Of a DNA stretch of 64,000 nucleotides, positions 1 through 64,000 are shown in pieces; positions within the stretch are counted from its first letter, which is position 1; every line of letters starts with the position of its first letter. The translations under genes and the position numbers were made by a program. Origin of the DNA: Reticulascus tulasneorum (Eukaryota > Ascomycota > Sordariomycetes > Glomerellales > Reticulascaceae); assembly GCA_001557505.1 (NCBI GenBank), contig LSAX01000001.1, positions 372,001 through 436,000 on the forward strand, read 5' to 3'. Under the pieces are notes generated by a model. That model was not told where the DNA came from and made no database searches. It saw only the letters and a program-made list of their open reading frames with translations.

Positions 1-1190
1 ATCTCAGGTTCTCCAACATCTGTAGGATATAGCGTCAATTCTTTCAGAATTAAGTCCTGGAGTAATTCCGTAGTCCCTTTCTTAATACATAACCAGATCT
101 TATGGTTGCCTGGAAGTACTCTGCCAACGCTCAGGTGCAGCGATGCTCCAATATTAGATACGCCATCCAAGGAGCTTCGGAACGACACGACTCGGGAACA
201 GATCCACGACGGAAATGAGTAGTTAACATGGATTGAAGAGCCTTGGCGTTGGCAATGCTCTTCGTTGCACTCAACCTTCTTCGCTATTGGGATGTTGCTG
301 TAGCGAAGGATGAGAGAGCCGATGACAGGCTGTAACCAATGGCCGGTTCTGCGTTCGGACGCGTTGAAGTGGCACTGACAATGACATGGCTTGGGGCAGA
401 CTCCCGGCATCATCACCGAAGCTCGGATGTGAACAGAACTGGCATTGTCGTCCAATATCATTCGCTCCATCCGACTGACAGTTGATCCAAGTTGGCTGCC
501 GCTACTCCCTGACATGGATAGTTGTGGCCGAGTTCCAGATTTGATCTCTTCCCGGGTAGAGACAGAAACGTTCTCAATTTGCAAAAGATGTTTTGTGGTC
601 GGCCTGTATTGAATGTTTAGCCTTTTCCTTACCATGATAAGAAGCATTGAGCGTTCTCGGGGCCACAGGTATGAACATACTGATGGAGCTGGTGGCCTCT
701 TATTTCTAACAAGAGAGCAGTCTGAAGCATTAGTTGTGCATTGCGGGCTTTCGCATGCATCTTTTCGATGCTTTTCTGCGTTCGAACCCACTTGAACTTT
801 CTTGGCTTGAGTGCATTTGCTCCATCAGAGCGGGAACAGTCGACGCAGATTTTCTCAAGGTCCGTAACGATGCTCTGTAAATAAACCCTCGTTCGTTGAA
901 GTAAGGTCGACTCGGCCTTAGACGGTGAGTTTAGAGCGTCGTGATTCTGGATGAGGCTTGTTTCCTCAAGGATTGTTTGCAACGTCTCAATCTGAGTGTC
1001 ACTTGTCAGAAGTCGGATTCCCGTGTCCACGTCGCGATTCTAAGGATTGCAAGGCACAAACTTCACTGTTCAAAGACAATAAATCGTCCTGGATCTCAGG
1101 TATTGATCGCAGAAATTCGACAATCTTCGGCACAGCTGTTAGGGCTTGACCGATTGCGATTATGCTTGCGACTGCGCTGAGCGGATCCAT
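1..1190 (-). CDS. STAND/NLR-type fungal N-terminal domain protein, partial, with apparent frameshift
   Basis: The start (ATG at 1190) gives MDPLSAVASIIAIGQAL, the typical opening of the fungal STAND N-terminal domain that precedes NACHT or ankyrin receptors. The frame is lost near 1040: the first frame stops after about 63 codons, while the frame one base ahead opens just past a TAG and continues (SDTQIETLQTILEE). Skipping one base there joins them, so I see a 1-nt frameshift or a sequence error. A clear 77-nt intron lies at 604..680 (GTATGT donor, GGCTAAAC branch, TACAG acceptor) and its phase closes exactly. The last exon stays open to the left edge and includes CPKPCHCQCH followed by a conserved-looking stretch (residues such as ERRTGHWLQPVIGSLILRY). 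Such proteins act as intracellular sensors in fungal non-self recognition. The effector and repeat parts lie outside the window. Confidence 0.7.
604..680 (-). other. Intron in STAND-type gene
   Basis: 77 nt, GTATGT donor at 680, branch-like GGCTAAAC, acceptor TACAG at 604. Removing it joins two open frames as a Q codon (phase 2). Without removal the upstream frame ends at a TAA at 629..631 inside the intron. Confidence 0.75.
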
Positions 1191-2134
1191 GCTGTCCGCG
1201 TTGACTTGACGGTCTTCAACCCATGGGAACGCGATATAGTATTGGAATCCTCGTTATCCGGTCTGAGGATTAAATTGAAGAGTTCGCCATAGTTGCGGAA
1301 TTTGTTGAGATCAATTTGGTGGAAGCTGATGGGATGAAGCTGGCAGGTGACTTCTGCGGCTCAGCAGTACATAGCCACAAATTTTATGACAGCCGTGTGC
1401 TCTGCCCGATGTCCTTCCCATCATGACATGAAGGGAGGACTTACAGAACGTTTAAAAGTGGTGGTGCAGATGAAGTGACTCAAGATTAGAATAGAAGCAT
1501 CCAAATCAATCTCAACAGAGAAGCAACTATTTAATACGCCAGTCCAAGGGATGATGTGCGACAGCAGTCGAGCGAGCGTTGAGGCAGCCGACTGGGGTGA
1601 TCGTCAAAGTTGTTCTGGGCCCGAACTATGCTGCATTGGGAGACGTACATTGGCGAGAACGCCATCTACTTGCCGAAGAGTATGTACGGGCGGCCGCCAT
1701 AATCTAATCTATATGTTGTTGTCTGTTTTTCGTACATACTGAGATGAGCAAAAACAGACGAATCCACTGCAGCGGGAATGTTTCCTTTAGCAGCTTGTGA
1801 TACGGAGGGTCCATCAGGCTGATTGCGTGTATTCTCCGGGGTAGCTGAAAGCTAAAGCACCTGTAGCCGCGTAGCCGCATTCACAACGTCTTGAAGACCT
1901 GGAGCCCAGGCAGTTTCACCACCGTACACGTACATGGAGGCGTGTCAAAGCTAGGGTGGAACAGCTGTAGCCTCCCTTTAGGCCATTAATGCTACTTGGT
2001 TGCATCTGCTAGTCAGATCCAACGCACAATGTAAACTTGGAGCCCATACCACAATGCCAGGCAAACACAAGCTTTTCCTGACTCCATGTCCTGCCCCGCA
2101 ATCGCCTGGTGGTTGTGTTCGATGGTCGCCGCGT
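1191..2134. other. Gene-free stretch
   Basis: Only short frames without recognisable domains are present. It probably holds the promoter of the leftward STAND-type gene and the 3' region of the next leftward gene. Confidence 0.5.
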
Positions 2135-2419
2135 TCATGAAGTAAAGCACCAACTCCATGTGCATACGATCAACGCGAAAATGACGGTCGGATGCAGAGG
2201 CAGCCAACCCGAGCCCTTAAGAGACGTGCCGCTGGAGGGGGGAGGCTCCATCAGCGGGTTGAACGCGCAAGCCAGGCTGCCCGAGTCTGATGCCGGCGCG
2301 TCGGCGAAGGTTCGCTGCGAAGTGTCGTTGCTGGCTGACCTGCACTCGACGTGCGTGAGTGAGAAGTTGGCCTTGATGGGCATGTACGGGTTGGCACCGC
2401 GCCGATCCACCACCTGGTA
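2135..2419 (-). pseudogene. In-frame continuation of the secreted protein beyond TAA, with GPI-like tail
   Basis: In the same frame as the gene just upstream and separated from it only by TAA at 2420..2422. It is coding-like: PYMPIKANFSLTHVEC with an NFS sequon, a Ser/Pro-rich stretch, then a C-terminal hydrophobic run (HPTVIFALIVCTW) like a GPI attachment signal. Inference: this was the original C-terminus, lost by a nonsense change. Confidence 0.45.
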
Positions 2420-3109
2420 TTATGGGTAGCACAGGGCTCCCGGGTTGCAGCACGCAATGTCGAAGCCGTGGGCCTCCAGGTCGTTGTCGGTCCGGATGGA
2501 CGAATACGGCGAGTTGGGGAGGCCATAGATCTTTGCCTGGAAGCTTGGAGCCTGCCCGTAGCTGATACCCACCAGATACTCAGCGAGAGACCCGTAGGTG
2601 TCGAAGGCGTCCGTGTAGGTTCTCTGCTCGGCGATTCGGGTGATGCTGACGTAAAAGTCCTGCGGGTTGTCCAGGTACCTGCCCGTGGTGTTGCCGACGA
2701 TCAGGGTGAGCCAGACGCCTGTCTCATTCCCGTACGGATGGTATCCCAGGTTCCCCCACGCCGTCTGGCAGCCGCCCTCGTTGCTGCTCCGGACGTTAGA
2801 CCAGGCGACCGCAGTATCCGAGTCCCAGCAGACCATCTCCGGCTGGAAGCGGTGCATTACGCCCATCTCAAGAGCTCCGTTCCGCGCTTGATCGATTGTA
2901 TTGCTGAAGAGACGCTGCAGGTGCTCGTTCGCCCACGCCGGGGGCTGCAAGTCGTTCCTAGCGATCGGATCGGCGAGACGGCATCGCTCCACCTGGGTAC
3001 AGTTGTTGCGCGGCGTCATGCAGATCCCTTCGGACTCATAGCTATAGGACGCGATAGCTAATCGGCACAGTGTCGCCAGAAGAGCGAAGGCGGGCACGCA
3101 TCGGACCAT
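2420..3109 (-). CDS. Secreted protein of unknown family, cut by an in-frame TAA
   Basis: 229-residue frame starting MVRCVPAFALLATLCRLAIA, a good signal peptide. The mature part is rich in Cys and aromatic residues and has N-glycosylation sequons (NNCT, GNETG, GNTTG). I do not recognise the family. The reading frame ends in CCNPGALCYP then TAA (2420..2422), and the same frame continues for 95 more codons (see next entry) to a hydrophobic tail. No GT-AG intron spanning the TAA keeps frame: every donor/acceptor pair I tried leaves a remainder of 1. The gene is therefore either a shortened secreted protein or a recently interrupted GPI-anchored one. Confidence 0.6.
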   Translation of the reverse strand: MVRCVPAFALLATLCRLAIASYSYESEGICMTPRNNCTQVERCRLADPIARNDLQPPAWANEHLQRLFSNTIDQARNGALEMGVMHRFQPEMVCWDSDTAVAWSNVRSSNEGGCQTAWGNLGYHPYGNETGVWLTLIVGNTTGRYLDNPQDFYVSITRIAEQRTYTDAFDTYGSLAEYLVGISYGQAPSFQAKIYGLPNSPYSSIRTDNDLEAHGFDIACCNPGALCYP

Positions 3110-3872
3110 CGTGGGTGACGCTGGCTGGTTTCAGTGGGCCTTGCGTGGCCGCGAGGTTGAAGTGCTCGGGGCTGCTTTCTATTTATCGGTCTCCGGTGCG
3201 CGCATCTTCCTACACTGGCGCCTAACTTGGTGGCGTCAGCCCGAACGCAATGTGTCATTCTGTGGAGGGCTTGGTCAACCTCATGTGGCGTGTCCGTTCG
3301 ACTCCCAGCCCGAACATGGTGACTATGAACTATCGAAGACTGCGCCCCAGTACCAATGTCCACAGCCCACTCGACGTTTCCAGAGCCGTGAGCACTTGTA
3401 CGATTCTCCTATCTATAACTGGACACTTGATTAAGGGGACTAGCGCAGACTGCTATAGGGGCTACAGGCTTGAGGTATTTTCTACGGAGATATTCGACCC
3501 TACATTTGAGAAAGACCTATTCTGTTTGATGGGAATGATAGCCTATAGTACAGGCAGAAAGTGCTGTAAAAGTGCGGCACATAGAATGGGATGCTGGGTT
3601 TGACGCGGCTCTTCGGCGGGAAGCTATATCCAGACGTCTTTTGAAAGACCTGGGATTCGACTATGATTATATATGCGCGAAGAGTGACCCGGCAGTTTCG
3701 TTTGATCCATCAAATGCGCAATCGACGAAGAAGATTATTACTAAAGCGTCCTGCTTTCCGTCACACGCAAAGTTCCTTGCCTCGAACGGTTACCAATCTA
3801 TGACAAGGCCACCCGCAGACACCTGTTCCTAGACACGATCACCCATCCCGACCCTGCAGGCTGTCGGCATAA
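3110..3872. other. Gene-free stretch
   Basis: Promoter side of the leftward secreted-protein gene and 3' side of the next leftward gene. A plus-strand frame at 3572..3832 (no ATG at its start) has plausible composition but no recognisable domain, so it is not called. Confidence 0.4.
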
Positions 3873-4573
3873 TTAGACCCACCAACCAAGCACTCCAACA
3901 AGGAGGAGACCAGCAATGGCACCGCCCTTGGCCTCGCGACTGCCCGGGACAGCGCCATTAGACGACGTCGTCGTCGGCTGGCTGGCAGCAGATCCCGAGC
4001 CGGTTCCTGTCGGGGCGGCCGTCGTTTCGCCTCCGAGCGTCTGGGTGGCGGTGGGTTCCGCAGGGAACGCATTATCCGCCAGGCACGAGCTGTAATGGTC
4101 CACGTAAATGGAGACGCCCTCCTGGTCGCAGATTAGAGGGAAGCAGGGCCTAACGTCGTGCATTAGCAGTCATCAATGCTATTCAACCCGATAGTCTGAG
4201 GAGATGCCGGGGCAGGGAGAGGCAGGGAGAGGCAGGAAAAAGCAGCAGGAAGTGAAGTCGTACGGTACGACGGCATCGTAGAAGCTGCAAATACAACGAG
4301 TGCCATCTGGTTGCCCTGTAGCCGTCGCTAGCTCGGCCGTCACGCAATTGTCTTGGACAGAAAAGTAAGGCGTCATGCAGGCGTCCAGCGCGCTGTTAGA
4401 GTTAGCACGTCTTAACAGAAACCGCATGGCCAGACTGGAAGAGTTATGTACCTGCTGGCAGCAGCGTCTTTCGATTTGGCGCAATGCGTGCCCACGAGGT
4501 CAGTGACGGTCTGGGCCATGGCAAAGGGCAGCAGGAGGGCCAAGGCCGCGATACTCCAGGATTGCTTGGCCAT
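3873..4573 (-). CDS. Small Cys-rich GPI-anchored secreted protein
   Basis: Three exons: 4452..4573, 4264..4392, 3873..4149 (175 residues; phases close). Intron 1 (4393..4451, 59 nt) has donor GTACAT, a perfect branch TGCTAAC and acceptor AACAG. Intron 2 (4150..4263, 114 nt) has donor GTACGA, TGCTAATG and GTTAG. The protein has a signal peptide (MAKQSWSIAALALLLPFAMA), a short Cys-rich body (motifs HCAK, DACMTPYF, TRCICSFY, PCFPLICDQ, SSCLADN), a Thr/Ser/Gly-rich stalk (TTAAPTGTGSGS) and a hydrophobic C-terminus (AIAGLLLVGVLGWWV) typical of GPI signals. The layout matches small fungal cell-wall proteins, but I cannot name the family. It is likely to sit at the plasma membrane or wall. Confidence 0.7.
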
Positions 4574-5300
4574 TGTGCGAGGAGAGTGCGCAGGCCCGTG
4601 AGTCTGGTGATCAAGAAAGGGCGAGGAGAGCGTGATCGGTGGAGGGGAGTTCACAAAAATCGGACTTGGCTTTTTGGTAGGTGTTCGGGACATATATATC
4701 CATCGTTCCATTTTGTAAAAAGCCACCATTCCCCTGGGGCTGAGAAAGGCCCATCAGTCCACCAAGTGAATGCAAAGAGCCTCTAGTAAATCTACTCTGG
4801 AAGCCTTGCAATTGATAAAAAAAACTCGGCCGCGGACGGCCGCTAGATCATGTATCATTGACGCGCCTCTTCGGAGGGTCGCCAGAAACCGGCTGCATGC
4901 CTGGAAGCTGAAAGCCACCTTTGCGCCTCCAGGCCCAACTGACACGCTGCGCCCCTCCACCCTGCGAACTGCCTGCAAAGGGCTTGCAATTTGGCAAGGC
5001 CTGATTGAGTGCCTTTCGGCGCTAAGGGTTGGATAGAGAAGCGCGGTGACGAGACTCCGCGATGGCTTGTCTGGGCGTCAAAGACCCTGAGTGTACGTCC
5101 GTATCGCCAGCTCATCTGCTCATGCCGGGGCCTGTTGGAAAGGATAGCACTCAGCCCCCAGCCACTTTTCGACGTCGCCTACTTGGAAATTGGACCCGAT
5201 GACCGTGTTTAGAGGATTGGAATTTAACTCGTTCACATGGCTGCGTTTTATTTTTCACAGCCGTGCGTCCATATGGCAACGGGTGGTTGCGCTGCGGGCG
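4574..5300. other. Gene-free stretch
   Basis: Upstream of the GPI-protein gene. Only short overlapping frames on both strands, and no domain recognised. Confidence 0.4.
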
Positions 5301-5500
5301 TGTGGTTCTCGTCGCCAGCGTGTGATGTCGAACTTGGCAGTCATGTGTTTGATTTCGTCTTGGGACGTCGAGCGATCGTTCCCAGCCGAATTAATGGCTA
5401 CCGTAGGTAAGTTACATAATAAATTAGTGCCACGAAAGCGCGGGGTCAAATTAAGCCACATAAGTATGCTCCGCAGCAACCCAAGCCATTATTCACGGAC
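5300..5500 (+). mobile_element. Possible relic of a hAT transposase C-terminal (dimerisation) domain
   Basis: One plus-strand frame reads SNLAVMCLISSWDVERSFPA followed by a KLHNKL-like segment. This resembles the end of hAT transposases, where a NLAVMALD-type helix precedes S-x-DVERSFS and a KLR/HNKLSP helix. The rest of an element (RNase H-like core, BED finger, terminal inverted repeats) is not recognisable, and substitutions at the expected SFS/LSP positions suggest decay. It lies directly upstream of the HET gene. Confidence 0.35.
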
Positions 5501-5559
5501 GTTTTCCGCCGGCCTGCTTGTAATATATTGTAGAATTCTACTTATCGGGCAATCATAGC

Positions 5560-7167
5560 ATGCGGCTCATCAATCTCAAGACTTTGAAGCTTGAGGACTT
5601 TATCGGCGATGCAAGTACACCAAAATACGCTATCCTGTCGCACACATGGGGCGCAGGAGAAGTTACCCTACAAGATGTCCTCAGCCTTACCCCCGATGAG
5701 CTAAAAAAGAAAGCCGGTTGGACCAAGATCACTGGATTCTGCGATGTTCTCAAGGACCAAAGCCGTCCGTTCGATCCGGTAGAGTACGCATGGGTGGACA
5801 CTTGCTGCATCGACAAGACCAGCAGTGCAGAGCTGTCGGAGGCCATCAACTCCATGTTTCGCTGGTATCGGAACGCCGCATACTGCATCGTCTTCCTTGC
5901 AGATGTCAAATGCGACGCATTAAACAAAGTAGGTGACGAATTCGAGAAGTCCAGATGGTTCACGAGAGGCTGGACCTTGCAAGAACTCCTCGCGCCCCTG
6001 GATGTCCAGTTCTTCGACCAAGATTGGCAATGGATTGCAAACAAGCCCGACCTGGCGGGGAGGATCTCCAAAATTACGGGAATCGACGAGGACACGGTTA
6101 TATGGGGTGATTGGTCGACCGTCAACATTGCTCGGAGAATGGCTTGGGCCGCCGGTAGGCAGACGACTCGGCTCGAAGACATGGCATATTGTCTTCTTGG
6201 CATCTTCGACGTCAACATGCCCATGCTGTATGGAGAAGGCGAAAAGGCGTTCATCCGGCTGCAGGAGGAGATTTTGAAGGAGACAGACGACCACTCTATC
6301 TTTGCATGGGATGCAACAGACAAAGATCCGTCGATAAAGATTGTGGGCGCCCTTGCAACACACCCGTCTCAATTTCGGGACTGCGCCGCCTTGGAGTCTC
6401 ATCCAACTCAAGGAGATCCCGTAGCTATCACCAACCGAGGCATTCAGATGCAGCTTCCAATTATCGAGCAACAAGTGAACCCGGGCGAGAGCCTCGGAAT
6501 TCTCTGTTGCAGTGTCGGTGGAGATCTCGGCTCCAGCGTTGGCATCAAGTTGCTCGCTGATCCGACCAATCCTTCAATGTTCAGTAGGGTTCGCGGGGCA
6601 CCCATGACCATCCCTCTACGGGCACCCGATGAACTTCGCAGAAGGGCTGTTTTCTTAACAAAGAGAGACCGGACCACATCGGCCCCTCAAGACATTAGCA
6701 AATGCTGGCTTAAGGTGTCGGGGGGGTTGACAGAAGACTCCAATTGCGAACCAATTCGAGCGTATCCGCCAGCATTCTGGAAGTTTAGCCCAAAGACCAG
6801 AAGCATGACTATGAGTTTTCCTGACGACGCTTCGTTGCGGCCTACACTCGCAGCGGTCCACTTCAAAGTCAACGGCTCGGCTGACGAATTCGCAGTAATT
6901 CTCTCCATAGACGTGGCACATCGGCAGGGGAAGGTTGGAGCGCTTTTGTTGCCTCAGGGATTGTCAGTTGATGAAGTAGAGCATGTACTCAAGGTAGTCC
7001 TCGAGAGACCTGCGGTCGTTGCCAAGTCTAATACCGGCAATCTGAGTCTGCCAACGGTTGACGTAACTGCGCATATTGTGTTGCAGCTGGTCCGTGGATT
7101 ATACATGTTTATCGCTTCAGTCGGCTGCACTCCGAGGCTTAAAGGAGGACTGGCAGGAGGCAAGTGA
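5560..7167 (+). CDS. HET-domain (heterokaryon incompatibility) protein
   Basis: Single exon, 535 residues. The N-terminal HET domain is clear: YAILSHTWG at 23-31, WVDTCCID at 78-85, a SRWFTRGWTLQELLAP block at 131-146, then the YCLLGIF..MPMLYGEG block that closes the domain in the MRLINT..-type subfamily. HET domains trigger programmed cell death after fusion of unlike hyphae and are related to TIR domains. The roughly 300 residues after the domain carry no motif I recognise (no NACHT, WD40 or ankyrin). The ATG at 5560 gives the family's usual opening (MRLINLKTLKLEDF). Neighbours are a probable hAT relic upstream and a convergent ankyrin/zinc-finger gene downstream. Confidence 0.9.
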   Translation: MRLINLKTLKLEDFIGDASTPKYAILSHTWGAGEVTLQDVLSLTPDELKKKAGWTKITGFCDVLKDQSRPFDPVEYAWVDTCCIDKTSSAELSEAINSMFRWYRNAAYCIVFLADVKCDALNKVGDEFEKSRWFTRGWTLQELLAPLDVQFFDQDWQWIANKPDLAGRISKITGIDEDTVIWGDWSTVNIARRMAWAAGRQTTRLEDMAYCLLGIFDVNMPMLYGEGEKAFIRLQEEILKETDDHSIFAWDATDKDPSIKIVGALATHPSQFRDCAALESHPTQGDPVAITNRGIQMQLPIIEQQVNPGESLGILCCSVGGDLGSSVGIKLLADPTNPSMFSRVRGAPMTIPLRAPDELRRRAVFLTKRDRTTSAPQDISKCWLKVSGGLTEDSNCEPIRAYPPAFWKFSPKTRSMTMSFPDDASLRPTLAAVHFKVNGSADEFAVILSIDVAHRQGKVGALLLPQGLSVDEVEHVLKVVLERPAVVAKSNTGNLSLPTVDVTAHIVLQLVRGLYMFIASVGCTPRLKGGLAGGK

Positions 7168-7497
7168 CGGAGAGGCTGGGTGGTGAATCTGCCGCTCCGA
7201 AGAGGCCATGTGATAGACAACCCTTTGAGAGAGGGGGTTAATGGGACTGCATTCAGGGAAAGCAAGGTGTTTTAAAGAGAGACTCAGGCGACTACCATGT
7301 TTTGATGAAGGGTCCCAATGGGGCAAGGGATACCGATCTTTTTGCATTTCTGTTGGTCTTAGTAGGTATAATCCACATTTTACTAACTACAAAAGAGGGC
7401 TACATGTTCGACTATTGACTGTATTATGTTTTGGACTACCTTGAAATGACCTAGTCCCTTCTCCTCTCCTGCCAAAGGTTATGATTTGATCTAACTC
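7168..7497. other. Convergent 3' intergenic region
   Basis: 330 bp between the ends of the HET gene and the leftward ankyrin gene. Must hold both polyadenylation regions; no gene seen. Confidence 0.5.
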
Positions 7498-10400
7498 CTA
7501 CAGCACTACAATTTGACGCCGGCCGCAAGCATGTGCTCGTAAGTAGTCTCGGCGGGTAAAGCCTCGGTGGCATACCCGACAATTGTACTTTTTCTTTTCA
7601 TGTTTCTCCCGTCGGTGCCGCAGGTAGTTCACCCGAGTAGAGAACCGGCGATTACACTCTATGCAGGTCTGAGGCGCAAACATTTCCCTGCCGTCGATTG
7701 GGACAGGAGCTGCTGGGCTTGCAGACGATGAAGCAACCGGGAGTCGCCCACGAGACTGTGGCGATGACATATCGTTAGATGAGTTTGTTGTTGTTATGTT
7801 GCTGCCTGGGCTCTCGCTATCTTCTTGGCTTGATAAGACGGTCGAGACTGTTGGACGGCTAGAGACACTCATTTCAGGCCGAACCGCGACAGGCTCTGCG
7901 TGATTTACGAACCATCTGATGTGGAAGCTTTCGTCCTTGACATTGAGACCAAGATATGTCTCCAAGACTTGGCAGCTTCCCAGGAGAATCTGAGCAAGAT
8001 TGCTGCAGTCTGGCGTGGTTCGGATGCGGGACACAAGCCCCATGACGTTTTCGCCAGAGTTACCAAGAACTCGAGTTCGAAGCCCTAGGAATATGGTCAG
8101 ACCTGGAGTTCCAATGCGCAGAGACTGCGAGGGTTTCTTCGAAGTAGGGTTTGACTTACACATGAGGAAGATCAGTAATATAATGAAAATCGCGCCGGTC
8201 ATCAACAACACCAGCTTCACGTCCATCCAAGCGGACCCCGAGGAACAGTGATCGTGTATAATTTCTTGTCCCCCGGGGTCTGGTTCATCCTTGGAATCAT
8301 CGTCCGGTGGGTCTGGGTCGATGGGGAAAGCCCTGCTAGCATTCAGGTTCGGATTCTCCTGTCGCTGTCGCCATCTCCACTGACTTCGCTCGAGGCCCAG
8401 TTGACGAGTGCCCTCCAGTCCGAAGAGGTCCCTCACCGCCCCGACCAAACTCGATACCAAGCCCTGTGCGTATTGGAGCAAGTTCTCGAAAGCTGGATCG
8501 ATATCTGGCTTGAGCTCGGGTCCTGCGGAAATTTCGACGCCCCAGATCCCTCGAACAGCTTCCTTGTAAAGCTGGAATTCTTGTTCTCGCTCAAAGAACA
8601 AGGTGCCCCACCGCCGCAGGTCGTGCCCAAACTTCAAGGAGTACTCGGAGACCGTGTAGAAGTCGAGCACCTCTGAGGCTGCCCTGCAAAAGATGAGAAA
8701 GGCAAGAACCTTTCCGAGGTCTCTCGGAGCCCGCCCTCGGGAAATGTCTCGCAGAGTGTCAATGCCAGATTGATAAGCCCTTGAAGAAGTAGCAAGCTGT
8801 TGCCGGACCAACCTCAAACCGGGACAGGACTGCATGAAGCTGGTTGCAGCCCGGTGTTGGACGTTAAATTTCATCCTTGTCACTCTGATGGCGTGCTGGC
8901 TTCTATGATCACTAAATATGTCATCTCCGAGCGCTCTAGACCTCTTGAACTGTAAAATATGACACCATAGTTCTTTTCTCGGTCCTTCCCAGCCACACCA
9001 GAAATTATCAGTGACCTTTGCTCCACGATTAAGTAGTAATCTGATAATACTTTCCTGCCGCCCGCTGGCTGCAGCATGAAGTGGTGTGACTCCCGTGTCG
9101 GTAGCGCTATTGACATCTGCGCCTCGATCGAGCAGTAAGCTGGCGATATTCTCGTGGCCTTTAAACGCGGCATTATGAAGGGCTGTAATACCTTGATTAC
9201 AAGCCTGGTTGATATCTGCGCCTCGATCGAGGAGTAGGCTGGCGATATTCTCGTGACCCTCTAATGCGGCGTCATGAAGGGCCGTAATACCGTCATTGCG
9301 AGCCTGATTGACATCTACGCCTCGATCGAGGAGTAGGCTGGCGATATTCTCGTGGCCCTCAAACGCGGCATTATGAAGGGCTGTAACACCTTGATTGCAA
9401 GCCTGGTTAATATCTACGCCTCGATCGAGTAACAGCCTGACGATACTCTCGTGACCCTTTAATGCGGCGTCATGAAGGGCTGTTAAACCTTGATTGGTAG
9501 CCTGGTTGATATCTGCGCCTCGATCGAGTAGTAACCTGACGATATTCTCGTGGCCATAATATGCGGCGCCATGAAGGGCTGTAAAACCTTGATTGCAAGC
9601 CTGGTTGATATCTACGCCTCGATCGAGTAACAACCTGACGATACTCTCGTGACCTTCTACTGTAGCGTTATGAAGGGCCGTAATACCGTCATTGCGAGCC
9701 TGATTGACATCTGCGCCTTGATCGATCTCTCTTCGGAGCGCATCCTCATCACCAGCGGCTGCCATCTCCCAGAAAGTCTGATTTATCTGATCAAGGTCTC
9801 GTCTGGCTGTCTCTCTATGGGCGGCAGCTGGACACGATCCGACATCGGAGGGGTCAAAGACATCCATCTGGGAGTCACCTGTGTCATTAGGGGCTAGACC
9901 CTCCAGAAGAGTGATGTCATCTTCGAGCTGGCGGTGTTTGAATGCTTTCCAATGTTCAAATGTCAGGAACCCGGACTTGTAGAGTTTTTGGATTCCGAAA
10001 GACTTGAAGATTTCACTATCAGTGAGAAACTGGTCTACCAGTAGGTGAAGAGAGGCAACAAGCGGAGGTACACATCCCGGTTCAGGTTTGTCGATGAGAT
10101 TGTCTAGCTGCGTCTTCAGCTGGTCGTACTTAGCTAGGACTTTGAGACCATCAAGTGTAACAGTGATTGGAAACAGCTCGCTTTGGTCCAGTGCATCGAG
10201 TCCCACAACATCAAGGACGGTGTTGGCAAGCGATTCATCGTAGAAGTCAATTGCAAGTCGCCCTGACTCCTTTTTGACGACGAATGCAAAGTCACTCAGC
10301 TGGAGGCGGCGACAATAACAGCTGGTCGAGCAAGGCTTATCCGTTTCGATGTCTATGTAGGTTCCGTCGCCGTACGAGTCACCGACATAGGTTCGAGAGC

Positions 10401-10846
10401 TTGTCAAGTCAGTACTTGAAAATACGAGACTTGGGATTAGAGGTCAACTTACTCTTCAAACGTCTCCATGAAACGGAATTTGTGCTTTCCGAGAGAGGCA
10501 CCTTGGCGATATGGACAAGCCGACTCGAAGTGGTTTGGACTGGTGAGATTGAAAGTGGTATCCTGAGCCCAATCGGGAGGAGGGCAAGTTATTGGTGGAC
10601 ATCCGGGATCGGTATCGATTGCGAATGGTGGCACTGCATCTGGGTCAGGCGAGAAGTTGTCGAAGCTGAATGAGTCGTTCAAAGGATCGTTCAAAGGATC
10701 CTCAACAGACCCGGGTCCAGGGACATGCCTAGACAGTACATCAGAATGGGCGGGAGGCTCTGCGCTTCCTTATTGAATTACACTTACTCTTCGGAGCCCC
10801 ACGGCGACCAGAACCCGCCAGGGAATGGTGGACCAATCGTTGACAT
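7498..10846 (-). CDS. Ankyrin-repeat / transmembrane / C2H2 zinc-finger protein
   Basis: Four exons: 10788..10846, 10453..10728, 8160..10399, 7498..8084 (1053 residues; phases close). Introns: 10729..10787 (GTAAGT..TCTAG), 10400..10452 (GTAAGT..ACAAG) and 8085..8159 (75 nt, GTAAGT, CTGACC branch, CCTAG). The last is a multiple of three, so the frame stays open if it is retained. Order of parts: acidic/proline N-terminus; a Cys-containing N-terminal domain I do not know (CSTSCYC); seven full 33-residue ankyrin repeats plus a degenerate first half at about 322-578 (TALHNAA, LLLDRGADINQ); a hydrophobic helix at about 836-858 (LVLLMTGAIFIILLIFLM); a Ser-rich stretch; and two C2H2-like fingers at about 999-1043 (CIECNRRFS..H, CRVCHRGFT..HAC). 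Start chosen at the only in-frame ATG upstream of intron 1. Combining a membrane helix with terminal fingers is unusual. It may be a sensor or regulator, and the function is unknown. Confidence 0.8.
8085..8159 (-). other. Frame-preserving intron after the transmembrane helix
   Basis: 75 nt, donor GTAAGT at 8159, CTGACC branch, CCTAG acceptor at 8085. It contains no stop in frame, so a retained form would add 25 residues right after the membrane helix. Confidence 0.6.
9001..9693 (-). repeat. Seven tandem 99-bp near-identical ankyrin-coding units
   Basis: The string cctcgatcgag recurs every 99 bp (about 9122, 9221, 9320, 9419, 9518, 9617) and the translated units differ at few positions (x-x-G-x-TALH-x-A). 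Such internal identity points to recent duplication or concerted evolution, as in repeat arrays of fungal incompatibility proteins. Confidence 0.9.
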
Positions 10847-12064
10847 TTGCGGCGCTGCGGCCGAGTGAGAGTTCGGAGGACCTGTTAGCGGCTGATGGCG
10901 TAAGGACAGCGGGGGACAAGCTGAGAATGAATGCGTGCGAATGACTGACTGCGGGAGCTAGGAACCAGATCGGAGACAGAAGAGGGTATGGATTATTGGT
11001 TCTCTTTATAAGTGTGTTCCGGCTGGGAGTTGACAATGCAAAATGGGAGTGACGTGTGGCATTCCGACATCAGATTCCGCATCTGCAGATTCCCAAAAGC
11101 CACGCTGGGGTGGCCTGTCCCTTCCAACACACACAATGTCCATGCCCGCCCAGCCTGCCTCTGGTTGCCTCACCATTCCACGATGATATCCAACAAGCGG
11201 GAATACTTTGCGCCTTCTTGGCCAGCACACACCCAATCAGCCGTCCTTGTTTTAGATTTCGGAATCTGCATATGCAGAGCTGCCTAGTGTGGTGTGGTGA
11301 CTTGTCCGCAGTAATTATCTGCGGCTGGGCCATGTAAAGTATTACCTACATGCACAGCTCAGTATGAATTGCAAGCTGCTGAAACACGCACTGTGTCCGC
11401 CTTGGTCCGCCATATCCGTCTTGGGAATTTGTGGCTTGAGGCACATTCCCTAACGTCACACAATCGTGCGCTTCCAACGTTGTACTTCTCTGGTAAGATT
11501 TTGTATTTGCTATCTATCCACGCCTAGAGCAAGGTAGGCAGTATGACTATAATATATTAACCCTATCCTCCGGTCAGGCCAAAGAGAACGGTGATCGAAC
11601 CACGTCTAGGTTAATAGCAGCGCCACTTGTTGTTTATCGGGGCTCTGATCGGACTACGCCTCGACCTTATTCACGTTCTAGGATATTGTAGGCCATAATC
11701 TAACGGAGAGCGCTATCATTATTACTTTTCACTTTCGCCTTTTGGACTCTCTGTCTCCCCTCCTTTCTATTGGTGATCTTATGTTCGTTAGCTCTTTAAA
11801 ATATAACCATTGCACGAAATCCACGTAAATACGCGCAGAATCGCGTTAATTATATTGCCTTTAAGCCTATTGGTGGCATGGCTAGCGCACCGACCAAGCA
11901 ACTGTGAAAAAATTTCCTCCTCACCGCAAACTATCGCCCAGACTCAAGGAATGGCCGTATGACAGCTGCTGCTGCGTCCCTGCGCTGGCTCTGGTTCAGT
12001 AGATGAATTCAGGTTCCCAAGCGACACCACGTGGAGGTGCAGAGTCCGTCTTCGTCGCCCCAAA
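10847..12064. other. Gene-free stretch
   Basis: Promoter side of the ankyrin gene, then AT-richer sequence around 11500-11880. Frames near 11012-11337 overlap on both strands and look like chance. No RNA gene or repeat recognised before the tRNA. Confidence 0.4.
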
Positions 12065-12065
12065 C

Positions 12066-12072
12066 AAAAAAA
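12066..12072 (-). terminator. Pol III terminator of tRNA-Lys
   Basis: Seven consecutive T on the minus strand, 16 nt past the 3' end of the tRNA. Confidence 0.75.
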
Positions 12073-12124
12073 GAACACTCGGGAATTGAGCCCGATATGG
12101 GGGTCGAACCCATAACCTTCAGAT

Positions 12125-12141
12125 GTCTATGGAAGATCCCA
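12125..12141 (-). other. Canonical tRNA intron at 37/38
   Basis: 17 nt, TGGGATCTTCCATAGAC, located one base 3' of the anticodon, the standard nuclear tRNA intron site processed by the tRNA splicing endonuclease. Confidence 0.8.
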
Positions 12142-12160
12142 TAAGAGTCTGACGCTCTAC

Positions 12161-12220
12161 CTGAACCGAAGTTAGCCTTAATTTTGATGTCACAATTTTT
12201 TTCCCAAATGTGACACTTAC
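12161..12220 (-). other. Spliceosomal-type intron inserted in the tRNA D-loop
   Basis: 60 nt with donor GTAAGT (12220 down), branch GGCTAAC (12171..12177), and acceptor TTCAG ending at 12161. These are the same signals and length as protein-gene introns in this window. An internal inverted repeat (TGTCACA at 12209..12215 against TGTGACA at 12188..12194) can form a hairpin. GGTA is repeated at both junctions. Its seven-base A run on the sense strand would not stop Pol III. Confidence 0.7.
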
Positions 12221-12238
12221 CGATTGAGCTAATCGGGC

Positions 12239-13046
12239 GACTTCTGTCTCAGACTTCGGCTACTAATGGATTTTCTTCTTCTTCCTCCACACGCTGCGCA
12301 AGATGCAGCAGGACACCTCCAGACTATCTCGCCTGGATTTATCCCTAGGAATCTCCATGCAGAACTACCTTAGTGTCGACATATTCACTCAAGTATGCAC
12401 TAATCTCCTCCATGCCAACACACAATAGTCCTGTATCTAGAGAGGCACAAAATGTATCATCCCTCCTCTCCCCAGTGTGGTCCTAGGCATTCTACTCGGC
12501 ACAGTAAAAAGAGGCCAAGGTCCAGGTTTAGAGCCCTTGAAAGACACAAACCCCCAAAAGAAGCCTTTCCAACAAGCTCAGTCTAAGTAGCTCACTGGGT
12601 CTTCATTCAATTGGCGGGTCAAAACCCGTCTGGCTCGGGGGTCAAACAGCAACGGCAAGCTTTGACATGTTATATTCTAGCCTCTGGGCTCACATCTAGG
12701 CCCTGTATATGAAACATTTGAACTTAATGCTTCTCGATTACGGTCTCCTACACTGTGTAGCAAGGCAAGCTAGTAGTTTATTCGCTGAACCAACGACCTG
12801 CCAAATCTTGAATCAACCGAAGCCCTTGCGCTTTATATGAGCGAGGCTCTAGTAGGAGTAGCTAACACCGAACTAAGGAAGAAAGAGTAGAGATGGCCAA
12901 TTTGTAGCTAACAGGTCACGTTGGCATAGCTGCTGTAATATGGCACGTATATAAACCTTAATGGTAGCTTGATCCCTCTAGTTTACCTCTTCTAAATATG
13001 TCTATGTTGGCACTCAGTCCCATGAGAAGAGAGTCCACTGAAAGTC
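12239..13046. other. Gene-free stretch
   Basis: tRNA 5' flank and 3' region of the CBM18 gene. No coding frame with recognisable content. Confidence 0.4.
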
Positions 13047-13628
13047 TCATCCGCAAGTACCAAGCTCTACATGGCAACCTTCGCCGCAGTGGGCCGGTGT
13101 TGTTCCGCAGTACCCATATTGGGAGCAGCAGTTTCCAAACGGGGATCCCTGACATGTCACACCAGTCCCGCATGTACCATCTGTACTAATTACCGTTCCC
13201 GGCGGCGGCGGATTGTCGCATCCTCCGAATGGGCGTTGGCAACCGGCACCGCAGTGCAAGCTCGTACCGCCGCAGAAGCCCGCGCTGGAGCAGCAATTGC
13301 CGAAGTCCGAGCCGATACATGTGTATCCGTTTCCGCAACTACCGTCGGTACTGACTCTCGGGGGCTGTCCCGGATGCGGCGGGTTGTCGCATCCTCCGAA
13401 AGGGCGTTGGCATCCAGAACCGCAGTACGGCGCTGTACCGCCACAGAAGCCCGAGCTAGAGCAGCAATTACCGAACGTTGAGGCGAGACAGGTGATTCCG
13501 TTCCCGCAAGTGCCGTCGGTACTGATTATTTGGGTTGGTTGTGGAGAGACTACAGTCGTGAAGCTCTGCGCCATCAATGGTGTGAACTGTGCCAGGAAGC
13601 ACAGGATGGAGAACCGTTGGAAAGCCAT
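13047..13628 (-). CDS. Secreted protein with three CBM18 (hevein-type) chitin-binding domains
   Basis: Single exon, 193 residues. A signal peptide (MAFQRFSILCFLAQFTPLMA) is followed by three copies of the eight-Cys hevein fold. Each carries DGTCG..TC..FGNCCS..G(F/Y)CG..HCG.GC, and the first two share GCQRPFGGCDNPP linkers. No catalytic domain is attached. Family knowledge: CBM18 binds chitin, and free-standing multi-CBM18 proteins from fungi can shield the wall from chitinases or hide chitin fragments from hosts. Whether this one does so is inference. The first two repeats are much closer to each other than to the third. Confidence 0.9.
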   Translation of the reverse strand: MAFQRFSILCFLAQFTPLMAQSFTTVVSPQPTQIISTDGTCGNGITCLASTFGNCCSSSGFCGGTAPYCGSGCQRPFGGCDNPPHPGQPPRVSTDGSCGNGYTCIGSDFGNCCSSAGFCGGTSLHCGAGCQRPFGGCDNPPPPGTVISTDGTCGTGVTCQGSPFGNCCSQYGYCGTTPAHCGEGCHVELGTCG

Positions 13629-15671
13629 GATGCAGAAGGAGACAAATAAAACTCTGAGTCCGGCGGTCTGGTCTAATACATGGAGCTTTTGAAAGGGAAG
13701 GTCAACGAAGAGAGCGTGAGAGATGGGCTGCCGTTAAAAGCAGAAACATCCTGGGACACCAAGTCTTCATTATATAGTAGATTTATTGTCGAAGTTGCTG
13801 GCCAGCAGACATGGCAACCTAGGGTTTGAGCTCTTCCGATGAGTCCGAGCAAGGCATGATTCAAGCAAGCCGGAGGACTGCATTATTCGTATAGCATTAT
13901 TTGGCTTGGTGGTACTCGGCCGCGTGTTGCCCACGATGTCTAAATTTAAGGTGAAGAATATCGGCGGAAAGTTAAAAGATGGTGGAGAAGGAGGGCTAAA
14001 GGGGAAAATCACACGCGCCCAGGGTTGCAATGAGGTATCGATAGTTGCGAAATGCTGACCAGAAAGTCGCTAGTCAAATTACTCGAATCCTCCGTAGATG
14101 CGCGCTTCGTGTTGTCGGTTCGTTAACGTCACGTTAAACATGGGGACTCTACCTCTTACGGCTACCAGAGTAAGCCGACCATTTTCGCGAGCCCTAAAGT
14201 TCCAATTATCGACGGGTAGTTGATATCATAATCCCCTACATCATACAGCATGTGCATTGATATCAGAAAACCCAAGATATGAATGACGTAGTCTACGTGC
14301 AGTTGGGTTCTCTTTGGGTGTACGCATCCCAGAGAAACCAACGCATGTGCCATAGTAAAAATCGAATGGATGGGGAGTTAATTGACGAGATGAACTGTGA
14401 CCCACCGGACAGCTCTGGACACCGTTTCTTCACGTCATACAAGTTAACTGTCCCAACCCACCCATCCTGTACGCTATAGTCGACTTGTAATATATGTTCT
14501 AGAAGTTGGCCTACCATGGTAGTAGCCGGAACTAAGCAATAAATCAGCTTGCATCCATGTCTGTAGCCATGCTCTTGAGGTAGAATTCGGCGTCCACGGC
14601 GGCCCCTGAATTTGCTGTCGCTGTCTTAGAGGTCAGGAGATGATGCATCCGATCCAAAGTAGATCCGATACTAGTCCACCAGGGTAAATTTGCCCTTTAC
14701 TCTACTGCACTATCCACGCAGCCTGCTGCAATATTAGGCTTCCACAACGCGTCCTTGCCAGCCCATACCGGGCCAGGACTGCTCTAGCGGCCCCGGAAGT
14801 CCATCGACGTTCCATGTCCACCTCAAACTCATCATCCTGGGTGCTGACTTGATGCGGACCAAGCCATTAGAGGCTAGTTATCTCTTGACGCCCCTTTCTG
14901 ACTCTAATCAAGGACTGCCATGGCGATACATAGGACATGACTGAGATGCCGTTCTCGTACTCGGAACGTCCCGACCGTATTTTGAATATATGCGTCAGGT
15001 CCAAAGATGGGATCAGGTACAATCCCGAGCGCCCCTTTCGCCAAGGCCGGGGCTCTTGATATCGGGACGCAGACCGTTGCATTGGTGCCGATTATGCTAT
15101 GCATTGCAGATCCTTTCCCCTCTCTAGCTTGGCGTGGACCGACGCTACGGTCGCGCAACCGCTCGGATAGAACCGAGACCAACTCGTGCTAGGATTCCAT
15201 GGCCTAGCCGACAAGCTAAAGCCGTTACCCGAGCACTAATTGTAAAGATGTCTCAGAGGTAGCACGAATTTGACTCGTCTGCACTGAGAGATATGAATCT
15301 CGGAACGGGGCGTTGAAGTCGACTACGGTATAGGAGTGGCAGGAGTTTAGTTGATCACGGCACTCTCTCTCGAGGTGGGTCTTGGCTTCTGCATCGATTC
15401 AACGATACTTGGTGATAACACGCATCTGGTATAAATGAGCTCAAGACAACACCGGCCGTAGCCAGGCATCAGACCCATCCTCTGGTCCTCCAATTCCAGA
15501 CTTGACTCCATGGTATAAATGACGCTGCCCCGAGTACAACTAAAATGCCTTCTCCTTATCTACCTTAAACGAATGTTTCGTGAGTCCCAGGTCTCGCAAC
15601 CTTATGCACCTTGCGCCGCTTCGAATCAGTAAAATAAAACACGAAATATGGCCTCCCCACTTCCGTCCTTC
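13629..15671. other. Gene-free stretch of about 2 kb
   Basis: Promoter side of the CBM18 gene and 3' side of the leftward Zn2Cys6 gene. Frames are short, overlap on both strands and show no domain. Confidence 0.45.
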
Positions 15672-18600
15672 TCAAGCCGGTCCCCATCTGGTGTTATCTT
15701 GAACGTTGCTTCCGCCCGCCCCCATGCCCATGTTGAGGAATGCGTCGATCTCGCTGAGGCCGTCCGACTCTAAAACGCCCATTAACTCGAGTTGTTGCTC
15801 CTGCGTTAGACTCCCGTGTCTTTCTGAGGAATAGTTGAACTGAGACCCGGCCATGGGTCCCCCGCCGAACTGTCCAAGACCAAGGCCAGCTCCTTGCCCC
15901 CCGGCGAAGCCATTCAGTTGGGGAGAATCGCCGAAGAAGCTGTTACTCATGGAACTGAAAGCATAGGGGGATATGAATGGCGGAGGCGGGGAAAACCAGT
16001 CAGCAATGGTCGTGGGAGGCGGCAGTGGTCGCTGCTGGATGTTATGATGAGGGACTGGTGGAATTGTGAAGGTAGGTCCACGTTGAGGAGGCTGCGGCTG
16101 CGCAGGCGGTTTCTGGGGAGGCGACAGGTTCGCGCCCGGCGGAGCTAATGACGGAATGGAATGCATCTGAGCAGGGGACGACTGAGACATTGTTGGTGTC
16201 AGCTCTGAAATCGAATCCGGGGATAGAGATGAGGTAGTTGGCGTCGCTGCTGATGGATTCGGCGGCGCAAGCGACTCCGGCGGCGTCGGCAGCGCGTTGC
16301 CCATATTCTGCGTAGGAGATGAGGATGATACGTGACCAGGGGTGGTTGTGGCTGGAGGTGTTGGGTCATCGAGCGGCGACTCCCCTGCTTGTGTAAAGTC
16401 GGGCGGGAAATAGGAGAAACGACGACCGGTCGACTCATTCGTGCCGGGGTTAAAGAAGATCGAGTTCGAACGGAAGGTTGGCTGAGGCGGCGGGTAGCTG
16501 TTGTTGTCGAACGCAAAGGTGTTCATTGATTCAGGGGTTGCATCAAAGACGTAGCCAAACGCTGGAGGGTTGACACGGAAGCTAGGCTGCTGTTGAGATT
16601 GAGGACCTGTCGATACCGAGTTTTCCGAGCCTTGGGGCGAGTTGGAATCAACCAGGGAGGGAGGGGTGTTGAATGTGCTCGAAGTCTGAATAGTTGGCGT
16701 ATCCCGGGACTCGTAGCTTTGCAGACAAGCTTTGGCGAAGATGATGTATAGTTGGGACGCGGCTGCAGTTCCAGGCCATCGTTCCGTGCATTGGTCAATG
16801 ATGTCCAGCGTCACATCAACCAACTCCTCCACCTCTTCCCGAGCGTGCGCTTGCCGAATCTCAGCATATGATACCGTCCAGAGCAGAGTGTTCAGTGCCA
16901 TGTAGAGATTCAGGAGAAAGACCCAAGTAATATCAACAGCAGCCTTTTCCATTTGCTGTTTCGACAAGTTGATGATGTATGATGCGCCTTCATAGCAAAT
17001 CATCGCTCCTCGTGACGAAGGCTTGGGCACTTGAGGCGACGGTCGGTAGAGGAAGATTTTCATTTGGTGATATCGACCAGTGAACCTGGACCGTGTTAGT
17101 AAGTATAACAATAAGACGTGAGAAAGGGGGATCTAAACGAACCAGGGCTTGCACCACGCGGGGTTTTGTGGCGACTGGTCTATCCATGTCTGAATATCGT
17201 GTTCCATTTTCGCAAACCAGGGGTGACTCTCGTCCTTCGGCTCTGGCCGTTTCTGTTCGTACAGAATCCTCCTGATCTCAGCCTGCGCCATTCTCATCCT
17301 GAAGAAGTGAATGGCAACCAGCTTCTTCTCGCTCGGTGGTCCAGGAAGAATTCCAGCCTCGGTGATGAGCTCGTCGTCAACCGTTGCGAAATACTCTACA
17401 TCCATGACATCCTCGCTTTTGGCAAGACAGTTCGGGCGTCCCATGCTGTGTGCTAGCCCAAATTCCATGGAAGCTATGATGTAGGCCAGCCGCCGGCGCA
17501 TATCGAGGGTCAAAGGGTCGACAAGGCCCAGAGAGTACCCATTCGTAATGGTCTTCTCCTCAGCGAGGCCTTCTTGCAGGACTATGCGAGTTGCAAGCCC
17601 AATGATGTAGTAGACTGCGGTTCGTGTGGGCGTTAGAAGCGAGTATTGGCCGATCAGTGCGAGGCATTGAAGCGTCTTCAGGTCTTTGGGTCGAACAACT
17701 TCCTCGAAGTATTGCATGGCAGCCAAGTAGTAGCTATCAGCGAGGCCGGCGTACTGCGTATCCAGCTTCTGCAGGCTGATGGCGAACACCATTCGAACAA
17801 TAAAGTTCTTGTGTGCGTCCGTGTCTCCTCCGTAGACCTCTTCCAGCTCCTTGAGAAACACCTTCTCGTGCAGGGTAGGCCAGAAAACTTGCGCTACGTC
17901 TTGTTAGCAACCGAAGCCCTTTCCCATCGGCGTTCAAACTTACAACGCTGGCAGAAGATATCCACGAGTTTACTGGCGATAGGCTTTGTCGGCAAAGTCT
18001 GCGCCGGGTGATCGCTGATCATGGGATAACTCTTCTTCCTGCTCGCATTTCCCATTACAATCGACTGCATTCGAGCTTGGCGTCGAACGCGCACCTCTGG
18101 TATCAATTCGGATATTCTTTTCGAGTCCGTAAACAGCTTTGCCTCCTCCATCAGCAATCGGGTCATGGCGATACCACTGCTGGGACCGAGATATCGGGGC
18201 GTCTCGTCCGTGTCGTTCAAGCGCACCATCCCCCCCGGTCGCACCATGTCCTCGTTACTGCGCGGGTATTCATTGTCTTCGTCGGTATACTGGGCCAGCT
18301 CCTTTTCCAAAGCGCGAACCTTGTCCTGCAGCTTGATGACATAGTACCGGCTTATCTTCTTGCCCTTCGTCGTATCGAAGTATTCACAAGTCGAACCAGA
18401 TCGTTCGCAAGGCAGGCAGCGGGGTAGAGTCGGATCGCACCGTGTTTTCCTCTACATACGAGGAGAGAGAGTTAGCAAGAGGTAATCCGATCCAGCAATA
18501 GTGGCCGACACGCATACCAGGACGGGAGAGGAGGGGGTGGAACGGGAGCATACCTGGCGACATCGACAGCAGGCTGTCAGGGTGTGAGCGATACGATGCG

Positions 18601-18718
18601 ACGAGCCATCGCTCTCGGAAGGATCTCCGCGACTAGAAGGTGGTCTTTTCGGTGGATTGTGATTCTGCCGCGGAATAATAGAGCCTAGGCCTTGACGGAA
18701 GACATCGGCGGCGTCCAT
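15672..18718 (-). CDS. Zn(II)2Cys6 fungal transcription factor (MHR type)
   Basis: Four exons: 18554..18718, 17944..18451, 17143..17893, 15672..17085 (945 residues; phases close). Introns: 18452..18553 (GTATGC..TGTAG, splitting the zinc cluster), 17894..17943 (GTAAGT, TTGCTAAC, CGTAG) and 17086..17142 (donor GTTCGT, ACTAAC branch, CCAG). The binuclear cluster has Cys at 50, 53, 60, 67, 70, 77 with RKTRCDP between, followed by a coiled-coil dimer region (KISRYYVIKLQDKVRALEKEL). The middle homology region includes RRRLAYIIASMEFGLAHSMGRPNCL. A long Pro/Ser/Gln-rich C-terminus ends in an acidic/hydrophobic patch (DGLSEIDAFLNM) that may activate transcription. Target genes are unknown. It is divergent from a second Zn2Cys6 gene 4 kb away. 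Confidence 0.88.
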
Positions 18719-21700
18719 GGGCCAGACGTTTCTGTGGGCTGCCGTGAGGCAGACGTCTAAGGTTTTGCTGTTGGAACTCTTCCCGCACCAGCAAGTCGAC
18801 CAAGCCTCGACAGGGTGGGGACGAGCAGAAGCGACGCTAGAGATGCGATTCGGATTCAGTATTGGCTAACTGAAGCCGATGGTAACAAGGAACAAGATCG
18901 CGAGGTTTTCGAATGAGGCTGCGCTATCATCATCGAAAGGCTGCGCTCTGTCATGCCATCCGGAGAGCTTCTGTCGTGCAAGGTCGGCGGTCGGGAATGC
19001 TTTTGCAGATATCCAAGACCATCAGCACCGCGGCGAGAGGGGGGAAGAAGTGGAAGCGCCAGCCGCCGACAAATCCAACTAAATTACAGGGCACCAACAG
19101 GCCCTAACGGGGGTGTGCCTAAGGATGCAAGGGCGGGCATTCCGGATCATGGATGGGAATTATTAGGCGCCCACTTTGACGGGTTCCCGCAGGAATTACT
19201 CCAGGTAGTACGCGGGCTCCCTGTAACTTAAGTACCGATCTCCCCGACCTTACCTACGTAAGTGGTAGGTAATTTATAAATACCTTCAACTCTGCCACTC
19301 ACTGACCAAGGTAGGTAGGTACCTAAGGACTATGGGGTAGGCGGCGTAGAAACCCGGCTGCAGAGTCTCATCGAAGCTCAGGATATATAGGGTCTACCTG
19401 TATTCATGGGGCCGGGAATTGATTGCACCTACCAGATGGCTGACTAGTAGACTAGAGCTTTGCGAGACTTGTCGTAGCTAGACCGGCAATGTTTTACGCG
19501 TATGTTACATCTGGCTCGTGTTGGGGTGCCAAAACTGTCCAGGCTTGAGCTTGAGGGTAATGCAGTACGGACTACCTAGCGGACAAATATCCACCTCGGT
19601 GCAAATGCAAACTGCCAAGCCTTTATCGTCTTCGATTCTTATCAAGCCTGTCACTTAGCGGCTGACACAAATAACTTAATCAATTGCCTGTGTTATGCTC
19701 TTCTTGTTGGTAGCGGGAGACAAAGTTTATCCTGGCATTGATACAGATGACGGAGTGCTGAGGGAGCTGTAGAATTGAGGCATCGCTACATACGAAGTAG
19801 ACGCACACCGCACTCTCTAGGTACGCCGACAGAGCCAGGTGGGAACATGCGGCACAGGATTACCATATCTTCATCTACCAAGGTCGCCGAAAAGCCATCC
19901 TTCACGCCAGATTTGCCTTGCTTCCTCCTTACAATCGGTGGGTCATCTCTCCGTTTTTCTGATAGGAGTTAGGCTTTTGGCACCCCCTAGTCCTGTATCA
20001 ATCAGCCAAGGAGCACCTGTCCATTTATTTTCGACCCCAATAGGGTCAATCTTCCCTCGATAGCTTTGGCTGCTAATTGAGAATTTTGTCGTGGACATCC
20101 ATGCGCAGGCGTCCATGCAAGACAAACTTCAGCCCAGACCCATTCCTCGAGATGTCATTGGGCCGCCTTGAAAGGCGAGCTTTGATGATGGTCCTGCGGG
20201 AGCAATCCACCAGTCAAGAGGATAGTAGAGATTTCATCATCGATGTTGCTTTTTCGCCCAGCCCTAATTACATATGTTTAATGCCCTCAAGCCTAGTGGC
20301 AGCTATCGTGTGCCACGGGGTTCAGGCGTAGCTGGGGACAGCTCTGAGATGGTGACCAATTTGGACGGTCGGACGTGGCAAGCTTTTCGACAAGTTCAGT
20401 CTCCGGCATCTCACTGGCCGAACCTCCGTTTGACAAGCTAGCTTGAGGAGATATCCCCGGAACTGCGAGACCCCACAGCCGTTAGCCACCTACGCAGCGT
20501 AATTCAATGAAGGGCATCTCGAGGCTAGCTGACTGATTAGCGCTAGATACCTGCCCGATCAGGGGGCTCGTCAACCGCGAACACAAAAACACGGGGGCAC
20601 GATCCTGGCTTCCCAGGCATCTGAGTGGAAAGGAAGGACCTGGTTAGTTAGTGAAATGGGAGTCGGTGAGCGACTCGGGGGGAAGAGTGGAAGAAGAACT
20701 TGATCGGTGCCCTTCCCCGCCCCGAGAAGGGCCGTTTAAACGTGCGATACTACTTGGGGGGGCCCTGAGGAATCTTGACCCGATTTTGGCGCCCAGACTC
20801 CAATTCAGGAAGGCAATCAGTTCAACGAGCCCCGAATTCGATACTCTCGATACTAAGTATGTACTGGACCTACTGCAATATCTCGAAAACGGGCACTGCA
20901 AGTCCGACCATGGGGTGAAAGAGACTTGCATCTTGTGGGGGGCGTTTTGCTGCACCTACCCAGGGCCATTTCGGTCGCTTGGGTCTGGAAGACACATCCG
21001 TAGTCAACCTAGCAATGCAACACCCGGGCTAGGATGGATTTAATATAATTAGCCCACTGTGGGTTGCAGAACTGTAGAGTCGTAGCAGCATCCGAAATGG
21101 GGAATCGCGAAGCTCCCCCTTGCGGTTGGACAGCAAGCTGGCGCCACCATCTGGCCTCATTTTGACCGCATCATCTCCATGAGATTTGCGGGATTGCTTC
21201 TTTTGACTTGGACTGCCTTTGGGCTTGCTGAATGGCTCGTAGGGTCGGTTCTTCAATGCCCTGTCGAGCTGGACACTATGGACTACGCAGCTCATCATCA
21301 AACTACGTGACGGCCTGGGGGAGGAGGCGCTGCGTACTAAGGGAGGGAGGGAGCCCTGGCGCATGACGCGATCCGGAGGCGCACTGAACTCCTGATGAGC
21401 TGTGTCGCGAAGCCTCCAAGCAGATCATGGTCACATTGCCCTTCCCTATGCCCTAATCGGATTTGACAGGTTTAAGATGTGAATATCGTTGTGCGCGAAG
21501 AGCGCGTATCTTTTTCCAGCTATTGTACAATAATCAAAGCCATCACTGCATCAACCCAGCAAATGGGACTCGGCAGCTGGTTGCTTGTCAGCGTGCACAA
21601 CGTCGAGTCATCTCGCAGGCTCGGACCTTGAGGCAAACCATGCCATGCTACAAACTCAAAACTACAAGCAGCTCGCTCCCCCTGCCTTGCCTCGCCTGTC

Positions 21701-22717
21701 TGTCATGGCCGTCACTCTGCTGGCGCGAGCTTAGCGGTCTTTTCTCCAAAACCGGGGTGTGTGCTCTCCATGTAGGAATGGAGCCCAGAGCCTGGGCTGT
21801 CGCAATCTGCTTATCCCGACACCCAGGAAAACCGAGTGCGAGGATTGACTCGTTACTTTGTGGGCTCGAGGACGCTCTTCCATTTCGCAGTTCGCATCTT
21901 GCTCTCCCTTCTGTCCTCTCCTCTCCCCTCCCCTCTCGCAAAGCAAAGCAAGAGAATAAACCAAGCTGGTGAGGCATACGGTTTGCCTTTCCGGGTCGCA
22001 GCCAAACTATCAACCGTTGTCACGAATCCGTCAACTTACCCCACCCGCCGCGTCGACCAAGTGGGATGCCATATGCTCGTACAGGGTACGCTTGCCGATC
22101 CCCCTCCAGATCATAAAACCTACCACATATCTCGGGAAGCCGTTGGGGAAGGAGAGTGAAAGGACAGCCTAGAGTGCTGCTTGCTGACACGCAGTAGCGA
22201 GGGAGGGACTTACTACGTGCTAAGTTAATCGTGCCAGTCGCTTTACTCGTACCCAGCGTCCTCGAATTGGTTGCTTTGCCGCGTGTGCGTCTGTCAATCT
22301 GGACGAGGTCCTGACCCATCTTCTGCAGATCAACTGTCTCTCGATAGCCGCACTGCTTCTAGCGGGTTGATCCATTTGTTCTATTGACGAAGCAAGCCTC
22401 CCACACACCCCTCATCCACGATAGTAGATCACCTTTCCTCGACTATCTAGAAACCAGCCGCATAAAATTCCTTCGTCGGCGAATTTCTCCTTCCCCCCGA
22501 CGTCACCCCCCAGCCTGGATAGGCTCGACCGTTGCGCCGCATCCTATGTGATTAATACCCGACGGGATGATAGCGATTTCCGCAAGGGTCTCCTCCAACT
22601 TAATCTGACCGCCGAGCCGTCCCCCAATCCCTGCTCCATCTCACCGAGCTGCACAAACTCTGCGAGGCAAATCTCAAGAGCCTCGAGGGGGGAAAGCAAC
22701 GCTTTCAATCGCATCAA
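18719..22717. other. 4-kb gene-free region between two divergent regulators
   Basis: No convincing gene on either strand. It contains an 8-bp inverted repeat near 19250, TACCTA/GGTAGG clusters around 19250-19330, and C/T-rich tracts at 21900-22520 typical of fungal promoters close to the rightward gene. Frames such as 20651..21043 are balanced by equally long antisense frames and were not called. Confidence 0.5.
19250..19272. repeat. 8-bp inverted repeat with TAGGTA-type arms
   Basis: TTACCTAC, 7-nt spacer, GTAGGTAA: perfect arms. Followed 40 bp later by GGTAGGTAGGTACCTAAGG. The same motif type recurs in other intergenic regions here. Confidence 0.6.
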
Positions 22718-25045
22718 ATGCCGCGATCCAGTTTCTCGGATAATCCCCTACTGCGCGTGTCGCGACCAGTCTCGGCGTGCTCAAGATGTGAGTCGTCATC
22801 CGCGATCGCGGCTAGCCGCTCTGCTGGCATGAGGCTAACCTTGCCCCGCAGGTCGCGCAGCGAAGGTCAAGGTGATTAATCACAACGCCGCCCACCATTG
22901 CCTACCATGGCCCGAGTGGACGTGTGCTAATGAGTATTTCATCAGTGCGATGGGAAGCTGCCTGCTTGCACCGCTTGTGAGAAGGCCGGCCGTGAGAACG
23001 AGTGCTCCAGCGCTAATGACCAATTTGCTCGCGGCAAGGAGCGGAGGTGAGTGACCTCTGAACAATGAGCGCATCATGTGCTGATACGAGGCATCAACCA
23101 GTTATGTCGCAGCATTGGAGCTCAGGATAGAGAAGCTGGAGAAGAGACTCGCCTTCGCAAGGTCGAGGAAAGCATCCGTCAATCTGCACGACACTGATGT
23201 CCCGCCGAGCGACTTTGAGAGGAAGGACTCCCTGGCCGTGATCCGCGCAGCCATCCATCGCAAGGCTGCGAGGAAGCGGGAGAATTCCGATGTCAACTCT
23301 CTCGTGTCGGATTTTGGGTTTCTGTAAGCGTTGAATGCCCCCATGCCGGCTGCTAACGCGGGCATTGCTGACCACGAACAAGCTCCGTCAATGCTACCAC
23401 CCGCGACTTCGAGCCATCCGTCAGCAACATGACGTTTGCGCGGCTTGTCCTCGCGGCGGCAACAAACGACCCGGTTCCGGAGCCCAGGTCGCCGAATTTG
23501 CCGTCGAGGCCTGCGGCGTATGCCACCATCCAGTACTACATGGCCAACATCTACGCCCTATTCCCGTCCTTCTCCGAAACGCAACTGCTCACCATTCTCG
23601 ACGACCTGTACCAGCAAGATCAAAGGGTGATCAAGGATTCAGACTACTGGCTCCTGTACATGGTGCTCGCCATCGGATACACCGCCCAAAGTCGGAGCAG
23701 GAACGACGAGTTCTACACCACCGGTGTCGACTTTGTTGGTCGCGCACTGCCGTATGCAGATCGGGCACTGATGCCGGGATACGTTTCCCAGATCCAGTCC
23801 CTCATTCTCTTCACGCAGTATGCGATGTTGGATCCGACATTGTTTGATAGCTGGCATCTGATTGGCTTCACATGTCGTGCCGTCATCGATCTCGGGTTTC
23901 ATCAAGATCCTCCGAAACTCCAGATTAATGACAAGAGTGTTTTGGACATGCGGAGGAAGATGTTCTACTGCGTATATGCCCTCGACAGGTAGGCGTTCAT
24001 ACTATCCGTCCCGCTCTGCATTTGCGTTTTCCGTTGAATCGTTCTAACAATCCTGTCCAGATCGATCAGCATGGTACACGCCCGAGCTTTCTCCTTCACC
24101 GACGACGCTTTCAACGTCGCATTCCCCAATACATCCGGCATCGGCCGCATCCCATCAGCCTCCGGCCCCATAACCGGCCCGCAGTCCGCCGATCCAGCCC
24201 TCCTCCTCTTCCAGTTTCGTCGCACACAATCGTATTGGTACCAGTCGCTCTTCCAGTCCGAACCCACACCACTCCACGACGCGCCATCCTTCATTTGGCA
24301 GGCGTGTCTCGATATGAGGGAATGGGCCGAGTCGCTGCCCGACACGCTGCCCACCGGCATTCGCGAGCTCTTCGACCTCGAACTCCGCTATAGCTACGTC
24401 TACTGCATCGCGCCGTCAGCCCGTGCCCCGCAGCTGACGGACTACGGACGAACGCTAATCTTCGAGCACGCACTTGCCTACTTGAATACCATACACGGCG
24501 TTGCGCACGGGGCACTGAATACCGCATTCTACACGTATGGTGATGCCTTGAAAGTGTACTTTATGGCCACCCAGTTCGTCACCGTTCTCAAGGATGCCGA
24601 GGAGATGCTGCTCTCCGGCGCCTTGGTCCCTGTGCCCGCCTCCCGGCCAGGTGCAGCGCCACCTCCGCCCATGCCTGTCCGTACAACGAATGAAGACAAT
24701 CTGGACAGGAGTCTAAGGTGTCTACAGCAGGTTGTGGAGACGTTGAGGAAGTTTGGCGAGCGGTGGGATATCTCTATGAATCTGATGCAAAGTTTTGAGA
24801 GGATCACTGCGGAGCTATGGGATTGGTTGAAGATGAGGAAGAGCATGAGGGATCAGCAACAGCAGCAGCAGCAGCAGCAACAGCAACAGCAACAACAGCA
24901 GGGCCTGTCTCAGCCTCCTCAGGGCCCGTCGCAGTCGCCAACGGGACAGGTACAGGGCCAGGGACAGGGGCCAAGGCAAGTTCCACGGGAAGTAAGATGG
25001 GTTGGAGTGGACGTCGCGCAGATGATGCGAGGCGGTCCACCATGA
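22718..25045 (+). CDS. Zn(II)2Cys6 fungal transcription factor with polyglutamine tail
   Basis: Six exons: 22718..22787, 22852..22871, 22946..23046, 23102..23323, 23383..23988, 24061..25045 (667 residues; phases close). The second exon is only 20 nt and two introns split the zinc cluster. Cys at 21, 24, 31, 38, 41, 50 (ACSRCRAAKVKCDG), with a longer last spacing (eight residues). A YVAALELRIEKLEKRL coiled coil follows. The middle homology region reads RRKMFYCVYALDRSISM and AFSFTDDAFNVAFP. After the folded part come a polyGln run at 24856..24900, a Gly/Gln stretch and a basic end. The start ATG lies 23 codons before the first intron; an upstream 5' exon cannot be excluded. The gene sits upstream of a secreted lectin and a secreted FAD oxidase, but no regulatory link is shown. 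Confidence 0.85.
24856..24900 (+). repeat. CAG/CAA microsatellite encoding polyglutamine
   Basis: Uninterrupted run of CAG and CAA codons in the C-terminal part of the regulator, likely to vary in length between strains. Confidence 0.85.
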
Positions 25046-25843
25046 TGACTGATGGATGTGATGACGAAGTCATGTAGATTTTCTTATTCCTTGCTTCTAG
25101 CTTTCCCGAGCTCGATTGCCGGTGTTCTTTGCTTGTCTTGGTATAGCGATAGCTTGTTCACCCAATGCTTACGAATCAAACTTATCCTCTCACGACAGCC
25201 TTCTATGCTGTGACATCCACATTCTCGGAGAATCGGGCATCTAGCAGTCGCGGCATACCCGCTTTTAGAAGTCCCTACATGAAGCGAGATGACGTGCCTA
25301 CTCGCCATTGATGGTATGCTGCACGACTTTAACCGCACCGAGTATTCAACGTGCGGGCAACCAAGCCAACGACATGGCAGAGGCAGCTGGTGGTTGGTAG
25401 CCTCAAAGGCACCGATCGGTTTCTGGGGATGCTGGAAGCGTGATTTGATATAAATAGGATTTCCAAGCTGCGTTCTGACTGGTGGTTTCGTGCATGGTAG
25501 CATCAGCTCGGTGCCGTGTCTGATATTGCGGTCCGGTAGTGTGTGCCACACAGCCCGCCAAGCTACCCCATTAGCTAATGGTCCATTCACCGTCGTCCTT
25601 CGACCACTCAAGCACCAAGAGAGAAGTGGAGGTGAGGAGTCTCTACTGAGGAGGTGTAATTTCGCCGGTGCGTGCGCAGCTTCCCTGCCCTACCTATTCT
25701 AAAGTCGTTCCCGGCTGTCACGGACTCAGCCACGTGCGGATCTTGCCTTATTCTAGTCAACCTTTCCATAAACGGCCCGTCCGGCAGCATACCGAATCCA
25801 CCACACCAACCAACCCACCTACCAAGCCGATCCAATAGCTACA
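25046..25843. other. Gene-free stretch
   Basis: 3' region of the regulator and promoter of the lectin gene. A leftward frame at 25084..25611 (175 codons) has no recognisable content and is not called. Confidence 0.4.
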
Positions 25844-26452
25844 ATGAGACCTACTACAATCTGTTCCGTGGTGGTCCTCGCAGAACTCGCTGCACTCTTC
25901 TGCCTCGTTCTTGCCGCTTCGGCGCAGGAACTCACCAAGACGTGTTGCTTCGAGCAGACCTGCACTGACATCACGCTCCTCGGATTCCGATACCTGAACG
26001 CCGAATACGAGACTGGCGATTCATATACCGCGGAAGAAGAGTACGTCTCTGAAAAGAAGTGGAGCTCGCTGGATCTTGACCAAGTCATCGGCCAAGATGA
26101 TTCGGGAAACATGACTTTCATCAACGAGTAGGAATGCCCAAAACAGCATCATGCCAGAGTATCCGGAGGGGCTAACTCGATGAATAGTGGTAGTTTCCTA
26201 GATCGTTGTCGACCTTGCGAGCTGAACCTTCACAACGAGGGACATTGGTGGTTGCATTGCACTTGTCTATTTGGTGGAGAATGGAAACACCGCATGGTCG
26301 ATCTGAGTAAGTATTTCCAGGCATCACAGAGTGGTGTTGTAAGGTAGAAAAGCTGATCAAGGGTAGGTTTGGGTGTTGAGAACCATTATGGCCTCTTGCA
26401 TTCGGGGGACGTGTTTGGGGAGGAGTTTGACCCTGATCAGACCCTGATCTGA
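25844..26452 (+). CDS. Secreted CVNH (cyanovirin-N homology) lectin-like protein
   Basis: Three exons: 25844..26127, 26188..26306, 26367..26452 (162 residues; phases close). Both introns are 60 nt: donor GTAGGA with GGCTAAC and ATAG, then donor GTAAGT with GCTGATC and GTAG. Signal peptide at about 1-27 (ending AASAQ). The fold pattern matches CVNH: first half with SLDLDQVIGQDDSGNMTF, second half FLDRCRPCELN..WLHCTC..RMVDLSLGVENHYG, i.e. two repeats each ending in a LDL..IG/VENxxG strand. CVNH proteins bind high-mannose glycans and occur in filamentous ascomycetes. The extra cysteines (CC, C..C, CTC) suggest disulphides for an extracellular form. The annotation rests on strand pattern rather than a sharp motif. 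Confidence 0.65.
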
Positions 26453-27335
26453 GCTTGGATGACTGCAAGTTGAGTTACACTTGAGTCGAAAATGACAAAT
26501 TGACGAGCGTATTGCCGTCAACGCAAAGGGACGGCCATGACAAAATGGTTGAGAGGAATGAGTAGACAACGCCGAAACAGGTTCTTACCATTCTCAAATG
26601 CATCCGAATAGCAAGTTTCACGGCAACCCAAAGAACGCTGTGGTCCCAAAAAAGGTTGGAGATCGACAGAGTTGTTATACTTTTGCCAATGTAACTATTG
26701 TGTGACCAGTATGCTTCTTGTCTCCCCTTTCCTCGAGTCCACCTGACAGTCAGGACTCAGGGGATCTGACGTAAGGGGCGTCCGGATGCCAGCCAGCGAC
26801 TGGTGAGTTAATATCATGGTGGGCCAGTTCTAGATGAAATTGCGACTCCGGCACGTTGCCAAGTGAGGTTCTCCTCGTTGAGTCCTGTCGATTCGGCCAA
26901 CGGTGCTGCAAGTCTCGGCCGCCGTCCATTTCGTTCCCGTCGCCCCTCCCCGATACTCCCGGATTGGAAAAGGCGGGTGAGGGAGACGAGTGACATGGCA
27001 CCACCGGCGCTTCTCGCTACCAAAGCCCGAAGGACGGGGGGTTGCATCGTCCCCTTAATTGGTCGACGGGCCAATATTTCCGTCACCGTACATGTCAGCT
27101 TTCATATGGTGTGCGAGGTGTCAAAGCTCCTGGAGAGCTTGGCTTTGGGGTCGATGTCGATCTTCATTTTCGCGAATGTGAAGGCATCAAGAAATATCAG
27201 AATGGCGGCTTGCTGTACAGTATAAGACGAGATGGACCCATGGGTTGAGGAGTCGTTGGCATGAGCTTCGACACTGGCAAATAGACAACTTAAACCATAC
27301 TCTCTGTTAGCGACTTTTCGCGGCTCCTCAGCAAG
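26453..27335. other. Gene-free stretch
   Basis: Between the lectin and FAD oxidase genes. Short overlapping frames only. Confidence 0.4.
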
Positions 27336-28832
27336 ATGTATTCTGTTTCGGCCACTATACTCTCAGCCGTTGCCATTGTGCGATTGGCTTATGCAGATAC
27401 CTGCACCACCCTCGAGACTATTTCGTCTATCGATGTCTCCCGCCCTCTCTCTCTGTCCTACCTCACGGAGCAGAACGAATACTGGTCCACCTCTTGCAGT
27501 GCTCTCTTGCCTTCATGCATCATCTTCCCAACAAACGCAAACGAGGTGGCTACCATCCTTCAAGTCCTGAGCAGTAATGACGAAAACTTTGCCGTCAAGT
27601 CAGGCGGGCACAACCCCAACAACTATTGGTCGAGCGTTGAGGGCGGACCGCTCATCTCAACCCAGAAGCTCGACCAGGTTTTGCTGGACCCTCAGACAGG
27701 CATATTGAGAGTCGGACCCGGCCAGCGATTGGATAGCCTTGCTGCCGAGCTAGATGGCACTGGCTGGACATTCGTTGGCGGCCGGATCGGTAACACCGGG
27801 GTGGGTGGCCTGATTCTTGGCGGCGGGCTCTCCTACATGTCCGCGCAGTATGGCTGGTCCGCTTCGTCCGTATTAGAGTATGAGCTGGTCCTCGCCAACG
27901 GCACGATTGTCTATCCATCCGCAACGCAGCATCCTGATTTATTCAAGGCTCTCAAGGGCGGGGGCAACAACTTCGGTGTCGTAGTCTCATACCTCTTGCA
28001 AGCATATCGGCAAGGCGACGTCTACGGCGGTAATCTTATCTATCTTCGCTCCGAAGAGGTGGACCAGAAGCTGCTAAAGGCCGTGCGCGACTTCACTGAG
28101 TATAATGATGACCACAAGGCGGCGGTCATCCTCACAGCGGAGAGAGCCAATCTAAATGTGGTTGATTCTTGGATTCTCTTTTTATTTTACGACGGAGTCG
28201 ACGTCCCCGAAGACATCTTCAAGAACTTCACAGACGTTGGGGTCGGTCCATTGCTCAACACATTGAGAGTTCAGTCATATTCCGAGCTCATTGGCTCCAG
28301 TAACTGGGTCATCGTTGAAGGATCCAATGTGCAGATTGGAACAGAGACAATTCCTCTTCCCTCGGCGGAGAATTCCGCAGAAATCTTCGAAAGCCTCCAC
28401 GCCCACTGGCGAAATGTGTCTGGCACCACCTTGCTGGTACCAGGCATCGTCGCATCCATCGCGTACCAGCCTTTCCCCAAGGCCATAGCGAGGGCGGCCC
28501 TGGATAGAGGCGAAGATCTGATCGACTGCGATGATGAAGCACATCGATTGATCATTGAGATGAACTATAGCTTCATTCCTCCGAGTGAATATGAGAGAAT
28601 GGACCAGACCCTCCAGGCGACCTATGGCGGCGTACGGCAAAGGGTCCTTGGTTGGCAGCAAGAGGGCAAACTGGAAGACGTATACCTCCCTGTCTTTATG
28701 AACTATGGCTTCCATCAACAAGACTATTTTTCGAGACTTAGACCGGAGAATGCGGCGCTGGCAAGACGGGTGGCACTGGAAGTGGATCCTCAGGGCTTGT
28801 TCCGGGAGCGGACTGGAGGCTGGAAGCCATGA
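27336..28832 (+). CDS. Secreted FAD-linked oxidoreductase (berberine-bridge-enzyme type)
   Basis: Single exon, 498 residues. Signal peptide ends near YADTC. The PCMH-type FAD-binding domain follows: PTNANEVATILQ, FAVKSGGHN (the His at about 92 is at the position of the 8-alpha-histidyl FAD bond), GPGQRLDSLAAEL, GRIGNTGVGGLILGGGLSY and KGGGNNFGVV. The C-terminal berberine-bridge motif region is NYGFHQQDYFSRLRPENAAL. Such enzymes oxidise sugars, oligosaccharides or secondary metabolites with O2, releasing H2O2. The substrate cannot be read from sequence. The usual Cys for a second (6-S-cysteinyl) flavin bond in the VGGLILGGG region is not evident (GNTGVGG instead), suggesting mono-covalent FAD. 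Confidence 0.88.
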   Translation: MYSVSATILSAVAIVRLAYADTCTTLETISSIDVSRPLSLSYLTEQNEYWSTSCSALLPSCIIFPTNANEVATILQVLSSNDENFAVKSGGHNPNNYWSSVEGGPLISTQKLDQVLLDPQTGILRVGPGQRLDSLAAELDGTGWTFVGGRIGNTGVGGLILGGGLSYMSAQYGWSASSVLEYELVLANGTIVYPSATQHPDLFKALKGGGNNFGVVVSYLLQAYRQGDVYGGNLIYLRSEEVDQKLLKAVRDFTEYNDDHKAAVILTAERANLNVVDSWILFLFYDGVDVPEDIFKNFTDVGVGPLLNTLRVQSYSELIGSSNWVIVEGSNVQIGTETIPLPSAENSAEIFESLHAHWRNVSGTTLLVPGIVASIAYQPFPKAIARAALDRGEDLIDCDDEAHRLIIEMNYSFIPPSEYERMDQTLQATYGGVRQRVLGWQQEGKLEDVYLPVFMNYGFHQQDYFSRLRPENAALARRVALEVDPQGLFRERTGGWKP

Positions 28833-30746
28833 TGGGAGTTCTTGTGTCTTCAGTTTTGTTTTGGGTTGATTCTGGAGAGAGCAATGTATTTACTTAGTTA
28901 GCTTTGCATTCTTCCCCTCATATTCAATGTGAGCCGAGAATTCGTCATCATTGCGCCTAGACTGTCATCATGTATAAGTATGATGGTGACCATGTCATGC
29001 GACTCAGGTCCGCTGGTAAATACTCTGCTCTCTCTGTGACAGCCGAAGCCTGCCTCGGACCCTAATCCGAGACCCGGGAATGAGCATTGGCAAGGGGCCT
29101 CGAACGGCCTCCGCGGCTGCAATGCGTGGCTACTAGGGCGCCCAGAATATGGCGATAGATGCTTGCCAATACACTCCAGCCAAACATTCAGTCCAACCAC
29201 CTCCAGAGGACCGGCATCACGCGCATTGTGTCGAGCGGGCACTAGCTTGGCGCTAGATCCCCGTGGGGTATATTAGCGCAGAGGTGGCTGGCCAGATCTG
29301 ATTGATGGGATTCTCGTATCCGTCAATCAGCTGTCTTCTCCGCGAAAAATATCCAAATTTCGCGGCCATGGTTTCCGCATTTGACTCAGCATCTGGGCTT
29401 TTGGAGCCTTGATGCTCGGGCATGAGGGATTCAGAAGCTTCAGCTGGCGGCGAAACATCTGTGTGTGTGTGTGTGTGCAGGTACCGAGCTAGCAGATGTC
29501 CATCGCGCGCGCGTCTCCAGTCTGTTGGAACTCCGAACGCAACTCTGATATATTGATGGCGTCTGCTTGGCTGCCTTAGCATCACGGGTGCCAAATTTTG
29601 ATACTAGGCAGTTCAGCTAGAACAATCGCGGGCCTCCACTCTACATATTAACGAGATGGTCAGAACAGACACAGCATTAATTATTGCCTGCTTGTGTGGG
29701 ATGAAAGTTGGCATATCGACAGCACTGATAAGCGGTGGAACTCCAACCCCCTTGCCTCATGACCGCCGCTATCTCAAAAGGTTCTTTGATGGATTGATGA
29801 CTTGATAGAGTGGAGGCAATCCTGGCGTGCGGCTTCTAGCCGCTCAAATCATCCCCTTAAATTGACGAACTGGTAGCCAAGATTGAGCATCGCGTTATTA
29901 TTGACTGATATTAAGGCGAAGAGCAGCTATGCCATCAGTCATCAGAGACTGGGAAGAAAGCCAAGATACCACATCCAATCAAGCTTCAGTCAAGATCTCT
30001 GGGCATTCGGCATCTTGGGTCGGGCACGCGGGAATCGGCACCGGAAAAGCAAGAATCTCGACCCGAGTAATTAATTGCCGGGCCAGGAAAACCTGCGACT
30101 AGTAAACAGTCTACGGTTCAATAGAGAAGAGCGTTCAAATGATTTAGTTTCCTGGAAGGTGACCTAAAAAGAAGCATTTGCCCAGACCACATGGCAGCGC
30201 CACCGAGGCACCAACACGAGCGCCGTCGTCGAAGCGGCGAAATTGCCATTGGTGGGATTTCGACACGGTTTGTTTCTCCGCCTGCCCCAGACTACCCCAG
30301 AGTTCGCGACCTGGAGATTTGTAGCTAGTAGGGAGGTGATAGCCAATTGTTGCCAAGTCTGGCGATAACACACGAGAACTAGAGGTACAAGCTTGCTGTG
30401 ATTGCTCTGTGAAGTGTTTACGCAAGCCTGGTGGTCGGCTAGTAAGCAAAGATCCTGTATCATTTGAGATAGCTTCGTCCTCGACTCCACCTTCTCCCCC
30501 TACCCCAGGAATAGACTAAGGAAAATATGGGCCAGCTAGCATCCTCAGCAAATAGCTGGGGAGGCAAGTCTTTGTCGGTCGGGGCATTCTTATCGCGCCC
30601 AATGTGCCGAGCGACCTTTTAAAGAGCGCACTCTCCCTCCTCCATGATTTATTGATCTGTAGGCCGTCGCCCATCACCGCAATATACCCCTTCCTAAACC
30701 CTCCTTTGAGACACCGACCAGCCCGGAGGCTGTGATATCTGTCAGA
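28833..30746. other. Gene-free stretch of about 1.9 kb
   Basis: Contains a (TG)9 microsatellite at 29460..29477. No coding frame with recognisable content. Confidence 0.45.
29460..29477. repeat. (TG)9 microsatellite
   Basis: Perfect dinucleotide run. Confidence 0.9.
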
Positions 30747-32627
30747 ATGGGTATGACAGGGAAGAGAGCTTACAATTGGTGAGTGGCCCAAATCTTGGAT
30801 GAAGGTTCAATATGTGGGGCATGAGTCTAATGTCAGTTCGTAGGTTCATCTGCCTGGTGGCAGCAATGTGCATGGTGCTTTATGGGTATGGTATGTCATT
30901 CTCTCCCCCTCTCTCTTGAGACATTTTGTACATCGGAATCATAGCTGACTTGTCCAAGATGCATCGGTGTTCAATTCACTCCAGGGTTCCGAGAACTGGT
31001 TGAACTGGGTTGGTCTTGATCTGAAGAAAGACGCCTACTTGATCGGACTCGTCAACACGGCCTACACGATTGGTGCCATCGTGGCCGGGTTCTTTATTGG
31101 AGGTCCTACCGTACGTTCACCCTCATCGGCTATTGAACCCCGCAATGATGCCCTTGTGGAATGGAAACTGACTCCCAGTCTAGGCTGATTATCTCGGACG
31201 ACGATGGGGCATGGGAATCGGCTGCTTCATCACCATCATTGCGACTATCATGCAGACATTCACCCCCTACAGAAAACTCGGAGTCTTCATGGCCGGCCGT
31301 GTTCTCATTGGTCTTGGTCAAGGCATGGCGCTGACAGCTGGGCCGATCTATATCGGAGAAGTTGCCCCTACGCACATCCGCGGCAAGATCATGACCTTCT
31401 GGCAAATGTTCTACTCAGTCGGTTCATTCATTGCCTACTGGATCAACTACGCCTGCGGCAAGAACCGCAAGTTTCTCGGTGAATGGGACTGGAAGATGGT
31501 CGTCATATTCCAGATGCTCGTGCCCATTATCATCATGATCGCCTTGCCATTCCAGCCAGAATCCCCACGTTGGTACATCCAGAAGAACGGCAACGTGGAG
31601 GCCGCCAGAAAAGCTCTCCTGAGCATCCGAGACACCGAAGAGGAGGTCGAGGAAGAGCTCCTGGCTATCCGTGAGGCGATTGAGTTCGAGAGAGAGGCAA
31701 TCAGCCACAGCTACTCTGCCCTGTTCAAGGATCCGTCCGTCAGGAAGCGCATGTACCTCGCGTTTGTGCTCAACGTTGGGCAGCAACTTACCGGCCAGGG
31801 AACTCTCAACAGTTACTCAACGTCAATCTACAAGAAAGTGTGGAAATCCAACGAGACCATGTAAGTGCGAAACTGCGCAGCCTTAACCTAGGGCTTTTGG
31901 TGTTCTTTTTCATGCAAGCTAACACCTACTCCTAGCAACCTGATCAACGCCTTGAACGCTACCTTCGGCATTCTGTTCACTCTCAACGCTATGTGGACCG
32001 CTGATCGATATGGAAGACGTTGGCTTTTCATTGTCGGAGCCATCGGCATGAGTATCTGCATGATGATTGTGCCAATTGTCGGAATGAAGACTCCAACCAA
32101 TGACGCTGGCGTGAAGTCGCAACCCGTCGGAATCTCCATAGTTTTCCTGTTATTCCTCTTTATCTTCTTCTGTAAGCCTGGAACCCTTTCTCGTTGATAA
32201 TGCGCGAACTAACGGATGACCAGACAAACCCTCTTGGGGCGCCACAACCTGGATCTGGACTGCCGAAGTCTTCTCCATGAATGTCCGCGCTCAGGCAGTC
32301 GGCATGTGCTCGCAGATGCAGAACGTCGCAAACACCATCTTCCAGCAGTTCTTCCCCAAGTTCCTTGCGAACGAGGGGCTCAACTGCCTGTTCTTCTTCA
32401 TGGCGATGAATGTTGTCCTCGCGATATTCGTGTGGTTCTTCATCCCCGAGACGAAGCAGGTCCCACTCGAAGAGATTGATGTGCTTTTCGGTGGCGCCAA
32501 CCATGTCGAGAAGGGTAGCCAAATGATTGGCGTGGGTATGGATCACAGCGCCGCGCATGGGGCAGAGATCAAAGAAGAGCCCGAGGTCCGCGAGACTGAG
32601 CAGCAGAAGAGGGCACAGGATGTTTGA
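30747..32627 (+). CDS. MFS sugar transporter (hexose/lactose permease type)
   Basis: Six exons: 30747..30778, 30844..30890, 30959..31110, 31184..31860, 31936..32171, 32224..32627 (515 residues; phases close, all introns GT-AG, 52-75 nt). Sugar-porter signatures are present: GYDASVFNSLQG in helix 1, DYLGRRWG at 79-86 (loop 2-3), GRVLIGLGQG in helix 4, PESPRWY at 202-208, GQGTLNSYSTSIY after helix 7 (QQLTGQG), DRYGRRW in loop 8-9 and PETKQVPLEEID at the end. Twelve hydrophobic segments are expected. It imports sugars by proton symport across the plasma membrane; the exact sugar is not readable. The acidic C-terminal tail (EIKEEPEVRETEQQK) could carry ubiquitination or endocytosis signals. Confidence 0.92.
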
Positions 32628-33454
32628 ACAATGTATTTTACATATAATCATATAATCTCTTCCGAAGCAAGACTGAGGAAGTTCAAGGACAATCTATGGA
32701 CTTGATCATGTAACCCATGTTTGTGGAGAGCACAACAAATCTTACATGCAACTGACGCTATAACCTTGGCAACACCTCTGCTGTTTGTAATCACTAGGCC
32801 ATTCTGCGATTTGCTGTCCTATTCGTCTTATGACACTGGCTGGCGGGCATCTTGGACGTGGCAGGAAGTCGAACGGCGCCTTTGGCACGAAGGTCACCTT
32901 TTAGGACACGTGAAACACATGACTGCAGTCCCTGTCATGGGCAAAGGAATGATATCCTTGATACGATTCGGATTTTATTACAAGTTTCGCTGTGGGTGTT
33001 AATAGAGCAATGTTTGTTACGGATGGGTGCAAATGCCCAAGCTGCGGTATGGGCAATAACAGCTGTCTAGTACCCATGGTCCTGGCAAATGCTCGGGCGA
33101 GCTGTATTAGCACCTGTAGAGTTGGGATGTGAGGGCATAAGAAACTTTCAACACGTATCTTTACACAGATGATCATCTAATAGATTATAACTCATAAGTG
33201 TACGCCCAAATTACCTGACTTAGACCCTGAACTGCGGTTTAAGGAGAAAGTCATCGTGCAAAGATGAGTCTTGCTGATAGTTTAGACGCTGGAACAGGGT
33301 GGCAAAGTAACCAAGACACGGGGCAGCCAGATGTTGGCCATCTGCATACTGCGAAGAACGCTGTCGTATTTGCAAGGTGCTATGCGCTATCCAGCATACT
33401 CTTCACGTCTAGGTCCGTAGGGGCCCCGTAGGCAGAAAACTTGCACCTCCAAGC
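32628..33454. other. Convergent intergenic region
   Basis: Between the 3' ends of the transporter and the leftward TPR-like gene. No gene seen. Confidence 0.45.
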
Positions 33455-35878
33455 TCACGCGGCTGATTCAACGGCCACGATATCCTCCTTGACATCCAAT
33501 TTGGATATTCGATAAGCCATATCGTCGGTGGTATCTTGCGTTCCCTTCAACTTGGTCGATGCAGGCTTCTTCTTGCGCTTAGTCCCAGCACTCACGATCG
33601 GAGCCTCGAGAACCCAGCAGGCAATTGCAGCCGCTCGCTCCGTCAGAATCGGATATTCTCGCCCATCGTCAACGCTCCACCTCCTAAATGCTGGTGTCGT
33701 ATTTACATACGCGTTGCTCTCTGACCGCGTGTTGCTATTCTTCAAGCCCATGAGGTAGTCATGGTCAGCCTCGGCACGCTTCTGCCTCGCCGTGATGGCA
33801 GCTCGGAGAGTAGCCTCGTCGACAACGCGGTCGTCCTCCAACGACTCCATTATAGCCTGTTGGCGAATTCGCTCTTTTCGCTGCTCTTCATCCTCGCCAG
33901 CTGCAGCCAATGAACCATTGCTTCGGGTCACGGACGCCGCGGCGAAAGCGGCGGCGCTTGGAGACGGGTGGCTCTGAGTAATTTGCTCGCCGAGTGGCGC
34001 ATCTAGAAGTGGGAGAGGAGCCGGGGCGCAGAGCTGTTCCCACGAGGAGGTGACCGATATCCAGTTGTCTGCTCTCCTAAGCACTTCGATCCAATCTGCC
34101 CGCGCCGGGGAGCGGCTCGCTTGAAAAACCGGATAGCCATCGGCCAGCCGGGCTAATCGCGCAACCATGTATGCGTGTCGAAGGAGTTCTTTAGCTGATG
34201 TTTGAACCAGACAATGACATAATAGAAGGGAGTGCAGTGCATCGGTTAGAAGTGGATGGTATGTGATTGCTTCGTAAGTTGAAGGTCGTGGCTCAGCCCG
34301 CGATGAATGATGAACCAAGTCGTTCGACGGGTATGTGGGAATGTCAGTTGGTGGTACCGCAGCAAAAAGATCGCTCAGAGGGTAGATCTTGTCAGGCGTC
34401 ATGATCCCCGAGTCTGTAGCCCGGGGATATCGGGTGCCTTGAGCAGCCGAGTTCACCTTTTCAATGAACTCCTTTGCGACTTTCAATGGAATATCAGGAG
34501 TATAGTCGAAGTGGGATAGGTACAGCATGTAGTCCCGTAGAGCTCGTTTAGCGTAGGTCTTGACGATCTTCCGATTCTCGATGTTCCTTTTTAGTGCCTC
34601 CCTCTCCGCCGGCGTTGGTCCGTCGGGCGTGTTGCCGTTGACGTTAGCATGATCATTGGGTTTGCCATGAACCCCACTCGCCTTGACAGCGTCGCCATCC
34701 GACCCAATAGGCGCTACGCCTGGCAAGCTCCCAGTCACATGTTGGCACGCCATCGTGAGGTATACCCCGGCTCGCTGAAATAATAGTTGCGTTTCTAAAC
34801 TGCTTGGTTGCTGCTCTTCCGTGAGAATGATATCTTGCTGCCGTTTCGATCCATTGCACAGCTGCAACTCCTGGGATGAAGATATGTTATGAGTAGGACG
34901 ATGAATTTTGTAGACTTGTAATGCCATGGTCAAATCCTGGGCGGCTCCTTCATAGTCCTCTTTAAATATCCTGACAGTGGCCCGTGTTCGCAAAGCCTCG
35001 CCCTCTGTAGGACGAGCTGCTATGATCTCATTCAGCGGCTGTAAGCTCGTGCACTCGGCGAGCTGTCGTGATGGAATCTTTTCATGGAAGAAATGAACGT
35101 ATTTCGCATCTGGGTCGTCACGGTTACGATGTAGAACCAACGAGCCGATCTCCTCCAGTGGCGAAGCCCCTTGCATCGTAGCAACACTACAAGCGATCTC
35201 GTCGAGTCGATAGGCACGAGCAAGCTTCTGGCTCGCCTGCTCTCTCATCCGAAATTTGCGTTCCTTGCTGAGCTTAGTCCCCTGTGGACCCCCAATACCA
35301 AACCCCAACGAAGTCATGTTGTGTCCATTTAGCCCACCGTGAACATTTGTGAGGGTGGGTGAGGCAACGTCGCTTGCTGCTCTAACTGCAAGATTTGTAG
35401 CTTCGTCTACCAGTCGCCGAATCTTGAGGAGGTCGAAGAGGACGGCGGGGTCTATTGGACGAGGTCTAGGGGTGTTGAAGTTGATATTCGCGATCGTCTC
35501 GAGGATCTCGATAGGCATTTGCAGCCATGGTCCATGAAAAGATGAGATATAACGCCAATGCCTGGTGATGGGGCTGTCAGCTAGCTTGTAAAGGAGACGA
35601 AAGTAGATGCTCGGCTCAACGTGGGCACCCAATCTTCCAAGCTAAGAGTCGCGGGAGAAATCCAAAGGATAGGGGGCCAAAACTAACTTGTTGCGACAGA
35701 TGATTAGCGCAGGGCCTGTGTCAGCAGGGCTGGCGGTCTTGCTTTTGGAGCCTGGATTCGAGCCCTGAGCTGCAGGTAGATTCGCGGTGGAGATTGTAGC
35801 TGTTGACGATCCAGTAGCACCATTGCCACCCTCGGCCTGATCCCCATTGAGAGGTTGTTTGCTCTTCTTCTTTCCCAT
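33455..35878 (-). CDS. Conserved fungal TPR-like protein of unknown function
   Basis: Two exons: 35688..35878 and 33455..35561 (765 residues; phases close). The intron (35562..35687, 126 nt, donor GTTAGT, GCTGAC branch, CCAG acceptor) was chosen because it joins ICRNK directly to HWRYISSFHGPWLQ, the form I recall for this family. A shorter acceptor at GGAAG would keep about 24 extra residues. The N-terminus is Lys/Gly/Ser-rich (MGKKKSKQPLNG). A conserved block PRPRPIDPAVLFDLLKIRRL and helical TPR-like repeats follow (EGEALRTRATVRIFKEDYEG, QRAGVYLTM, KTYAKRALRDYML). Orthologues in other filamentous fungi are, from memory, sometimes labelled histidine kinase group protein, but no kinase motif is visible here. 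Function unknown. Confidence 0.75.
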
Positions 35879-36735
35879 CCTGGACCTGACCCGACCCGGA
35901 TTTATCTCTAGAGCCTCAATGACCAACCGCTTCAGGATCGCGGGGATTCTGTGGTGTCGCGGGTCGCTTCAGGAAGGGACTGTGGGATAAGGAGGGAAAG
36001 ATGGAGTCAATTGACTATATACGCATGTTGATATAGCTGATAGATATCCCCAATACTTTCTAACACGTATAAAATGCTATTGGCGCCGTTGAACCCGATT
36101 GTTGCTGTGCATATCTATTTCTTCCTAGCCCTCAAACTTTCGAGTCTTCGGCTTTGCTGTTTTAGGTGCCGAGGTGGGTGATGTCACGCTTGATAGCACG
36201 TGACTAAGCTACGTCTTACGACCAGGAAGGTAGTCTCGCGTGCTCTGTAGTTAAATGCTACCAGCATCCTTGGGCCACAAAGCTAACCAAGGCAGGTACC
36301 TAAGGTACACCTAGGTACCTTACCATGCCTATCCTACCGTCTTATCAACCACGGCTGTGGACAAACTTGCCTCAAGTCCCATGTTATTCCTCATTTGCTG
36401 CCAGGCTCAACCACCTTCCACGCCAGGGGGAGTCAGCGACTGCCCCTCGGCGTTTCCACCAGTGGCAGGGTTGTGCATGAGTATGTTCGCATCTCTGAGC
36501 AATGATTTATTGAGTTATGAGAATATCGATCTTGAATTACTCCGTATGAAAGACGTCATGTGACAACGAGAACATACATGTCTAGAACTGGAATGATACA
36601 TCAAGAAAGACTGATGCGATGATTTACATCCAATGCAATCATCTCCTGTCCAGTTCAGAGCCTCATTGGCCTTGGGGGCTGTTGGCCAGACCTAGTGACC
36701 CAAGACACCACTGCACCACACATCTCCTTCATCTT
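35879..36735. other. Gene-free stretch with duplicated promoter-like sequence
   Basis: Upstream of the TPR-like gene. Contains copy 1 of a dispersed repeat (36095..36230) and a GGTACCTAAGG..CCTAGGTACC cluster around 36295-36322. Confidence 0.5.
36095..36230 (+). repeat. Dispersed direct repeat, copy 1
   Basis: Matches 38855..38985 with scattered substitutions and small indels. Shared runs include gtcttcggctttgctgtttt and gtgggtgatgtca. Similarity resumes further on (agctaac, then ccgtcttatcaac at 36337 against 39023). Confidence 0.85.
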
Positions 36736-37917
36736 CTACCAGATCCACGCAATTGTGTCTTTGATGTAATCCCAGATCTTCCACAAAATGTTTGCCACGG
36801 TCTGAAAAACACGGTCCCACGGAACAAGGTAGACCATCGCCCCTGCGGCAACACCACAAACAGCGCCTGCTGCGCAGCCACCGGCAAGAGCGGTAACGTT
36901 GATACAGCCCGCTGCCATTCTGAAACCTACCTGTGGTCCTCTGGTCATGAAGCCTGCGGCAGTGCAGGAAACGAAAGCCCCGGCTGCAGCAACCCCCGCC
37001 GCTGTTCCTATGACGCCTGCGAGAAGGTGCTTCCAGCGTCCGACCCATGAGCCTGCATCATGAGCCTGCATCATGAGCCTCTGGCTCCAGAGAAGAACTA
37101 TCTCCAGGACTCACCCTACTCGCTTATTGTGGTCCTTCAGAAACACGTCTGTACATGTGGTGAACTGATCTCGTAATTTTTTCAAATCGACATCATTCAT
37201 GGTGATATCCGGCATTTCGATAAGATTCTTATCAACTTTTGCTGCATCAACGTCAAACAAAAGGCCATCCGAATAGCCCATCATATTAGAAGGGCAGATA
37301 TCACTGGCTCTGGAGGTCCACGAGTAAGCGTTTATCCCGCAATATGTTGACTCGCTGCTGATCATCAGACACGGTGGTGTGTTTCGCAACCAACCACAGA
37401 CTTGAACCAAGACATTTTTGACATCTTGAGGAATGTGATAGGTGATCCGGCCAACGGCTGAGCTAACCAGGAACTGAACTGTGGCGAACCTTTGGCCCTG
37501 CGAGAGTTCGGATATCATCTTATATTGGAACTTGTCAGAAGTCGCAACTATGACTCTCGAATCCATGTCACATTGCGCATGCGATCAGCCGATGACTGGT
37601 TAATGGAGACTTGGGGAGAGAGCCGTACTGAGCTTTCCTTGTTGCTTCTTCACAATGCTCCTGAGAGGTTCCTTTTGTTCTTTGCTGACCACCGCCAAAA
37701 TAATAGTGCGCGAGTTGCCGGCTTTAGCCTTCACTGCTTCCCGTACAGACTTTACTTCATCAGCATCGGTCTTGGAGGGATTTGCAGATGAGGGAATCAA
37801 TGCGCTAGATGTTTGTGCGGGCTGGCGCGTTGACTTGATGGAATCTTTGGATGACTTGGCAGGCTTGGACGAGCCACCATCCCGTTTGCGGTTCTTTGAA
37901 GAAGGATACGAAAGCAT
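36736..37917 (-). CDS. Unknown protein with basic N-terminus and Gly/Ala-rich (glycine-zipper-like) membrane tail
   Basis: Model of three exons: 37629..37917, 37120..37547, 36736..37065 (348 residues; phases close). Intron 1 (37548..37628, 81 nt) GTACGG..CATAG. Intron 2 (37066..37119, 54 nt) has a weak GTAGGG donor and an acceptor inside a 13-bp repeat, so that junction is uncertain. Residues 1-97 are Lys/Ser-rich and low-complexity. The middle (about 98-239) is a soluble-looking domain with scattered Cys (VCGWLRNTPPC, STYCGINAYSW, FTTCTD). The C-terminal 110 residues contain two Gly/Ala-rich hydrophobic segments (AGVIGTAAGVAAAGAF, AGGCAAGAVCGVAAGAMVYL) with GxxxG/AxxxG spacing, ending in Trp/Ile (WDYIKDTIAWIW). 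I do not recognise the family. Such zippers can insert in membranes, but a pore role is speculation. The gene is flanked by the two copies of a duplicated sequence. Confidence 0.6.
37044..37080 (-). repeat. 13-bp tandem repeat at a splice junction
   Basis: GCTCATGATGCAG occurs twice in tandem with a third partial copy, right where exon 3 of the unknown gene begins. 13 is not a multiple of three, so copy number changes the frame or the acceptor choice. Confidence 0.75.
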
Positions 37918-39085
37918 TGTTATTGATATCGGTTCAGAGGCGAAAGAGTCTTAAACAAAGAATGCTCGCTGGAGAGTACAGGACTTTGGCAAAAGTAAAG
38001 ATGACTTTTAGATTCGTACTTTCTCATCTGGGTTCTGGTTAAGGCTGGTTCAGTCAAGGATGAAACTCGATGAACTCGTGAGTTTATATACCAGAGTCTC
38101 ATGTGATACTGGGAGCTTACGAGTGCCAATCTCCCGCGGTAGTCCAAGCAAGGCTATGGGATAATACAGGCAGCGGTTCCTCGCATGTATGCCGGTGGCC
38201 CACAACCCCGCTGCGAACTTGGGTTATGCATAAGTACTTGCACGACAACCACCAATCAAACAATGGTCCGGTAAGTATCAACGCCAAGGATGCCTGGCCA
38301 GATCATCTATCGGGTATCTTCCGATGATCTCGGATTTACTTGTATATGCAATGGAGACTAGTGTATGAAAGCACCAGTCGGGGTCCGGCCGGTGTTCCAG
38401 GCTCATCCATACACCTATCAATCACATCAAATGCCGGAAATTAGAGTTTACTGCCGAATATGATACTCTAGAGTCACGAGGAAAGCTTTCTGCATATGCC
38501 GTGTAACGTATGAGGAGTTGTGGCGTCATAGTATCATGGAATCGCCCACGAACGAATCTGCGTGATCATATCTGTCTCTTTCTGCCCTTTGCATACAGGA
38601 CGGGTCGGCTTCAATGCAACCAGACGAGGCTCTTGACCACCTCTGTTCTATTTCATCAAGCTGCGCTATAATGAGCGGCCACATTGTCTGCGAGCGGGCG
38701 GCCTTATTTTATGGCTGGATTTAGTGGTGACAGCAAATCAGTCTCCGGCGAGAGGATGTGCCTTGAACCCCATCGCCCCCTCATGCAGCTCATCGCGATG
38801 CATGGGAGTGTAGGCTTGGCTACATGACGTATCGGGGTCATCAAATCCCCGAAAGATTGTTCTTGTGCATATCTAGTTCTTCCTAGCCTTCAAACTTTCT
38901 CTAGTCTTCGGCTTTGCTGTTTTAGTTGCCGATGTGGGTGATGTCAAGTTTGATAGCACATGACTGGGCTACGTCTTCGACCAGCAGCATTCCCGTGCCC
39001 GCCATATGAAGCTAACTGCCATCCGTCTTATCAACAGCATCAATTAACAACCTCGTCAATCCTGTGGGGTACTGTAACAAGAGCT
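37918..39085. other. Gene-free stretch
   Basis: Promoter side of the glycine-zipper-like gene and copy 2 of the dispersed repeat. No gene seen. Confidence 0.45.
38855..38985 (+). repeat. Dispersed direct repeat, copy 2
   Basis: Same orientation as copy 1 at 36095..36230, about 2.76 kb away. Lies between the start of the unknown gene and the 3' end of the NmrA-like gene. Confidence 0.85.
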
Positions 39086-40006
39086 CTAAACACTAAAACC
39101 TTCTTTATGCGCCTCCAACCACTCTTGGAACCCGGTGGCTGGCTTGCCCGTGTATAACTCTACATTATGTATCCCCTCATCGTAGCAGCTGCGCCTCGCT
39201 TGCATCTCCTCTGGGGTGCTCTGGTGAACGCGGACTAAGTATTCCGCGAACGGCTTAGGCGTTCCTCGCCCCGTAAGCTGATCCACGGCCTCCTGTTCGT
39301 TAAGAGGCGTGACCTTGATTTGTTTACCCAATGCCTTTCCAATTGCGGCGAAGGCGTCTCTATGTGATATAAGCTGCGGTCCGTAGAGATACACCCTCTG
39401 CTGACCGTTTCGCGATCCGTGGACTAGTATCGTGCCACTGACCCTGCCTATGTCCTCGGCCGTGATGGCGTCAAACTCAAAGTCGGGCCCGGCGAGCTGC
39501 ACCTCGCCAGCATCGATGTCGGGCTTGAAGCGCAGTAGGTTTGTAGCAAATGTCCCCGGCCGCACTGCGACGTAGTTCTCACGACCAAATGTCTGGTCGA
39601 GACTTATCTCGATTTGGGCATGGTAGTGCGCGATGAGATCTGTCGCGGCGACGTCTTCTGGCTCCCCCTGGATCGTGAAGCTGCTCAGGAGGACTACGAA
39701 TTCCACGCCTGCGGACTTGAGGGCCTCGAGCGTCGTTTTCATATAGTCCTTGGTCCCGTGCGCGACGTAGATGAAAGCACGTTTGGCCCCGGACGCTTCC
39801 ACCGCGGCGGCAATGGTGTCGGGTCTTGTCAGGTCCGCTTGGCCCCTTTCAAAGCCGCCGTCATGCTCTTGTTCCGAACTAAGGCCAGGTATCGACTTCT
39901 GCGGGTCTCGCATGGCGAGGAAGACCTTGGCGCCTTGCTCTTGGGCGGTGCGTGCCGCGACTGAGGCGATCTGACCGGTGGGCCCAAAAACTATCACAGC
40001 CGTCAT
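39086..40006 (-). CDS. NmrA-like NAD(P)-binding protein
   Basis: Single exon, 306 residues. The N-terminal Rossmann motif is VIVFGPTGQIAS (GxxGxx at 8-13), followed by VFLAMRDPQKS, the usual phosphate-side loop. Further family marks are an ADLTRPDTIAAAV block after strand 3, VVLLSSFTI, and AVRPGTFATNLL. The active-site Tyr-x3-Lys of true SDR enzymes is not seen. NmrA-like proteins either sense the NAD(P) redox state and regulate transcription or act as atypical reductases (isoflavone-reductase-like); the sequence alone does not decide. Upstream is a strong inverted repeat (40149..40218) that may be an operator or hairpin. Confidence 0.88.
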   Translation of the reverse strand: MTAVIVFGPTGQIASVAARTAQEQGAKVFLAMRDPQKSIPGLSSEQEHDGGFERGQADLTRPDTIAAAVEASGAKRAFIYVAHGTKDYMKTTLEALKSAGVEFVVLLSSFTIQGEPEDVAATDLIAHYHAQIEISLDQTFGRENYVAVRPGTFATNLLRFKPDIDAGEVQLAGPDFEFDAITAEDIGRVSGTILVHGSRNGQQRVYLYGPQLISHRDAFAAIGKALGKQIKVTPLNEQEAVDQLTGRGTPKPFAEYLVRVHQSTPEEMQARRSCYDEGIHNVELYTGKPATGFQEWLEAHKEGFSV

Positions 40007-40148
40007 CTTAGGGGCGGCTCCTATAATAGTCGGTTTAGGATCTGCAACAAGCTTAAATATAAGGATGGATAAGATTTATAATTAGTATTAATACTAATGG
40101 TAGATTTCTTTGCAGAAGGTGCGGAGGCGTGACAGTCTATTTGTACGG

Positions 40149-40218
40149 GGCTCGGCATTTAACATCCGATGATGTGGGCCACAATCCGGAGTTAGGCTTC
40201 GATATTAAATGCCGAGCC
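40149..40218. repeat. 18-bp inverted repeat upstream of NmrA-like gene
   Basis: Arms 40149..40166 (GGCTCGGCATTTAACATC) and 40201..40218 match at 17 of 18 positions, with a 34-nt spacer. It lies about 140 bp upstream of the NmrA-like start codon. It can form a long stem, or be a paired binding site. Confidence 0.8.
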
Positions 40219-43200
40219 TGTAAATGGTCGGGCCCTTGTTTGATCCATACCATCCGTAATGGTTTGCACTACTTAGTAGCAACTAAAGTATTGTCATAAT
40301 GTTTCTGATTACTGGTTGCTAAGAAGATTAACAGATGCTTTTCTTCTACGGTTTCGTGAAAGGATATACAAGCGCTCCACTCATGATAACCTCTTTATCT
40401 TTAACGACACATTACAATAGTCATAAACACAAAAAAAGAAAAGAAAAGCAGGGTTTACAAACAGTCTACATCACTCGCGTATGCTGCAGTAGTTTTAGAC
40501 TGTCCGTTAGGCTAAGCATATTGCTTGATGGGTTCAGCATGAATGCTGCTGAACACACCACACATGTCAAGTCAAGTCATCGAAGTCAAGTACTGATATG
40601 TGAGAGTGGAGTAAGTTAATTGATGATGAGGTCTACACTACAGGTGTTGAGCTTAGCTATTTATGTGCAGAGGTCTGCATGTGATTATCCTAGGTTTCTA
40701 CCTATAGCAATCGTAAATACCACTAAGTAACTTATTTATTAAAAGAGAATATTAACGAAAATTTAGGGCTTGCTAGTTGCCTCAACTCCTAGATGGCGAA
40801 CCGTCGGTAACTCGATTCTGCTGCATACCACCTTGTGATTGCAGATGATTCGTCAGCTATGTCGTCCAAGCCTCCATCCAGTATCGTGTGGAGCCGTGTA
40901 GTCCTGAGAAAGTTGGCATCACGTAACTTGGCGATTCCTTCATTCAACTCTTGTAGCATATTCGAAACAGCTCCGATCTTTCAGGTTTCCAGGAATTATT
41001 TGAGATAGTGTAAGGTCGCACTGCCACCAATGACTCGGGCTTTATGTCTTGTAGTTATTATGCGTATCACGCGTTCCTTAGAGCCTGTTCCTTTCCACTA
41101 CCATTGCTGGCCTGTGCATGTTGATGAGAGATACCTCTATCGTATTGGCATAGCACGTTAACCCCGATACCCATATACTAGAAACTGAAACTACTCTTAG
41201 TTTCAAGGTTAAGAAAGGATGGCTCAGGTATATGAATATGAATCGTTCAAAGATTTTGGCTTCGTTCGGGGTAAGGTGATCCACCCTTCAGATGCCCATT
41301 CGTAGCTGTGCTAAAAGCACGAGTTACAGAAACCCAACAACGGAATTCTAACTCTCCTGGTCGTAGCTCCATCCTTTGTTTGGCCCGCCATCGGCAAAGC
41401 CCGCGACTTGAATTATGCTGGTGTCATATGGCAGAATCGTAAAATGACATGTCACTGAATGCCGTCTTTTCACGGAGAAAGAGCTTTAAGTCTTCGTCCA
41501 CATGCATTGTATATTCTAGTCAGATAGACTGGGATACCCCGTGCTATCTTATGCTTGGCGCGGAAACACTGAGGCGTGTTAAAAATTACACAGTGCATGT
41601 GTCGTCCTCACTGTGTTGGATGGTCTGACTTAAATGTCCCAGCCAGTAGCATATTTGATCCATCCATGCTACCCAACTCGCAGCACTTGAGAGCCCACCC
41701 ATCCAGGACGGGTTTCTTGCCCCCTGTCTGGCTTGTTGCGCCGAGGGCAAGTCCAAGGTTGAGATAAGCATGCCAATGTTCTGGGCAGGTTTCTTGTCGA
41801 GGTTGCAGCCGACGATACCACCTCAAGCCAGGGCCATCCCGAATCGGGACGAGAAATCTCGGAGCCTTGAAGCACTTCACCTCCGCAATCCCCACGCCGC
41901 CTTACCTTTGTTGGAAATGTTTCAGCATTCTTGAAGACCCTTCGCAATGGGATTAAAGGCTACGCAAGAATTGAAAGCCGCCACGAACCGAGAACAGCGA
42001 CGGCATTGCATGGTTTACGCGACCACGATCCACTGGCCTAATTCCCTGATAGAAAATGGTCTGGCAGACAGAAGCCGCACGTGAAGCCACCAATCTGAAT
42101 CTCTTCGTTGGCGAATCGGGATTACCGGCTTTGATCTTATTGAAAGAAAGGAGTTTCAGAGATGCCAAGTTATTACTCCACTGCTATTCCCTGTCGGTCA
42201 CGCTCTGGGTTAGAGGTCGCAGTTTTGAGATGATCAGTTGATCAAGTAAGTTATTGCTACGCTTCAGTAACTCATCATTACAGATAGACTCACCCAATGC
42301 CAGATCCGGCCGCATGGTCTGGCAACTCAAGGACTTTAATGGCTGCTCAAATATACTCCCGCGCTGTGGTTGATTCAACGCACACTGGGACTCCACCAGT
42401 GATACCCAGTACTTAACTTCTGAGACCATAAACGAGCTGATGAAGTGCCTCTTGACACCGCCATATACCTGATTCATGCTCATGGCTACGGTCGAACGGC
42501 TGCCCTGGAATTTCCTAGTTTGAAGTCCCTAATAAGGAGTGCTTCGTCATCCCATGACGTTGACTTCCCAGGCATAGGTTCGGGAAGATGGACCCGAGAT
42601 CGAGCGTCTTAATCAGATCCGTGCAACGTCAAGTCGTGGAGGCCCCAAAAATAACAGTTTCTTCTAATATTGCCGGCCCCTGTTCCCTCGGTGCCGACCA
42701 GCTAGCCGGCACAGGATCCGAAGCTGGCAGATCAGACTCAGCATCAGTTCCCAGGACACGCTTTCTGACAATCCCATACCCAAACGGCTCTATCATACCT
42801 TCCTCCGTGTCTCTCTAAATCTGGGTCTAGTATGACGGCGGTGAGTAGTATGCCATGTCATACTCCACCCCGTCACAGTGGGCCTTTACGGAGAATATTG
42901 GAAGAATGGCATACACAGGAAGCTGGCATAATTCGACGGAAAGCGAAACAATCAGAGTACGTATTAATCGGTTCCTTTTCTCCGCTGCCACTCTTCATCC
43001 GTAAATATTCGTCAAACAGCTGGTACTGGTTGAATTTTCGTGATGCGTACTTACACCGCTACACCAAAGTCTTGGAATAATCCTACGAAACCTACAAGTC
43101 CAACGTGATTGGTGCACGTCAAAGCAGTCCGAAACTTGAAGTGCATGGACATAAATGGTCTCGTGTAGGCGAAAGCTCCGTAACAAGTACGATATCTGAA

Positions 43201-44299
43201 GTTTAAGCTCGAAAGACTTGTCTCGGCGCGTCTGGGCGCCATGACTGGAGGCTGAGTCTAAGCTTCACGAGCCGCGGGTAAATCTGCAGTTGTTCGTGCT
43301 ATCACGGCTAATTGCGAGTTTGTTTGGTTCCATGCTACCACATGCAGTGGCAACCTGCTGGAATCCGGTCTTGTTGAAGTGGGTGAGAGATTGGCATCGC
43401 CCAAGCCATACCTGTGCGAGTACCGCGGATGGGTACCGGAAGCAGCCCCGATGGCACGCCACAATTTGTAACGAAACCCTGGGACGACCGAATTGGTAAC
43501 CTCTCGCTGCATATTATAACCTGTTTCCCAATCAAGCAAGCAAGTGCTCTTGACGTCGCATGGCAGTACCGGGGCGAGGTAGTGTGGCTTAATACGTGGA
43601 TTATAGGGGGTGGTATTTCCGCCATGCAGGGTGCGGCACATGTTATACAATTTCTGCAAATTACTCAGGACCTGGGGTTTTCGTCCCACCCTTCTGGTCG
43701 AGATTGTGAAATTAATGAGCAATTAATAACCTAAATCGGGCGAGGCGAGAGCGATTCTGAAATTAGCTTTACACGTTTAGCGACTTTGATGAAGTTCCCA
43801 CTACTGGAGCCAGGAGATGGCCAGCTCTCTTCAAGATCGTCGAAACGACGGCGCGAACCGATCACCAGGGGACTGACTGGTGGACGTGTGCCCCTTCAGT
43901 GCCGAATGACCAGTAGTGCCGTGCGGGGTGTGCTTCTCCTGGGCACGATCTGAGGTTAGTGAACATGGGGTCGTGGGCAGACCCTTGCAGATTGCGGGGA
44001 ACAACATCTTCCAACTACCCTCCATCTCACCCATCTCCCCCCAGAAACAAGATGCACGAGATCCCGCTCAGGAGAATCAACGCCAAAAGCTCTGCGGGCT
44101 TGGAGGAAGCAAACGGCACTACGGAGCGTGGCTGCGGGGCGTGGCTGCGGAAGAGAAGTCGAAGGGATGCAGGTCGGCCACTCTCACCTAGGATGGATAG
44201 CTTCGCTTACACGTAGCTCGGACCAAACCCAAGATCCCTCCCCCCCCTTACCAGACCTGACCTACGTTTCTAGTTACACTCGGTGGACGGCCTCCGCAT
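40219..44299. other. Long gene-free region (about 4.1 kb)
   Basis: AT-richer at 40300-40800. Frames such as 42184..42483 (minus, ATG start, 99 codons), 42588..42818 (plus) and 43258..43722 (minus, 154 codons) have no recognisable domain and overlap antisense frames. They could be exons of unrecognised genes or decayed sequence. No RNA gene seen. Confidence 0.4.
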
Positions 44300-44638
44300 C
44301 TAGGATTCTGCGAAAAGCCCTCCAATGAACTCACCTCGGCGGCGTCCGTCTTCGGCAACCTTAATATATTTCTCAGTCGGTATCACCATTTTTTCCGTTG
44401 CGAATGTGACCACTCCGCAGGCCCGAAGTGACATCGTCTCCTTCCATACCAGGATACCAGCCAGCGGATACCCAGACAGGTCTCCAACTTTCTCCAAATC
44501 TCCAATTGGAGGAAGCTTCACATTTCGAACGACCGCGACAGAACCTGCGCGACATGTCCTATGATACACCCCACTTCGCCCCCTGAGAATCTTATCGAGG
44601 ATGGAGTTCTCGGAGCTCTCGACCGTGTCTCTGATCAT
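44300..44638 (-). CDS. Possible small hypothetical protein
   Basis: 112-residue frame from ATG at 44638, divergent from the cellobiohydrolase gene. Composition is protein-like (VAVVRNVKLPPIGDLEKVG, YPLAGILVWKETMSL), but no domain, signal peptide or family is recognised, and a 79-codon frame overlaps on the other strand. It may be spurious. Confidence 0.25.
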   Translation of the reverse strand: MIRDTVESSENSILDKILRGRSGVYHRTCRAGSVAVVRNVKLPPIGDLEKVGDLSGYPLAGILVWKETMSLRACGVVTFATEKMVIPTEKYIKVAEDGRRRGEFIGGLFAES

Positions 44639-44766
44639 CACGTTGGCTCATGAGAATCTCTGCGGCCCGGATGCCGCCTCCATCTCCGGACGACCCTTCT
44701 GGATGCTGACTAGTCGATCATGAGGTCAACCTACCTCTGGCCAGCCTGCTTCACTGACGGACGCAC

Positions 44767-44780
44767 GGGCAAATTTGCCC
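44767..44780. promoter_or_regulatory. 14-bp perfect palindrome in the cellobiohydrolase promoter
   Basis: GGGCAAATTTGCCC, self-complementary, 46 bp upstream of the TATA-like box. Candidate operator for a dimeric regulator. I do not know a fungal factor with this exact site. Confidence 0.4.
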
Positions 44781-44825
44781 AGCTCCATGGGGCAACCCGG
44801 AGAGGCGGGAGGCGAAAAACGTTTC

Positions 44826-44831
44826 TATAAG
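44826..44831 (+). promoter_or_regulatory. TATA-like box of the cellobiohydrolase gene
   Basis: TATAAG, about 91 bp before the ATG, the normal position for a strongly expressed cellulase gene. Confidence 0.55.
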
Positions 44832-44921
44832 ACTTCTACTTTCCTCGTGTCTTAGATCGTCTCTCGTTCCAAGCACACGGCATCCTTTGTTCTCCCTCAC
44901 CACCCAACCAAGCCAGTCACC

Positions 44922-46700
44922 ATGCAAACCAAGTTCGCTGCCCTCGCCGCCCTTGTGGCTGCCGCCCGCGCTCAGCAGGTGTGCACACAGACTCCCGAGA
45001 CGCACCCAGCCTTGACCTGGCAGAAGTGCGCTGCCGGCGGGACTTGCAGCAATGTCGCAGGCTCAGTCACTATCGATTCCAACTGGCGATGGACTCATAC
45101 CCTCCAAGGCACCACCAACTGCTACGACGGTAACTCGTGGAACACTCAGCTCTGCCCCGATGGCAAGACTTGCGCGCAGCAATGCTGTGTTGAGGGTGCG
45201 GAATACGCTGCCACTTATGGCGTAAGCACCAGCGGCAACGCCTTGAACCTCAAGTTTGTCACCGACGGCGCATACAGCAAGAACATTGGTAGCCGACTGT
45301 ACCTTATGGAAAGCGACACCAAGTACCAGATGTTCACTCTGCTCGGCAACGAGTTCACCTTCGATGTCGATGTGGCCAACATTGGCTGCGGCCTGAACGG
45401 TGCCCTCTACTTCGTCTCCATGGACCAGGATGGTGGCCTAAGCAAGTTCTCCACCAACAAGGCTGGTGCCAAGTACGGAACGGGATACTGCGACTCCCAA
45501 TGCCCCCGTGACGTCAAGTTCATTGACGGCATTGTAAGTTCTGGCTCTCGCAGGGGACTCTTTTCAGGCATTCGCTGACTTTTCTCCACCAGGCCAATGT
45601 CGTGGGCTGGGATGGCTCTAGCAACGATGCCAACGCTGGTATCGGCGAGTTGGGCGCTTGCTGCGCTGAGATGGATATCTGGGGTAAGTTTAGCCACCAA
45701 CCCAAACCGCTTCCAAGTAACTGACAGGGAGAACAGAGGCAAACAACATCGCCACGGCGTACACTCCCCACCCGTGTCTCAACTCGGCCTATCACTCCTG
45801 CACGGGAGACGCCTGCGGTGGAACCTATTCCTCCGACCGATACGCCGGCGACTGCGACCCAGATGGCTGTGACTTCAACAGCTACCGACAGGGCAACAAG
45901 ACCTTCTACGGCCCCGGCTCCGGCTTCACCATCGACACCACCAAGAAGGTCACCGTCGTCACCCAGTTCATCAAGGGCTCTGACGGCAACCTGTCTGATA
46001 TCAAGCGATTCTACGTCCAGAACGGCAAGGTCATTCCCAACTCGCAGTCCACCATCGCCGGCAACCCTGGAAACTCCATCACCACCGACTACTGCGATGC
46101 CCAGAAGACCGTCTTCGGCGACGTGGATATCTTCAAGAACAAGGGCGGTCTGGCCCAGATGGGCAAGGCTGTCGCCGCGCCCATGGTTCTCGTCATGAGC
46201 TTGTGGGATGACCACTACGCCAACATGCTCTGGCTTGACTCTACCTACCCCGTCGACGCCAGCGGCCCTGGCAAGGAGCGAGGAAGCTGCGCTACCACGT
46301 CCGGTGTCCCATCTGAGATTGAGGTGTCTGAAGCGGACTCGACCGTCCAGTACAGCAACATCAAGTACGTGTTCAATCCATACCCTTCCTGATTGGTAAA
46401 TACTGACCTACGCTCCACAGGTTCGGACCCATTGGCTCCACCTTCAACTCCGGCAGCGTGCCTCCTGTAGGAAGCAGCTCCAGCAGCACCCGTGTCTCCT
46501 CCACCAGCAGCCGAGTCACCTCTTCCACTCGAACCTCGAGCACGATGCGCACTACCACCTCTGCTGCTCCTCCAGCTACCGGCACCGGCGTTGCGCAGCA
46601 CTGGGCCCAATGTGGCGGTATTGGATGGAGCGGCCCCACTGTCTGCGCTTCGCCGTACACTTGCACAAGGGGCAATGACTACTACTACCAGTGCTTGTAA
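44922..46700 (+). CDS. cbh1: GH7 cellobiohydrolase I with CBM1
   Basis: Four exons: 44922..45533, 45593..45683, 45737..46364, 46421..46700 (536 residues; phases close; introns GTAAGT, GTAAGT, GTACGT). Signal peptide [17 protein letters not shown], then mature [14 protein letters not shown]. The GH7 catalytic core contains the WRWTH and [10 protein letters not shown] blocks and the catalytic triad in EMDIWEAN: Glu230 nucleophile, Asp232, Glu235 acid/base. KFGPIGSTF closes the core. A Ser/Thr/Arg linker ([14 protein letters not shown]) leads to a CBM1 of four Cys ([25 protein letters not shown]). It releases cellobiose from cellulose reducing ends outside the cell. The long active-site loops of cellobiohydrolases (rather than the shorter endoglucanase type) appear present ([19 protein letters not shown]). 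Symbol is by family; orthology not tested. Confidence 0.95.
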
Positions 46701-47592
46701 GGCTGGCTGCACGGACTTGAGATCTGATCGAGCATTGCATTGTGGACCGGGCTTGGGATAAAAGGTGGATGGTGCATGTAGGCCTTGCATTCTACGTGGT
46801 ACACTCTACGTTCTTGTATATAGTTACTCCCCTTGCATTGGTAAACTGGCTAGTGTGTTAGTATATATATTGTTTCCTCTGTCAGAACATGAGTTTCCTG
46901 TTGCGCAGTGTGTCTAAGACTTTTCGTTCGAACACCAGCAGGACCACAGCCATGAGAACAACTGGGGCAGCAGCCTCAGCCAAGTGCAACGCCCATGTAC
47001 CGTCTGCAAGTCGTGGGTCGGCGAAGGGGCAACGGCACTCAATGTCGGTTTCCAAGAGCGCCTCCACGACCATCACCAAAGATGGCCCGTTAAAGTGTCG
47101 CAGTCATCCAACGAAATAGGCCAACGCCCGCAACATTATGCGAAGTGGGTATGGCTGCCCTGGAAGAATGCACTGAGATATGACCAGGACGGGATACAGC
47201 ACGTGTGATGGTCTCCAGTTGACGCTTTAGGACCAATATTGCAAACGAAAATGCTGCTATCACGACTCTGAAGATAATGTACAGATAGTCTACAACCGAG
47301 GGCCTCTCGTACAGGGCAGAATCATGTTAGTAAATCCTCGCCGCCAAACGTTGCATCCCAAGCCACCTGAATCTTGATCGTCAACTCTCCCGATATCTTA
47401 AACCTCCAAGTGTAATCAGCCAGTCGCATGTCCAAGCAACGCCCACCCAAACCCTCTTTGCTAGAGTCAATCAAGTCGCGCTAACCAGTCGAGAAAACCA
47501 AACTTAGTTCTTGGCTAAGGTAGTCTAGCTGCCTAGTGAGGTGCAGCCCTAGATCCTAACCATACATCATCCTGGGTCAGAGTTCAGGATGT
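46701..47592. other. Convergent intergenic region
   Basis: Between the 3' ends of the cellulase gene and the leftward Snf5 gene. Short frames only. Confidence 0.5.
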
Positions 47593-49394
47593 CTATGCCG
47601 CCCGTATGATGTTAAGATGCATGTTCTTGGTTTGACGTGGTAGTTTGCGATCCCGTTCGTATACCAGACCGCAGTTATTACAAAGGGTCTGAAGCAAGTG
47701 GTCAGCGCGAGAACAATGACTTCGAAACGAGAAGAACTTACCCTTGGTCCTGCTGGCCCATCTCTCACGGCCCAGACGCTTGTTCCCATGACCGCACAAT
47801 GCGAGCACCGCCAGTTCAGCCTTTCCAAGTCTGTCAAGTTGCCACCGCCACCATAGCCTGCGCCAACGTCTGGCGTTCCACGTGTGCCTGGGGTTCCCAT
47901 GCGAGCCAAGGGACTCAAACTTCGGAAACGGCGTTTCTTCTTGGAACGCTCGCCTCTTCCCATTCTCTCCTCTTCAGGATCAACCATGCCACCAAAGCCG
48001 GCAAAAGGAACACCACCAATCAGGCCGGTGGTTGAGCTGAATCTTGCGGTTTCTCGTCGCAGTCTTCGGATTTGCCGTTCTCGGTCTCCTTCTCTCTTTT
48101 CCATTTCCTCTTTGCTTAGCATTTCGACCTTTGGCTCCCACTCGTCTGCGAGATGCTCAGGATCATAACGCCAACCTGCCTCAGCGCCATGAGCCGCGTC
48201 GTTTGGTAGGTCTTGCTGCAAGCCACCCCACCCGGCGACGAGACCGCCAGCCTCGCACGCTTCCTTCTTAAGCCGCAGTACAGCCTCATAGATGGCGTGG
48301 GTCATTGCTGGCACCCACTCGCCTGTCAAGCCTAAATCTGCGCAGGTCTGCTTTGCAAAAGCTTCGGCGGTGCCAGGGGGATGAAGAAGTGACCATTCAA
48401 ACTTGTCTGTGTACAGCATAGATGACAGGTTGATGTTCAGGGTGATGATGCACCGGTAGGTATCGTCGGGATTATAATCATCTGAATCCGCGGTGATGGG
48501 AGTTGCCCGAGCCGACACTTCTGGTGCTGAGGTCGTGGGCTTGAGCTTTGAGGGGGTTGGCAAGCTTCCATTTTGAAGAGGGGTATCGGATCGGCTGATG
48601 TTTCTTGGGGCAGGAGTCGGGGATTCGTCACGGGGGTCAGGCAACGCGCTGATTTTTGGCGCATCAGTTGCAGCGATATTCTGCGGCTGCGTGTGGAATA
48701 GCGGGTGCAGGGCAACACCTGCATACTCCTCCAGCTGCGTCCGGATTTGTTTACTGATCTCAGCAATGGCAATCTGCCGGTTGGGTAGATCGAGATCTTG
48801 GACCAGAGTCTGCGCAAATTGATCTGTTGTAATGACGGCCTCATGGAGGTTCCAGAGAAAGATATCTCGCAGTCGATATGGCACAGTCTGCTCTTGCTGT
48901 CGGTACTGTGGGAGAGATGCGTCGACCCCGTGCGAGTGCTGCATTGGGAACGGAGGTGGAGGGATGAATGACGGTACATCGAGATCGATACGGATCGGTA
49001 TTAGGGTCAAAGGTAGGTTTGCCTGCGCCGAGCTGTGTTGGTCGCTTCTGACGTGTCGACCCTTGCAGAACCAGTCTCTCCAGATCCCTTGAATGTCCAC
49101 AGGTTCCGTTGTCTCCTTGCCTGCCTTATCCGCGAGTTCCTGTCTATGGGCAAGCTCGTCCTTTCTCAGGCTCCGAAGGCCAGTGGGCCGACGTCGATTA
49201 TCACTATCATCGTCATCTATATCATCGTAACCGTCCTCGGCATAGTTGATGATGGTCGTGCCGCGCTTGGTGGTTCTCGATATCGGACCCGAGGGAGCAC
49301 TGGGCAAAACTGGTGTCAACAAAGAGTTGTTATAGGCGCGCAGTCTCGGCGCATATGACGACAGGAAAGCCTGAGGCTTCGATCTTGTTTCCAT
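47593..49394 (-). CDS. snf5: SNF5-family SWI/SNF chromatin-remodelling subunit with GATA-type finger
   Basis: Two exons: 47742..49394 and 47593..47688 (582 residues). Intron 47689..47741 (53 nt, GTAAGT, GCTGACC, TTCAG, phase 0) cuts inside the zinc finger; without splicing the frame runs on to 47577 and loses the second Cys pair. The SNF5 homology region is visible as two repeats: LPLTLIPIRIDLDV..LRDIFLWNLHEAVITTDQFAQ, and YRCIITLNINLSSMLYTDKFEWSL..AFAKQTCADLGL..AIYEAVLRLKKE. The C-terminal finger is C530-x2-C533-x20-C554-x2-C557 (WRCSHC..LCNNCGLVY), GATA-like as in filamentous-fungal Snf5 proteins. Role: core subunit of SWI/SNF, nuclear, nucleosome remodelling at promoters. A housekeeping gene among accessory ones. 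It could alternatively be the RSC paralogue Sfh1; the GATA finger favours Snf5 only weakly. Confidence 0.85.
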
Positions 49395-51581
49395 CGTGAG
49401 AGCTGGGTAGACTACCGATGGTCATCTCATGTCGTCGCAAGCGTCGCAAGGGGAATCGCGGCTGAATCTAGCGGAAGAAGGAGAATGCTTGTCGGTGAAT
49501 AATCCAAAGTCAAGGGGAGATTCAATCAGAGAGTTGTTCTTTGCGAGCAGCGTGGCACAGATTGACCCTGATGGTAGTTGAGTTCAATCCCGCTAGCTTA
49601 GAGCAATGATCGCGTTGAAATGCAAAGAAGCGACATTCCTGAAGTCGCGTCAGAAAAATTAGGCGGTCGGCAAATTCCGACCAAACGTCGGTTAAATTCC
49701 GGACTTCGAGAAGTGGCTATGGTGTGGCGTAGATGTGGCTTGCCACTGGGACCCTGTGCGGGAGAGAAATGAATATCCCTTGCTGGTGAGTATTCGCAAG
49801 GTAGAATATCTATAGACTGATCTATACAGTAGCTCGAGTTTATTTTCTAGATTTTTATCCTCCTCGATTTCGTGGCCGCAATGTGGCTTTTACTTGGCTC
49901 TTTATTGATGACCTCCGCCTAATTGGTAATGGCGCCCGGTGGATGCTTTTTGATCAAGCTTATTTTGATCCGTTTTCATTGTTCTTCGGTCCGGCATCGA
50001 AAGCAAGCTGACCAGGGAAGGTTTCTCGATGATACACCATTCTCATTTCTAAATCTCCTGAAGAATCGCTTGGTTACAAAACTCTTCGCCAACATCATCC
50101 GGTCTTCCAGAACGCTACTGATAGCTTGAGCAACAATCGTGCAATGTCTGCTGCAGAGCAAATCACTTTGTATCCGTTGCATCGGGCTTACCCGCTTGGT
50201 TACGTAGGTGACACATGACTCGAATAGCCCGTTATCCTTGATACCGAGGGCTTGTTTGGAATCCAACGGGGATCGTCGCTTTATGTCTCTGCACCACGTG
50301 TGAGGGCCCGAGACATTTTGTTTATGAGGCTCCGCAGACATGATGTCGACTTACATGCAGCCAACCTCTCATGTAGTAGTCTCAATATTATGATTTCAAC
50401 ATCTGCCCTAGCGTCTCCGGTAGTCTAAATCCCTCGGCACGATCATCCAATACATACGTTAGTCTAGCTCGCTGGATGCGTTCTCAAGATGAGCATGAAC
50501 ATCAGCAACCGCATGTTTAATACGCACTCTAGGGGAAGTGTCAGTTTCAACTCGGTCGCATGGGATGATAGATCTTACAAATTCTACTCAACAAGTACCC
50601 CATCGGCTGTGCGAGTGTACGAGTCGTTTGACCTGGATGATAGTATCGATCGTGGATAAACGGAAGGTCTCAGGCTCTCCGTAAGCAACCAAGCCAAGAG
50701 TCGAAAAGGCATTAGAAAGCAAGGATGCCACGGCGATTCGACGTTAAAACAATGAACATGGGGAACAATAGAAGAAGCCCTCCACTTATTAGAATGGGTC
50801 CTAGTCGATGTCGAGAGTCCACCAGCTTGAAGCTCGTGATGCTTTACACAGATGGGAAACCTTAATGGCTTCTGCTGACTGATTATCAATCGAAACTTTG
50901 CATTCTTAGAAGCGCTAAGTCCGGGAACCTGCATCGCACGGTGGATGCAATAGGAAATGGCTTAGTACTCAGCAATTACCGAAGCCCATATCAGACGAGA
51001 TCAGCAAGTTGGTAGTTCGGCATGACGTGAAGCTGACACGAATGTGCTCTCTCTCAATAGATGCCTCTACATCTCCAACCCCGTTTGCTGCGCGAGAAGC
51101 AGACCCACTATATGAGATCTTAATTATAAATCCATGTCAGTTTGGAGAAGAAATACCACAGTGAGCTTTTTGACTGCCGGCTAGCCGCTACTGGCATCGC
51201 GCAGGGCGTTTGGTGGATCGTATCGGCTGCTGTTTCCCGGCCCGCGCTATTCGCGACTTATCTCCGACAACGGTCGGGGAGAACCCCATTCATTCTGTCT
51301 CGCGTCATCCACAGGGATTTTCGTGGACCGTTTGTTTCCAAGCCCTGCATTTGTCATATTGTTTGAGCAGTTGAACGCTCGACTGGCGGTTGCGAATGCC
51401 TTCTCAACCATATTTTCGTATAAAAGGTTGTGATGGGCTCTTGACATCATTGCGTCAGTAGACCCCGACGGACATCCGAGCACAGTATTGATCCTGCAGT
51501 CGGTCAATTATCTGGTGCGCCTCAAACCTCATAACAGCCCGCTACCGGCACGATTACAGCATCCAATTGGCACTGAACAAT
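49395..51581. other. Gene-free stretch of about 2.2 kb
   Basis: Promoter side of the Snf5 gene (TCGGCAAATTCCGACC-type half palindromes near 49667-49705), then no recognisable gene. Leftward ATG frames at 49976..50341 and 50584..50934 have no domain and are not called. Confidence 0.4.
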
Positions 51582-53363
51582 ATGTCTAATCATATTAATG
51601 AAAGCGCCAGTGGTGTTTCTGATGACGAAAAGGCGGAAGAGGCTCGTCTTGCGACGGTGCCGAGTGACAAAGATTTGGAGTTGTCAGACATCCCCAGAGA
51701 CTCCCAAAGCCGCACCCAAGGTCACGAAAGAGAAGAACCGGCCATTGAAAACCGCTCCGAAGCAGGGGAAGCCCATGACGAGTCGGCCTCGGATATTGAT
51801 GCCGAGTCGGAGCAGCGGATCCGTGGCCGGGCCGGGTTCTTACATAAGGTTCTGGGGTATCTGACGTGGACTCCAAAGCACTTGCGCTACGACCCCAAGA
51901 ACCCCCCCAAGTTCACAACGTCCCTGAACTTCTTATACGCCTTTGTACGTTAGCTATATCTTTGGGATTGCTCATTGAGCGTGGTCTGACAACTCGCAGG
52001 TGGCTACTTTCACCGTTGCGAATCTGTACTACAATCAGCCCGTGCTGAACAAGATAGCGGTGACATTTGATGTCAGTTTTGAGAAATCCTCGTCAATAGC
52101 AACCTTGATGCAGGCTGGCTATGCTGCTGGACTCCTCTTCCTCTGCCCACTGGGCGATATGCTCAAGCGGAGGCCATTCATCCTCGCTCTCATGTGGCTC
52201 ACAGCCATGCTCGTAAGTTCAGATCTCGCATCTTATTCAAATTTGGCCAGGAGTGTCTAATAGGACTCAGTGGCTTGGACTTTGTCTTACACACAACTTC
52301 AATGCGTTCCTGGCACTGTCCTTTATCTGTGGCGTCACAACGGTCACCCCACAGCTCATGCTTCCACTCGTCGGAGACATCGCACCGATTAACAAGAAGG
52401 CAAGCTCCCTGTCAATAGTAGTGTCGGGACTCCTGCTTGGAATGTTGGTCGCTCGTTTTCTATCCGGTATCGTGTCCAACTACACGGATTGGAGGAACAT
52501 CTACTGGTTCTCGTTCGGAGCACAGTGGATGATCCTAATCCTATTGTTTCTGTTCATGCCTGACTATCCATCTACAAACCCCGACGGCCTCAACTACTTC
52601 AAGGCCATGTGGACGATCGTCACGATGGCTTTCACGGAACCTGTCCTCGCTCAGGCTTGTCTTATTGCCTTCCTCCTCAGCGCCATCTTCACATCGTTCT
52701 GGACGACACTCACGTTTCTCCTAGCTTCACCGCCGTATGAGTATTCTTCACTCACCATTGGACTATTCTCTCTTATTGGAATAGCGGCTATTTGTGGCGG
52801 CCCCGTGTATGGCAGATTCATCACCGATCGATTCGTCCCCATCTTGTCGTCCGTGCTAGGCCAGTCGATCGCGTTGGTTGGGATCATTATCGGCACCGCT
52901 ATTGGGAAATTTACGGTTGCAGGCCCGGTCATCCAGGCTCTTGCAATCGATGTTGGGCTCCAGACGACACAGACTGCAAATCGAGCTGCAATTTATACTA
53001 TCAACTCAAAAGCTAGGAACAGAGTTAACACGGCATACATGGTAATGGCTTTCTGTGGGCAGTTGACTGGTACCGCTGTTGGTAACAGGTTGTATGCCGC
53101 CGGTGGCTGGACATGGAGTGACGGATGTAGCAGTAAGTCTCTTTTGCCAAACCCTCAGCGAGGGTGGTCGCTAACGAGGCGTAGTTGGTTTCATCGGATT
53201 GTCGTTGATCATCGCTTTGGCCAAAGGGCCAAGAGAAAAGGGATGGATTGGCTGGAGTGGTGGATGGCAGTGGCGGAAAGACGCCATTCCCAAGCCACAG
53301 AGCGACGTGGTAGAAGAAGGGCAGGGACGGGAGGAAGTAAAAAGCCAACCAAACCAGAACTAG
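51582..53363 (+). CDS. MFS transporter (DHA/YnfM-like) with long acidic N-terminus
   Basis: Four exons: 51582..51944, 52000..52212, 52271..53132, 53185..53363 (538 residues; phases close). Introns: 51945..51999 (GTACGT, TCTGAC, GCAG), 52213..52270 (GTAAGT, TCTAAT, TCAG) and 53133..53184 (GTAAGT, GCTAAC, GTAG). The third fixes the true C-terminus: reading on without it gives a false tail to 53398. About 100 hydrophilic, acidic residues precede helix 1 (TTSLNFLYAFVATFTVANLYYNQPVLNKIA). Loop 2-3 has GDMLKRRPFIL, a variant of the MFS GxxxDRxGRR motif. Helices 4-6 contain GVTTVTPQLMLPLVGDI. Family members export drugs or small metabolites, or take up unknown solutes. Substrate not readable. Confidence 0.85.
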
Positions 53364-53701
53364 ATCTTGCAACCAAGATTCTCTGCACTACACACTAAGT
53401 AGACGAAAGTTCAAGCATGTAATAAGTTAAGTTCTTGTATAGACGCATTTTGTCTCAGGGATAATGAGACCTCTTCATCATGATGACCGGAAAATTTGCA
53501 TATTGCAGTGTACATTAGGTGATGGAGCTAAGCGACCAACTAACTGTGTCATTGTGTGTTCTCATCCACTTCGGGAGGAATACATAACTCTAGAGTCTTC
53601 TAGAAGCAAAGAAAAATATGTTCCGCCTGCGCATGCAGATACGTTACTGAGCTTACACAAATGATGTGTTTACCAGTCTGTCACAACTGAATAAACCCCG
53701 C
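53364..53701. other. Convergent 3' intergenic region
   Basis: 338 bp between the transporter and the leftward CAP-barrel gene. No gene seen. Confidence 0.5.
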
Positions 53702-54690
53702 TTAATCGAGAAGCTCCCATGTGACCCCAAAAACCCTGCCAGGATCGAGACTACCAACAAGCTCTGTAAACATCTTGTGGGTCATGTCGAGGTCACCGTA
53801 CTCACACCACATGCACTTGTCCTTGATGATAGCAGTGACCGTTTTGTCACCATACGTGGCTCGGACAATTCTGTGACAAAGGGGGTTGTTGTTGGATGGG
53901 AGGCCCATCTTCTCATGAGAAAGCGCAACGTAGTTTTCGGTCCAATCCTTGCCAGTATCGTCGTCTCCACAGGCCCCGAGGCCGAGGTGGAAGTAGGTAC
54001 CATCACCCGTGTATGGGCCGGTTCCCAAGTCCTGTCTGGGGGCAATTGGAGGGCCTTGTGGGAAAGGGGGCTGGCCAACACTATAAAGATAAGTCAGATC
54101 TTGCAAGTAGAGAGTGAAGGAAGGATTCAACTCACAGATTCCCCTCGGGGTAGATGCGACAGACAACAAGGTAGTTGACCATGTGGCCAAAGTAGCCGAT
54201 GGCATTCCCACACCCAATGTAGGAACTGGTGGACCACATCAACTGTGCTAGGCAAACAGGTTAGCAGTATAATTGATTGTAGAAAGGAGCACTTACACCA
54301 ATGATTCCATCGATCACTTCCCGGGTCCCCAACCTTCCCGCCTGGAGGGTAGTATTGAGCTTGAGATAGCCAGACGAGGACAGCTTCTCGTATTGGATGC
54401 GCTGCCCAGGTTAAATCAGGCTGAGTAAATTTCCACCAGAGCAAGGTCTCGCCCTGGCCTGGTCGTTCTTCCTCCGGAGCATGGTAGAACTGAACTGTAT
54501 CGGCCAAGTGGTTTGCCCAGTGCTGTGCACCGGCGGCCAGCGCGCCACTCCACTCGAATGGAGCCACATTGACAGATGCACGAGCGCCATTGACGAAACT
54601 CAAAGCCTCATGCTGATCGTAGGTAAGATCGATGGAATGAACACCGAGACAAAGAATCGCGGCAACAAGGAGGTTTTTGATCATCTTCAT
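53702..54690 (-). CDS. Secreted CAP (SCP/PR-1) domain fused to RlpA-like double-psi beta-barrel
   Basis: Three exons: 54297..54690, 54136..54247, 53702..54080 (294 residues; phases close). Introns: 54248..54296 (49 nt, GTAAGT, TGCTAAC, CCTAG) and 54081..54135 (55 nt, GTGAGT, TCTGAC, TATAG). Start at MKMIKNLLVAAILCLGVHS, a signal peptide. The CAP domain spans about 22-165 with AALAAGAQHWANHLAD-like helix 1 (first His), VLVWLSQAQYY, the signature HWSQLMWSTSSYIGCG, and YLVVCRIYPEGN. A Pro-rich link (VGQPPFPQGPP) leads to a barrel with GDGTYFHLGLGACG, ENYVALSH, CHRIVRATYGDKTV, IIKDKCMWCEYGDLDMT and GVTWELLD, the pattern of fungal RlpA/expansin-like domains. CAP proteins bind sterols or fatty acids; the barrel type binds or loosens wall polysaccharides. 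The fusion suggests a wall-targeted extracellular protein, possibly an effector. Confidence 0.85.
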
Positions 54691-56061
54691 GGTGTTCTTA
54701 CGCGACTGAACGATCTGAAGTCTGTAGAGGTGAATCTTGTATCTGGAGAAAGTGGAGTGAATCAGATTGGAGGTTGACGACGGTTGATCAAAGAGAGGCT
54801 TAGAAGATTGGAAGATTGTGCTACTTGGGAAGGTTGGGGAGGATGGAGAAGTCAAAGACGGAGAGGGGTGATCAAGGGGAGTATTTGCACAAGGCCAAGG
54901 GGGATGCAGATTTTGTTGCCTCGTGACCTAATGCTGCAAAGATTTCTGCTGTCAAAGGAAGTCGTGTCTTTGGTTCTGGTATTGCAGGCAGGTCCGTCCT
55001 CCTCATCACGACATACCTACCTAGGTAGTGCGAAAGACATTGAACTGGCAGCTGTTCTGGCCGCGGTCCTGCCTCTTGGCACACTTGCAGCTTGCATATC
55101 CAAAGTTGCGGCTGTCATCGGATGCTGGTTTGCTCTCGGTGTGTACACGATTAAGGCCGCGGGAACAAGATCCAAGACAGTGAACAGACGCTACGAGTAA
55201 GGCCGTCCCTCCACGTATATCGCGATAACGGTGCTCTTGTTCAGGCAACGCTCTATCAAGTCACGTGTATAGTGGCGCCATTCTTGAGACAGCAAGAGCC
55301 TTGACACTCGGGGAGGGGAGGACTTGTAGGCTGCGCCGGAGGATTGTCTTTGAATACCTAAGGAGGGGCCATACCATCGCGATTCGAATTGGCCCCAGGA
55401 GACCTATAGATCCAATTACCGCGACTTGGGAAGCAATTCAAGTGACTCATGCCCATAATTACTCTGCTGCAAGCAGGTACCGTGTGAGAACAGTTGGTAT
55501 GGAAGCACGTGCAGCATGCTGCCACTTCTGCAGCAAACCCGTGCATGCACAGAACAGTCAGATAATGTCCAAGCACGTTTATTTGAAATGATCCATAGCA
55601 TTCGAAGTAATGTACAACTGCCAGGGATATGTTTATATGTGATACAGATGTGCATTTACCTGCGCAGGTTCGGTTGTGTTACCCATTCCTTACTGCACCG
55701 ACACTCCCTCATAGAAACGCATGGGCTCTTGCCGGCTCTTACCAAACGTTCTCCAGCCGATAACTGTATACTGTAAATAGCCATTTGCATTGTGTCCAGG
55801 AAATAGATTCGTCAGAATTTGGGTCTTGTCTCATCTGGCTGCCCTTTGCCACGTCCTCATTGCGCATCATTCTACCTAACTACCTATCTAGCTGAGCCAG
55901 GTAAGAAGAAATCCGGTTAAATAACAATGTCGCCTGGTCCGCATTTATTCTGACGAAGCACTGGCGGCGGCCATCTGTATCAGTAAAGCGTAGTCTCCTC
56001 CATTCTAAGGCCTGATATCGCTGAACCTGGGTTCTGACCATATGCGAAGGAGAAATGGTCC
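54691..56061. other. Gene-free stretch
   Basis: Promoter of the CAP-barrel gene and 3' region of the Hsp70-like gene. Contains TACCTACCTAGGTA-type sequence near 55012-55025. The plus frame 54784..55200 lacks any domain and is not called. Confidence 0.4.
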
Positions 56062-58325
56062 TCATGTTAAACTTTCAGGTTTAGATGCACCTGCAGCTCC
56101 AAGAGCTATGTTGTCACCAAAGTCGACGACCACGTTCTTCGAAGCTACTCTGGTGCCATTATGATAGATAGCAAATTCCAGCGAAGAGCCATCACATATC
56201 ATGGCAACCTCGTAAAAGAGCTTGCGGTAAATTTGGCCGATCGAATTGAGATAAGGAGGCAGTGATTCAAAGTCGATTCCTTCAGTCCACCGGATCGTGC
56301 ATAGGGCCTTGACAGAGTCATCCTTGCGAGTTGGTGGAACATCTGCTTCGGAGTAGTGAATGACGTTGCAAATCTCGACAGGGGGTGATTCGAGTAGTTG
56401 GGAATAGGTGTAGCGAACGGCTTCTTTCTCTGAGACATTTTCTCCCTGTTCCCTTCATGATTAATTTCTTAAATGGAGAGAAACCTTCGCTGTGATGGGA
56501 CTTACACGGTTCAAGAATGGCTGAAACTGGTGCTTCGCACCAAACCTTTGTTTTTTATAGTTCCAAAATCGATCCTGCTCCTGATATCTTCCATCTTCCC
56601 ATTTGCCGCTGTAGATATATCCATAGGTCGCGCGAGCCACTCGTGAATCAATACTTACAGATAAACCGGGGCTGAGATTTTGCTGTGTGAGCCCTCTTAC
56701 AACTGCGCCTCGACAGATTGCTGTCCAACTGAGAAATGGGTTAGCCGCTTCGCCGAACGAAATAATAATACCGGGTCGGCCTCACGGGCGGTCTCTGTCA
56801 TCCTGTATAATATCAATGTTTGGTCCGACTGCGCTGTTCAGTCGCTCAAAGAGAAATGGGCATCTGCCAAAACCGCCGACAAGAATGACGTACTACCACA
56901 GGTTAGCAAGTTCGGTGTATTGACCAGCTTCCGGAGAACTTAAGGAAATCTTGCTTTTGGGGACTTCTGATACTTGCTCTGAATTTCTGTGACCTGTGAC
57001 TGTACCAAGGCTTCGACCTGCCCAACAACATCGGAAAAAACAGGCAAGATTTCCTCTCTATAGAAGTACAAGTTAGCCTCCACATATCTGCATATGAATC
57101 TGATGCAATGTGCAACTCACCCTGTAAGACTTAGATGAGAAGAAGCGAAGCCCCTGTGGCGCTTCCCAGTGTGAATGCATTCATAAGGGAGCCTGACGGT
57201 CCAACTTTGTTGCGCATTTTTGAACTGAGTTTTGATGCCATTCTCCCACTCATCATTCATCAGCTTATTTAGTGCCTCGACTGTCATCCGGCCCCAAGCC
57301 TCTGCGCCAAGTTTGTTCTGGAGAAGTGTAACGAACCCTTCATCAAGAAATATAGCCCCACACAGAGCACCTGTCCTCACTGTTTAGTTCATCTCAATTT
57401 GGATTAAACATCGAAAAACCTCACCATCTCCCCTCACACTCTCCCGAACACGCATTGGTGTAATTTCGATGACCTCATATGTGATAATGTCCTAACTTGG
57501 CGTAAGTGGGATATCCTCTTGTAATGGAGAGAGCTGTCCGTACCACAGTACCACCACCAGCATCGCAGACCACAAAGTGGTCACCAGCCTAGGAGAGTCA
57601 TTATGTATTATGATTAGACGAATATGATGTGCTTACCTCAACATCAGGTCGATCAGCCATATCACTCATGGTCGCCAGTGCTGCTGCTTCTGGCTCTGGG
57701 ATGAAGTTGATGACTGTTTCGCCAATTTCCCGCTTGTCAAGGATGCCAGCTCGTTCTGCAGCCTCTCTCATTCTCATCTGTGCGTAATGAGGCCAAATTG
57801 CCGGGAGCGTGATAACCACTTGAAAGACAGAGATGTCAACGAGTCTCTTGCCTAATGTTCGAGTGATACGCTCTTCTGCGTGTTTCCAAATCAAGTGTAG
57901 ATAGTCGCTAACGACTTCGAGTGGCTCTTTGTTTTCACGCTCTAGGAGCGATCGAGCCCTCAGTATTTTCCCCGAGATTCTGAGCTTCTCAGAAAGATCT
58001 TTCTCGTCAATGATGAGAAGCTTAAACCACTCAAGAGGATTCTCCACTGTAGTCTCGATGCCATATCCCCACTTTGCAGGCTCCGAAGGTGGGTAGAATA
58101 GCTTCGTAGGAGCCTTTTCTCGATCCGAGTTGAATGAGCCGGTGGACTGCCAGCTAGTGATAACATGTATCTGATCTGCTTTACCCGAGCGAGCCCAGGC
58201 AATGCCAGAATACCTGTGGCAGTTAGCGAGAAATAAGATGAGTGATCTCGAAGTTGATATGCTTACGTAGTACCCAAGTCGATTCCGATCACAATGGACG
58301 GAGCTGCGCCAGTGGTTGCTGCCAT
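56062..58325 (-). CDS. Hsp70-like ATPase (fungal-specific divergent family)
   Basis: Nine exons by my model: 58267..58325, 57637..58213, 57544..57588, 57425..57491, 57121..57370, 56955..57057, 56786..56892, 56506..56728, 56062..56445 (604 residues; every phase closes). Introns are 48-63 nt; the one at 56893..56954 is GC-AG. Actin-fold ATPase motifs are intact: phosphate-1 GIDLGTTYSG at 14-23, phosphate-2 CDAGGGTVD at 220-228, adenosine motif LVGGFGRCP at 371-379. The family's FIPEPEAAAL block is present. There is no standard substrate-binding domain or EEVD tail; instead a C-terminal part of unknown type (RVARATYGYIY, VRYTYSQLLE, SLEFAIYHNGTRVASKNV). Such expanded Hsp70-like proteins are common in filamentous fungi and of unclear role. 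It is divergent from a coiled-coil gene 590 bp away. Confidence 0.85.
56893..56954 (-). other. GC-AG intron in the Hsp70-like gene
   Basis: 62 nt, donor AAA|GCAAGA, branch TTGCTAAC, acceptor GGTAG. It joins KSPK to YVILVGGFG in phase 0; no GT donor in the vicinity gives this join. Confidence 0.7.
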
Positions 58326-58915
58326 ATTCGCAACTTCGCGTGGTGTTGTGAAAGACTGGAACACGGCAAGCCTTCAAATGACTGTGGCTGCGATCATTCA
58401 AACTATCTGTTCAATTTAGCAGGATGCCTGACGTCTTGCTTAAGATAGATAGGTAAAGAGACAGATTGTTAAGAAGTAGGAAGGGAAGGTAGGTAGGTAG
58501 TTTGGTAGATAAATCAAGGAAAGCTTTGCCTCCAGCGCAGAGAAATTATTCCAAAGACCAGCGGGAAGGAGGAAACTCCCCAGGAAAGAACATACCTCCT
58601 AGATCCCTCTTTGATCTTCTTCCACAGCCAGGCTTCTTACATTAGATAGTTACTCACATGGTGTTCTCTACTCCAATCTCCTTTACAAATCAGGCGGTTG
58701 TATTCTTCCACCAGTCTCTTCCCGTCTTCACAAATCATGCTCACTTTGCGACAACATTTGCTCAATTGCCTTGCCCCCCGCAAACCTACAGTTTTAAAAT
58801 CACTAGACGATCTTCCAATACGACATTTTTAACCTTAGCGTCTCAAAAGAAAATGTTCTATAAGAGACCAGGCAAGAACACCTCGGCTACTGACAAAGAG
58901 AATATCTCTAATTAG
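58326..58915. promoter_or_regulatory. Divergent promoter with abutting upstream ORF
   Basis: About 590 bp shared by the Hsp70-like and coiled-coil genes. Contains GGTAGGTAGGTAG near 58486. A frame from 58658 (or its internal ATG at 58853, 20 codons plus stop) ends in TAG at 58913..58915, touching and in frame with the next gene's ATG. Confidence 0.5.
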
Positions 58916-60373
58916 ATGGACACGATGGTGGAGCAACACTCCGAACCCCAAGTGCCATCTCCTTCATACAATTACCACAACCAAGCGAGCTTACAATCTG
59001 ACTCTGTAAGTATCTTGCTAGTTACTCCTGACCCAGTGAAACCAGCTAACAATCGATTAGTGCCAGACCATGGATAACAACTCTCAGACCCAGAAAACCC
59101 AGTCACAGATCACGGACACCGACTCCCAGATAGACCGAGACCACCAGCTTACCGACCATGTTTCTGAGCTGCAAGGCAACCACCAAGAGTGTATATCGCT
59201 TTTGACGCCTCAATCTCCTGAGCTGCAAAATGCATCAGACATGCAAATTTTAAATGAGCAGCAGGTCAGATTCAAACATGAGGAGATTGAGCCTCTCAAC
59301 AACCAGCTGGAGCAGCTTAAAGGCCGGGTTATCTCATTGCAAGATTCTGAGGCCCTAGCAGAGGAAGCTAATTTGAAAATAACCAAAAAAGATACAACCA
59401 TTGCCGCGCTGGGGGCTGAGATGCGCAAAACGAAGGCAGAGTTGAAGTTGCTGATGAAAGAAAACAACGAATTGAAGACCAAATTGGCAAGCACCAAACA
59501 ACAGTTGCAAGACGTTGTTCTTGAACAGGCAGAAAACCTTGAAAATAATGGGGTTGCAAAGGTCTCGGATGATGTGATCGTGGGCAAGTGGAAGTCTCTT
59601 CAATACAACGTCAAGAACCTAGTTCAGACGGATCTGACTTTGGCGGCGACGTCTCCCAGCGTGATACCACATCTTACTATTAAGACCATGAAAATACTGA
59701 TCAAGACATACGTGGACTGTCTTCACCACCCCGATAGCAGAAGTTCTCTTCTGGAGGCCTACATTTGGTATAGAATCCACCGCAATATCTTTCGAGCAGA
59801 GAGTACTGCGTGGGGAGGAACTGCTGGCAAGGAGTTGATATCGCTTTGGAAGCGGTTTCAAGGTTGGTCACAAAGATCGTTTTCACGCTGCTCCATTGCT
59901 GACTCAAATAAATAGAGCTTCCTTACAATGGGGATGATCACCTGAGTGACCTCAACAATTGGAAGCAAAAGGGGATAATTCTGGTAGATCGACTGCGTAA
60001 GATGGAAGGCGACGGGCTGGCCAAAGTCGTCAACCATACATACCAGAGCTTGAGATGCTTTGCGCGGCGCTCTCGGCACCGAAATCTTCGGAAGGAGCTT
60101 GACAGTGTCTTTGCTCAGGCTGCTGAGCTGCAGCATATCTTCATGACATCTAAGGCTATGTTTACAGTTGTCTGGGATTTACGAGCATACGATCCCCTTG
60201 AAGAAGGAAACCCAACTACCGGCTGGGTGGAGATTGAACGGGGATGGGAGAACGATGGGGAAGCTACGCCGGATATGATAATCTCGCCTCTCGTGCTGAA
60301 GAGGGGAACCGGAGATGGGGAGAGCTACGAGCACAAAAGTGTGCTGGTCGCTGGTCGAGCAGTGTCGTGGTAG
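58916..60373 (+). CDS. Coiled-coil protein of unknown family
   Basis: Three exons: 58916..59005, 59061..59862, 59916..60373 (449 residues; phases close). Introns: 59006..59060 (GTAAGT, AGCTAAC, TTAG) and 59863..59915 (donor GTTGGT, GCTGAC, ATAG). The N-terminus is Gln/Ser/Asp-rich and probably disordered. Residues about 90-205 are a long coiled coil (NNQLEQLKGRVISLQ, KTKAELKLLMKENNELKTKL). The C-terminal half is a helical globular domain (WYRIHRNIF, LISLWKRFQE, DSVFAQAAELQHIFM) ending in VLVAGRAVSW. I do not recognise it. Its divergent pairing with an Hsp70-like gene suggests co-regulation and possibly a partner role (inference). Confidence 0.75.
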
Positions 60374-61123
60374 ACCTAATCGGAGCAGTTTAGACACGTG
60401 CAAAGAACCGATATCTGGTACATAGGCAGTCAGTTTATGCATTGCGCCAGGCTGATTATGCATGGGGCTTGACCTCGATAGAAGATATCATAGCAGCCCT
60501 ACTACAACAAGTTTGCAGGAATAGCTCGCCCCAACCCAAAGCTGCAAAATGGCCCTTATGTAATCTACCTTTCTTCGAAGCCCTCCTTCAGCCCATAGAC
60601 CGGATAATTCCTAGCATCATCTTTGAAACCGTTGTTTTCTGGGTCGTACAATATGTATGGGCATTAAGTGTTCCTCGTACCGCCTCCCTATTTATCTTGC
60701 GACTATGTGGTGGGCCACTCGACAACTTGCCCAAACCCCAAAACCCATCATGAACCTGTTTTACTAATCCTTTCCACTAGAAGGCATTAAATAACAAGCT
60801 TTATCCGGCCATGTTTTAATAATATGGAGCCTTGGGAATTTAAATGGTAGTAGAAAAGTGGATGGAAAGAACATAAACTAGATGTAATTATAAGTTATAT
60901 GACTGCATTGTGTGGTGTGTGTCTGTGTTCCCCCCTTGTTGAAAGGTGGGATGTCTAAGCTACCTATCTATACGAAAAGGAGGAAAACGCAAAACCCGGC
61001 TCGTGGCCACCCCCTGCAACCAATAACATGCTATTGGCCCTAGCCAGACTCTTACGGCCCTGATGTCGTGTTGGCCCATTTCACCATACCACCGGACCCC
61101 CTGCCTAGGTAGTTCCCGATCAC
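60374..61123. other. Convergent intergenic region
   Basis: Contains a 103-codon plus frame (60442..60753) with some hydrophobic stretches but no recognisable family. AT-rich 60780-60900. Confidence 0.4.
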
Positions 61124-61933
61124 CTAGGAAGTCTGGATACCACAAGACTTAGCACAACTGTCTACCATGACGACGAAAGGATCAGGGATGATTCCGCGCA
61201 GCTGGTCGAGCTGGGTCGGTCCCAAGAAAGTGGGGTTGCCCAAGGACGCCGTGAGAACGCTGTCAGGCATGGAGGAGAAGAAGGTCTGGGCAACCTGGAA
61301 GCGGCCTTCATCATTGCTATCAAAGGCGGCCGCAAAAACGGCCTGCTCGCAGGTCGGGTTGAACTGCCAGTGTATGTGGCCCTGCGGGAACAACATGCCG
61401 GTGAAGTTATTCAGCGTCATGGCAACCTGGGGCACGTCTCCCAAAATCATGGCGTCCTGCTCGAGGAGGAAAGCTCCAATAAGCGTTCCGCTGACCACGG
61501 TCAGGAACTCGTTGCCGCGTGGGTGCATGTGCGGCACGTTGAGGCCGCAGGGACCGATGAAGCCGATAGCCGCTGCCACGTGGGTGCCAATCAGGCCCGG
61601 GATCGAGTCGACGCTGCCCACGATGACACTGCCGTCCTGAGGCGGCGTCCCCTGGTTGTTGACGAACTGGAACGAGACATTGTTGGCGCTACCACCGTTG
61701 TTTGGGGGGAATAGCACCTGCTCTTTGTCCTTGTAAGAGGCGGCGAGGAGCAGCTCCGTCTGCAGCTCCTTGATCTCTGCTGGCGTGAGCGGCGTAAATG
61801 TGGGAGCCGAGGCGGCCGAGGTCGACGCTATTGGCGTGGTCACCGGGACCGGTTTCGAGGTGGCCACTAGGGGAGACGCCGTCGAGGTGGCAGCGAGAAA
61901 GGCCATCAAGGCAACCGAGAGAAGGGCGTTCAT
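61124..61933 (-). CDS. Secreted germin-like cupin (spherulin-1A type)
   Basis: Single exon, 269 residues. Signal peptide (MNALLSVALMAFLAATSTAS), then a Thr/Pro/Ser linker. The cupin-1 barrel carries complete motif 1 (GLNVPHMHPRGNEFLTVVSG, ligands His135, His137, Glu142) and motif 2 (FPQGHIHWQFN, ligand His188), so a metal (usually Mn) site is present. In germins this supports oxalate oxidase or superoxide dismutase activity; in fungal spherulins the activity is unknown. Cys129, Cys195 and the C-terminal pair (SCAKSC) may form disulphides outside the cell. Confidence 0.9.
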   Translation of the reverse strand: MNALLSVALMAFLAATSTASPLVATSKPVPVTTPIASTSAASAPTFTPLTPAEIKELQTELLLAASYKDKEQVLFPPNNGGSANNVSFQFVNNQGTPPQDGSVIVGSVDSIPGLIGTHVAAAIGFIGPCGLNVPHMHPRGNEFLTVVSGTLIGAFLLEQDAMILGDVPQVAMTLNNFTGMLFPQGHIHWQFNPTCEQAVFAAAFDSNDEGRFQVAQTFFSSMPDSVLTASLGNPTFLGPTQLDQLRGIIPDPFVVMVDSCAKSCGIQTS

Positions 61934-64000
61934 ATTGTCGTTCTTTGAATTGTATGATGTGATGTGTTCTGTTTATCAATGTGTAGATTCAATTTGATGT
62001 TGTGTCTGTAATGAGGTATAGCAGTCAAATGTCTGTCTAGAATTCTGTTTCCATAACCGACTTCTTATACTTTTTGACTAACTACTTATTTTAGGTATAG
62101 TTAACATTTTTGTGGTACCAGACGGAAGCCAAGGCTACGAGCTCGCATCTGTCATCCCTCCATATTCGCAAACCCCCATGTTTCGAAGAGTTTCGACGGT
62201 CAAGTTCTTTGCTGGCGCGCGTCGACGCATTCTACGGGAAACTCAAGCCGAATGTCACCGCGGACATATCTCGCTTCTATCGAGGGCGTATCCCCTAAGC
62301 ACCAGGCATATATGGGCCACGTGTGCTAGAACCGCAACACCCTTTCGCTGATGCAGGTTAGATCGGCGCGGACCACGCCCGGGACCTGCTCCGCGACAAA
62401 CTGCTTCCCGTTCCCTCGACGCCAATTGGTGAGGAAGTCAGTGCCGGTGATCCCGAGAGAGAAAGGAGGTGACGTCTAAAACGCCACAAAAGCGCCACAA
62501 CTATAATCACCTACTGGGCGGTGTAAAGATCTATTTCGGATCCATCTACAGATACGATGGCTATGCCCTCTACCTCTGAAGATTGTCCCTATTTCGGTGG
62601 CGAGGGAGGACGACGAGGAGGAGGAATGGCAAGGTGTAGTGGAAGGAAGTATCACAAGGACGCTGACTGCCTTACTACTTGTACAGTATATTCCATGTTT
62701 GTTTGTAAGTCGAATACTCCCAGGGAGCCCACAGGGCCCTTGCTCTCCTCTAACAGATTATCTACACGTGAAGATAGAAGTTGTGTTACACAGCCGTGAG
62801 ACGCTGAGGCCACATACTTATCAATACCTCAAGTTATTAGTTAATTTCTCTACACATTTTGTACAGCTTGTACCCTATTTCTCTATCTAATTGGCTCTCG
62901 CCAACGCCATAAGTAACACGCTTACGAACAAACAGGGGGTCCATTGTAAGCACAAATGACCCAAATCGATATTACGTGAGGCCATCATGGGGGTTGTTGA
63001 ACAAGTAGGTAACGGTGGTCAGCGGAAGTAATTGTGCTATGAGTAACCGCACTGGCCTAGAGATATGGATTTTAGACCAGCCGCTTCGCGACACGGCCCC
63101 GACGTTAGATGGAAACATCAACAGCAACTAAGGTAGGCTGAATATCTGGGGCTTGATTGGCTTGGTGGGCGCGTTCATGAGTCTCAGAGCTTAGTACTAG
63201 GACTATCCAATCCGAAGTCGGCTTTCACGGGTCCCCTTCAAGGGCCGGGTTACTTCAATTAATTAGAGTCCGCCACGGTCCGTGCCTAGGCTACGGGACG
63301 CGCCTACGAGACGCGGATATCGGCACGCGGCCTCAGGTCAGCTGTTAGATAAGTTGACTTCCCCCACGTGTAAGACAGGCCACCTGCCTACATCCTCATC
63401 ATGGAATCTTCAGTAACATTTTTCTCTGCAACCACAGGTCTGAATCTTACAAATTTCATATCCTCAGCCTCCAGTAAGCGTCAGGAGGCCGAAATTCCGA
63501 GTCTTGGCCATCCTGTTCACTTTCCATACTCTGACCGATCTTACAAATTTCCCGAAATAGTGCCTGCGAGTCTTCACACACCAGAGACTGTCAATACTGG
63601 GCGTGCTGCATTTGTAGGGAGACTTGCTCTTGCCTAATAGACATGACGTCGCTGTTGTCAGCTCAGGTGCTGATTCTCGTATGCCGCAGCAGAGTACACT
63701 ATGAATAGGTGCTTCCAACTGCTGGTACCGAGAATGCCGGAAATGGCTATCGTGCAGTGATTCCAATTAAATTTCTGGCCGCAGTGGCTTGGGAAGTTAG
63801 TTTCGGCAGCAAGGAACTGCACCTAGTATCACGACTAGATTTACAGTACAATATCTTTGCATAGAAGATATTAGCTTACCGTAATCTAGAGGAGTTGGCA
63901 GAAATCATGCACATCCGAACTTTTTTCAGAGCTGTCTTGTTGTGAACAACTCACCTTGAAGCGTGCTTGCGACTGGCCCTCTTCCAAACTCTAAATATCC
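61934..64000. other. Gene-free stretch to the right edge
   Basis: No convincing gene. Frames at 62110..62351, 62557..62890 and 63401..63637 lack domains. The last could be a first exon of a gene extending past the window, but nothing confirms it. Confidence 0.4.

Follow-up and report, generated by a model that had tools for sequence, protein, structure and literature searches.

Introns in nuclear tRNA transcripts are described as being removed by an endonuclease and a ligase, while those of mRNA are removed by the spliceosome (PMC3400036). Introns in the D arm of tRNA genes are on record for archaea, nucleomorphs, and Cyanidioschyzon merolae (PMC4090602), and the D and T introns of C. merolae are supposed to leave before the anticodon intron (PMC9602550). 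Fungal spliceosomal introns are reported to have a branch site RCTRAY located 6 to 36 nt from the 3' splice site, and introns of the U3 gene, which the same paper calls a Pol III gene, are given as common in the Pezizomycotina (PMC5832005). Open-licence PMC titles and the beginnings of abstracts, a scope outside which most subscription papers fall, yielded, among the matches listed, no report of a nuclear tRNA gene that carries a spliceosomal intron. Here, we describe two tRNA-Lys(CUU) genes of Reticulascus tulasneorum in which the canonical intron is accompanied by a 60-nt insert in the D loop.

The window, the whole stretch of 64,000 nucleotides that was analyzed, contains a single Rfam match at the gathering threshold, a tRNA (RF00005) at positions 12089 to 12238 of the minus strand that scored 46.9 bits against a cut-off of 29. 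All features of this gene, copy 1, lie on the minus strand and are given in its own 5' to 3' order. An 18-nt exon (GCCCGATTAGCTCAATCG, tRNA positions 1 to 18, window 12221 to 12238) is followed by the 60-nt insert (GTAAGTGTCACATTTGGGAAAAAAATTGTGACATCAAAATTAAGGCTAACTTCGGTTCAG, running from GTAAGT to GGCTAACTTCGGTTCAG, 12161 to 12220), a 19-nt exon that extends from G19 to A37 and carries the anticodon CTT (GTAGAGCGTCAGACTCTTA, 12142 to 12160), a 17-nt intron (12125 to 12141), and a 36-nt exon from position 38 to the discriminator base (ATCTGAAGGTTATGGGTTCGACCCCCATATCGGGCT, 12089 to 12124). ARAGORN places the 17-nt intron at the canonical position 37/38. The 60-nt insert lies elsewhere, between G18 and G19 in the D loop. 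Removal of both introns gave a cloverleaf with a CUU anticodon in Rfam and ARAGORN, in copy 1 and in the second copy described below, and the joined 73 nt of copy 1 were called tRNA-Lys(ctt) by ARAGORN. When only the 60-mer was removed, the ARAGORN call depended on whether introns were allowed: with them it was Lys(ctt) and an intron (38,17), without them tRNA-Ile(tat). With the 60-mer in place, it found no tRNA in bacterial mode and a tRNA-Pro(tgg) with a 58-nt intron when introns were allowed. These calls agree with the original prediction, made from the letters of the window, that a tRNA-Lys(CUU) gene has its D loop split by a 60-nt GT-AG insert and also holds a 17-nt intron at 37/38. The same prediction had called the joined tRNA flawless with all stems paired, which describes the cloverleaf of copy 1 as aligned by Rfam but not the minimum-energy fold of the bare 73-mer, which contains the acceptor and D stems only. 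An unmodified tRNA not rarely misses the full cloverleaf in a minimum-energy fold.

The Pol III signals of copy 1 are intact. Box A (TAGCTCAATCGG, 12220 to 12231) and the box B core (GGTTCGACC, 12102 to 12110) were assigned from the promoter box consensus. Box A is unbroken in the DNA across the 5' junction because the first base of the intron doubles as its last G. The gap between boxes A and B is widened to 109 nt (copy 1) and 118 nt (copy 2). There is no TTTT inside the gene in either copy, and a T run lies downstream of both. The terminator of seven T residues that had been predicted after copy 1 is present at 12066 to 12072, 17 to 23 nt downstream of the gene, as a putative Pol III terminator; the corresponding run in the second gene has 10 T residues.

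Joined 73-mer BLAST of the 42.84-Mb genome (35 contigs) found one further locus, on contig C2, where query positions 18 to 37 and 38 to 73 matched at 100% and the match ended at position 18. This locus is a second two-intron tRNA-Lys(CUU) gene on another contig, which is new in this analysis (C2:3970374-3970532, minus strand, Rfam tRNA 46.1 bits). It carries its own 60-nt D-loop insert (GTAAGCATCACAATTGAAAAAAAAATGTGATTCGAACAATTAAGACTAACACCTATTCAG, C2:3970455-3970514, minus strand) at the same insertion point as in copy 1. Its 37/38 intron is 26 nt long, reported by ARAGORN as i(38,26) once the insert was left out; with the insert in place and introns allowed, ARAGORN called copy 2 a tRNA-Ser(aga). 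The exons of the two genes are identical at 73/73 nt, while the D-loop inserts, of equal 60-nt length, are identical at 40/60 positions in an ungapped alignment. Flanking similarity is short: 3' of the genes, it covers 23 columns, of which 21 are identical (score 36), and 5' of them it consists of GAAGTC, with no longer collinear match between the two loci within 300 nt.

Complete identity of the exons, interleaved with introns that have diverged, suggests that selection maintains both genes as tRNA-Lys(CUU). The chance of 73 identical exon sites at an insert-like divergence is about 1e-13 ((2/3)^73, calculated by hand), a rough figure since the insert is also constrained. Gene conversion is an unconvincing source of the exon identity, since three separate stretches of 18, 19, and 36 nt would need to be converted and the introns between them skipped. 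The identical position of the insert in both genes suggests that the insertion is older than the gene duplication. Taken from these comparisons, both loci look like working genes from which the insert is removed, rather than a fresh insertion in a dead copy.

Both inserts contain a 5' splice site GTAAGY, a branch site RCTAAC with a spacing of 11 nt between the branch A and the intron end, and then TTCAG. In copy 1, these are GTAAGT (12215 to 12220), a putative branch site GGCTAAC (12171 to 12177), and TTCAG (12161 to 12165); the second gene has GTAAGC and GACTAAC, with equal spacing, and the same 3' splice site. The U2-type layout (5' GTRNGY, branch RCTRAY, 3' YAG, branch 6 to 36 nt from the end) is thus present in both copies. 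Shuffling reproduced a loose layout of the three signals in 1/400,000 trials for insert 1 and 0/400,000 for insert 2, with a motif that was chosen post hoc. Directly after the 5' site, an exact inverted repeat in copy 1 (5' arm TGTCACA, 12209 to 12215; 3' arm TGTGACA, 12188 to 12194) is predicted to fold into a hairpin of 7 bp; the hairpin of copy 2 has 6 bp, with A-T in place of one G-C pair. Common to both inserts despite their divergence are GTAAG, the hairpin (6 bp, one compensatory change), CTAAC at 11 nt from the end, and TTCAG. Signal bases were kept between the copies at 13/15 positions versus 27/45 elsewhere in the insert, which is not a significant excess (Fisher P = 0.052), and the fold z-scores of the inserts were weak (-1.77 and -1.51; 10/200 and 15/200 shuffles folded equally well). 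Since GGTA is present at both junctions of the copy 1 insert, five cut registers are possible, and one alone yields GT...AG. The GGTA repeat is too short to separate a target-site duplication from splice-site make-up.

For comparison with coding genes, a simple predictor was run on 193,781 nt of genome, partly overlapping, and gave seven introns of 50 to 75 nt (median 59) with a branch spacing of 9 to 17 nt (median 12), of which 6/7 begin with GTAAGT; a stricter run on the window alone gave three. As the predictor requires the motifs, length and spacing alone are informative. The insert size of 60 nt and branch spacing of 11 nt are inside the host range of this small sample. TTTT occurs in 2/7 predicted coding introns and 0/2 inserts, numbers too small to mean anything. 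The signals, length, and branch spacing of the insert fit those of mRNA introns. The idea of a spliceosomal-type intron was strengthened by a second gene with retained signals, while the degree of signal conservation by itself stayed short of significance.

Insert-free copies were sought throughout the genome. A 30-mer spanning the uninterrupted D loop had no match with up to three mismatches, and the 73-mer BLAST found no Lys(CUU) locus beyond the two genes. The pattern GTAGNGCNNNNGACTYTTA had two matches, which are these genes (reversed control, 1), and the D-arm-independent pattern CTCTTAN{6,36}AGGNNNNNGGTTCRA had five (control, 1), the same two genes and three loci at which Rfam found no tRNA, one of these also being searched at a lax threshold. 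Other intact tRNA-Lys(CUU) copies, which had been named beforehand, together with an absence of spliced reads, as what would make the gene a pseudogene, did not emerge from these searches. Two is a low number of Lys(CUU) genes for a fungal genome of 43 Mb, so a strongly diverged further copy might have been overlooked. For tRNA-Lys(UUU), three genome patterns gave 7, 2, and 6 matches (reversed controls, 11, 8, and 16), and Rfam found no tRNA in any of the six matches of the third pattern or in two of the seven of the first, one of these two being covered through a locus of the third pattern. AAG accounts for 103/150 Lys codons in eight long, uncurated open reading frames of the window.

Patterns for other interrupted tRNA genes gave no further candidate. 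The D-loop-intron pattern GGTANG..CTAAC..AGGTANNGC had eight matches, two of which are the Lys genes, and its reversed control also had eight; the remaining six bore no likeness to tRNA by eye in the printed match. The pattern CTAAC..AGGTTAGNGC had two matches (control, 10), neither with an Rfam match. Because these patterns span two D-loop types only, other interrupted tRNA genes may exist in this genome. The interrupted-gene patterns had no match in collections of prokaryote contigs and viral contigs, as expected for such collections.

A genome-wide Rfam tRNA survey scored 63 of 1,362 candidates, with 61 matches listed. Eight of the listed matches are on large contigs, neither Lys(CUU) gene being among them, and these are seemingly single genes, no two alike; at this coverage of 63/1362 candidates, they hint at a tRNA-poor nuclear genome. 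The other 53/61 listed matches are on contigs C8, C10, C13, C14, and C26 to C31, where the same genes are repeated in both orientations. Five of these tRNA-rich contigs are 16.6 to 46.7 kb long. The group is probably mitochondrial DNA in overlapping or rearranged assembled pieces.

The window also contains protein-coding genes. A GH7 cellobiohydrolase gene with relatives in the PDB is located at 44922 to 45740 on the plus strand; homology ends at residue 205 of its first open reading frame, at the predicted start (45534) of a 59-nt GTAAGT...CAG intron; the next predicted intron, of 53 nt, starts at 45684. Long open reading frames at 5560 to 7167 (plus strand) and 7498 to 10407 (minus strand) presumably encode a HET-domain protein and an ankyrin-repeat protein, respectively, from their appearance by eye. 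One window protein has its best relatives in Colletotrichum (up to 75% identity) and then Verticillium (65%), which points to the Glomerellales. Another has its nearest relative in Zopfia (78%) and was perhaps acquired by transfer.

We propose that both Lys(CUU) genes have, in the D loop, a U2-type spliceosomal intron that is spliced from the Pol III transcript before the cut at 37/38, a reading that we consider likely from the combined sequence evidence. Pol III would transcribe the gene via the intact boxes A and B and terminate at the T run. The spliceosome would then excise the 60-nt intron as a lariat, the branch being the A that precedes the last C of CTAAC. RNAfold predicted no D stem while the insert was present; in both copies, TAGCT of exon 1, the 5' strand of the D stem, paired with the branch region of the insert. 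Both precursors without the insert were predicted to form a cloverleaf whose anticodon-intron arm is long. The D arm and body would fold only after the D-loop intron is removed, and the predicted pairing of TAGCT could hide the branch site and could regulate or hinder splicing. The tRNA endonuclease is described as measuring from the tRNA body and contacting the D arm (PMC4090602), from which we infer that the spliceosome would act first. The Sen complex, measuring from the tRNA body, would then remove the 37/38 intron. Reading of AAG by the cognate tRNA would then hinge on the spliceosome. We favor, with somewhat less assurance, the broader proposal that the tRNA for the main Lys codon is wholly spliceosome dependent, in that every Lys(CUU) gene has borne the intron since before the duplication, maturation runs from spliceosome to endonuclease, and translation is coupled to splicing capacity.

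The competitor that deserves most weight, although we regard it as unlikely, is removal of the insert by the tRNA splicing endonuclease and ligase, with the GT-AG signals a coincidence or a relic. Endonuclease-type D-arm introns are described in archaea and Cyanidioschyzon (PMC4090602; PMC9602550), the splicing route of noncanonical nucleomorph introns is given as unknown in one of these accounts (PMC4090602), and both inserts here form a hairpin. The dual endonuclease cut that had been raised for copy 1 lost ground in that no full bulge-helix-bulge was found: the 4-bp central helix was absent in five registers of two copies in two arrangements, with at most 2/4 central pairs in one arrangement and, in the other, 3/4 central pairs together with 0/3 outer pairs, the latter arrangement being assessed for its central and outer pairs. 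It kept some ground in that the eukaryotic enzyme can cut bulge-helix-bulge substrates and is said not to require paired splice sites strictly (PMC4090602). Against it, the diverged inserts nevertheless have the 5' site, branch site, and 3' site in common. It is improbable that both genes are silent or pseudogenes, destroyed by the insert, with AAG read by another tRNA. Eukaryotic D-arm insertions are mostly regarded as pseudogenes in the literature cited (PMC4090602), and tRNA-Lys(UUU), which might share in reading AAG by wobble, was not located by the three patterns. This silent-gene option, which the original prediction had left standing, is weakened by a second gene with identical exons and an insert that has diverged while keeping its signals; exon identity of this extent would hardly survive insert-like drift, and the genome searches found no other Lys(CUU) gene to read the codon that dominates the window's Lys codons.

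Spliceosomal intron removal is normally coupled to Pol II, and the acting polymerase at both loci is predicted from sequence. The intron might be spliced from Pol II read-through or a minor share of transcripts, with the tRNA released by RNase P and tRNase Z. We give this little credence, since intact boxes A and B, the lack of an internal TTTT, and the T run after both genes form the layout of a Pol III gene. Least of all do we expect a tRNA-Pro gene with one long intron. This is how ARAGORN named copy 1 with introns allowed, and the reading is contradicted by the call of copy 2 as tRNA-Ser(aga) and by the parts that are identical between the copies, which are exactly the Lys exons. The further suggestion that an introner had landed in copy 1 fared poorly: BLAST of the 60-mer against the genome, with E values up to 10, had one match, itself, and a related insert occupies the same position in a paralogous gene. 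The sensitivity of this search is limited, as the related insert of the second gene was also missed. The insert may still belong to a diverged introner family.

If the insert is a spliceosomal intron, the spliceosome would be able to process, in addition to U6 and U3, a Pol III transcript that is uncapped and highly structured, and its need for Pol II or a cap would become directly testable. The locus would exemplify intron gain by a tRNA gene, and an essential tRNA may require the mRNA splicing machinery to mature. Such tRNA genes would also be open to being missed or misnamed in annotation, since ARAGORN either returned nothing or named the two genes Pro and Ser. According to its description, tRNAscan-SE 2.0 seeks noncanonical introns in archaea and allows a eukaryotic tRNA gene no more than one intron (PMC8450103).

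Among described systems, the U6 snRNA of Schizosaccharomyces pombe resembles these genes as a small Pol III RNA that has a GT-AG intron and matures via splicing of that intron (PMC10484740). It differs in that U6 belongs to the spliceosome itself, and reverse splicing near the catalytic site is the supposed source of its intron. Here, the intron sits in a tRNA, whose promoter boxes are internal, and the single U6 match of this genome, looked at as a second spliced Pol III gene, has no intron. Fungal U3 snoRNA introns are likewise short GT-AG introns with a branch site RCTRAC in a noncoding gene, but have a mean length of 92 nt and are located within the first stem-loop, with no tRNA and no second splicing machine involved (PMC5832005). 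The insert resembles introner-like elements in being a short intron with a hairpin and in having a 4-nt repeat (GGTA) at its two junctions; direct repeats at intron borders are reported to be common (PMC11782384). It differs from them in that the 60-mer has no second BLAST copy and that its relative lies at the same position in a paralog. The D-arm introns of archaea, nucleomorphs, and C. merolae occur, as here, alongside an anticodon-loop intron; those of C. merolae have bulge-helix-bulge motifs, whereas the insert, in which no full motif of this kind was found, has spliceosomal signals instead. The canonical 37/38 nuclear tRNA intron is itself present in both genes, at 17 nt and 26 nt, and the 60-nt insert beside it departs from that type in position, length, and signals.
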